From: Afipia sp.
Lineage (GTDB): Bacteria; Pseudomonadota; Alphaproteobacteria; Rhizobiales; Xanthobacteraceae
Direction: 5' to 3'
NCBI GenBank assembly: GCA_017474385.1
Contig: JAFVHU010000157.1
Coordinates: forward strand, 1-39,501
DNA length: 39,501 nucleotides
The notes beneath the pieces are model-generated. The model was not told the origin of the DNA and made no database searches. It saw only the letters and a program-made list of their open reading frames with translations. A program made the position numbers and the translations under genes. Below, piece by piece: positions 1 through 39,501 of this stretch (its first letter is position 1; every line of letters starts with the position of its first letter).

Positions 1-322
1 ACACCGTGCGCGGATGATTTCCTCAGGGTCGCCCCTGACCATCGACCGGGATAATGACAAGAATCCAGTGGTTTCGCTACGTGAAATCGCTGATACGACC
101 ATTTCTCCCGAGGATTTGCGGGAAGAACTGGTCCATTCCCTCCAGAAGTTCGTCGAAGTGGACGAGCCGGAACCCGATACTGTGCCGCTGATCGGCTCCG
201 CGGGCGCCTCTGTTGACGCCGACGACACCGAAGTGGCTGTCGAGCGCATGACGGAAGAAGAGCTTTTGAAGGGTCTGGAAGGCCTTGCTCCTCCCGAGGA
301 GCAGCCCGAGGAAGACGAATAA
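1..322 (+). CDS. rpoZ: RNA polymerase omega subunit, C-terminal part (5' end outside window)
   Basis: Omega is the small subunit that helps assemble and stabilise RNA polymerase; in proteobacteria it also forms part of a ppGpp binding site. The open frame runs in from the window edge: bases 2-13 read HRAR directly before the internal Met at 14, which fits the conserved omega segment 'AHRAR-(M/Q)-(I/L)-SSG'. The usual N-terminal residues are therefore missing only because the window starts here. The remaining part contains the [17 protein letters not shown] region and a long acidic tail ending EEQPEEDE, typical of rhizobial omega. It ends with TAA and is followed by a strong terminator. The neighbour rsh makes ppGpp, the usual rpoZ-spoT arrangement. 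Confidence 0.93.
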
Positions 323-365
323 AGCGTTCGCCGCGGACTTTTCCGGCGTCTCACGCCGTTTTTAC

Positions 366-398
366 GCAAAGGCCCGGGCGGATCGTCCGGGCCTTTGC
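366..398 (+). terminator. Intrinsic terminator after rpoZ
   Basis: A perfect 12-bp stem, GCAAAGGCCCGG (366-377) with CCGGGCCTTTGC (387-398), encloses a 9-nt loop and is followed by a T-rich tract to about 417. It separates rpoZ from rsh, so rsh probably has its own promoter in 399-456. Confidence 0.85.
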
Positions 399-456
399 AT
401 TTATTGACATTTTTAGTGTCTTCCTTGCGATTATCGGCGAACGGGCGATATTGTGA

Positions 457-2781
457 ATGGCGGTTCCTTTTCGAGGGCCGCCAATAAGGCAGGCAAGCGG
501 AATGGCGATCTGGAGGCGAAATCAGCCCCAAATGCAAGCGGCGACCGAAGCGGTGGCAGCGGCTCCAGCTGCGCCCCCGCCGCTGCCGGCCAAGAAGCCC
601 GTTCGGACCAAAATGATGCGCCAGTACGACCTGGTGGACCGGGTCCGGGCCTATAATCCCAATACCGACGAAGACCTGCTCAACCGGGCCTATGTCTACG
701 CCATGATGGCCCATGGCGAGCAGAAGCGCGCTTCCGGCGATCCGTACTTTTCGCACCCCCTCGAGGTTGCCGCGATCCTCACCAACCTGAAGCTGGACGA
801 CGCCACAATTGTCGCCGCGTTGCTTCACGACACCATCGAGGACACCGAATCGACCCGCTCCGAAATCGATCAGATGTTCGGTCAGGAAATCGGTGCGCTG
901 GTGGAGGGGCTGACCAAGCTGAAGCGGCTTGAGCTGGTGTCGCGCGAAGCAAAGCAGGCCGAGAACCTGCGCAAGCTGCTGCTGGCGATCGCCGACGATG
1001 TGCGCGTATTGCTCATCAAGCTCGCCGACCGGTTGCACAACATGCGGACGCTGGAATTTGTGCCACCGGCGTCGCGTCACCGGATCGCGGAAGAGACCCT
1101 CGACATCTATGCGCCGCTCGCCGGCCGCATGGGTATGCAAGAAATGCGCGAAGAGCTGGAAGACCTGTCGTTCAAGGTGATCGATCCGGAGGCGCACGCC
1201 GTCGTGGTGCAGCGTCTGGATGCGCTCGAAGAGCGCGATCGCAATCTGATCGGCGAAATTGAAGCCCAGCTTTCCGCCAAGCTCGCCAAGAACGGTGTGA
1301 ACGCGCACGTGAAAGGCCGCCGCAAGCAGCCGTTCTCGATCTGGATGAAGATGGAGCGAAAGTCGGTCGGCTTCGAGCAACTGTCCGACATCTTCGGATT
1401 CCGCATCGTCGTCAACAGCATCGCCGAGGTCTATCGCACGGTCGGCATCGTGCACACGACGTGGCCGGTGGTGCCCGGACGGTTCAAGGATTACATCTCG
1501 ACGCCCAAGCAGAACGATTATCGTTCGATCCACACCACGGTGATCGGCCCCGGCAAGCAGCGCGTCGAACTGCAAATCCGCACCGAGGAGATGGACCGGG
1601 TCAACGAGTACGGCATCGCGGCTCATGCCATCTACAAGGACGGAGTCGGCTCGCCCACCGAGCGGCTCAAGCTGGAATCGAATGCGTTCGCGTGGCTGCG
1701 CCACACCGTCGAGGTTTTGTCGGAGAGCGCCAATCCGGAAGAATTCCTCGAACACACCAAGATGGAGCTGTTCCACGATCAGGTGTTCTGCTTCACGCCG
1801 AAGGGAAAGCTGATCGCGCTGCCGCGTCATGCCAATGTGATCGATTTCGCGTACGCTGTGCACACCGACGTCGGCAACAGCGCCGTCGGCTGCAAGATCA
1901 ACGGCAAGTTCGCGCCGCTGTCATCCGAATTGCAGAATGGCGACGAGGTTGAAGTCCTCACGTCGCAGGCGCAGTCGGCGCCGCCGACGGCGTGGGAATC
2001 GCTCGCGGTCACCGGCAAGGCCAAGGCCGCGATCCGCCGCGCCACCCGCACCGCGGTGCGCGATCAATATGCCGGTCTCGGACGGCGCATCGTCGAACGC
2101 TTGTTCATGCGGGCCAAGATCGTTTACGCCGACGACAAGCTGAAGGGCGCGCTTCCGCGTCTTGCGCGGGCATCCATCGACGACGTGATGGCGGCGGTGG
2201 GGCGCGGCGAGATGAAAGCGTCGGACGTCGCACGCGCGATGTATCCGGACTACAAGGAGGAGGCGCGTCTCAGCGGCAAAAAGGCCGCCGGCGCCAAGCC
2301 CAAACCGTCAGGCGACGCCAAGGCGTCGAATGCGATTCCGATCCGCGGCATCAACAGCGATCTGCCGGTGAAGTTCGCGCCGAACGGCGGCGCCGTGCCG
2401 GGTGACCGCATCGTCGGCATCGTGACGCCGGGCGAGGGCATCACGATCTATCCGATCCAGTCGCCGGCGCTGAAGGATTTCGAGGAGGAGCCGGAACGCT
2501 GGCTCGACGTCCGGTGGGACACCGATGAAGCAACGCCGCGGCGTTTCCCGGCGCGGCTGCATGTGCAGAACGTCAACGAGCCGGGCAGCCTTGCGCAGGT
2601 CGCGTCGGTGATCGCGGAACATGACGGCAACATCGACAACATCAGCATGAGCCGCCGCTCTCCGGATTTCACAGAGCTCACCATCGATCTTGAGGTCTAT
2701 GACCTGAAGCATTTGAACGGTATTATCGCTCAGCTTCGCGCCAAGGCGGTCGTCGCCAGTGTCGATCGCATCAACGGCTAG
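457..2781 (+). CDS. rsh: Bifunctional (p)ppGpp synthetase/hydrolase
   Basis: Makes and degrades the stringent-response alarmone (p)ppGpp in the cytosol. With 774 codons from the first ATG it has the full Rel/Spo architecture: HD hydrolase domain with H100, H124-D125 and D191 in KLADRLHNM; synthetase domain with RFKDYI at 342-347 and ELQIRT at 371-376; a TGS domain around 435-500; and a C-terminal ACT domain over the last 75 residues. The RxKD form of the synthetase loop and the intact HD site indicate a truly bifunctional enzyme, the only type most alphaproteobacteria have. The first 52 residues are Ala/Pro-rich and unconserved, and no good ribosome site precedes the ATG at 457. Starts at 502 or at the MMRQYDLV methionines (613/616) are possible. 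Confidence 0.95.
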   Translation: MAVPFRGPPIRQASGMAIWRRNQPQMQAATEAVAAAPAAPPPLPAKKPVRTKMMRQYDLVDRVRAYNPNTDEDLLNRAYVYAMMAHGEQKRASGDPYFSHPLEVAAILTNLKLDDATIVAALLHDTIEDTESTRSEIDQMFGQEIGALVEGLTKLKRLELVSREAKQAENLRKLLLAIADDVRVLLIKLADRLHNMRTLEFVPPASRHRIAEETLDIYAPLAGRMGMQEMREELEDLSFKVIDPEAHAVVVQRLDALEERDRNLIGEIEAQLSAKLAKNGVNAHVKGRRKQPFSIWMKMERKSVGFEQLSDIFGFRIVVNSIAEVYRTVGIVHTTWPVVPGRFKDYISTPKQNDYRSIHTTVIGPGKQRVELQIRTEEMDRVNEYGIAAHAIYKDGVGSPTERLKLESNAFAWLRHTVEVLSESANPEEFLEHTKMELFHDQVFCFTPKGKLIALPRHANVIDFAYAVHTDVGNSAVGCKINGKFAPLSSELQNGDEVEVLTSQAQSAPPTAWESLAVTGKAKAAIRRATRTAVRDQYAGLGRRIVERLFMRAKIVYADDKLKGALPRLARASIDDVMAAVGRGEMKASDVARAMYPDYKEEARLSGKKAAGAKPKPSGDAKASNAIPIRGINSDLPVKFAPNGGAVPGDRIVGIVTPGEGITIYPIQSPALKDFEEEPERWLDVRWDTDEATPRRFPARLHVQNVNEPGSLAQVASVIAEHDGNIDNISMSRRSPDFTELTIDLEVYDLKHLNGIIAQLRAKAVVASVDRING

Positions 2782-2818
2782 TCGCATCACCCGTTAATCA
2801 CGTCACTCTAGGTTTTCC

Positions 2819-3586
2819 ATGCCCGCAATTCCGCCGCTGCGTCTCGGGGTCAATGTCGATCACGTTGCGACCCTGCGCAACGCGCGCGGCGGGCGCGCGC
2901 CCGATCCGGTGCGCGCTGCCTTGCTCGCGATCGAAGCGGGGGCAGACGGTATCACTGCGCATCTGCGCGAAGATCGCCGCCATATCCGCGACGACGATAT
3001 GGTGCGGCTGAAAGCCGAAATCTCCAAGCCGCTGAACTTTGAAATGGCGGCGACAGCTGAGATGCTGCAAATCGCGCTCGCGACCAAGCCGCATGCAGCC
3101 TGCCTCGTGCCGGAGCGGCGTACTGAAGTGACGACCGAGGGTGGGCTGGATGTGATCGGGCAGCGCGATGCGCTCGGGCCCTTCATTGCGAGGCTGAACG
3201 ACGCCGGTATTCGCGTCTCGTTGTTCATCGCGGCCGATCCGGCCCAGATCGAGATGGCGGCCAAACTGAAATCGCCCGTGATCGAGATTCACGTCGGCGC
3301 CTGGTGCGACGCCGTGATGGAGGGGCAAAAGCAAAAGGCCGACGCCGAATGGCAGCGCATCGTCGCCGGCGCCAAGCTTGCGCAGTCCGCCGGGCTTGAA
3401 GTTCATGCCGGGCATGGCCTCGATTATGTGACGGCGGAAACCATCTCTGCGCTGCCGCAGATCGTTGAGTTGAACATCGGTCATTTCATGATGGGTGAGG
3501 CGATGTTCGTCGGTTTGTCCCAGACCATTCGCGATATGCGTGCGGCGATGGATCGTGGACGGAAGTCGCTCCGGGGTCATCGCTAG
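2819..3586 (+). CDS. pdxJ: Pyridoxine 5'-phosphate synthase
   Basis: Condenses 1-deoxyxylulose 5-phosphate with 3-amino-2-oxopropyl phosphate to give pyridoxine 5'-phosphate, the ring-closing step of the DXP-dependent vitamin B6 pathway. The 255-residue product has the family signature NVDHVATLR at 12-20, HLREDRRHI at 48-56 (H48 matching catalytic His45 of E. coli), a conserved Glu in NFEMAAT and the late His in AGHGLDY. Length is close to the family norm. The gene sits 37 bp after rsh and reads toward acpS, the usual pdxJ-acpS order. Its stop codon TAG (3584-3586) lies inside the left arm of a palindromic repeat, so the last residues or stop may have been set by the repeat insertion. Confidence 0.96.
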
Positions 3587-3659
3587 TGTGGCGGTTCGCA
3601 AGTCCGCGCGGTCGCTACCGCATGCTCCGATGCGGACTTGCGCACCAAAGCCACACTAG
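3583..3659. repeat. Palindromic intergenic repeat, unit 1
   Basis: Inverted repeat with arms CTAGTGTGGC + CGCAAGTCCGC (3583-3592 and 3597-3607) matched by GCGGACTTGCG + GCCACACTAG (3632-3642 and 3650-3659). The arms are perfect apart from the short inner spacers. The left end overlaps the pdxJ stop codon. The outer TAGTGT is shared with the next unit, suggesting one family. I recall similar TAGTGT-bounded palindromes in Bradyrhizobium and Rhodopseudomonas genomes but cannot verify this here. Confidence 0.8.
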
Positions 3660-3670
3660 AATCATGTTTT

Positions 3671-3746
3671 CTAGTGTCCTTTCGAATCCGAAGTTCGCGA
3701 AGGAAAGTGCTGCAAAATGGAGCGAACTTCGGATTCAGGACACTAA
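3671..3746. repeat. Palindromic intergenic repeat, unit 2
   Basis: Second inverted repeat directly after unit 1. Left arm CTAGTGTCC (3671-3679) plus GAATCCGAAGTTCGC (3684-3698); right arm GCGAACTTCGGATTC (3722-3736) plus GGACACTA (3738-3745). It ends 4 bp before the acpS start. The AGGA within its right arm (3737-3740) is the only Shine-Dalgarno-like sequence in front of acpS. Confidence 0.8.
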
Positions 3747-3749
3747 GCC

Positions 3750-4169
3750 ATGATCATCGGCATCGGGTCGGACATCATCGACATTACACGCATCGAGAAG
3801 GTGATCGGTCGTCACGGCGACCGGTTTATCGATCGCATTTTCACGGTCGCCGAGCGGGCCAAGGCCGAGCGCCGTTCCAAGATGCCGAAATTGGTGTGGG
3901 CAACCTACGCCAAGCGGTTCGCCGCCAAGGAGGCTTGCTCGAAGGCGCTGGGTACCGGCATCCGGCAGGGCGTCTGGTGGCGCGACATGGGGGTGGTCAA
4001 TCTGGCCGGGGGGCGGCCCACCATGAAACTGACCGGCGGCGCGCTGGCGCGGCTCGAATCCCTGACCCCTCCGGGCCATGAAGCGCGGATTGACCTTACA
4101 ATTACGGATGACTGGCCGCTGGCGCAGGCGTTTGTCATCATTTCGGCTGTCCCCGCGGTGAAGGTCTGA
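3750..4169 (+). CDS. acpS: Holo-[acyl-carrier-protein] synthase
   Basis: Transfers 4'-phosphopantetheine from coenzyme A to a serine of apo-ACP, switching on fatty acid synthesis. The 139-residue product carries the two family motifs: GIGSDIID with the magnesium ligand D8, and KRFAAKEAC with E61. The length is normal for the AcpS type. It is the canonical neighbour of pdxJ, and lepB, rnc and era follow in the usual order. The start is fixed by the N-terminal motif beginning at MIIGIGSD. The upstream region is entirely repeat DNA (3583-3746), so translation signals probably come from the repeat. Confidence 0.95.
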
Positions 4170-4375
4170 GCCACCCCGGAGCGCGGTTCCGAACTGCCGA
4201 AAAATCTAAAATTCACTGAACGGTCAGATGATTAGCAAGTTTTCATGAGCCCGTTGATTGCACCCCCTGCGACAACGGTCTAAAACCCGCGCGGGTGATT
4301 TGGGCGGCGTCTTTGCCTCTGATGGGCACAAAGGTCCAGTTCCGAGGCATGAAAAACCAGGATTCGAAAGAGCAG

Positions 4376-5134
4376 ATGAGCGTGACAACACCGGCCAAAT
4401 CCGAAGGCGGCGTCGGCGAGACCGTCCGCGTCGTCATTCACGCGCTCATTATTGCGCTGGTGATCCGGACCTTCCTGTTTCAGCCCTTTAACATTCCGTC
4501 GGGATCGATGAAGGCGACGCTGCTGGTCGGCGACTACCTGTTCGTCTCGAAGTATTCATACGGCTATAGCCACTACTCGATCCCCCTGTCGCCGCGGCTG
4601 TTCACCGGCCGCATCTTTGGTTCCGATCCGGCGCGCGGCGACATCGTCGTGTTCCGTCTGCCGAAGGATGACACCACTGACTATATCAAGCGCGTCATCG
4701 GATTGCCGGGCGACCGCATCCAGATGAAGGAAGGCTTGCTCTATATCAACGACAAGCCGGTGGAGCGTGAACGGCTGCCGGATTTCGTTGGTGAGGATCC
4801 TTGCGGGTCGGATGCCACGGCGCGCGTCAAGCAGTGGAAGGAAACGCTGCCGAACGGCGTGAGCTACAAGTCGCTCGATTGCGTCGATAATGGTTTCTAC
4901 GACAACACCAATGTCTACACGGTGCCGCCCGGCCACTTCTTCATGATGGGCGACAACCGCGACAACTCAACCGACAGCCGCGTCCTGTCGGCGGTGGGTT
5001 ATGTGCCGTCCGAAAACCTGATCGGCCGTGCGCAGATGATCTTCTTCTCCATTGCCGAAGGCGAACAGGCCTGGCAGTTCTGGCGCTGGCCGGTTTCGGT
5101 GCGCTGGAATCGCATTTTCTCCATCGTGCGATGA
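4376..5134 (+). CDS. lepB: Signal peptidase I
   Basis: Membrane-bound serine/lysine protease that removes signal peptides from secreted proteins after Sec or Tat export. One transmembrane segment (about residues 19-36, ALIIALVIRTFLF) is followed by the catalytic serine S44 in IPSGSMK and the catalytic lysine K105 in DYIKRVIGLPGD, then the conserved MMGDNRDNSTDSR box near residue 215. I chose the ATG at 4376 (MSVTTPAKSEGG) because it gives the usual short cytosolic tail; the frame stays open upstream to ATGs at 4295 and 4349, which would add 27 or 9 residues. The stop codon overlaps the start of rnc (ATGA), suggesting coupled translation. Confidence 0.94.
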   Translation: MSVTTPAKSEGGVGETVRVVIHALIIALVIRTFLFQPFNIPSGSMKATLLVGDYLFVSKYSYGYSHYSIPLSPRLFTGRIFGSDPARGDIVVFRLPKDDTTDYIKRVIGLPGDRIQMKEGLLYINDKPVERERLPDFVGEDPCGSDATARVKQWKETLPNGVSYKSLDCVDNGFYDNTNVYTVPPGHFFMMGDNRDNSTDSRVLSAVGYVPSENLIGRAQMIFFSIAEGEQAWQFWRWPVSVRWNRIFSIVR

Positions 5135-5937
5135 GCGGCGAACCCGCAATCGTCAAAACTCCTCCGACTACGGACGACGCTGCGGATGCAGGTGTCGCAG
5201 AGGTCAAGCCTGCGAAGAAAAAAGCACGCAGGCCGAGTGCGAAGGCTGCCGCAAAGATCATCGAAGAGCGCATCGGCCATACCTTCGCCGATCCCGCGCT
5301 GCTGGCGACCGCTTTCACCCATGTCTCTGCATTGAAGTCCGTTCGCCGCGGCGACAGCTATCAGCGGCTCGAGTTTCTCGGCGACCACGTCTTGGGTCTG
5401 ATCGTTTCGGACATGCTGTATCGGGCATTTCCGAAAGCAGATGAAGGCGAATTGTCGAAGCGTCTCGCCGATCTGGTCCGCCGCGAAGCCTGCGCCGACG
5501 TCGCCAAGTCGCTCGGGCTGGATGAAGGCATCAAGCTCGGATCGGTGGGCGCGGGTGCCGGCGCGCGGTTGCGCAATTCGGTGCTGGGGGATATCTGCGA
5601 AGCAGTGATCGGCGCCGTGTTCCTCGACGGCGGCTATGCGGCGGCGGCGCAATTCGTCGAACGCAACTGGACCGAGCGGATGCGCAAGCCGGTGCGCCCG
5701 CTGCGCGATCCGAAAACGATTTTGCAGGAATGGGCGCAAGGCAAGGGACTGCCGACGCCGGTCTATCGCGAGGTCGAACGGACCGGACCGCACCACGATC
5801 CGCAGTTTCGCGTCGCGGTGGAATTGCCGGGATTGACCCCGGCGGAAGGTGTTGGCGGCAGCAAGCGCGCCGCAGAGAAGCTTGCGGCGACAGCGCTGCT
5901 GAAGCGGGAAGGCGTAACGGGCGGCAATGATGCCTGA
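5131..5937 (+). CDS. rnc: Ribonuclease III
   Basis: Endonuclease that cleaves double-stranded RNA in rRNA precursors and some mRNAs. The 268-residue product has a basic, low-complexity N-terminal extension of about 40 residues, then the RNase III domain with the signature RLEFLGDHVLGL (79-90; E81 and D85) and the second acidic pair D154/E157 in LGDICEAVIGAVFLD, and a dsRNA-binding domain at about 194-262 starting PKTILQEWAQ. The ATG overlaps the lepB stop by 4 bp, and the 3' end overlaps era by 11 bp. The lepB-rnc-era operon is classical. The extension is also seen in other members of this lineage as I remember it. Confidence 0.95.
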   Translation: MSGEPAIVKTPPTTDDAADAGVAEVKPAKKKARRPSAKAAAKIIEERIGHTFADPALLATAFTHVSALKSVRRGDSYQRLEFLGDHVLGLIVSDMLYRAFPKADEGELSKRLADLVRREACADVAKSLGLDEGIKLGSVGAGAGARLRNSVLGDICEAVIGAVFLDGGYAAAAQFVERNWTERMRKPVRPLRDPKTILQEWAQGKGLPTPVYREVERTGPHHDPQFRVAVELPGLTPAEGVGGSKRAAEKLAATALLKREGVTGGNDA

Positions 5938-6856
5938 CGAACTGCAAGAGAATTCATCCCGCGAGACGCGCTGCGGCTTCGTCGCGCTGATCGGTGCGCC
6001 GAATGTCGGCAAGTCGACGCTGGTCAACGCGCTGGTCGGATCGAAGGTCACCATCGTCTCGAAGAAGGTGCAGACGACGCGCGCGCTGATCCGCGGCATC
6101 GTGATCGAAGACAATGCACAGATCATTCTCGTCGATACGCCCGGAATCTTTGCGCCGAAGCGACGGCTCGACCGTGCCATGGTCTCGACCGCGTGGAGCG
6201 GCGCACATGACGCCGATCTCGTCTGCGTGCTGCTGGATGCCCGCGCCGGTATCGACGACGAGGCGGACGTGATCCTGACCAAACTGTCGGCAGTCAATCA
6301 CCCCAAAATTCTGGTGCTGAACAAGATCGACCTGGTACCGCGTGAAAAGCTTCTTGCGCTGGCGCAGAAGGCCAATGAGCGGCTCGAATTCACCCAGACC
6401 TTCATGGTCTCGGCGCTGTCGGGCGACGGCGTTGACGATCTGCGCCGTACCTTGGCCAAGGATGTGCCCCCGGGTCCGTTCCACTATCCCGAAGACCAGA
6501 TGTCGGACGCACCGCTACGGCATCTCGCGGCGGAAATCACGCGCGAGAAAATCTACCGCCATCTGCATCAGGAACTGCCGTATCAGTCCACGGTCGAAAC
6601 CGACTCATGGACCGACCGCAAGGACAAGTCGGTGCGGATCGAGCAGACGATCTATGTGGAGCGCGACAGTCAGCGCAAGATCGTGCTCGGCAAGGGCGGG
6701 GCGACGATCAAGGCGATTGGCGCGGATTCCCGCAAGGAGATCGCGGAGATCGTCGGCCAGCCGGTGCATCTGTTTCTGTTCGTGAAGGTGCGCGACGGCT
6801 GGGGTGACGATCCGGAGCGTTATCGGGAAATGGGGCTGGAGTTTCCTAAAGAATGA
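5927..6856 (+). CDS. era: GTPase Era, 30S ribosome assembly
   Basis: GTP-binding protein that binds the 3' end of 16S rRNA and acts in 30S maturation and cell-cycle control. All GTPase motifs are visible: G1 GAPNVGKS at 23-30, the TTR of G2 near residue 50, G3 DTPG at 70-73 and G4 NKID at 132-135. The KH RNA-binding domain has the GKGGATIK loop at 255-262. Length 309 is typical. It starts inside the end of rnc, with tandem ATGs at 5927 and 5930 as possible initiators. Likely translated together with rnc. Confidence 0.96.
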   Translation: MMPDELQENSSRETRCGFVALIGAPNVGKSTLVNALVGSKVTIVSKKVQTTRALIRGIVIEDNAQIILVDTPGIFAPKRRLDRAMVSTAWSGAHDADLVCVLLDARAGIDDEADVILTKLSAVNHPKILVLNKIDLVPREKLLALAQKANERLEFTQTFMVSALSGDGVDDLRRTLAKDVPPGPFHYPEDQMSDAPLRHLAAEITREKIYRHLHQELPYQSTVETDSWTDRKDKSVRIEQTIYVERDSQRKIVLGKGGATIKAIGADSRKEIAEIVGQPVHLFLFVKVRDGWGDDPERYREMGLEFPKE

Positions 6857-6863
6857 TCAAGGA

Positions 6864-7262
6864 ATGACCGGACCCGACGTCAAGGTGCCGACCAACATCT
6901 TCTATTTTGAGGTGCTGCTGTATCTGTCGCTGCTCATCGACGTGCTGTCGGCTGCGTTTCTTGATCGGATGCCCGACGATGTCACCGAGTCGACGAAGCT
7001 GGCCGTCAATTTCATCGCAGTCATGATGACGCTCGGGTTTGTCCAGCTCGTCTGGCTCACGGCGCACCGGCGCAAGAGCTGGGCGCGGATGATCCTGGTG
7101 GTGGCGCTGATTCTGTCGGTGGCCTCCATCGTCACGACGATCGGCGAAATCGGACTGCAATTCGGCACATTCGTGGACGTGATTTCGACGGCACTGACGG
7201 CGCTCGGCCTGTCGTTCTCATTCACCGGCGATGCCAAGGACTGGTTCCGGCAGCCGGAATAG
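6864..7262 (+). CDS. Small integral membrane protein, four predicted spans, function unknown
   Basis: I do not recognise a named family. From the ATG at 6864 the product has 132 residues with four hydrophobic stretches: roughly 13-34 (FYFEVLLYLSLLIDVLSAAFL), 46-65, 73-95 and 101-117. Short charged loops such as HRRKS lie between spans 2 and 3, and the tail DAKDWFRQPE is polar. The frame is open further upstream to a GTG at 6804 inside era, but the hydrophobic core and the 7-bp gap after era favour 6864. The AAGGA just before the ATG is very close to it, so initiation may be coupled to era. It lies between era and recO, so it is probably part of the same operon. Confidence 0.75.
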   Translation: MTGPDVKVPTNIFYFEVLLYLSLLIDVLSAAFLDRMPDDVTESTKLAVNFIAVMMTLGFVQLVWLTAHRRKSWARMILVVALILSVASIVTTIGEIGLQFGTFVDVISTALTALGLSFSFTGDAKDWFRQPE

Positions 7263-7320
7263 GCGCACTATCCGCACCCATGCTGCTGCGGATGAGCCCA
7301 GAATCCTGTAAGCTTCAGCC

Positions 7321-8067
7321 ATGGAATGGACTGACGAAGGCATTGTTCTGGGCGTGCGGCGGCATGGCGAATCCAGCGCCATCGTCGAACTGCTGACGCG
7401 CAGTCATGGCCGTCATCTGGGACTGGTGCGCGGAGGCGCGGGTTCGCGGATGCGTCCGCTGCTTCAGCCCGGAAACACGGTGAGCGCGGTCTGGCGCGCG
7501 CGGCTCGATGAGCATCTCGGATACTACGCGGTCGAGGGCACACGGCTGCGTGCGGCCACGATGTTCGGATCGCCCCATGCGGTCTACGGCGTGACCCATA
7601 TGGCGTCGCTGGTGCGGCTGCTGCCCGAGCGGGATCCGCACGAAGACATCTACGAGATGCTGGAATCCATTCTCAACGATTTCGACGATGTGGGTACGGC
7701 GGGCGTGCAACTGGTGAAGTTCGAGCTGGCGATGCTGACCGAGCTTGGCTTCGGCCTCGACCTGTCGTCCTGTGCCGCGAGCGGCGCGGTGAACGATCTG
7801 GTTTATGTCTCGCCGAAATCAGGCGCGGCGGTCTCGCGGCAGGCGGGTGAGCCGTGGCGCGACCGGCTGTTGCGGTTGCCGCCGTTCCTGCGCGAGAGCG
7901 ATGACGGAACCAACGGCTGGTCCGGCCAGGACATCGAGGACGGATTCCGGCTGACCGGGCTTTTCCTGTTGCGCAATGTGCTCGAGCCGCGCGGGCAGGG
8001 TCATTCGGATGCACGCGACGGTTTTATCGCAGCGGTGACACGGCCGCGTGCCAGAGCCGCTCTGTAG
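7321..8067 (+). CDS. recO: DNA repair protein RecO
   Basis: Recombination mediator that loads RecA on SSB-coated single-stranded DNA in the RecFOR pathway. The 248-residue product has the N-terminal OB-fold start [26 protein letters not shown], the [11 protein letters not shown] segment, and the helical C-terminal part with [25 protein letters not shown]. Only a single Cys is seen in that region, so no zinc cluster is evident. It follows the era block as in most Rhizobiales. The start matches the family N-terminus, 58 bp after the preceding gene. Confidence 0.94.
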
Positions 8068-8174
8068 ATTTAGCAATTCTGCAAAAGATGGTTCGCCCGC
8101 AATTGAGCAAAGACTGCAACGTTCGATTCATTAAGCGACACTACGATTCAGTGGAAAAAGTCGGAGACGTGCAG

Positions 8175-8417
8175 ATGAAATCGTTAAATGCCATCAAGTT
8201 TACGAGCATATTTGCACTAGTCATGGGAATTGGGCTTGGGTCCATATGGATGATGCTGGGGCGATCATGGTTTGAGGTAACCTTCTGGGTTATTGGAGGC
8301 CTGTGGATGGGCTACCGGGCCGGCGGCAAATTGTTGGGGCAAAGGAAATTGCCTCTCGATGCGACGTTCGGTGACTTTCTCGACAGCCAAAAGACTGAAC
8401 TCGACAGTAGCCGTTGA
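8175..8417 (+). CDS. Small membrane protein, unknown function, low GC
   Basis: Not recognised. From the ATG at 8175 the product has 80 residues with two hydrophobic segments: about 10-24 (FALVMGIGLGSIWMML) and 29-45 (FEVTFWVIGGLWMGY), then a soluble tail. The start is supported by GGAG at 8163-8166 with 8-bp spacing; the frame also extends upstream to an ATG at 8088. By hand count G+C is 49 of 120 (41%) over 8101-8220, clearly below the neighbours, and the codon use is unlike that of recO and parC. This suggests recent acquisition. It is followed by a bidirectional terminator. Confidence 0.6.
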   Translation: MKSLNAIKFTSIFALVMGIGLGSIWMMLGRSWFEVTFWVIGGLWMGYRAGGKLLGQRKLPLDATFGDFLDSQKTELDSSR

Positions 8418-8481
8418 GATTCGAGCGCAGCAAATGCGCAATGTGCTAGAGCCGCGCGCACGAGCGGTTGCCGAATAAACA

Positions 8482-8509
8482 AAACGGGCCGGATTGCTCC
8501 GGCCCGTTT
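8482..8509. terminator. Bidirectional intrinsic terminator
   Basis: Perfect 12-bp stem AAACGGGCCGGA / TCCGGCCCGTTT around a TTGC loop. The A-start and T-end of the stem make it usable from both sides, which fits its place between the rightward gene ending at 8417 and the leftward gene ending at 8533. Confidence 0.85.
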
Positions 8510-8532
8510 GCTGCTTATCGGCAAATCCAAAA

Positions 8533-8817
8533 TCAGTAGTAGCGATAATAACGCGGACGAGGACGGTAGTATCCACCGTAGCCATAACCGTAGTAGGGGC
8601 GAGGCGCGTAGTAACGCGGAGCGGTCCGATAGCAGGTGCGTACCCACGCATAGCCATTCCAGACCGGATTGCAGACCACAGCGACGGTTTCAGCCTGCCC
8701 GGTGGCGACCCCGGCCAAACCGCCGGCAAGCGGCATGGCCTCGGCCCGGCTTCCGGCAGTCAAACCGGCGCCAATGAGCGCCAACGCGGCCACAGCCGCC
8801 AAAACAAAACGACGCAT
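8533..8817 (-). CDS. Small secreted tyrosine/arginine-rich protein
   Basis: Predicted 94-residue exported protein of unknown role. Residues 1-27 form a signal peptide (basic start MRRF, hydrophobic core, AEA-MP cleavage region). The mature part carries two cysteines (CNPVWNGYAWVRTC) and a tail of Tyr, Arg, Pro and Gly ending YRPRPRYYRYY. Small periplasmic or surface proteins with this Y/G/R-rich tail are frequent in Bradyrhizobiaceae. The start has a good ribosome site, GGAGGA at 8825-8830 on the minus strand. It is transcribed divergently from parC and shares a terminator with the gene on the other side. Confidence 0.8.
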   Translation of the reverse strand: MRRFVLAAVAALALIGAGLTAGSRAEAMPLAGGLAGVATGQAETVAVVCNPVWNGYAWVRTCYRTAPRYYAPRPYYGYGYGGYYRPRPRYYRYY

Positions 8818-9012
8818 TCCAGTTTCCTCCGGGGCCTGTTGCCGGCTTGCCCGTTCGGCGCGCCGTCCGACTTGGGGGAGACCCAGGCAGACCCATACCC
8901 GGACCTATCCGCATGATGTAGCGGGGTAAAATATGGCGGAACAATTACGAACAGGTGATGTCCAACTAATTCATTTGTTGTTCAATTTGCCCGGGGACGT
9001 TAACCCCTTGCC

Positions 9013-11265
9013 ATGGGCAAAAGACTGATTCCACCGGAGCCAATGGACATTCAGGAGGTCGCACTCCGCGAGGCGCTCGAGGAGCGCTACCTCGCCTATG
9101 CGCTCTCCACCATCATGCATCGTGCGCTGCCGGACGCACGTGACGGTCTGAAGCCGGTTCATCGCCGTATCCTGTACGGCATGCGGCTGCTGCGGCTCGA
9201 CCCCGGCACGCCGTTCAAGAAATCCGCCAAGATCGTCGGCGACGTGATGGGCTCGTTCCATCCGCACGGCGACCAGTCGATCTACGACGCGCTGGTGCGT
9301 CTCGCGCAGGATTTCTCCTCGCGCTATCCGCTGGTGGACGGGCAAGGCAATTTCGGCAACATCGACGGCGATAATCCGGCCGCGTATCGCTACACCGAAG
9401 CGCGCATGACAGAAGTCGCGCGGCTGCTGCTGGAAGGCATCGACGAGGACGCGGTCGAGTTTCGTCCGAACTACGATGGCCAGTCGAAAGAGCCGTTTGT
9501 ATTGCCGGGTGCGTTTCCGAATCTGCTCGCCAATGGCGCGCAGGGCATCGCGGTCGGCATGGCGACCTCGATCCCGCCGCACAATGCGGCCGAGCTTTGC
9601 GACGCGGCGCTGCATCTGATCGACAAGCCCGCCACCAAATCGCGTGGGCTGCTCAAGTATGTGAAGGGTCCGGACTTTCCGACCGGCGGCATCGTGGTCG
9701 ATTCCCACGAGAGCATCGCGGAAGCCTACGCGACCGGCCGCGGCTCATTCCGCGTGCGTGCGAAGTGGGCCCAGGAAGAGGGCGCACGGGGCACGTGGAA
9801 TATCGTCGTTACGGAAATCCCTTGGCTGGTGCAGAAGTCGCGTCTGATTGAACGTATCGCCGAACTGCTCAACGAGAAGAAGCTGCTGCTGGTCGGCGAC
9901 ATCCGCGACGAGTCGGCGGAAGACGTGCGCATCGTTATCGAGCCGAAGTCGAAGAACGTCGATCCCGAAGTGCTGATGGAGACGCTATTCAAGCAGACCG
10001 AGCTTGAAAGCAAGATTCCGCTGAACCTCAACGTGCTGGTGAAGGGCCGGGTGCCGAAGGTGCTGGGCCTCGCCGAGTGCCTGCGCGAATGGCTCGACCA
10101 TCTGCGCGACGTGCTCGTTCGGCGCGCGAATTATCGCAAGAGCCAGATCGAGCATCGCCTTGAGGTGCTCGGCGGTTACCTGATCGCCTACCTGAACCTC
10201 GACAAGGTGATCAAGATCATCCGCACCGAGGACGAACCGAAGCCGGTGCTGATCAAGACTTTCAAGCTGACCGATCTTCAGGCCGACTCCATTCTCAACA
10301 TGCGTCTGCGCAACTTGCGCAAGCTCGAGGAAATGGAAATCCGCGGCGAGGACAAGGATCTTCGCAACGAGTTGAAGGGCATCAAGGGCGTTCTGGCGTC
10401 CGAGGAAGAGCAGTGGAAGAAGGTCGGCGAGCAGGTGAAGAAGGTGCGCGACACCTTCGGCCCCAAGACCCCGCTCGGCAAGCGCCGCACACACTTCGCC
10501 GACGCGCCGGAACATGATCTCGCCGCCATCGAGGAAGCGCTGATTGAGCGCGAGCCGATCACGGTGGTCGTGTCCGACAAGGGCTGGGTGCGCACGATGA
10601 AAGGTCATGTCGAGGATCTTTCAAATCTCGCCTTCAAGACCGATGACAGCATGGGCTTTTCGTTCTTCGCCGAAAGCACATCGAAGCTGACGCTATTCGC
10701 GACTAACGGCCGCTTCTACACGCTCGACGCACAGAAGCTGCCGGGCGGACGCGGCCACGGCGATCCGATCCGCATGACCATCGACATGGAGGGCGATGCC
10801 AACATCGTTTCCATGTTCGTGCAGAAGGGCGGCCGGAAATTCCTTGTGGCCAGCGGCGACGGGCAGGGCTTTGTCGTCAACGAGGACGATTGCGTCGCCA
10901 ACACCCGCAAGGGCAAACAGGTTCTCAATGTGACCGCGCCGAACGAGGCGGTGGCGATCGCGACCGTGAGCGGCGACACCGTCGCGGTGATCGGCAGCAA
11001 CCACAAGATGGTGATCTTCCCGCTCGAGCAGGTGCCTGAAATGGCGCGCGGCCGTGGCGTGCGCTTGCAGAAGTACAGCGGCGGCAAGCTGTCCGACGTG
11101 ATGACCTTCACCGCCAAGGACGGCATGAGCTGGAAGGATTCCGCGGGCCGCGACCAGAGTTCGACCTGGAAAGAGCTCACCGATTGGCGCGGCAACCGCG
11201 CCGACGCCGGCCGCCTGGCGCACGGTTTCCCGAAGTCGAACAAGTTCGGTAAGGTGATCGAGTAA
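9013..11265 (+). CDS. parC: DNA topoisomerase IV subunit A
   Basis: Breakage-reunion subunit of topoisomerase IV, which separates daughter chromosomes after replication using ATP through ParE. The 750-residue product shows the ParC/GyrA core, with the catalytic tyrosine in [10 protein letters not shown] (Y127, by alignment to the RYT of GyrA), [10 protein letters not shown] at 83-92, and the coiled-coil dimer region ([15 protein letters not shown]). The beta-pinwheel C-terminal domain has its repeats around 530-700. In the quinolone region the positions equal to E. coli ParC Ser80 and Glu84 are Gln88 and Asp92. The length (750) and lack of a GyrA box fit ParC rather than GyrA. Start [10 protein letters not shown] agrees with relatives as I recall them; no clear ribosome site is seen. 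Confidence 0.95.
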
Positions 11266-11273
11266 TTTTCCTT

Positions 11274-11389
11274 ACCTCTCTCCGTTTACGGGGAGAGGTC
11301 GGATTGCGGAGCAATCCGGGTGAGGGGGCATTGCGAGCAATCAGGATTCGCCCCTCACCCCAACCCTCTCCCCGCAGGCGGGGAGAGGG
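11274..11389. repeat. MITE-like palindromic repeat between parC and trmO
   Basis: Nested inverted repeats. A left hairpin ACCTCTC...GAGAGGT (11274-11299) and a right hairpin with a perfect 12-bp stem, CCCTCTCCCCGC / GCGGGGAGAGGG (11364-11375, 11378-11389), are themselves related. In between, GGATTGC/GCAATCC (11301-11317) and GGGTGAGGGG against CCCCTCACCC pair as well. The 'CCTCACCC..CCTCTCCCC' type is widespread in intergenic DNA of proteobacteria. The right hairpin may also act as a parC terminator, although no T-run follows. Confidence 0.8.
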
Positions 11390-11437
11390 AGTACATTCCC
11401 GCCCGATGTGCGCGCTTCGCCGTCTAAGGAATGTTCT

Positions 11438-11932
11438 ATGGTCCGCTACAATGAAATCCGCGACGGCGAGGTCGCCGTCGAACCGCCGCCACCGACTGAC
11501 GCGGGGCTTGTGTTCATCGGCCGGATACGGACGCCATGGACTGACAGGCTGATGACGCCGCGTCAGGGCAAGCACGACGGCCCGATCTGCAAGATTGAGA
11601 TTTTCGATCCATGGGTGCCGGCGCTGAAGGGTCTCGAGAAGTTTACTCAGGTCGAAGTGATCTACTGGCTGCACGAGTCACGCCGCGACCTCGTTCTGCA
11701 AAGTCCGGCGAGTGACACCAATACGCACGGTACATTCGCCTTGCGATCCCCGGTACGCCCCAATCCGCTCGGCACGTCAGTGGCCAAACTCGTCGGCATC
11801 GAAGGCAACACCGTTCTGGTGCGCGGGCTCGATTGTCTCGACGGCACGCCGCTGGTCGATCTCAAGCCCGACCGCTGCCAGTTCACACCGATCGCTCCGC
11901 CGCAGCCGGGGGATTTTGAAGCCGGCGATTGA
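11438..11932 (+). CDS. trmO: TrmO-like tRNA (adenine37-N6)-methyltransferase (TsaA/UPF0066 family)
   Basis: TrmO-type proteins use S-adenosylmethionine to methylate N6 of t6A37 in tRNA-Thr. The family beta-barrel is recognisable by GLVFIGRIRTPW near residue 23, the FxQVEVIYWLHE segment, the signature RSPVRPNPLGTS at about 104-115, and a closing LVDLKPDRCQF. The 164-residue length matches the short bacterial type without the C-terminal extension of E. coli TrmO. The start at 11438 is supported by AGGA at 11427-11430; the frame is open back to 11408. Biochemical function in this short subgroup is not certain. Confidence 0.82.
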   Translation: MVRYNEIRDGEVAVEPPPPTDAGLVFIGRIRTPWTDRLMTPRQGKHDGPICKIEIFDPWVPALKGLEKFTQVEVIYWLHESRRDLVLQSPASDTNTHGTFALRSPVRPNPLGTSVAKLVGIEGNTVLVRGLDCLDGTPLVDLKPDRCQFTPIAPPQPGDFEAGD

Positions 11933-12176
11933 AGCAAGCAGATGCGCAGCAAGCCCTGCGTCGATCCCGAAGGGGCATCTCGGGCGCTCGGCAGGTTCGG
12001 CTAATTTTCAGCGATAGGTTGTGAATTTCTTCAAGGCGCCACGATGAGCGCTGGCGCGAACCGCACCTATACCCGGTCTTAATTCTTCGAGGCTTTCCGT
12101 TATGGGAGGCGCGTCAAAGTGCGGCCTGCGAGAAGGCGCGCCATCGAGACAGCAATACTATCGAAGGATATTGACC

Positions 12177-12452
12177 ATGAAGTACCGACACTTCACTGCC
12201 ATTGCATTGGTCGCCTCGTTAGCCGCTGCCTGCACGAAGAGTGGCACAGTGTATCAGGTGCCGATTGCCGAAGCGCGTCGTATCCTCCTCGCAACCACAT
12301 TCCCATCCTATATCTTCGGCAGCCAAACACCGGATTGGCATGTGAACGCCGCTGGCGGTTCGGACATCGTTTTGATCGCCCGCAAAGATGGCCGGGAAGT
12401 CGCGCGATATATTGCGTCCCTGAAGGAAGAGAGTCAGGGTCGACCCGCGTGA
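12177..12452 (+). CDS. Lipoprotein, N-terminal part of a probably frameshifted gene
   Basis: Codes for 91 residues beginning with a lipoprotein signal peptide, MKYRHFTAIALVASLAAAC, whose lipobox AAAC puts the acylated cysteine at 19. The start has AAGGA at 12164-12168. The chain then stops at TGA 12450-12452, straight after LKEESQGRPA. The -1 frame takes over at the same point and reads GSTRVSVELKE..., which looks like the natural continuation of a beta-strand. The two pieces together would make about 173 residues. I therefore read this as the front half of one outer-membrane or periplasmic lipoprotein gene broken by loss of one base near 12437-12442, or by a sequencing error. The function of the family is not known to me. 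Confidence 0.7.
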   Translation: MKYRHFTAIALVASLAAACTKSGTVYQVPIAEARRILLATTFPSYIFGSQTPDWHVNAAGGSDIVLIARKDGREVARYIASLKEESQGRPA

Positions 12453-12697
12453 GCGTGGAATTGAAGGAGACAAGTGGCCCCAACGAAAAGAAGCCGGCTG
12501 ACAATCCCGCGATCAAAAATATGTATCTCGTGACGGTGAACGAGCGGGTTGCCTCCGCGCTCGAGCGCCGCGCTTTCGATACGGCGCGGGTCCGGCCTGC
12601 TTTGACCGCGGCCGCCATTTCCAACCTGGGTGCGATCAGAGCTTCCGCTGATGAGGCTGCGGCAGCGGCTGATCGTCTTGAGCGCGGCAGACGGTAA
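12449..12697 (+). CDS. C-terminal part of the same lipoprotein, in the -1 frame
   Basis: An 82-codon frame opens with a GTG at 12449 that overlaps the preceding TGA. The same frame is open well upstream, so the GTG need not be a true start. The product (VSVELKETSGPNEKK...) has a polar linker, then a helical Ala-rich stretch from NMYLVTVNERVASALERRAF to the end. No ribosome site lies at the right distance. Its content fits the C-terminal half of the 12177 lipoprotein rather than a separate protein. If the split is real the locus is a pseudogene or uses -1 frameshifting; if it is a sequence error the intact gene runs 12177-12697. Confidence 0.55.
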   Translation: MSVELKETSGPNEKKPADNPAIKNMYLVTVNERVASALERRAFDTARVRPALTAAAISNLGAIRASADEAAAAADRLERGRR

Positions 12698-12755
12698 GAG
12701 TTAGAGGAGCGCGGACGGGACTGTCTCGACGGCGCGCTGCTGACGTTCTGGTGTC

Positions 12756-13157
12756 CTAGCCGGCGACCGCGATCGCTTCGATCTCGATCAACCATTCAGG
12801 TGCCGCAAGAGCGTTCACGCCGATAAGAGTGCTGGCAGGCGGCTCCTGTTCCGGGAAAAACGGCGAGCGCGCCTTTCCAATGATGGCGCGATGTTCGGGC
12901 CGATAGTCGACGACATACGTCGTGATTTTCACCACGTCCGCGAAACTTGCATTGGCCGCGGCGAGCGCCAGACCGATATTTTTCATCACCTGGGTTGTTT
13001 GCGCAGAGAGATCGCCAGCACCGACAAGCACGCCATGTTCATCAAGTGCGACCTGGCCGGCGACGTAAATCGTCCGCGCTCCCGAGGCCACGACAACCTG
13101 TGAGAAGGCCGCGTTCTTCAAAAGCCCTGCTGGGTGCGGATGTTCAAGCTTTCCCAT
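12756..13157 (-). CDS. RidA/YjgF-family protein without the usual catalytic arginine
   Basis: RidA proteins are small trimers, and the best-known members hydrolyse reactive enamine/imine intermediates. The 133-residue product matches the fold: FSQVVVASGARTIYVAGQVALDEHG, the VVKITTYVVDY strand, and the terminal IEIEAIAV motif. In imine deaminases the segment before the last strand reads PxRS/T with an essential Arg (Arg105 in E. coli RidA). Here it reads PPASTLIGV, so that arginine is missing and deaminase activity is doubtful. The start at 13157 has GGAGG upstream; the frame is open to 13235 but would run into the mntH promoter. It is divergent from mntH and convergent with the lipoprotein locus. 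Confidence 0.85.
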   Translation of the reverse strand: MGKLEHPHPAGLLKNAAFSQVVVASGARTIYVAGQVALDEHGVLVGAGDLSAQTTQVMKNIGLALAAANASFADVVKITTYVVDYRPEHRAIIGKARSPFFPEQEPPASTLIGVNALAAPEWLIEIEAIAVAG

Positions 13158-13260
13158 TCGGTGGTTACCTCCGTTTTTCCGGGCAAGATTACAGGACCGC
13201 GTTGACCCCTGAATGGCAATTTTTTGTCGTCGCAATCCGGCGTTGCGTCACGTAATCGCT

Positions 13261-13279
13261 GTTGCAAATCACTTGCAAC
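13261..13279. promoter_or_regulatory. 19-bp palindrome upstream of mntH, candidate Mur/Fur-family operator
   Basis: GTTGCAA-ATCAC-TTGCAAC is a perfect 7-bp inverted repeat with a 5-bp centre, 29 bp before the mntH ATG. In Bradyrhizobium the Fur-family regulator Mur represses mntH when manganese is present. The size and symmetry fit a Fur-type site. That Mur binds here is inference. Confidence 0.65.
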
Positions 13280-13307
13280 TAGCTCTTGCGCCGTGCATAT
13301 TGGTGGT

Positions 13308-14678
13308 ATGGACGCACGATCTCCGTCACTGTTGCCTGACCAGGCTGCCACCCCGCCTGTGCCGGGAGCGTGGCGGACGCCGCGCGGCGAGCCGTCCCTC
13401 GCGAACGTGTTCGCTTCGATCCGGATCGTCAGGGGTGGCTCGTTCTGGCGCAAGCTCGCCGCCTTTCTGGGGCCGGGCTATCTGGTGGCCGTCGGCTACA
13501 TGGACCCCGGCAACTGGGCGACCTCGCTCGCTGGCGGTTCCAAATTCGGCTACGCGCTGCTCGCCGTTGCGCTGATCTCCAACATCATGGCCATCGTGTT
13601 GCAGGCGTTGTGCGCACGGCTTGGCGTCGGTTCGGGCCGCGATCTGGCGCAGGCCTGCCGCGACGCCTACCCGAAGTGGGTGTCGTGGCCGCTGTGGCTA
13701 TTGGCCGAAATCGCGATCAGCGCGACCGACCTCGCGGAAATCATCGGGACTGCGATTGGCCTCAATCTGCTGTTCGGAATTCCGCTCGAAATCGGTGTGC
13801 TGATCACGGCGGCCGACGTGTTTCTTATTCTGGCGTTGCAGGCTATCGGCTTCCGCTGGGTCGAAGCCTTTGTGGTCGCATTGCTTGGCGTCATCGCGGC
13901 GTGCTTCGCCGTGCAGATCGCAATGGCCGATCCCGACTGGGGCGCGGTGATCCGGGGGTTCGCGCCGACCGTTGATATCGTCGCCAATCGCGACATGCTT
14001 TACCTCGCGCTCGGAATCCTCGGCGCGACGGTGATGCCGCACAATCTCTACCTGCATTCCGGTCTGGTGCAGACGCGCGGCTATGGCGACACCGTTCCCG
14101 AGAAGAAGGAAGCGATCACCCTCGCGACCATCGATTCCACTATCGCGCTGTGTCTTGCGCTGCTGATTAACGCGTCGATCCTCATTCTTGCAGCCGCGAC
14201 CTTCCACAGGGCGGGCAAAACCGATGTCGCCGAACTCGATCAGGCGCACACGCTGCTGTCGCCGATGCTCGGCTCGTCGATTGCTCCGACGCTGTTCGGC
14301 ATCGCGCTGCTCTGCTGCGGCCTGAATTCCACGGTGACCGCGACGCTGTCCGGCCAGATCGTGATGGAAGGTTTCATCAACATCAGGATCGCCCCATGGA
14401 TGCGGCGATTGGTGACGCGCGCCATCGCCATCATACCCGCCGCCATTGTCACGATCTGGTACGGCGAGAAGGGCACCGCGCAATTGCTTATTCTCAGTCA
14501 GGTGGTGCTCAGCCTGCAATTGCCGTTCGCCATCGTGCCGTTGGTGATGTTCACGGCGAGCAAGGCGAAGATGGGAACGTTTGTTGCCCCGCGATGGCTT
14601 TCGTTCTTCGCGGCGATCATCGCAGTAGTCGTGATCACACTCAATGTGAAGCTGCTGTTCGATTTTGTGACCGGATAG
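13308..14678 (+). CDS. mntH: Nramp-family manganese transporter MntH
   Basis: Proton-coupled importer of divalent metals, chiefly Mn(II), in the inner membrane. The 456-residue product has the metal-binding motif of span 1, DPGNW (66-70), and the span-6 motif MPHNLYLHS, with about 11 hydrophobic spans overall. The cytosolic N-terminus of about 40 residues is Pro-rich and longer than in E. coli MntH. ATG at 13308 follows GGTGG; the frame is open further upstream through the palindrome, which I regard as promoter. In Bradyrhizobium MntH is the principal Mn importer and manganese-responsive, consistent with the palindrome at 13261-13279. Confidence 0.93.
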
Positions 14679-14739
14679 AACGGCGCGGCTGCAACTGCTG
14701 AGCGGGCGACAAAGCGCGCGCTCAGGGATCAAAGAAAAA

Positions 14740-16797
14740 TCAGGCGACCCGCAGCGAACCGAGGAACACGCCGACCTGTTCCTGCATGGCGTTGCCACGC
14801 CGGGTGAGGGCTTCGGTGGCCTCGCTGACGGCATCGGCAGTCGCGCGTGTGCGGCCTGCACCCTGTCGAACCGATTCCGCGTGACGCGATGCATCCTCGA
14901 CACCCGCCGTGGCACGTTTCACGGCGTCGGCAATATTCTGAGTCGCCTGGCTCTGCTCGCTGGCGGCGTTGGAGACCGCCGCGGTCATGCCTTCGAGCCG
15001 GGCAATGGTCTCGGTGATGTCTCGGATCGCCAGGACAGCCGCGTCAGTGGCGCCTTGCATGGCGCCGATCTGGCGCACGATTTCCTCGGTGGCCGTCGCG
15101 GTCTGGCTGGCGAGCGCTTTAACCTCGCCGGCGACGACCGCGAACCCACGGCCCATTTCACCGGCGCGAGCGGCCTCGATGGTGGCGTTCAACGCGAGCA
15201 GGTTGGTCTGGCTCGCGATGTTACGAATGAGCTGAACCACATCTCCGATCTTCTGTGCGGTGCTGGAGAGTTCCTGCACCGAGGCATCGGTGTCGCGTGC
15301 AGCGCTTGCGGCGCTCTGCGCGATTTGCGCTGCATCGGCGACGCGTCCATCCACATCAGCGATGCTGGCGGCGAGTTGCGTAATCGCGGTGGCAACCACT
15401 CGGACGTTTTCCAGCGCAACGGAGGTTGCGGAGGCGACCGCGTCGGCCTGTGCGTTGCCGTCCTCGGCAGCGCCGGTCAGCGTTGTGCCAGCGCTTTCGA
15501 GTTGCGCCGTTGCGTTAGCCACGGCGCTCAGGGCGGTGTTGATCTGGGTCTCAAAGTCGCGTGCGGATTTTTCCAGCGCCGAGCCGCGTGCGGCGCGCGC
15601 CTGTTGCTCCGCCAGCGCGCCTTGTCCGGTGGCGTCGGCCTGAATCGCGTTGCGGCGGAGGGTGTCGATAGCCTGCGCCATTTGGCCCAGTTCGTCGGTG
15701 CGATCCTGCAACGGCACCTGTACGTCGCGGTTGCCTTCAGCCAACGCGAGAATGGTCGTCGTGATTTGTCCCGTCGGGGCGACGACCCGGCGATTGAACC
15801 ACCACGTGCCTGCCGCCGCGGCGCAGATGGTGAGCGCCACAAGACCGAGCGCCAGCGCGAAACGGACCCACAGCGTGCTGATCTCGGCGTCGCTCTGTTT
15901 CAAGGCTTCCGCCATCGCGACTTCGCGGAGCGGGAGGATATTGTTCAGGATCGGAATGATGTAGGGCAGGAACTTCGTCGGCTCGAGATCAAGCACCTTG
16001 CCCCGATTAGGCACGACATAGGTTGCGAAAGCCTCGCCGCCTTTGCCCCAGAAATTGCGCTCAACGTCTTCCAGCGCGGCTGTCACTGCGGGACGGTTCA
16101 CCTCCGCGGCAGCGGAGCGAACCGCTGACCAGAGCTGATCGATGCGGCCTTTGAAGCCGGAAAGGACTTCGGCTTGATCGCCGTCCATCGGCAGACGCAA
16201 CGTCATGTAGCGTATGAGGGTGCTTGATTGCCGTCCGGCCCAGTCCCGCATGTCCCAGGACAGTTGCGCCAATCGCGTGGCCAGACCGATGTCAGGATTG
16301 CCTGCATTGATGCGGCGCTGAACCGTCGCGCCGAAGGCACGGGCGGTTTCCTGAATGGCGAACATCTGCGTGAGGTAAGTGGTCACCAATTCTTTCGGGC
16401 GCTCGGTCAACGGCACCTCGACAGCGGCCAGTGCGCTCTTGCGCACCTTCATCAGGCTGTCTTCCAGTTGCTGGAGGGCTGCCAAGTCGCTTGCGAGTGT
16501 CGCCTGACTGCGGGCATTGGCCAGAATGCCGTCAAACATGCTGGTCTGGCGCTTCACCGGTACCATCTGCTCGGCGGTGATGGGTGTCGGCGTCACCAGC
16601 GGAGGATTGATGAAGGCGCGTTCCAGATTCAGCGCCTCGGGCAGGCGAAGCGCGCTGATCAGAAGATGCGTATCCTGATTGACGTTCCGTGCTGTTTGTA
16701 ACGCCGACCACTGCTGAACGGCAAAAAGAACCGTCGCAAACAGGCCGACGGCCGAACCAAGGGCGATGGACAACAGAAAAACCTGCCGGATGCGCAT
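14740..16797 (-). CDS. Methyl-accepting chemotaxis protein
   Basis: Transmembrane chemoreceptor that signals to CheA/CheW. With the start at 16797 ([10 protein letters not shown], preceded by AGAAGG) it has 685 residues: TM1 about 5-27, a large periplasmic sensor of about 280 residues predicted to be helical, TM2 about 310-333 ([18 protein letters not shown]), a HAMP domain, and a cytoplasmic signalling domain. The diagnostic hairpin tip [20 protein letters not shown] is followed by [18 protein letters not shown]. No che gene is nearby, so it is an orphan receptor. The ligand cannot be deduced; the sensor does not look like PAS, Cache or a short four-helix bundle at this level. The ATG at 16827 is the alternative start. 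Confidence 0.93.
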
Positions 16798-17001
16798 GCG
16801 GTGTCTGCCTTCTGGGGACTGCGCCATCGGCGCGAGCGTCTTGGCGAAAGAGCCGCTGCTTGTTTATCGATTGATCACAAAAAATATCTTAAGAGTCCGC
16901 GCGTCCATCACGACGCGTTGCCATACTGTTGAAATTGAGATTGCTGGCGGCCCGGTGACGGGCTGATGCGTTCGTGCGATTGCTGGCGGGGCTCGAAGAG
17001 A

Positions 17002-17394
17002 TCAGTCGCCTTTGGTGTCGAATTTTTCGCGCGCGGACTGGATCTGCGGCAGATGATCGAACGCCCATGAGCCGAGGTGCAGCACGGGGGCCTTGAGCGA
17101 GTGGCCAAGCTGCGTCAGTTCGTAATCGACCCGCGGCGGGATGGTCGGATAGATCGTGCGCGTGACGAGGCCGTCGCGCTCGAGTCCACGCAGCGTCAGC
17201 GTCAGCATCCGCTGCGAGATGCCGCCCACCATGCGCTTGATCTCGTTGAAACGGCGCGGGCCGTCGCTGAGCAGCATAATGACCAGCACGCTCCATTTGT
17301 CGCCAATGCGCGAGAGAATGGACCCGACGGCCTGGCAATCGCCCGGCAGGTGCCGGTCGGGCGGGGCGGTTACATCGATGTGCTCGGGTTGCAT
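17002..17394 (-). CDS. HxlR-family transcriptional regulator
   Basis: Winged-helix DNA-binding protein of the HxlR type (about 110-130 residues). Recognised by [20 protein letters not shown], the recognition region [17 protein letters not shown] and the wing [19 protein letters not shown] single cysteine sits near the N-terminus (GDCQAVG), the position used for thiol sensing of quinones or electrophiles in HxlR relatives such as YodB and HypR. It is divergent from azoR, with a palindrome between them, so it probably controls azoR and itself. I chose ATG 17394 to leave room for a promoter; ATG 17451 would add 19 residues and place the operator right before the start. Confidence 0.88.
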
Positions 17395-17461
17395 GGATGT
17401 GCTCAAGTTCAAAAAATGTGCCGTCTTGTGCGTCTTATCAGAGGTCACCATTAGTGTCCAG

Positions 17462-17476
17462 GTATCAATCTGATAC
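17462..17476. promoter_or_regulatory. Palindrome between hxlR and azoR, candidate operator
   Basis: GTATCA-ATC-TGATAC is a perfect 6-bp inverted repeat with a 3-bp centre, 19 bp before the azoR ATG. The GATACT at its right end could be a -10 element for azoR. HxlR proteins bind short palindromes of this kind; assignment to the adjacent regulator is inference. Confidence 0.6.
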
Positions 17477-17495
17477 TAGAGCTAAAGGAGAACCC

Positions 17496-18122
17496 ATGAA
17501 ACTGCTCCATATCGACGCCAGCATCCTTGGCGGTAACTCCGTGTCCCGCCAGGTGTCGGCCGCGGTGGTTCAACAACTGCGCGCGACGTCCACCGATCTT
17601 ACGGTGACCTACCGCGACCTCGCGGCAAAGCCGCTATCCCATCTGTCGGGTGAGCATCTGGCGGCTGCCCAAGGTGCGACGCCTGAATCCGCAACCGTTC
17701 GCGAAGACGTTGCCGCGGGTACAGCAGCCCTCGACGAATTCCTCGCCGCCGATATCGTCGTCATCGGCGCGCCCATGTACAATTTCGCCGCACCCAGCCA
17801 GCTCAAGGCCTGGATCGATCGAATCGCAGTTGCCGGGAAGACGTTCAAGTATTCGGAAGCCGGAGTGCAGGGGCTCGTGACCGGCAAGCGCGTGATCATC
17901 GTCGTCTCACGCGGCGGGTTCTATGGCGCGGATTCTCCGAGCGCTGGATTCGAGCATCTTGAAACCTATTTGCGCAGCGTGTTCGGATTTATCGGCGTCA
18001 CCCCCGAAATCATCACCGCAGAAGGCGTTCAGATTAGCCCCGAGCAGCGCGAGAAGTCGCTTGCCGGCGCGCTTGCAGCAGCTGGCGCATTGCAGGCGGC
18101 AACAGGCCAGCGGGCTGCGTGA
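17496..18122 (+). CDS. azoR: FMN-dependent NADH:quinone oxidoreductase / azoreductase
   Basis: Flavodoxin-fold enzyme that reduces quinones and azo compounds with NADH, giving two-electron quinone detoxification. The 208-residue product starts [19 protein letters not shown], the FMN phosphate-binding loop, and has the FMN-binding [19 protein letters not shown] segment near 89-107, [10 protein letters not shown], and VVSRGGFY. The start is fixed by AGGAG at 17486-17490. The pairing with a divergent HxlR regulator parallels YodB/azoR1 of Bacillus subtilis and suggests induction by quinones or electrophiles. Confidence 0.92.
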
Positions 18123-18126
18123 GCTA

Positions 18127-18167
18127 TCATCCGTCGTGCCCGGTGTTATGCCGGGCATGGCGATGAT
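18127..18167. terminator. Hairpin between convergent azoR and bpt
   Basis: ATCATC + TGCCCGG (18127-18132, 18137-18143) pairs with CCGGGCA + GATGAT (18151-18157, 18162-18167). The stem sits between two converging genes, so it probably ends transcription from one or both sides; no long T-run follows. Confidence 0.55.
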
Positions 18168-18190
18168 GATTCAGGAGACGTGAAGGTGCT

Positions 18191-18967
18191 TCAGTCCTGC
18201 GGCTCAAGCGCCTGGGAGCCGGTGGCGTCGACGCGGAGCCAGCCGCTGGGCGCCAGCCGCTGCTGCGGCAGGAAGCGGGCCTTGTAGTCCATCTTCCGCG
18301 ACCCTTCGATCCAGTAGCCGAGATAAACGTATGGAAGACCGAGCCGCCGGGCGCGGGCAATGTGGTCGAGGATCATGAAGGTGCCCATCGAACGGTTTTC
18401 CTCGCCGGGCTCGAAGAACGAATAGACCATCGACAATCCGTCGCTGAGGATGTCGGTCAGCGCGACGGCGATCAGGTCGCCGCCCTTGCCGGTAATGCCG
18501 CTGTCGGCAGTGCGCCGTCGGTATTCGATGATGCGGGTCGAGACGTGGCTGTCCTCGACCATCATCGCGTAGTCGAGCACGGTCATGTCCGCCATGCCGC
18601 CGTCGCGATGGCGAGCGTCGAGATAGGCACGGAACACCGAATACTGTTCTGAGGTCGGCACTGCCGTGCGCAGTTCGCTGACGATGTCGGCGTTGCGCAT
18701 CTGGATTTTGCGGAAGTTGCGCGACGGACGGAATTCGTTGGCGATGACGCGCACCGAAACGCAGGCGCGGCACTGGTCGCAGGCCGGGCGGTAGGCGATG
18801 GACTGGCTGCGGCGGAACCCGCCATGGGTGAGGAGATCGTTCAACTCGCCAGCTTTGTCGCCGACAAGATGCGTGAACACTTTGCGTTCCTGCTTCCCTT
18901 CGAGGTAGGGGCAGGGTGAGGGCGCCGTCAGGTAAAATTGCGGCGTATTGCGCGAGTGTTGTGTCAC
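18191..18967 (-). CDS. bpt: Leucyl/arginyl-tRNA--protein transferase (ATE/Bpt family)
   Basis: Transfers an amino acid from aminoacyl-tRNA to the N-terminus of proteins, marking them for ClpS/ClpAP degradation (N-degron pathway). The alphaproteobacterial Bpt branch attaches Leu to Asp/Glu N-termini. The 258-residue product has the N-terminal segment [21 protein letters not shown], the cysteine cluster [14 protein letters not shown], and the closing [19 protein letters not shown] place the start at the GTG 18967 ([13 protein letters not shown]), preceded by GGAG; the frame is open to 19096 but the added residues look non-conserved. Substrate preference cannot be read from the sequence. Confidence 0.9.
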
Positions 18968-19095
18968 GTGTGGCCGTGTGTCTCCGGTCTGCGCGATTCC
19001 CTCCACAGCATCGCGCCGGGGAGGCCCGGGGGTCAACAGATTTGAACGCGTCGCGACAAGTATGACGCGGATTTCAGGCTGCATTGTGCAGCACA

Positions 19096-19125
19096 CGGGC
19101 AGACCACATGGATGTGATCTGCCCG
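19096..19125. terminator. Hairpin between the RDD gene and bpt
   Basis: CGGGCAGA-C-CACA (19096-19108) pairs with TGTG-A-TCTGCCCG (19113-19125) around a TGGA loop. It lies just after the RDD stop on the minus strand. A T6 run (19135-19140) lies on its plus-strand side only, so the direction of action is unclear. Confidence 0.5.
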
Positions 19126-19138
19126 GATTGGAAGTTTT

Positions 19139-19690
19139 TTAGACGCGGGTCGTCTGGACCGTCGAAGGCTGGACGTTGCTGTTGATGAAGACCGTGCCGA
19201 GCACGACGTCATGCAGCAGCCGGCGGCGGCCGTTGAACAGCCCCACCAGCAGGATCAGCGGGCTGAGGAAAGAGACCGACACCCAGTAGAGGACGGCGTG
19301 AACCGCACCGAGGATGAAGTAAGGCCGCTCGCCGCTCCAGGTCCGCATCTCGATGTCCATCATGCGCATGCCCACGGTGGCGCCATTCGGACCGCCAAGC
19401 GACATGCCGTAATAGAGCAGCGCCCAGATCACCGAGAACGGCGAGATCAGCCAGAACAGGAACCAGCCCAGCCCCAGCGTGACGATGCCGAACAGGGTGA
19501 CGAAGATGACCGCGAGGATGATCGGGATCGACAGGATCACGAGGTCGATCAGAAACGCGAAGGACCGCTTGGTCAGCACGCCGCGAAACAGTTCGGGGTG
19601 CAACCAAGGATCATAAGCCGCGCTGGCTGATGGATTGTTGCGCCAGGTCGCACCTGATGTCGTGCCGCCGGTGTTTCTCGTGTCAGACAT
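19139..19690 (-). CDS. RDD-family membrane protein
   Basis: Inner-membrane protein of the RDD family, named for conserved Arg and Asp residues; the molecular role is mostly unknown, with some members linked to ion transport. The 183-residue product has a polar N-terminus of about 45 residues, then RSFAFLIDLVILSIPIIL with the R..D pair at the start of span 1, a second span FGIVTLGLGWFLFWLISPFSVIWALLYY, the conserved GATVGMRMMDIEM loop, and a third span VLYWVSVSFLSPLILLVGLF followed by RRLLHDVVLGTV. The start 19690 has AGGAGG upstream. It is co-directional with bpt and hemB. Confidence 0.88.
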   Translation of the reverse strand: MSDTRNTGGTTSGATWRNNPSASAAYDPWLHPELFRGVLTKRSFAFLIDLVILSIPIILAVIFVTLFGIVTLGLGWFLFWLISPFSVIWALLYYGMSLGGPNGATVGMRMMDIEMRTWSGERPYFILGAVHAVLYWVSVSFLSPLILLVGLFNGRRRLLHDVVLGTVFINSNVQPSTVQTTRV

Positions 19691-19815
19691 GGAAACCCTC
19701 CTCAGCGGCCATTTGCCCGGGCCGCTCGCTGCGCACATGGCCCCGCCATATGGCCGGCGCAAGGCGGCTTAGGCTCACATGGAGAAAAAGTTATCCGGCG
19801 GGTTGCGGAACGGTA

Positions 19816-20934
<1,119 letters not shown>

Positions 20935-20996
20935 TCACCGCACGGGGGCGTCATCGGCGGATTGATTTTACCGGCATAAAGCGCCAAACACACGGC

Positions 20997-21488
20997 ATGA
21001 ACAAAGACTCCCGGCAATCGATGGCCGCGCGCATGGCTAGAGGCGCGAATGACGACGTGCCGCGCGATCAGGTCAACCTGGTCACCGCGATGACGGACGC
21101 TGAGACGGGCGAGAGCACATGGACCACACGGCTCGTGTTGTTCCTGCGCGTCATGGCCGTGCTGTCGATGATCAAGGGACTCTATCACTGGGCGCAGATC
21201 ACCGGCTTCATCGGCGGCGAGGAGAGCGCGTTCGAGGCTCAGACCACGCAATGGCAGACGGCCACCGTTTATTTCGCGGTGATCGAACTGGTCGCGGCGG
21301 TGGGGCTGTGGCTCGCGACGCCGTGGGGCGCCGTGGTGTGGCTCACGACCATTGTTTCGACTGCCGTGATCGAGCTGATGTTTCCCACGATCTATGGTGG
21401 CAACCTGTTCGCGGTTCTCGTTTCCCTGATCCTGCTCGCGGCCTATCTCGTTCTGGCGTGGTTTTCGGCGCGGGAACGGCCGCCGTAG
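20997..21488 (+). CDS. DUF6163-family membrane protein
   Basis: Uncharacterised membrane protein of 163 residues that usually lies between hemB and ldtR in this lineage. A polar N-terminus of about 40 residues precedes four hydrophobic segments, roughly 45-62 (LVLFLRVMAVLSMIKGLY), 88-106 (ATVYFAVIELVAAVGLWL), 108-130 (WGAVVWLTTIVSTAVIELMF) and 136-157 (LFAVLVSLILLAAYLVLAWF). No catalytic motif is visible. ATG 20997 lacks a clear ribosome site; ATGs at 21021 or 21033 are possible. It is divergent from hemB with 122 bp between the starts. Family name is from memory. Confidence 0.8.
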   Translation: MNKDSRQSMAARMARGANDDVPRDQVNLVTAMTDAETGESTWTTRLVLFLRVMAVLSMIKGLYHWAQITGFIGGEESAFEAQTTQWQTATVYFAVIELVAAVGLWLATPWGAVVWLTTIVSTAVIELMFPTIYGGNLFAVLVSLILLAAYLVLAWFSARERPP

Positions 21489-21798
21489 CGGGACGCGTAA
21501 TTTCTTCGCGGCGGGCGCCCGCCTTGATGTTTTACGAAGTCTTTCAAATTTGAACGAAGGGTGTTCCGGAACGCGACAGGACACGTGACGAAGCGTGAAC
21601 ATCGGGCCTTTTGGGTGAATCAAAACTAACAAAAAGCCCTTATTTTATCGATGTAACATACGATTCACCGTTTTAAATAAACCAACTCTTTATGCTGTTA
21701 TTTAAGCTGATCTTCAAACGCCTCCCTTAGTTTGCACCTATCAGGCGAGACAAAAGTTTCGTCGAATAAGTCGTAAAAACGACGACAGGGGAAGTGTC
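21489..21798. other. AT-rich intergenic region upstream of ldtR
   Basis: No gene. The half nearest ldtR (21600-21780) is distinctly AT-rich for this genome and probably holds the ldtR promoter. An 8-bp inverted repeat GGTGAATC (21614-21621) / GATTCACC (21662-21669) contains two GANTC methylation sites and may be a regulatory site; a related GATTC-GGT-GAATC occurs at 22879-22891 after ldtR. Confidence 0.5.
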
Positions 21799-22311
21799 AT
21801 GATCAAAACAGCCGCTACGGCCATTGAGCCCGCACGCGACAATGCCGCTGCACCGGTGCAGCCGCTCTATCTCGAAGCGCTTACGCTCGTTGAACGTCTG
21901 CATCGCCGTCTGCTCGACGTGATCAAGGACGAATTCGATCGCCGCGGCCGCGCCGACATCAATTCGGTGCAGGCTCTGCTGCTCTATAATATCGGCGACA
22001 AGGAATTGACCGCCGGTGAGCTGCGCACGCGCGGCTATTACCTCGGCTCCAACGTCTCGTACAATCTGAAGAAGCTTGTCGAGATGGGTTTCCTCGATCA
22101 CCAGCGTTCGCGCGTTGATCGCCGCTCGGTCCGCATTCGTCTGACCGCGCAGGGCCAGGAAATCCGCCACATCGTCGACGCGCTGTATCAGAAGCACGTC
22201 AAGACGGTGGAGCAGGTGGGCGGCATCTCGAACGCCGAGTTCGCGACGCTGAACAAGTCGCTGCATCGTCTCGAGCGCTTCTGGACCGATCAGATCCTGT
22301 ATCGGCTCTGA
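21799..22311 (+). CDS. ldtR: MarR-family transcriptional regulator LdtR
   Basis: Winged-helix regulator. In Liberibacter asiaticus and Sinorhizobium, LdtR controls an L,D-transpeptidase gene (ldtP) and cell-envelope stress tolerance. The 170-residue product carries the very conserved block LYLEALTLVERLHRRLLDVIK, then INSVQALLLYNIGDKELTAGELRTRGYYLGSNVSYNLKKLVE (recognition helix region) and the wing HQRSRVDRRSVRIRLT. The start has AGGGGAAG just upstream. It is located between the DUF6163 gene and glyA, its usual position, although here about 2.3 kb of extra sequence separates it from glyA. Confidence 0.92.
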   Translation: MIKTAATAIEPARDNAAAPVQPLYLEALTLVERLHRRLLDVIKDEFDRRGRADINSVQALLLYNIGDKELTAGELRTRGYYLGSNVSYNLKKLVEMGFLDHQRSRVDRRSVRIRLTAQGQEIRHIVDALYQKHVKTVEQVGGISNAEFATLNKSLHRLERFWTDQILYRL

Positions 22312-22416
22312 GAATTCGGGTCTCACACAATTCGGGTTAGCCGGCACAAGACCGGCGACCCGTGACCACTCTCGAAATTTCGCCGGTGCCCTCCGGCTGT
22401 TACCGAAGTGCGCACA

Positions 22417-22461
22417 AGACGCACGCGGAAGAATTCCGCACGAGTTTCCCCTGGTGTGGGA
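22417..22461. repeat. 45-bp direct repeat, copy 1
   Basis: Identical over all 45 bp to 23866-23910. It contains the hairpin GCGGAA-GAA-TTCCGC (22425-22439) and is followed 10 bp later by a terminator hairpin, an arrangement also present (with decay) after copy 2. It may be the 3' part of a small RNA gene, or the boundary of an inserted cassette. I also have a vague memory of similar stretches between genes in Bradyrhizobium. Confidence 0.85.
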
Positions 22462-22471
22462 TATGCGACTA

Positions 22472-22491
22472 GGCGCCTTCAGGCGCCTTTT
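22472..22491 (+). terminator. Intrinsic terminator after repeat copy 1
   Basis: GGCGCC-TTCA-GGCGCC followed by TTTT: stem of 6 GC pairs with a tetraloop. The equivalent after copy 2 (23945-23964) reads GGCGCC-TTCG-GGTACC-TTTT, with one mismatch and one wobble pair. It could terminate ldtR or a short RNA that covers the repeat. Confidence 0.7.
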
Positions 22492-23052
22492 CGCGTTTGG
22501 ACTACCAGTACCTTCCGGATGGCGCAGGCACCCTCCCGGCACAATCCCTCCATCCGCCCGGTCTCTTTCAAGCAGACGGCCCATAATGCCCCTGTGGGGA
22601 GGGTTCGCCGAAGGCGGACGAGCGTCAGTAATTGATGGATGATGATGGTTTGCGTGGTCATCATTGCGATGCAATGAGCCATGACTGTCGTGATGAGATT
22701 GGTGGTCATTGTAATGATATGTTGATTGTCAACATATTAGCCCATTCTCGCGGGGCAAATTTTCCCCAGGGCAGGACATTGTGTCCTCAACGTTTTTAGT
22801 CCCGCGTAGAAGTTGTCCACAGCGGGTCCACACATTTTTTCGGGATAAACGGGGACAACTCGGTCGTTGCCCCTAGGCGATTCGGTGAATCACTTATAAG
22901 GCGGAGTCGGACGGTGCTTCCAAGGGCACCGCCCGACGCTTGGAAAGAGAGTCACGCAGAATCTCCCTCCGAACACGGTGGTTCTCGCTCTCCCCACGCA
23001 CGTTTGTCAATCACTCGCGCGATGTCGCTTCGCGCCACGGGAGACTGTTGCC
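22492..23052. other. Non-coding accessory region with palindromes and GANTC sites
   Basis: No convincing gene over about 560 bp; short open frames here have no ribosome site and unlikely composition. It holds TCATTGC-GAT-GCAATGA (22661-22677), ATATGTTGA-TTG-TCAACATAT (22717-22737), a GTCCACA direct repeat with 11-bp period (22815-22821, 22826-22832) inside AGTTGTCC/GGACAACT (22811-22818, 22853-22860), and five GANTC sites between 22879 and 22963. The right part must contain the promoter of the 40-residue peptide gene. Confidence 0.6.
22717..22737. promoter_or_regulatory. Perfect 21-bp palindrome, candidate operator
   Basis: ATATGTTGA-TTG-TCAACATAT: 9-bp perfect arms and a 3-bp centre in an AT-rich setting. 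The minus-strand reading contains TTGACA. The binding protein is unknown; LdtR, encoded 0.4 kb upstream, is a possible but unsupported candidate. Confidence 0.5.
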
Positions 23053-23175
23053 ATGTCAGACAAGTTATCGTTGAGCCTTTGGGGGGCCAGCATCAGCGCG
23101 GAAGGGATCGTCGCAATCGCTGCAGCCGTTATCATCGTGGTGCTCTTGGCCGTCGTCACGAAACGCCGAGCGTGA
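23053..23175 (+). CDS. 40-residue single-span membrane peptide
   Basis: Short gene starting at ATG 23053, with GGGAG at 23039-23043 (9-bp spacing) as ribosome site. Residues 1-16 are polar to amphipathic (MSDKLSLSLWGASISA), residues 17-35 form one hydrophobic span (GIVAIAAAVIIVVLLAVVT), and the tail is basic (KRRA). The stop TGA ends at 23175 and the stop of the opposite gene starts at 23176, so the two abut with no spacer. It resembles small membrane peptides of unknown function and, in general shape, type I toxin or holin-like peptides, but nothing identifies it further. It is inside the interval bounded by the 45-bp repeats. Confidence 0.6.
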   Translation: MSDKLSLSLWGASISAEGIVAIAAAVIIVVLLAVVTKRRA

Positions 23176-23835
23176 CTATGCTGCCGGCAGTCGAACCTTT
23201 GCAATGCGCTCCAAGTCGTCGATTGCTTCGGCTAATTCGCGTGCGATGCGGTTTAAATTATCGACCTTGGCCTGAGTTTCTTTGGTCAATCCATTTCGGT
23301 CTGCGTTGTTTCGCATCGTCCTTACTTGAAGATTGGGGCCGATGGAAAAGCCATACTGCTCAGCGTTGGCCAATTCTGCGGAAAGCCTCTTTACCACCGC
23401 CAATCGCTTGTTGAGCTTCCTGTCCACAAACTCGTAGCGCGCCCCGATCCAATCGTCCGAAATATCTTCCATCGAAGATGTTTGCGTGACGTGCCAGTTC
23501 TGAGCAAAATTGTGATTTTTGAGAAAATCAATATCAGCGCGTCCGAAAAGTTTACGAAAATCTCCGATGAGCTGGATGTCGTGAGCGTTTGGGGGGCGGG
23601 CTTTCCAGCCGCCGTAAATAAGCATCGCGAGGCCAATTACCAAAAAAGTCCAGCCGACCCACTGCGCGGGCTCTTCCCAGCGCAGCTGAGTGTAGGCCAT
23701 GACGAATTTGTCAATCCAACCCGTCAACACACCTACGCCGGCGACCGCGATCACCGCACCGGTGCGATTCCAGATGTTGCCCACCAGAATTCGAACTACT
23801 TCCAAACCCTTATTCGTCCAAAATTCTTTGTCCAT
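23176..23835 (-). CDS. Unrecognised membrane protein with soluble helical C-terminus
   Basis: 219 residues; I recognise no family. Two hydrophobic segments, about 25-42 (TGAVIAVAGVGVLTGWI) and 59-76 (QWVGWTFLVIGLAMLIYGG), are followed by a soluble part: DIQLIGDFRKLFGRADIDFLKNHNF (about 85-110), then a charged, probably coiled-coil region with RLSAELANAEQYG and, near the end, DNLNRIARELAEAIDDLERIAKVR. A GGGGGA lies shortly before the ATG on the minus strand. Composition stands out: 50 G+C of 120 by hand count over 23461-23580 (42%), against a GC-rich background, suggesting horizontal acquisition. Its promoter must lie in or next to repeat copy 2, and its stop abuts the 40-residue peptide gene. 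A membrane anchor plus cytosolic helical domain would fit a sensor or effector; this is speculation. Confidence 0.75.
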   Translation of the reverse strand: MDKEFWTNKGLEVVRILVGNIWNRTGAVIAVAGVGVLTGWIDKFVMAYTQLRWEEPAQWVGWTFLVIGLAMLIYGGWKARPPNAHDIQLIGDFRKLFGRADIDFLKNHNFAQNWHVTQTSSMEDISDDWIGARYEFVDRKLNKRLAVVKRLSAELANAEQYGFSIGPNLQVRTMRNNADRNGLTKETQAKVDNLNRIARELAEAIDDLERIAKVRLPAA

Positions 23836-23865
23836 GAAATCCCCCGTTCGGAGGATACATGAAAC

Positions 23866-23910
23866 AGACGCACGCGGAAGAATTCCGCACGAGTTTCCCC
23901 TGGTGTGGGA
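23866..23910. repeat. 45-bp direct repeat, copy 2
   Basis: Perfect copy of 22417-22461. After it come 34 bp and then a decayed version of the terminator hairpin (23945-23964), with the flanking TTTTCGCGTTT also shared. The two copies bracket 1.4 kb containing the 40-residue and 219-residue protein genes. Confidence 0.85.
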
Positions 23911-23973
23911 CGAAAACGCCGAACGTCGACGTGACGAAAGCCTGGGCGCCTTCGGGTACCTTTTCGCGTTTTG

Positions 23974-24089
23974 GATTCAGAGAATCGACTCGTAAACGAG
24001 TCCTGAATCTCTGGCATCGAGAGCCAAAAATATCGTCCGAGACTCTTGCCCGGACTCTTTCCATCATCCTCTCATCATGAGGCCGATTC
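23974..24089. other. Cluster of eight GANTC (CcrM) sites with a strong hairpin
   Basis: GANTC occurs at 23974, 23982, 23987, 23998, 24005, 24041, 24053 and 24085, eight times in 116 bp where about one per 256 bp is expected by chance. Five of them lie in a 36-bp nested palindrome: GATTCAG (23974-23980) and GACTCG (23987-23992) pair with CGAGTC (23997-24002) and CTGAATC (24003-24009). CcrM methylates GANTC in alphaproteobacteria and times gene expression and replication. Confidence 0.7.
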
Positions 24090-24184
24090 TCAAATTCGCC
24101 GGCGACCGCTTGCAGGTCGCGCTGATGCTCGTGCTGCTGGCCGCGTGCTCGCTGAACGTGATGTTTCTCTGCGCGCGGCTGTAG
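24077..24184 (+). CDS. Possible 35-residue hydrophobic peptide
   Basis: ATG 24077 to TAG 24184 encodes 35 residues: a short basic start (MRPILKFAGDRLQ), a hydrophobic span (VALMLVLLAACSLNVMFLCA) and RL. Three of the last residues are typical membrane-peptide ends, and codon use is GC-rich like the host. No clear ribosome site lies upstream, and the LAAC could be a chance lipobox. It sits at the end of the GANTC cluster and 412 bp before glyA. Real but weakly supported. Confidence 0.35.
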   Translation: MRPILKFAGDRLQVALMLVLLAACSLNVMFLCARL

Positions 24185-24596
24185 GCCGACCCGGCCGGGG
24201 ACCAGTTCCGAAAACCGGCTTGCGCTTTTGCGCTCTCCTAAGGCGGGTAAATTGCCCAACAGCGGCGATCCGGAACCCGGAATGTGGGCAAAAACGACGG
24301 CTGCGGGAGGCCGGATCGGGCTGAAACCGCCAAAACAGCCATTTCGGAGCATTTGGCACTGGGCCGGTGGTATGCAGCCCACAGGGCCGGCCCCAGACGG
24401 TCATGTCCCGCATAAATAGCGGCCCACGGGCTTGGAACTTGGCCGCCCCCGCCAGATATGGTATCTCGCGCCTGCCGCCCTTAGATGACACCGGAGCAGT
24501 TTTTGGGAAGCCCGAACCGGGTTTTCGTCCGAAAATGCTCCCAATCAGACCGCCCGTAGCCGACCTTGAAAGCTGCGGCGGTGGAGACATTCTGCA
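24185..24596. other. Long leader region upstream of glyA
   Basis: 412 bp without a convincing gene. It is GC-rich with several short complementary stretches (for example GGGCCGG/CCGGCCC around 24361-24396) and must carry the glyA promoter and 5' leader. GGTGGAG at about 24579-24585 is the likely glyA ribosome site. I looked for known riboswitch cores (SAM, SAH, glycine, THF types) and recognised none, but a structure search was not possible. Confidence 0.4.
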
Positions 24597-25898
24597 ATGA
24601 GCTCATCTGCCAAGACCTCTTCCGCTCCCGACTCGTTTTTCACGGCCTCGCTTGCGCAGGCCGATCCTGAGATCGCGAATGCGATCAAGGGTGAACTCGG
24701 TCGTCAGCAGCATGAGATCGAGCTGATCGCATCCGAGAACATCGTCAGCCGCGCCGTACTCGAGGCACAGGGCTCGGTGATGACCAACAAATATGCGGAA
24801 GGCTATCCGGGCGCGCGTTACTACGGCGGCTGCGAGTTCGTCGATGTCGCCGAGACGCTGGCCATCGAGCGCGCCAAGAAACTGTTCGGCGCGAACTTCG
24901 CCAATGTGCAGCCGAACTCCGGCAGCCAGATGAACCAGGCGGCTTTCCTGGCTCTGTTGCAGCCGGGCGATACGTTCATGGGTCTCGATCTTGCCGCGGG
25001 CGGACATCTGACGCACGGCGCGCCGGTCAACATGTCCGGCAAGTGGTTCAAGCCGGTGCACTACACCGTGCGCCGCGAAGACCAGATCATCAATATGGAT
25101 GCTGTGGCGAAGCAGGCGGAAGAGATCAAGCCGAAGCTGATCATTGCCGGCGGCTCGGCTTATTCGCGCGCCTGGGACTTCAAGCGCTTCCGCGAAATCG
25201 CCGACAGCGTCGGCGCGTATCTGCTGGTCGACATGGCGCACTTCGCCGGTCTCGTCGCGGGCGGCGTCCATGCGTCACCGGTGCCGTATGCGCACGTCAC
25301 CACGACGACGACGCACAAGTCGCTGCGCGGTCCGCGCGGTGGTTTGATCCTCAGCAACGACGAGGTGATCGCGAAGAAGCTGAACTCTGCGATCTTCCCC
25401 GGCCTGCAGGGCGGGCCGCTGATGCATGTGATCGCGGCCAAGGCCGTCGCGTTCAAGGAAGCGTTGCAGCCGGACTTCAAGATCTACGCCAAGAACGTGG
25501 TCGAGAATGCCAAGGCGCTCGCAGAAACGCTGCGCTCCAACGGTTTCGAAATTGTGTCCGGCGGCACCGACAATCACCTGATGCTGGTCGACCTGCGGCC
25601 GAAGGGTCTCAAGGGCAACGTGTCGGAGAAGGCGCTGGTCCGCGCCGGTCTGACCTGCAACAAGAACGGCATCCCGTTCGACCCCGAAAAGCCGTTCGTC
25701 ACCTCTGGCCTGCGCCTCGGCACCCCGGCTGCGACCACGCGCGGTTTCGGCGTCGCCGAGTTCAAGCAGGTCGGCGCGCTGATTTCAGAAGTGCTCAACG
25801 CCGTCGCCCAGTCGGGCGAAGGTTCGGCGCCTCTGGTTGAAGCGTCGGTCAAGGAGAAGGTGAAGGAACTCACCAGCCGTTTCCCGATCTACCAGTAA
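24597..25898 (+). CDS. glyA: Serine hydroxymethyltransferase
   Basis: PLP enzyme that converts serine and tetrahydrofolate to glycine and 5,10-methylene-THF, the main source of one-carbon units. The 433-residue product has [10 protein letters not shown] (42-51), [20 protein letters not shown], the PLP lysine K241 in [15 protein letters not shown], and the C-terminal [16 protein letters not shown]. Length is standard. Start ATG 24597 is preceded by a purine-rich GGTGGAG. It begins the string glyA-nrdR-ribD-ribE; nrdR starts only 10 bp after its stop. Confidence 0.97.
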
Positions 25899-25907
25899 GG
25901 CGGGCCT

Positions 25908-26393
25908 ATGCGCTGCCCAAGCTGTAACAGTCTCGATACGCAGGTAAAGGATTCACGGCCGACGGAAGACTCGGCCGTGATCCGGCGGCGGCGCGTCTGC
26001 ATGGCGTGCAACTTCCGCTTCACAACGTTCGAGCGCGTGCAGCTTCGCGAACTGACCGTCATCAAGCGCAACAGCCGCCGCGTTCCGTTCGACCGCGACA
26101 AACTGGTGCGCTCGCTCCAGATCAGCCTGCGCAAGCGTCCGGTCGATCCCGAGCGCGTCGAGAAGATGGTGTCGGCCATCGTGCGCGAGTTGGAAAGCGG
26201 CGGCGAGGCGGAGATTTCCTCGGAGGTCATTGGCGAGACCGTGATGGAGCATCTGCGCCAGCTCGACGACGTGGCCTATGTCCGCTTCGCCTCGGTCTAT
26301 CGTAATTTCCGCGAGGCCAAGGATTTCGAGGCTGTGCTCGGCGAACTGTCGGGCGAGGACGAACCGCCGCGGCCGGTGGTCGTGCGCAAGTGA
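25908..26393 (+). CDS. nrdR: Transcriptional repressor NrdR
   Basis: Zinc- and ATP/dATP-binding repressor of ribonucleotide reductase genes. The 161-residue product has the N-terminal zinc ribbon CPSC (3-6) and CMAC (31-34), the linker [18 protein letters not shown], and an ATP-cone domain from about 49 to 139 ([20 protein letters not shown]...). The full-length fit is good. It is directly behind glyA and in front of ribD, the conserved order in Rhizobiales. Confidence 0.97.
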
Positions 26394-26458
26394 TTTTTTC
26401 ACGGCGCAGCGTCCGCTAATCCGCTAGCTTGATCGCTGTGCCGGATACCTCTGACCCA

Positions 26459-27562
26459 ATGTCTGAAGATTTGCGTTACATGCGGCTTGCGCTGGCGCTC
26501 GGCCGGCGCGGGCAGGGCCGCACCTGGCCGAATCCCGCCGTCGGCGCCGTCATCGTCAAGGACGGGATCATTGTCGGGCGTGGCTGGACCCAGCCCGGCG
26601 GGCGGCCTCATGCCGAACCGGAGGCGCTGAAGCGCGCGGGCGAAGCGGCACGCGGCGCGACGCTCTACGTCACGCTGGAGCCGTGTTCGCATTTCGGGAA
26701 ATCGCCTCCGTGCGCGGATGCGATCATCGCCGCGGGTATCGCGCGGGTCGTCGCAGCCATCGAAGACCCCAATCCCGAAGTCGGCGGGCAGGGCCACGCG
26801 CGGCTGCGGGCTGCGGGGATCGAGGTGGATGTCGGTCTTTGCAAGGAAGAGGCCGCGCGCGATCATGCCGGGCACTTCCTGCGGGTTGGCGAGAAACGCC
26901 CGTTCGTCATTTTAAAGCTTGCCGTCTCGGCCGACGACAAGATTGCGGCGGCTGGTCATCGGCCAGTCGCGATTACGGGCGAAGCGGCCAAGGCGCGCGT
27001 ACATCTGCTGCGCGCGCAGAGCGACGCGATCCTCGTCGGCATCGGCACGGTGCTTGCCGACGATCCGCTGCTCACGGTGCGGCTGCCGGGGCTGGAAGTA
27101 CAATCGCCGGTGCGCGTGGTGCTCGATCGTGCACTGCGATTGCCGGGGGTCAGCAAGCTGGTGCACTCCGCGCGCCAGACCCCGCTATGGGTCATGACAT
27201 CCGGTCTGTCCGAAGCTCCCGCCGCGATGAAGCTTGGCGCGGCCGGTGCGCAGGTCATCCGCGTGCCTGTGGCGAATGAACCAACGCCGGGCCTCGATCT
27301 CAGGGCCGTTTTGAACGCGCTGGCCGAGCGCGGCGTCACGCGGCTGATGGTGGAGGGCGGCGCGCGCGTGGCTTCGTCATTCCTGAGCGCGGGCCTGGTC
27401 GATGAGGTCTGGTTGCTACGCGGGCAGGGCGTCATCGGCATGGATGGTATTCCGGCGCTCGATACGCAGCCGTTGTCGGTGGTCACCCAGTCGCCTCGCT
27501 GGCGCGCGCGTGCTACCGAGGCCTTGGATAAAGACACTCTTACAGTTTACGAACGATCATGA
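26459..27562 (+). CDS. ribD: Bifunctional riboflavin deaminase/reductase
   Basis: Carries out the second and third committed steps of riboflavin synthesis: deamination of the pyrimidine, then NADPH reduction of the ribosyl side chain. The N-terminal cytidine-deaminase-like domain shows zinc ligands in HAEPEAL and LEPCSHFGKSPPCADAI; the C-terminal RibD reductase domain includes VSADDKIAA and the late MVEGGARVASSFL. From ATG 26459 the product has 367 residues. GTG 26438 and TTG 26429 are alternative starts in the same frame, and none has a clear ribosome site. The TGA stop (27560-27562) falls inside a palindromic repeat. Confidence 0.94.
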   Translation: MSEDLRYMRLALALGRRGQGRTWPNPAVGAVIVKDGIIVGRGWTQPGGRPHAEPEALKRAGEAARGATLYVTLEPCSHFGKSPPCADAIIAAGIARVVAAIEDPNPEVGGQGHARLRAAGIEVDVGLCKEEAARDHAGHFLRVGEKRPFVILKLAVSADDKIAAAGHRPVAITGEAAKARVHLLRAQSDAILVGIGTVLADDPLLTVRLPGLEVQSPVRVVLDRALRLPGVSKLVHSARQTPLWVMTSGLSEAPAAMKLGAAGAQVIRVPVANEPTPGLDLRAVLNALAERGVTRLMVEGGARVASSFLSAGLVDEVWLLRGQGVIGMDGIPALDTQPLSVVTQSPRWRARATEALDKDTLTVYERS

Positions 27563-27603
27563 TCCGAAAAAGTGGGAACCGGTTTTCCGATCAGATCATG
27601 ATC
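27555..27603. repeat. Palindromic intergenic repeat between ribD and ribE
   Basis: Two identical self-complementary ends GATCATGATC (27555-27564 and 27594-27603) enclose CGAAAAAGTGGGAACCGGTT and TTCC. This matches a family I recall as very frequent in Bradyrhizobiaceae intergenic DNA ('AAAAGTGGGAACCGGTTTTCC'). It overlaps the ribD stop codon and ends 18 bp before ribE. Confidence 0.85.
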
Positions 27604-27621
27604 AATTAAGAAGAGACCTAG

Positions 27622-28230
27622 ATGTTCACCGGCATCATCACGGACCTTGGCGAAATCACCAGCATTACGCCGACGGCGCAAGGGCAACTGCACCGGCTGC
27701 GCATTGCATGCCGCTATGATCAGGCGACCATCGCGGACGGCGCGTCGATCGCCTGCAACGGCGTGTGCCTCACGGTGGTTCAGTCCGGCGTCGATCAGGG
27801 CAGGACATGGTTCGATGTCGATGCCGCCGCTGAAACGCTGCGGCTGACGACTGCGAAGGGCTGGGGCAAGGGCACGCGTCTCAATCTCGAACGCGCGCTC
27901 AAGATCGGCGACGAACTCGGCGGACACATCGTTGCCGGGCATGTCGACGGCATTGCGACGATTATCGTACGAGAAGATCTGCCGGACATGGCGCGATTTG
28001 AACTACGCGCGCCGCGCGATCTTGCAAAGTTCATCGCGGCGAAAGGGTCGGTGGTGCTCGACGGCGCCTCACTGACGGTCAATACCGCGGTTGACGATAC
28101 GTTCTCCGTTCTCATCATTCCGCATACGCTCCAGGTAACGACGCTGAGCGACTGGCGTTTGGGGTCGGAAGTCAATCTCGAAATCGATCTGATGGCGCGT
28201 TATGCTGCGCGATTGATCGAGATGAAATAG
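27622..28230 (+). CDS. ribE: Riboflavin synthase, alpha chain
   Basis: Dismutates two molecules of 6,7-dimethyl-8-ribityllumazine to riboflavin and the pyrimidine precursor. The 202-residue product begins with the conserved MFTGIITDLGEI and is made of two similar lumazine-binding barrels; CNGVCLTVV in the first matches LDGASLTVN in the second, as expected for the internal duplication. The terminal part carries NLEIDLMARYAARL. Start ATG 27622 lies shortly after a purine-rich AAGAAGAGA. It is called ribC in E. coli. The next gene of the pathway, ribH, is displaced about 2.8 kb downstream. Confidence 0.96.
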   Translation: MFTGIITDLGEITSITPTAQGQLHRLRIACRYDQATIADGASIACNGVCLTVVQSGVDQGRTWFDVDAAAETLRLTTAKGWGKGTRLNLERALKIGDELGGHIVAGHVDGIATIIVREDLPDMARFELRAPRDLAKFIAAKGSVVLDGASLTVNTAVDDTFSVLIIPHTLQVTTLSDWRLGSEVNLEIDLMARYAARLIEMK

Positions 28231-28277
28231 AAAGCGCCCGGCGGCGCAGGCAGGCGAGACAGTGCGACGGGATCGGC

Positions 28278-28946
28278 ATGCGTAAGCAACTCACCGATGA
28301 GCAAGTCGAAGTCTTCCGGGAGCGCCTGCTTCGCGTGGCTGAGAAGCTCTTTGCCAAGCGCGGAGTTGCGGGTGTCTCAATGCGCCAGATCGCTCAGGCA
28401 CTCGGCTACAGTCAGACTGCGGCCTATCGCTATTTCGCCAACAAGGATGAAATTCTCGCCGCGATGCGAGCGGCGGCGCTCGACCGCTTCTCCGGACACC
28501 TTGAAGCGGCGCTCGATCCGGCAAGGGACGCACGCAAGAATGCGCGCGCTGTCGGGCAGGCCTTTCTCGATTTCGCGCTGAAGCATCCCGACACCTATCG
28601 GCTGATTTTTTTCACGGAAAATCTTGAGGAAACCATTGCGCCGCAGTTCCCCGCGACGATAACGCGCTTCCGCGCCACCATGACCACCTACGTGCAGGCA
28701 CTTGTCGATGCCGGATATATCGAGGGTGACGTCCGGACATTGGGCGAGACGTTCTTCTCTGCCGCGCACGGTATCGTCATGATGCATATGAGCGGCCTGT
28801 TGCGGACGGTCCGCGAGCGGGATGACCAGCATCTTGCCTCCATGCGCCTCATCGCCAGGGGGGCGGGTATGTCGGATGTTTCGCAAGCCCGTGGGAAAAA
28901 GCCGCTCAGGATTGCCGCTGCGGGGCGCGTAACCCGCAAAACTTGA
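28278..28946 (+). CDS. TetR/AcrR-family regulator
   Basis: Predicted dimeric repressor. The 222-residue product has a TetR helix-turn-helix at about 34-61 (VSMRQIAQALGYSQTAAYRYFANKDEIL) and a helical C-terminal ligand domain with FLDFALKHPDTYRLIFF and a conserved HG pair (SAAHGIVMMHMSG), as in the WHG-type C-terminal domain. It lies just before an acyl-CoA synthetase gene, with an AT-rich palindrome between them, so an acyl-CoA or carboxylic acid is a likely inducer. The pair separates ribE from ribH and is probably a later insertion in this region. Confidence 0.9.
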   Translation: MRKQLTDEQVEVFRERLLRVAEKLFAKRGVAGVSMRQIAQALGYSQTAAYRYFANKDEILAAMRAAALDRFSGHLEAALDPARDARKNARAVGQAFLDFALKHPDTYRLIFFTENLEETIAPQFPATITRFRATMTTYVQALVDAGYIEGDVRTLGETFFSAAHGIVMMHMSGLLRTVRERDDQHLASMRLIARGAGMSDVSQARGKKPLRIAAAGRVTRKT

Positions 28947-28955
28947 CGGTGTTAA

Positions 28956-28965
28956 TTTAATTAAA
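28956..28965. promoter_or_regulatory. AT-rich palindrome before the acyl-CoA synthetase gene
   Basis: TTTAATTAAA, perfectly self-complementary, within an A/T run that stands out from the GC-rich flanks. TTGACG (28943-28948) just upstream could be a -35 element. Possible promoter/operator for the synthetase, perhaps bound by the TetR protein encoded upstream. Confidence 0.4.
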
Positions 28966-29035
28966 TAGCGTGCCGCCCAAAATCAGAACGCGCTCCAGCG
29001 CGGTCGACTAAGAAACAGTCAAACGGGGGAGTCGC

Positions 29036-30898
29036 ATGCCGCTTTTCAGCGAGTACTCGGTCGCAACACTCAAGGATGTCGTCCGGTTCGAAACCGAGAA
29101 GACGCTGGAGCAGCGCTACAATGCGCGCAGCGTCTACGATATTTTCGCCAAGAGCGCGTCACGTCATCCTGACCGCACTGCGCTGACAATGCTGATGACC
29201 GGCGCCGACGACGAGACGCCGCGTGTTGTCACGTACCGGCAGATGCTCGATGGCGTCACCCGCGCGGCGAATTTCTTCGCAAGCCTTGGCGGGCCGGGCG
29301 CGGGGGTTGCCTACATCCTGCCGAGTCTGGTGGAGACGCATTTCACGCTATGGGGAGCAGAAGCGCAGGGCTACGCTGTGCCGATCAATTTTCTGCTTCA
29401 GCCGCAGAACATCGCCGATCTCGTTCGCGCAGCAGACGCGAAGATTTTGGTGGCGCTGGGTCCGCATCCGCAACTCGACATCTGGCAGAAGGCGGTTGAG
29501 GTCGGAAAATTGCTGCCGGACGTCAAGCTGGTGCAGGTCTCGCTGTCGGACGCGCCGTTGCCTGAAGGCGTGTTCGGATTTGGACCCGGCCTGAAGGCGC
29601 AGGACGGCAATGCGCTGACGTTTGGGCAGGCGAGGAGCGGCGACGACGTCGCGGCTTATTTCCACACCGGCGGCACCACCGGTTCGCCGAAACTCGTCAC
29701 CCATACCCATCGCATGCAGATCGCAGCGGGGTTCGGCGGCACGGTGTTGCAGGATCTGAGCGAGACCGATGCCATTACCAACGGTCTGCCGCTGTTTCAT
29801 GTGGCCGCGACGATTTCCTGCGGGCTGTCGTTCTTCATCGCAGGCGCGAATGTCATCGTTCTTTCACCTGCGGGGATGCGCAATCCGGTCATCATCAAGA
29901 ATTTCTGGAAGATCATTGAGCGCTATCGCGCGACTGTGATCGGCGGTGTGCCGACGGCGTTGGCCGCGTTGCTCAACGTTCCTGTCGATGCCGACATTTC
30001 ATCGGCGCGCTACAGCATTTCGGGCGCGTCCCTGCTGCCGCGTGCAGTTGCCTTGCAGTATCAGAAGATGACGGGAACGGCGATCCACGAAATTCTCGGC
30101 ATGACTGAAACCGGCGGGCTGGTGTCGATCGATCCCGCGCCTGCCGATCCCGTGCTGGGTTCGGTCGGAATTCGCTTGCCGTACACCAGGGTCGTCGTCC
30201 GCAAGCTCGCCGCCGACGGTTCGCTCGGCGAAGCCTGTGCTCCGCACGAGGTCGGCGTGATGACCGTGTCCGGCCCAAACGTCACGCCGGGCTACAAGGA
30301 CCAGAGCCAGAACGGCAGCGCGCTGCGCGATGGTTATCTCGACAGCGGCGACCTGGCCTACACCGACGAACAGGGGCGGCTGTTCATCGCCGGACGCTCG
30401 AAGGATCTCATCATCCGCAGCGGGCACAACATCGACCCCGTTTTGATCGAGGACGCGCTGCAATCACATCCCGCGGTTGCATTGGCCGCAGCCGTCGGCC
30501 AGCCGGACAAACATGCCGGTGAACTGCCGGTGTGCTACGTGGCGCTCAAGCCGGGTGCACAGGCGACCGCCGATGAACTCAGGGCCTTCGCCGAGCCCCT
30601 GATTGCGGAACGTCCGGCATGGCCCAAGCAGATCATTGTCATCGACGCCATTCCAGTGACCAGCGTCGGCAAGATCTTCAAGCCGCAGTTGCGCACCGAT
30701 GCCGTGCAGCGGCTGGTGGCGCAGGTGGTTGCGGAAGCCACCGGGGCAGCCGATGCCGTGATCGATGTGGCAGCCGGCGGCAAGCGCGGCATCGACGTCA
30801 AAGTCGTCTTGCCTCCTGCGATGGCGGGCCAGCAGGCCGCGGTCGAAAAGGCGCTGGACGGCTATTTGTTCGACTACAAGGTCGCGCAGGCCGTCTGA
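29036..30898 (+). CDS. Acyl-CoA synthetase (AMP-forming)
   Basis: Adenylate-forming enzyme that activates a carboxylic acid with ATP and CoA. The 620-residue product has the P-loop HTGGTTGSPK (210-219), the adenylate motif GMTETGG, the YLDSGDLAYTDEQGRLFIAGRSKDLIIRSG stretch with the hinge, and the catalytic lysine K546 in SVGKIFKPQLR. After that lysine the chain continues about 70 residues, more than the typical FadD-type end. The substrate is not evident from sequence; a fatty or aromatic acid is plausible. GGGGGAG stands before the start codon. With the TetR gene it forms a two-gene unit inserted in the rib string. Confidence 0.9.
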   Translation: MPLFSEYSVATLKDVVRFETEKTLEQRYNARSVYDIFAKSASRHPDRTALTMLMTGADDETPRVVTYRQMLDGVTRAANFFASLGGPGAGVAYILPSLVETHFTLWGAEAQGYAVPINFLLQPQNIADLVRAADAKILVALGPHPQLDIWQKAVEVGKLLPDVKLVQVSLSDAPLPEGVFGFGPGLKAQDGNALTFGQARSGDDVAAYFHTGGTTGSPKLVTHTHRMQIAAGFGGTVLQDLSETDAITNGLPLFHVAATISCGLSFFIAGANVIVLSPAGMRNPVIIKNFWKIIERYRATVIGGVPTALAALLNVPVDADISSARYSISGASLLPRAVALQYQKMTGTAIHEILGMTETGGLVSIDPAPADPVLGSVGIRLPYTRVVVRKLAADGSLGEACAPHEVGVMTVSGPNVTPGYKDQSQNGSALRDGYLDSGDLAYTDEQGRLFIAGRSKDLIIRSGHNIDPVLIEDALQSHPAVALAAAVGQPDKHAGELPVCYVALKPGAQATADELRAFAEPLIAERPAWPKQIIVIDAIPVTSVGKIFKPQLRTDAVQRLVAQVVAEATGAADAVIDVAAGGKRGIDVKVVLPPAMAGQQAAVEKALDGYLFDYKVAQAV

Positions 30899-30927
30899 AC
30901 CTGTTTCTGAGCTGCATCCCTGCCTTG

Positions 30928-30995
30928 AAAGGGGACCGTTGTGCTTGGCTTTGTAGCGCTCAGCGACTACAAACGCGCAAACACGGAACCCCTTT
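30928..30995. repeat. Palindromic repeat upstream of ribH
   Basis: Imperfect inverted repeat with arms of about 29 bp: AAAGGGG (30928-30934) + CCGT + TTTGTAG (30950-30956) pairs with CTACAAA (30967-30973) + CACGG + CCCCTTT (30989-30995); loop CGCTCAGCGA. It lies 12 bp before ribH and fills most of the gap after the acyl-CoA synthetase gene. It could fold in the ribH leader and affect translation. Confidence 0.75.
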
Positions 30996-31006
30996 GACTG
31001 GATGGA

Positions 31007-31504
31007 ATGATGGCTGAACCGCGGCGCGCAGAGCTCAAGGACCAAACCGATATCAGCGGCGCGACCGTCGTCATCATCGAAGCCCGCTTTTACGACGATA
31101 TTCAGGAAGCGCTGCTTCAGGGGGCGATCAAGGAGCTTGAGGCCGCGGGCGTCGGCTACGACGTGATCAGCGTGCCGGGTGCTCTCGAAATTCCGGCAGC
31201 GATTGCCATTGCCATGGATGCATCGAAGAAGAACGGCCGGCAGTACGACGGCGCCATTGCGCTCGGCTGCGTCGTGCGCGGCGACACCATTCACTTCGAG
31301 ATCGTGTCGATGGAATCGTCGCGCGCTCTGATGGACCTCGCTGTTGCACGCAGCCTGCCGCTCGGCAACGGCATCATTACCGTCAACACTTCGGAGCAGG
31401 CGTGGGAACGCGCCCGCGCCGACAAGCTGAACAAGGGCGGCGACGCAGCACGCGCGGCGCTCACCATGATGCGGATCAAGAAACGTCTGGCGAAACCGCT
31501 ATGA
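31007..31504 (+). CDS. ribH: 6,7-dimethyl-8-ribityllumazine synthase
   Basis: Condenses the pyrimidine dione with 3,4-dihydroxy-2-butanone 4-phosphate to the lumazine that RibE uses. The 165-residue product has [31 protein letters not shown] and the catalytic region [14 protein letters not shown] with H96. The usual motif has Y before the His; here it is I. Tandem ATGs at 31007 and 31010 are both possible. The stop overlaps nusB (ATGA). The ribH-nusB-thiL order is conserved in Rhizobiales. Confidence 0.96.
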
Positions 31505-32007
31505 GCGACGCCAAGAAAGCCAGCGACAAGGGACCGGGCGACAGGAAAGCCAACCGCCGCGGCGCGGCGCGTCTCGCCGCCGTGCAGGCGCTGTACCAGA
31601 TGGACATTGCAGGCGCCGGCATCGAGGACATCTTCGCGGAGTTTGAGAGCCACTGGCTCGGCAGCGAGGTCGAAGGCGACACCTACCTGCCGGCCGAGGC
31701 GGCGTTCTTCAAGGACGTGGTGTCCGGTGTGGTGCGCGACCAAAGCAAGCTCGATCCGCTGATCGACAAGGCGCTCGAAAGCGGCTGGCCCCTCAAGCGC
31801 ATTGACGCGATCCTGCGCGCGACGTTGCGGGCGGGAGCCTACGAACTCGAACACCGCAAGGACATTCCGGCGCGCGTCGTGGTGTCGGAATATGTCGATG
31901 TCGCGCATGCCTTCGTCGACAAGGACGAAACCGGCATGGTGAACGCTGTGCTCGACCAGATCGCCCGGCAGTTCCGCGCGAGCGAATTCGTACGGACGGG
32001 GCACTGA
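31501..32007 (+). CDS. nusB: Transcription antitermination factor NusB
   Basis: RNA-binding protein that with NusE (S10) loads the antitermination complex on rRNA operons (boxA). The 168-residue product is all-helical, with [20 protein letters not shown] near the start, [30 protein letters not shown], and [26 protein letters not shown] at the end. A basic N-terminal tail of about 20 residues precedes it. ATG 31501 overlaps the ribH stop by 4 bp; the frame upstream is inside ribH and rejected. Confidence 0.96.
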
Positions 32008-32009
32008 GC

Positions 32010-33005
32010 ATGACGGCGCCGGGTGCCGGAGCATCGGGCGAAGACGATCTGATCGCGCGCTATTTCCGTCCGCTCGCGACCGATCCCGGCGCGTTCGGCC
32101 TGGTCGATGATGCCGCCCTCCTGAAATCGTCGGGCGATGATCTTGTCGTAACGACGGACGCGATTGTCGAAGGCGTTCATTTCCTTCCCGACGATCCACC
32201 GGGCACCATCGCGCGCAAGGCGCTGCGGGTGAACCTGTCGGATCTGGCGGCCAAGGGTGCTGCGCCCGCGGGCTTTGTGCTGACACTTGCGCTGCGTGAA
32301 GCGAAGGACGAATGGCTGGCGCCGTTTGCCCGCGCGCTCGGCGAGGACGCTTCGGCGTTCGGATGTCCGGTGCTGGGCGGCGACACGGTCTCGACGCCCG
32401 GACCGTTGATGATCTCGATCACCGCGTTCGGCCGTGTGCCGCCGGGCAAGATGGTTCGCCGAGCGGGTGCGAGGCCGGGCGACCGGATCGCGGTCACCGG
32501 GACCGTCGGCGATGCGGCGCTGGGCTTGCGCGTTCTGAAAGGAAAGATTGCAGGCGAGGGGCTTGATACATCCGCACGTGAATTTCTCATTCAGCGTTAT
32601 CGCGTGCCGCAGCCGCGCAGCGCGCTTGCTCTTGCGATCCGGGATCACGCGAATGCTGCGATGGATGTGTCGGACGGATTGGCTGGTGATCTCGCCAAAC
32701 TCTGCGCGGCGTCCGGCGTTTCGGCTGCGATTGATCTCGCGGCTGTTCCGCTCTCTGCCGCCGCACGCGTGTTGGTCGCCAACAGGAATGCAGACATCGA
32801 GACCGTTGTGTCAGGCGGCGATGACTACGAGGTCTTGTGCACTGTTCCGGAGAATCGGTGGGAATCGTTCGCCGCCGCTGCACGGCATGCGAATGTGGAT
32901 ATCACCAGCATCGGCAAGGTCGAGGCGGGGACCGCCGCTCCCCGGTTTCTCGATGCGACGGGCCAGCCGATAACGCTGAAACGGCTGTCCTACAGCCATT
33001 TCTGA
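32010..33005 (+). CDS. thiL: Thiamine-monophosphate kinase
   Basis: Phosphorylates thiamine monophosphate to thiamine diphosphate, the last step of vitamin B1 synthesis. The 331-residue product has the ATP/metal signature LVDDAALL (D33, D34), TTDAIVEGVHF, KALRVNLSDLAAKGAAPAGFVL, LGGDTVSTPGPLMIS, the AMDVSDGLAGDLAKL segment and SGGDDYEVL. Length is typical of ThiL. It starts 2 bp after the nusB stop, so it is part of the ribH-nusB-thiL operon. Confidence 0.96.
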   Translation: MTAPGAGASGEDDLIARYFRPLATDPGAFGLVDDAALLKSSGDDLVVTTDAIVEGVHFLPDDPPGTIARKALRVNLSDLAAKGAAPAGFVLTLALREAKDEWLAPFARALGEDASAFGCPVLGGDTVSTPGPLMISITAFGRVPPGKMVRRAGARPGDRIAVTGTVGDAALGLRVLKGKIAGEGLDTSAREFLIQRYRVPQPRSALALAIRDHANAAMDVSDGLAGDLAKLCAASGVSAAIDLAAVPLSAAARVLVANRNADIETVVSGGDDYEVLCTVPENRWESFAAAARHANVDITSIGKVEAGTAAPRFLDATGQPITLKRLSYSHF

Positions 33006-33238
33006 CGCTTTCGCACTGCAACCAAAACGTCTTCCGTGGATTTGTTGAATCACCCGAAAACGGTCACACGGGCCGTTGGCGGCGTTGCGTCATGGGTACG
33101 ATTTTGGCATTGTCCGCGCCGAATTGAGGCAGCTTTTCGCCTTTTGACGAAAGCATGCCTTCTTTTTTGCGCGCCCGGCCATCCTGTACGGCCTGCGGGG
33201 CGTTACTGGGGAAACAGCAGGGATCTGAGGCAAAATCA

Positions 33239-35359
33239 ATGACAGCATTATGGTTGATCGTGCTCGCGGGAGCGCTTTCCATCGTCTACGCCGCGTGGGC
33301 AACTTCGTCGGTGCTCGCGGCTGATGCGGGCAACGCCCGCATGCAGGAAATCGCAGCGGCGGTGCGCGAAGGCGCGCAGGCTTATCTCAAGCGCCAGTAC
33401 ATGACGATCGGTATCGTTGGCATCGTGATCTTCGCGCTGCTGGCTTACTTCCTCGGCCTTCTCGTGGCGATCGGCTTCCTGATCGGTGCGGTGCTCTCCG
33501 GCGCTGCCGGCTTCATCGGCATGAACGTCTCGGTGCGTGCCAACGTCCGCACCGCACAGGCGGCGACCAAGTCGCTGGCCGGTGGTCTTGAACTCGCCTT
33601 CAAGGCGGGCGCGATCACGGGCCTGCTGGTCGCGGGTCTCGCGCTGCTCGGCGTGACGCTGTACTTCATGTACCTCACCAAGGGCGCAGGTCTCCCTGCC
33701 AACAGCCGCACCGTTGTCGACGCACTGGTGGCGCTCGGCTTTGGCGCTTCGCTGATCTCGATCTTCGCGCGTCTCGGCGGCGGCATCTTCACCAAGGGTG
33801 CGGACGTCGGCGGCGATCTGGTGGGCAAGGTCGAAGCCGGTATCCCGGAAGACGATCCGCGCAACCCGGCCACCATCGCCGACAACGTCGGTGACAACGT
33901 CGGCGACTGCGCCGGCATGGCGGCTGACCTGTTCGAAACCTATGCCGTGACCGCGGTCGCGACCATGGTGCTCGCGGCGATCTTCTTCGCCACGTCGCCG
34001 CTGCTGGTGAACATGATGACGCTGCCGCTTGCTATCGGCGGCATCTGCATCATCACCTCGATCATCGGCACCTTCTTCGTCAAGCTCGGCGCTAGCCAGT
34101 CAATCATGGGCGCGCTCTACAAGGGCCTGATCGCCACCGGCGTTCTGTCTCTGTTTGGCGTGGCCTTCGTGATCCATCAGTTGATCGGCTTCGGTCCGCT
34201 TGCTGGCGTGAAGTACACCGGCCTCGCGCTGTTCGAATGCGGCATCGTCGGTCTGGTGGTGACGGGTCTCATCATCTGGATCACCGAATACTACACCGGC
34301 ACCGATTTCCGGCCGGTGAAGTCGATCGCACAGTCGTCGGTGACCGGTCACGGCACCAACGTCATCCAAGGTCTCGCGATCTCGATGGAATCGACGGCGG
34401 CTCCGGCGATCGTCATCATCGCCGGCATCCTCGTCACCTACAGCCTCGCAGGCCTGTTCGGTATCGCGATCGCGACCACGACGATGCTGGCGCTGGCCGG
34501 CATGATCGTCGCGCTCGACGCTTTCGGACCCGTCACCGACAATGCCGGCGGCATTGCTGAAATGGCCGGACTTCCGAAGGAAGTGCGCAAGGCGACCGAC
34601 GCGCTCGACGCGGTCGGCAACACCACCAAAGCCGTCACCAAGGGCTATGCCATCGGTTCTGCCGGTCTTGGCGCGCTGGTGCTGTTTGCGGCGTACAATG
34701 AAGACCTCAAGTTCTTCATCGCCAACGCTGCGAAGTATCCGTACTTCCAGGGTGTCATTCCTGACTTCTCGCTGAACAATCCTTACGTCGTGGTCGGCCT
34801 GCTGTTCGGCGGCCTGCTGCCGTACCTGTTTGGCGCGATGGGCATGACGGCCGTGGGCCGTGCTGCCGGCGCGATCGTCGAAGAGGTTCGCCGCCAGTTC
34901 CGCGAAAGGCCGGGCATCATGAAAGGAACCGACAAGCCGGATTACGGCAAGGCCGTTGACCTTCTGACCAGGGCCGCGATCAAGGAAATGATCATTCCGT
35001 CGCTGCTGCCTGTGCTGTCGCCGATCTTCGTCTACTTCGTGATCTATGCGATCGCGGGCGGCGGTGCGGCCGGCAAGTCGGCTGCGTTCTCGGCAGTTGG
35101 CGCGATGCTGCTCGGCGTGATCGTCACCGGTCTGTTCGTCGCGATCTCGATGACCTCGGGTGGCGGCGCATGGGACAACGCCAAGATGTACATCGAGGAT
35201 GGCCACTTCGGCGGCAAGGGTTCGGATGCCCACAAGGCAGCCGTGACCGGCGACACCGTCGGCGATCCCTACAAGGATACGGCAGGCCCTGCCGTGAACC
35301 CGATGATCAAGATCACCAACATCGTGGCGCTGCTGCTGCTGGCGATCCTGGCGCACTGA
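33239..35359 (+). CDS. hppA: Membrane proton-translocating pyrophosphatase, potassium-independent type
   Basis: Hydrolyses pyrophosphate and pumps protons across the inner membrane. The 706-residue product has about 16 spans with the substrate motifs [21 protein letters not shown] and [16 protein letters not shown], and a third acidic motif near the end ([13 protein letters not shown]). The residue that separates the two subfamilies is a lysine here (K464 in [10 protein letters not shown]); potassium-dependent enzymes have Ala. The ATG at 33239 ([14 protein letters not shown]) gives the usual first span; the frame is open to 33155. GAGG at 33226-33229 is the likely ribosome site. A strong terminator follows, so it is a single-gene unit. 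Confidence 0.95.
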
Positions 35360-35390
35360 TCGTCGTACGCGTTGTCACACTTATAAGATA

Positions 35391-35422
35391 ACAACCCCCG
35401 CGATTTGCGTCGCGGGGGTTGT
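35391..35422 (+). terminator. Intrinsic terminator after hppA
   Basis: 13-bp perfect stem ACAACCCCCGCGA / TCGCGGGGGTTGT with a TTTGCG loop, 31 bp after the hppA stop, followed by GTTTA. Confidence 0.85.
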
Positions 35423-35484
35423 GTTTATGCGAACCACTCCGAGTTTTGGATGACGGGTTCGGTAATTAACGATTGGGCTGCTGC

Positions 35485-35510
35485 CTCGGCTCTGATTGAT
35501 CAGAACCGAG
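35485..35510 (+). promoter_or_regulatory. Palindrome/hairpin in the leader of the DUF2846-like lipoprotein gene
   Basis: CTCGG-C-TCTGAT pairs with ATCAGA-A-CCGAG around a TG centre, ending 28 bp before the ATG. Either an operator or an RNA hairpin in the 5' leader. Confidence 0.5.
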
Positions 35511-35538
35511 AAAGCTCAAGGGCGGCATTGGGGGAACG

Positions 35539-36063
35539 ATGAGTTTGCGCGGGGCTGTGTTGCTGGTTGTTTTGGTCTGCTTGTCTGGCTGCGTAACCGA
35601 GCGAAGCGGTGTTGATTTTAACGCAATGTCCCAAAAGATTGGTCCACCGAAAGCGGGGTACGCGCGGATCGTTGTTTTTCGTGAGAAGGCATATGCCGGC
35701 ATCATCGATCAGGGCTGGGATGTGAAGCTCGACGGAGCACCTTTGACGGACTTGAAGACAGGCACCTACGTCTATGTCGATCGCCCCGCCGGTCGCCACC
35801 AACTCTCGGCTACGGAGAGTTTGTTCCCGGGCGTGAGCCAGCGGGATTTTGTCGCTGAGTCTGGCCGAACTTACTTTTTCCTCGGAAGACAGAGTGAGCG
35901 GTCAAAGACCCTTAACTCGATGGCAGCTGTCGGCGGCCTTGCGGGCGCGGTTGTTGCGGCTGCGGCTACCTCTGGTAACGAAAATCCTGGACCGCTCGAT
36001 TTCTTTCCCATGGACGAGGCGGCTGCGAGAAACGCAATGGCGGATCTTCGGCTCGCGCCGTAG
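35539..36063 (+). CDS. Lipoprotein with a DUF2846-like domain
   Basis: Predicted lipoprotein of 174 residues. The signal MSLRGAVLLVVLVCLSGC ends in a lipobox (LSGC, Cys18). The central part has the strand-rich pattern of DUF2846: ARIVVFREKAYAG, DVKLDGAPLTDLKTGTYVYVDRPAGRHQL and the GRTYFFLGRQ strand. A hydrophobic GGLAGAVVAAAATS stretch and a DEAAARNAMADLR helix follow. Function unknown; such domains are thought to resemble PEGA-like surface modules. GGGGGA stands just before the start. It follows the hppA terminator and has its own leader. Confidence 0.85.
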   Translation: MSLRGAVLLVVLVCLSGCVTERSGVDFNAMSQKIGPPKAGYARIVVFREKAYAGIIDQGWDVKLDGAPLTDLKTGTYVYVDRPAGRHQLSATESLFPGVSQRDFVAESGRTYFFLGRQSERSKTLNSMAAVGGLAGAVVAAAATSGNENPGPLDFFPMDEAAARNAMADLRLAP

Positions 36064-36200
36064 CGGGCGGGACTTGCCCAGGTGATTGTTGCGATTTGAT
36101 GACAGGTGGGATCGTTATCCCCGCTGAAAATTTTTCAAACGGTTGGGAAACCAACACTTCTTTGTGCGTTGTTACTCGTTCCACCACGGGAGGCGAACGC

Positions 36201-36353
36201 ATGGCAGCCGACGATGGAGACCCGTTCGAGCAGGGGAAGCTCGCACGATTCAACAATGAGCCGCACGACAATCCTTATCCGGAAGATACCGAGCAGCATC
36301 AGCGCTGGGAGGCGGGCTACAGGTTTGTAGAGCAGGGACTGATGTCAGTCTGA
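36201..36353 (+). CDS. RMF-like small protein
   Basis: A 50-residue product, MAADDGDPFEQGKLARFNNE..., with the pattern of ribosome modulation factor relatives: F/Y-E-Q-G near the start, DNPYPEDTEQHQRWEAGYRF, i.e. NPY followed by W..GY. RMF dimerises and silences 70S ribosomes in stationary phase in gammaproteobacteria; the alphaproteobacterial relatives are poorly studied, and the small CrpP proteins share the motif. Start supported by GGAGG at 36188-36192. The frame is open to 36096, but the additional residues look non-coding. A terminator follows at once. Confidence 0.7.
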   Translation: MAADDGDPFEQGKLARFNNEPHDNPYPEDTEQHQRWEAGYRFVEQGLMSV

Positions 36354-36374
36354 TCCTTCGCGTTGAAACGAGAT

Positions 36375-36398
36375 ACGGCCGCCTTTGAGGGCGGCCGT
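36375..36398. terminator. Terminator between the RMF-like gene and the tctC-like gene
   Basis: ACGGCCGCC / GGCGGCCGT stem of 9 bp with a short TTTGAG loop, followed by TTGCTTTG on the plus strand. It lies between convergent genes and may serve both. Confidence 0.75.
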
Positions 36399-36421
36399 TT
36401 GCTTTGAGGCGTTACCCGACG

Positions 36422-37423
36422 TCAGTTGACGTCCATCTTGAGGCCTTCCTTGTTGATGATGCCCGCGAACTTCTTGATCTCGGCATCGACAAAGGCGGCG
36501 TATTGCTCGGGCGTTCCGTAATCGGGCACCGCGCCCATCGCCGCGATGTTCCTCTTGATGTCGTCACGTTCCAGCATCTTCTTGATCTCTGCATTGTACG
36601 CATCGACGATGGGCCGCGGCGTTCCGGCCTGCATGAACATTCCGAACCAGGACGAGATGTCGAAGTTGACGAGTTCCGGCGCGCTTTCGCGCATGGTCGG
36701 GATGTTGGGCGCCTTGAAACTGCGCTCCGGCGTCGTCACGGCCAGAGCGATGAGCTTTCCATCCTCGGTCTGCGGCAGGGACGGATAAAGATTGTCGAAC
36801 AGGATCGCCACGTCTCCGCCGAGCGCTCCCGTTAATGCCGGACCGGCGCCGCGGAACGGGATGTGCGTCATCTTCACGCCGGTCAATTGCATGAACCAGA
36901 CGGCCGTGAGGTGCGGGCTTTGTCCGACCCCCGACGTCCCGTAGTTCAGCTTGTCCGGATTGGCCTTGAGGTAGGTGATCAGTTCCTTGATCGACTTGAT
37001 CCCGCTCGAGGGATGCGCCGACACGATATTGGGAATCCGGATCGCGTTGCTGACCGGCTGTAACTGATCGGCTTTGTAGGGCAGGGACCGGAAGATACTG
37101 AACGCCACCGCGTTCGGCCCTGGATTGCCCACGAGGATCGTGTTGCCGTCCGGCTTCTGCTGCACGTAATACGCAGTGCCGATGGTGCCGCCGCCGCCGG
37201 ATTTGTTCTCGACGACCGCCGATATGCCCCATGCCTGCTGCAAGTGTTGCGCGAGGTAGCGGCCGATCACGTCCGTGCTGCCGCCGGGAGCCGCCGGCAC
37301 GATAATCCGCACCGTATCGGTAGGACGCCACTCAGCGGCTTTCGCCGGGCGTGGCCAGAGCGGACTCGTGGAGAGTGCCGCGGCGCCTGACAGCACGGCG
37401 CGGCGGGACAGTGAATGCGTCAT
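36422..37423 (-). CDS. TctC/Bug-family periplasmic solute-binding protein
   Basis: Extracytoplasmic receptor of the Bug type used by tripartite tricarboxylate transporters to bind carboxylates and related metabolites. The 333-residue product starts with a twin-arginine-like signal, SLSRRAVLSGAAALS, ending about AKA-AE. The mature part shows VRIIVPAAPGGSTDVIGRYLA, VVENKSGGGGTIG, HIPFRGAGPALTGALGGDVAILFDN and the PNIPTMRES motif. GGGAGG before the ATG fixes the start at 37423. No tctA/tctB gene is near, so it is an orphan binding protein, common in this group. The ligand is unknown. Confidence 0.9.
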   Translation of the reverse strand: MTHSLSRRAVLSGAAALSTSPLWPRPAKAAEWRPTDTVRIIVPAAPGGSTDVIGRYLAQHLQQAWGISAVVENKSGGGGTIGTAYYVQQKPDGNTILVGNPGPNAVAFSIFRSLPYKADQLQPVSNAIRIPNIVSAHPSSGIKSIKELITYLKANPDKLNYGTSGVGQSPHLTAVWFMQLTGVKMTHIPFRGAGPALTGALGGDVAILFDNLYPSLPQTEDGKLIALAVTTPERSFKAPNIPTMRESAPELVNFDISSWFGMFMQAGTPRPIVDAYNAEIKKMLERDDIKRNIAAMGAVPDYGTPEQYAAFVDAEIKKFAGIINKEGLKMDVN

Positions 37424-37574
37424 TGGTATCCTCCCAGCTACATCTCGTTTTCGAGATATTGTTGGAAAGAAACGTAGCGGGCGGGTTTGGGGGCGGCAAG
37501 CGCGACCGCGATCCCATGCGGCCGGGACATTCCGCATGACGGAACGCCCTTAGCCGCGCTGGTGCGTGATCAGA

Positions 37575-38051
37575 TCAGCGCGGGCTCAGCAGCTTGAAGA
37601 TCGGTGTCAGGTAACTCATTTCCTGACCGCTGGTCGGCGTGGTGCGGCTGATGAAATCGAAGATCTTGCCGTCCTGGAGTCCGTAGTTCGCGACGCGCTG
37701 GACCGTCCGATTCTTGTCGAAGTAGATCGCGATCACGCGCTGGTCGACGACGCTCTGCTGCATGAACGCGACTTTGCGCTCGGAGCGTTGGGAGATGTAG
37801 TAGAAAACTTCGCCGCTCAGGGTAGCGACGGTGGACGGCGTTCCCATCACGATCAGAACCTGATCCTGGCTGGCGCCGATCGGAATTTGTTCAAGCGCGC
37901 CGGGAGGCAGAATGTAGCCCTTCTGGAACTGCTCGCCGGTACAGGCGGCCAAAGTGGCGCCAACGAGCATCATCGCCGCCGCCATGCGCAAGCGGGTCGC
38001 GAAGCGTCGCGCTCCGGCAATCTGGGGACCGGGCTGTCTGGAAACGGTCAT
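37575..38051 (-). CDS. bamE: Outer-membrane assembly lipoprotein BamE
   Basis: Part of the BAM complex that inserts beta-barrel proteins in the outer membrane. The product (158 residues from ATG 38051) has a long basic start, a hydrophobic core MAAAMMLVGATLAAC with the acylated Cys at about 37, and the SmpA/OmlA domain: IPIGASQDQVLIVMGTPSTVATLSGEVFYYIS..., then RVIAIYFDKNRTVQRVANYGLQDGKIFDFI. GGAAGG upstream supports this start, though 38051 is some distance away; ATG 37985 is a shorter alternative. It is divergent from the cytochrome bc1 chaperone gene, with 133 bp between the starts, the usual arrangement in this lineage. Confidence 0.92.
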   Translation of the reverse strand: MTVSRQPGPQIAGARRFATRLRMAAAMMLVGATLAACTGEQFQKGYILPPGALEQIPIGASQDQVLIVMGTPSTVATLSGEVFYYISQRSERKVAFMQQSVVDQRVIAIYFDKNRTVQRVANYGLQDGKIFDFISRTTPTSGQEMSYLTPIFKLLSPR

Positions 38052-38184
38052 GCTCGCGTGGCCTTCCTTCTTGCCTCTTGCATCAGCTTGAGCGTTGACG
38101 TACCGGGCAGAGCTTCCGATTTCAACATACCGGAGGCCGACTGGGCGATCAGGAATCGCCGCCGGCTTCGACGTGGAACCGAAA

Positions 38185-38739
38185 ATGCTTTGGCCGTTCA
38201 ATCGCTTCAGGAACCCCACCGTCCCGCGCGGCACCATTGAAGCCATCTATGGCATGATCGTGGCGCAAGCGCGAGAACCGGCGTTTTACACGGACCTCGG
38301 CGTCCGAGACACGGTTAATGGCCGATTCGACATGCTGATCCTGCACCTGTGGCTGGTGCTGCGCCGGTTACAGCCGGTCGAGGGCGGAAGCGTTCTGTCC
38401 CAGGCGCTTTTCGACCATTTCTGCGCTGACATGGACGACAACCTGCGTGAAATGGGGGTGGGAGACCTGACCGTCCCGAAGCGAATGCAGGCGTTTGGCG
38501 AGGCATTCTACGGGCGTTCGACGGCTTACGATCTGGCCTTCGAGGCGGGCGAGGCGGAATTGGCGCAGGCGCTGTCCAAGAATGTCCTCAACGGAGAGGC
38601 CCTCGATAGCGCGAAGGCGCTCGCGGGCTATGTCCGCGATGTCAGCGCCGGTCTGGCGGCCTTGGACGGTGCGGCTGTTCGCACAGGGGCGTGGACATTT
38701 CCAAAGGTTGAAGCTGATCTGCTGCGAGCCGCGCCATGA
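38185..38739 (+). CDS. Ubiquinol-cytochrome c chaperone (Cbp3/UQCC1 family)
   Basis: Assembly factor for the cytochrome bc1 complex; relatives assist cytochrome b maturation in mitochondria and alphaproteobacteria. The 184-residue product begins MLWPFNRFRNP and contains IEAIYGMIVAQAREPAFYTDLGVRDTVNGRFDMLILHLWLVLRRL, then DHFCADMDDNLREMGVGDLTVPKRM and FGEAFYGRSTAYDLAF, the signature of the family. ATG 38185 is preceded by TGGA. Its stop overlaps the next gene start (ATGA), so the pair is probably co-translated. Confidence 0.92.
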   Translation: MLWPFNRFRNPTVPRGTIEAIYGMIVAQAREPAFYTDLGVRDTVNGRFDMLILHLWLVLRRLQPVEGGSVLSQALFDHFCADMDDNLREMGVGDLTVPKRMQAFGEAFYGRSTAYDLAFEAGEAELAQALSKNVLNGEALDSAKALAGYVRDVSAGLAALDGAAVRTGAWTFPKVEADLLRAAP

Positions 38740-39323
38740 GCAAGGGTCAAATGACTGATAGCGATCTCCCCTGGAGCTTCCCGATAATGGTCACCCAGTT
38801 GCCTGAAGCGGGACTGCATCAGGTTCTGGAAGCCAATGCAGCTCAGCGCGATCTGATCGCAAGGGTAGCCGGCGTGAATGCGGTGCTGCGCGCCACTGCG
38901 TCATTCGATGTCGTGCCTGAAACCGAAGGCCGGGTGAGCGTCACCGGCAAGGTCACGGGCCGGGTCGAACAGACGTGTGTGGTTTCGCTCGATCCTGTCG
39001 AGAACGACATCGACGAAGAGCTTGCGGTTGTTTTCGCACCACCCTCGCAAATCCCCGTCAGCGCAAAGTCGGTTCAGAAGGAGGAGGGGGCTGACGCCGA
39101 GATTCCCGATCTGCCCGAGCCCATCGTCCATGGCGCGATCGACCTTGGCAAACTGGCAACGGAATTCCTTGTTCTGGGAATAGATCCCTATCCGCGCAAG
39201 CCGGGGGTGGCGTTCGTGCCGCCCGAAACGCCGGAGGACCCCGAGGAGCATCCCTTTGCAGCCCTGAAGGCGCTCAAGGACAAGCCGGGCGGCCCTCAAG
39301 GCAAAAAACCCAAGGGAAAATGA
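38736..39323 (+). CDS. DUF177 (YceD) family protein
   Basis: The 195-residue product belongs to the YceD/DUF177 family, linked in other bacteria to 23S rRNA level and often next to rpmF-plsX-fabH. It has RASFDVVPETEGRVSVTGKVTGRVEQTCVVSLDPVENDIDEEL, the core strand pattern of the family, and LATEFLVLGIDPYPRKPGVAF. The Lys/Pro-rich tail KDKPGGPQGKKPKGK is probably disordered. It overlaps the chaperone gene by 4 bp. The expected downstream gene plsX is not seen within the window. Confidence 0.9.
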   Translation: MSKGQMTDSDLPWSFPIMVTQLPEAGLHQVLEANAAQRDLIARVAGVNAVLRATASFDVVPETEGRVSVTGKVTGRVEQTCVVSLDPVENDIDEELAVVFAPPSQIPVSAKSVQKEEGADAEIPDLPEPIVHGAIDLGKLATEFLVLGIDPYPRKPGVAFVPPETPEDPEEHPFAALKALKDKPGGPQGKKPKGK

Positions 39324-39501
39324 CGCGGCTGCCGGGAGCGCTTGACCGAACCTGCGGCCGGGGTCAAGCCGTTGTATCGCACCACAAAAACGCTATTGTC
39401 GCTGCCCGGCTGGGGCTGCGCTGTTTTTGGCGAAGACCTCCGCCTACCGCTGTCGCAACGATGGCTTTCAGCTCGCGGCCAGTTGCTTCGAGGCCGCAAC
39501 G
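39324..39501. other. Window end, no confirmed gene
   Basis: 178 bp with no supported gene. CTTGACC (39341-39347) pairs with GGTCAAG (39362-39368), a possible weak terminator or palindrome after the DUF177 gene. An ATG at 39461 opens a frame to the window edge, but its start (MAFSSRPVASRPQ) does not look like PlsX, so I leave it uncalled. Confidence 0.5.

Follow-up and report, generated by a model that had tools for sequence, protein, structure and literature searches.

The stretch of DNA analysed here (the window, 39,501 nucleotides) includes a unit of 1,449 bp that we interpret, with a probability of about 0.66, as a minimal defence cassette that was left behind by an integrative element or mobilized with one. 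The cassette would comprise an anchor and a membrane effector. Judged from sequence comparison, it is foreign DNA inserted into a small-RNA-like gene of an Afipia-like bacterium, with a 45-base copy at each end. The cassette and its surroundings contain the following features:

21799 to 22311, plus strand: ldtR, the left chromosomal neighbour (NCBIfam NF047395 TransRegLtdR, 5.5e-86)
22375 to 22497, plus strand: conserved small-RNA-like gene, complete at the left end and apparently restored by the insertion (fold, alignment, relatives)
22417 to 22461, plus strand: left repeat copy, an attL-like core (100% identity to 23866-23910)
22469 to 22498, plus strand: intact terminator-like hairpin of the small-RNA-like gene (same hairpin in aligned relatives)
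22773 to 22787, no strand assigned: palindromic AGGACATTGTGTCCT 5' of the leader, resembling an operator (or a weak terminator)
22830 to 22850, plus strand: promoter-like segment CATTTTTTCGGGATAAAC (side-by-side upstream regions; TATAAT in several relatives)
22906 to 23039, plus strand: structured leader RNA of about 134 nt (covariance model R1, covariation, homologues)
23053 to 23175, plus strand: 40-aa single-span MSDKL peptide (nine-member alignment, codon-position differences, hydropathy)
23176 to 23835, minus strand: ORF219, 219 aa, convergent to the peptide (homologues, hydropathy, alignments A1-A4)
23866 to 23910, plus strand: right repeat copy, an attR-like core (100% identity to 22417-22461)
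23942 to 23971, plus strand: decayed terminator of the displaced 3' fragment (87% to 22469-22498)
24077 to 24184, plus strand: 35-aa ORF in the common 3' flank (matched by tblastn at 20 of the 29 loci of relatives)
24597 to 25898, plus strand: glyA, the right chromosomal neighbour (matched by tblastn at 24 of the 29 loci of relatives)

The predicted anchor is a conserved unit composed of a covarying leader RNA of about 134 nt and a tiny ORF. The leader scores 112 bits in the window against R1, a model built from seven sequences that include the window's own leader. It is present at 12 loci (the window and 11 others), and was found in three IMG/VR records and in 6 of 107 genomes of the genus of G212, a genome discussed below. 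Matches of 22 to 39 nt in G019, G098 and G178 were taken as chance and omitted from these counts, and R1 matches on the opposite strand (19 to 25 bits), which represent the first hairpin read backwards, were discarded. Double changes occur in 5 pairs and 8 cells, compared with 2.2 and 2.7 in shuffles; further pair types were no better than shuffles (16 versus 16.5). The fold of the window's leader as a single sequence is not special (z -1.2). No Rfam family reaches its gathering score in the window, including the leader and the small-RNA-like gene, and two weak sub-threshold matches (E 1.9 and 2.2) fall within 22200-24200. Neither leader nor peptide has a match in plasmids, and the anchor stretch of L099 has none in phages. 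A small literature search found no earlier description of a leader-peptide anchor.

The AGGACATTGTGTCCT palindrome, a terminator-like stem according to a simple scan, occurs once in its own genome, and the leaders of G1160 and G1154 are likewise preceded by palindromes of this type. Among the papers listed for the operator palindrome, none was relevant by title. A simple sigma-70 scan found no promoter at the promoter-like segment. Boxes like TTGTCCACA are found upstream of this and other leaders. They prompted the idea of a plasmid-like replicon, which was rejected because other leaders have such boxes too and because ORF219 and the peptide are the only frames that look coding.

The MSDKL peptides are hydrophobic, 38 to 42 aa long, and encoded with a hairpin directly 5' of the start codon. 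In the alignment of nine members, differences at the three codon positions number 221/162/403, and hydropathy of the 40-aa peptide peaks at 3.09. The original prediction treated the proteins of the cassette as unrecognized, and the suggested family searches bear this out: the peptide matches no Pfam, NCBIfam or PADLOC family, and ORF219 remains below the cut-offs of DUF202 and PspB.

Defence hotspots are usually recognized by the genes that flank them. If a constant leader-peptide anchor does mark a swap junction, it would allow Bradyrhizobium, Afipia and their relatives to be searched for new defence systems. Three IMG/VR elements share a left side (about 95 to 97% identity) that reaches the end of the peptide gene to within about 13 nt, and a right side with 92 to 97% identity. 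Between these flanks are unrelated restriction-type modules: a D12 methylase with a DndB-like gene in the first, an ATPase, MmeI-type methylase and helicase in the second, and a type III methylase with Res in the third. Thus, conserved flanks around unrelated defence cargo are found in these three elements; by analogy, the window's anchor may border such a slot.

Across nine anchor loci, 145 PADLOC models were matched (79 ORFs, E<=1e-8), versus 6 models (95 ORFs, same threshold) in nine control stretches, which were taken about 100 kb away rather than from other mobile elements. Several other MSDKL-peptide loci have defence genes in place of a 219-aa-type gene. In G1154 the defence genes are 5' of the leader and not behind the peptide; an opposite frame of 160 aa at a distance of 70 nt from that peptide was judged spurious. 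Per-protein Pfam scans of selected ORFs recognized no defence genes at G231, G414 or G1160. The arrangement resembles the hotspots of P2 and P4 prophages and satellites, which, as outlined by Rousset et al. (2022, PMC9122126), are small slots of high turnover in which defence genes are bounded by conserved genes of the mobile element. Unlike the hotspots in that outline, the left boundary here is a leader RNA with a tiny membrane ORF, and the anchor also occurs outside one element family, in hosts that are probably Bradyrhizobium-like.

ORF219 comprises two hydrophobic segments, with 19-residue hydropathy peaks that start at 28 and 59, followed by a domain, termed D, at approximately residues 81-219. 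It scores 19.7 bits against Pfam DUF202 (cut-off 23.4), matches no PADLOC family at E up to 1, and has no match in phages or, by peptide patterns, in the species-genome collection. Four homologues that combine two membrane spans with D occur outside the window, in G212, G304, G366 and G807; a Vibrio plasmid match (E 0.7) was left out of the count, as was G576, whose match covers the TIR-like part only. Defence-type genes adjoin three of the four: GmrSD in G212, Abi_alpha in G366 and HEPN_LA2681 in G304. No obvious defence neighbour was seen by eye at G807. Domain D also occurs behind a TIR-like N-terminus in four inspected proteins, whose TIR-like Pfam matches are all below cut-off (0.066-0.31).

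Effectors of the CBASS and Pycsar type join two membrane spans or a TIR domain to a common domain, and D is likewise joined to two spans or a TIR-like domain. Unlike those systems, ORF219 is not matched by PADLOC and the cassette has no other gene that could be a cyclase. No Pfam family matches D above its cut-off, and neither D nor one TIR-like protein carrying it has a significant sequence match in the PDB. Domain D is a candidate new effector-associated domain, found with membrane spans or TIR-like domains.

Alternatively, the cassette could be the remnant of an ordinary integrative element in which the anchor acts as an addiction unit resembling type I toxin-antitoxin systems, and ORF219 is a passenger with a role in, for example, envelope stress or immunity to bacteriocins. 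Type I toxins such as TisB or Hok are short hydrophobic peptides with structured leaders. The anchor likewise combines a short hydrophobic coding ORF, preceded directly by a hairpin, with a long structured 5' leader. The leader also precedes two other types of tiny ORF, consistent with the RNA being the constant part. ORF219 itself has weak matches to PspB (E 0.035) and to a bacteriocin-immunity PHROG (0.32). However, the PspB match reaches 14.4 bits, far below the cut-off of 51.7, and that to the PHROG lacks significance. Moreover, PADLOC matches are many at anchor loci and few in the control, and most outside relatives of ORF219 adjoin defence-type genes. Unlike TisB and Hok, the anchor peptide belongs to none of the families searched, has adjoining defence cargo, and is a toxin only putatively. 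We consider this explanation unlikely, and prefer the defence cassette.

The case for insertion begins with the repeats. As originally predicted, 22417-22461 and 23866-23910 are identical in a pairwise comparison within the window, and the hairpin that follows the second copy is a decayed version of the first (30 nt, 87% identity), although a simple terminator scan listed neither. A search of the organism's own genome with 22400-22500 returned two matches only, the repeat copies. The repeat is part of the small-RNA-like gene, whose predicted fold has a z score of -5.0 (none of 200 shuffles was as good) and whose 10-sequence alignment has 38 pairs, 4 of them with double changes. Because the gene is intact on the left and a decayed 3' fragment of it lies on the right, the insertion is probably site-specific; repeats, restored gene and displaced fragment together are, at the level of sequence, the signature of such an event. 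The 5' part of the gene is missing from the right copy. In this copy, similarity begins at the core and continues through the terminator, as expected for integration in the 3' part of the gene. The flank beyond the decayed terminator is common to relatives, and its 35-aa ORF is chromosomal and outside the cassette.

Comparison of ldtR-glyA intervals, proposed with the original prediction, supports the insertion. In the 24 relatives whose fetched stretch covers this interval, there is no cassette and never more than one core: a single core match was found in 14 (partial in L009, 76% in L019) and no match in 10. The 3' flank comes within about 65 nt behind the core in 7 of those 14. The predicted neighbours are correct: ldtR is matched in 55 of 61 genomes (own included), and glyA was named from its translation and synteny. 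In contrast, a G+C content of about 42% claimed for part of the 219-aa gene was not reproduced, as 200-nt windows range from 0.475 to 0.615 in the cassette (approximately 0.58-0.65 in ldtR and from 24000 on).

The repeat could also have arisen by duplication, or by homologous recombination between two copies of the small-RNA gene, without a site-specific recombinase. In line with this, no recombinase was found inside the cassette, as originally predicted, and no copy of the core that could represent a free attP was found in viral contigs, plasmids or phages. However, the right copy does not include the 5' part of the gene, the genome has no further copy, and none of the 24 relatives has two, which makes this origin improbable. 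Four integrases of anchor elements were compared with the cassette and the whole window, and none matched significantly. Integrase-type Pfam matches are absent from ORF219 and the peptide, the two proteins checked; the cassette also has overlapping frames of 166 and 178 aa. A transposon or MITE was rejected because the cassette ends have no terminal inverted repeats (no pair of at least 12 nt). A tRNA gene was rejected as the insertion site because a tRNA scan found none.

Genomic islands in tRNA and tmRNA genes, as summarized for Islander (PMC4383910), split their target, which is restored at one end and leaves a displaced fragment at the other, and the window shares this arrangement. Unlike the islands of that summary, the unit is approximately 1.4 kb long with no integrase found, and the gene it occupies is small-RNA-like, with matches in 18 of 391 family genomes (own included) and 3 of 47 genera. 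The insertion points to integration in a small-RNA-like gene, and not in a tRNA gene.

Comparison suggests that a circular element that brought the 3' half of the small-RNA gene with it would have recombined with the resident gene within the core. The left end would then be an intact gene with a resident 5' part and an incoming 3' part and terminator, and the right end a displaced 3' fragment that is decaying. The recombinase would have been lost or have acted in trans. The anchor, by comparison with related mobile elements, may delimit on the left a slot in which defence genes are exchanged. The convergent cargo gene, ORF219, would encode a membrane effector in which D senses infection or assembles subunits, and the two-span part damages or depolarizes the inner membrane in the manner of abortive infection. 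More speculatively, the leader-peptide transcript, which would enter the 3' end of the cargo gene because there is no room for a terminator between them, might restrain the cargo as an antisense RNA. Alternately, the peptide might be a small membrane toxin that holds the cassette in place.

A broader reading, to which we give somewhat less than even odds, is that the window is the smallest form of an undescribed format of mobile defence cassette, in which whole defence systems are swapped, and controlled, at the end of a constant anchor. This anchor would consist of an operator palindrome, the covarying leader RNA, and a tiny peptide, for which three unrelated types exist. Control could be exerted by convergent transcription or peptide signalling. 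The window's cargo would be a new membrane effector, with D as a signalling adaptor common to TIR-like and other effectors. Such an anchor would raise the testable question of how one promoter and RNA element could serve many unrelated, potentially toxic cargoes.

The peptide and ORF219 genes abut stop to stop on opposite strands, as originally described, and were proposed to form a module. The same convergent pair occurs in one other genome, G212 (64% and 46% identical). An obligate two-gene system is nevertheless very improbable: when five proteins of the 2TM+D type were compared by tblastn with 12 anchor-locus stretches of 15 to 20 kb, 7 of the 9 MSDKL-peptide loci lacked such a gene, leaving the window and G212, and the peptide was not matched near the homologues in G304 (280 nt of sequence on that side), G366 or G807. 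The pairing therefore holds elsewhere in G212, but is not exclusive. Tight convergence (0, 14 and 23 nt) is found at three of the nine MSDKL-peptide loci. Direct repeats around the G212 module are of 18 and 16 nt only. G212, G199, G1160 and G278 have a glyoxalase-GST locus in common.

The cassette between ldtR and glyA is bounded by two 45-bp direct repeats (the core) and contains two convergent ORFs whose stop codons abut. Its features are as follows:

22417-22461, left repeat copy
23053-23175, plus strand, 40-aa ORF (the MSDKL peptide)
23176-23835, minus strand, 219-aa ORF (ORF219)
23866-23910, right repeat copy

The repeats are 100% identical, and within their own genome the region 22400-22500 matches only the two repeat sites. 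Beyond the repeats, similarity returns in a terminator-like hairpin (87% over 30 nt); the left-hand hairpin is intact, whereas the right-hand one has decayed. The original prediction was therefore correct as to the perfect repeats, the similar terminators and the two genes meeting without a spacer. Its figure of about 42% G+C for part of the membrane-protein gene was not reproduced, because 200-nt windows of the cassette give 0.475-0.615. Four integrases from anchor elements, used as queries, matched nothing significantly either in the cassette or elsewhere in the window, in keeping with the expectation that the cassette has no recombinase of its own. Searches of viral contigs, plasmids and phages turned up no copy of the core. 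No tRNA was detected at the site, and no Rfam family matched at its gathering score, the only two matches being weak (E 1.9 and 2.2).

The repeat lies within a conserved small-RNA-like gene that has a strong predicted fold (z -5.0, with 0 of 200 shuffles as good). An alignment of 10 sequences has 38 consensus pairs, 4 of them with double changes, and among 391 family genomes, 18 have a match to the gene (own included), spread over 3 of 47 genera. The left repeat copy is accompanied by the gene's 5' part and the intact hairpin, and the right copy starts at the core, lacks the 5' part and continues into a flank common to relatives. Here the target is restored on the left and a displaced fragment lies on the right, as described for islands in tRNA genes, whose insertion likewise rebuilds the target gene and leaves the displaced fragment at the opposite end (PMC4383910).

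An LdtR search matched 55 of 61 genomes, own included; 29 relatives' loci were taken, 24 of which extend to glyA. ORF219 and the peptide are absent from all 29, and neither the cassette nor a second core occurs in any of the 24. The comparison proposed originally, of ldtR-glyA intervals in relatives, gives a single core and no cassette in 14 of the 24 (the match is partial in locus L009 and 76% in L019) and neither core nor cassette in 10. Eleven core-bearing contigs (10 Afipia, 1 Bradyrhizobiaceae), which are not independent of these loci, also have one core each. By this comparison, the cassette has been inserted into the small-RNA-like gene, with duplicated ends at the gene's 3' part, as had been suspected. 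It probably arrived as, or together with, an integrative element.

The core and the 3' flank are at most about 65 nt apart in 7 of the 14 core-bearing relatives, about 125-140 nt apart with a hairpin-rich stretch between them in 4, and about 550-730 nt apart in 3 (L009, L010, L019). In L006, L008, L012 and L014, the hairpin-rich stretch (GAGCGCGATC...GATCGCGCTC plus a second palindrome) lies between core and terminator, within the small-RNA-like gene, and looks like a palindromic repeat element. L010 (genome G004) has an unrelated membrane-protein ORF, presumably DUF305-like, between the small-RNA terminator and the common 3' flank (interval about 197-790), with no second repeat copy; this spot thus also takes other DNA. 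A 35-aa ORF in the 3' flank (24077-24184), matched in 20 of the 29 relatives' loci, has no Pfam or NCBIfam match.

ORF219 consists of two hydrophobic segments followed by a soluble domain, D. No known family accounts for it: DUF202 is below the cut-off, PspB far below, and PADLOC gives no match. Homologues are rare, with four other genomes among 391, three others in a search of 385, and, among 397, genome G212 again plus G576 (TIR-like part only). Seven plasmid records were found (three at E about 0.05, one at 0.7) and no phage homologues. Five proteins share the two-span plan with D (window, G212, G304, G366, G807). Neighbors of the four genes from outside the window are GmrSD in G212 (5.2e-32), Abi_alpha in G366 (4.8e-17) and HEPN_LA2681 in G304 (1.5e-65); by eye, G807 has no obvious defence neighbor. 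In all 4 proteins inspected for this (one in G284 and three from plasmids), the region N-terminal to D gives weak CAP12-TIR matches, none of which reaches the cut-off (E 0.066-0.31). In G977, D stands nearly alone. A 298-aa protein of G1040 (L084:3490-4386, minus strand) carries D behind an N-terminus without a Pfam match, possibly nuclease-like. Our preferred reading is that ORF219 would act as a membrane effector, disrupting the membrane when triggered by infection.

The peptide belongs to an anchor, a structured leader RNA followed by a tiny ORF. G212 has the same convergent pair, and its DNA likeness to the window (75% over 259 nt, 1.6e-33) extends past the peptide gene by about 150 nt on the upstream side. 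A motif from that upstream stretch retrieved three IMG/VR records, all with the leader and then an MSDKL peptide. A DNA search of 248 family genomes gave matches in 8, own included (G212, G199 and G231 by leader, G278 by peptide); three of the eight were dropped as chance matches. With a covariance model built from 7 sequences, 6 of the 107 genomes in G212's genus proved to carry the leader, five of them new. Together, the motif, DNA and covariance-model searches give 12 leader loci including the window, and G278, with the peptide only, is a thirteenth. MSDKL-type peptides occur at 9 of the 13; the same leader precedes one other tiny ORF type in G231 and G414 (L119, L114; containing LTITEE...) and another in G199 and G1174 (L118, L115; ending FLxQxGxxxLxILHK), each directly after the leader. 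Differences by codon position (221/162/403 over the 21 pairings of 7 sequences) suggest that the MSDKL ORF is coding.

In the leader structure, 96.1% of cells are paired, versus 37-50% in slid controls, and double changes affect 5 pairs and 8 cells, versus 2.2 and 2.7 in shuffles; further pair types, at 16 versus 16.5, do not exceed the shuffled level. The window leader's fold alone is unremarkable (z -1.2), and others give -2.0 (G212), -2.7 (G199), -6.4 (G231) and -3.7 (third IMG/VR element). The suggested module of peptide and membrane protein recurs in G212, but no two-span gene with D is found in the stretches compared of the 11 other anchor loci, and the anchor is therefore conserved independently of its cargo. 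A small literature search found no published description of it. PMC5082802 describes small ORFs and REP elements in B. japonicum, and the string MSDK is absent from its main text.

The three IMG/VR records are probably mobile elements from Bradyrhizobium-like hosts. Leaving aside insertions of about 150 and 630 nt, their left sides are about 95-97% identical; their right sides are 92-97% identical. The right ends of L104 and L105 encode an integrase (Arm-DNA-bind_3 plus Phage_integrase), and the L106 protein shares its first 60 residues with that of L105. Between these sides lie unrelated modules: a D12 methylase (6.1e-48) with DndB-like proteins; an MmeI-type methylase (5.7e-120) with a helicase (DEAD just below cut-off) and a protein without a Pfam match that we read as a P-loop ATPase; and a type III methylase (1.7e-39) with Res (2.3e-10). 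Left identity ends within a span from 9 nt upstream to 13 nt downstream of the peptide's stop codon, so that the swap border in the three elements falls roughly where the peptide gene ends. In P2/P4 elements, hotspots of about 1-5 kb are known to lie between a pair of conserved genes (PMC9122126).

The unit of leader and peptide ends 0 nt (window), 14 nt (G212) or 23 nt (third element) from convergent cargo. Perhaps its transcript, on meeting that cargo, would restrain it, or would supply a small membrane toxin.

Chromosomal anchor loci include GmrSD, an HsdS-type fragment and ZorA/ZorB-like proteins (G1166); GmrSD, Vsr and a large helicase matching 9tu7, all upstream of the leader (G1154); and McrB (G1174). 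Pfam scans of selected ORFs recognized DUF4238 and an integrase in G278 and no defence gene in G231, G414 or G1160. At nine anchor loci, including G278 and G212 (first found via ORF219), 79 ORFs 200 aa or longer, lying on either side of the leader, matched 145 PADLOC models (E<=1e-8), versus 6 models for 95 ORFs in control stretches about 100 kb away on the same contigs (164,975 bases in each set). These are pooled counts of redundant models for each set of ORFs, unassigned to individual members, and are not gene counts. The 25 matched models shown include Zorya, Druantia DruE, IetA, type II methylase and PDC-M55C/HEC, the last being those matched by the G212 GmrSD. The six control models are taken for housekeeping look-alikes. 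The comparison shows that anchor loci are defence-rich relative to displaced stretches, rather than to other mobile elements.

A palindrome, AGGACATT[GC]TGTCCT, lies upstream of the leader in the window (once in its genome), G1160 and G1154; we can only guess that it is an operator, because a terminator scan also classes it as a terminator-like stem. Boxes like TTGTCCACA/TTATCCACA, which we take to resemble DnaA boxes, occur at 22813-22821 and upstream of several other leaders. In G212, G1160, G199 and G278 (L062, L116, L118, L120), the leader or peptide is near the same tentatively named glyoxalase-GST pair, a probable chromosomal insertion hotspot.
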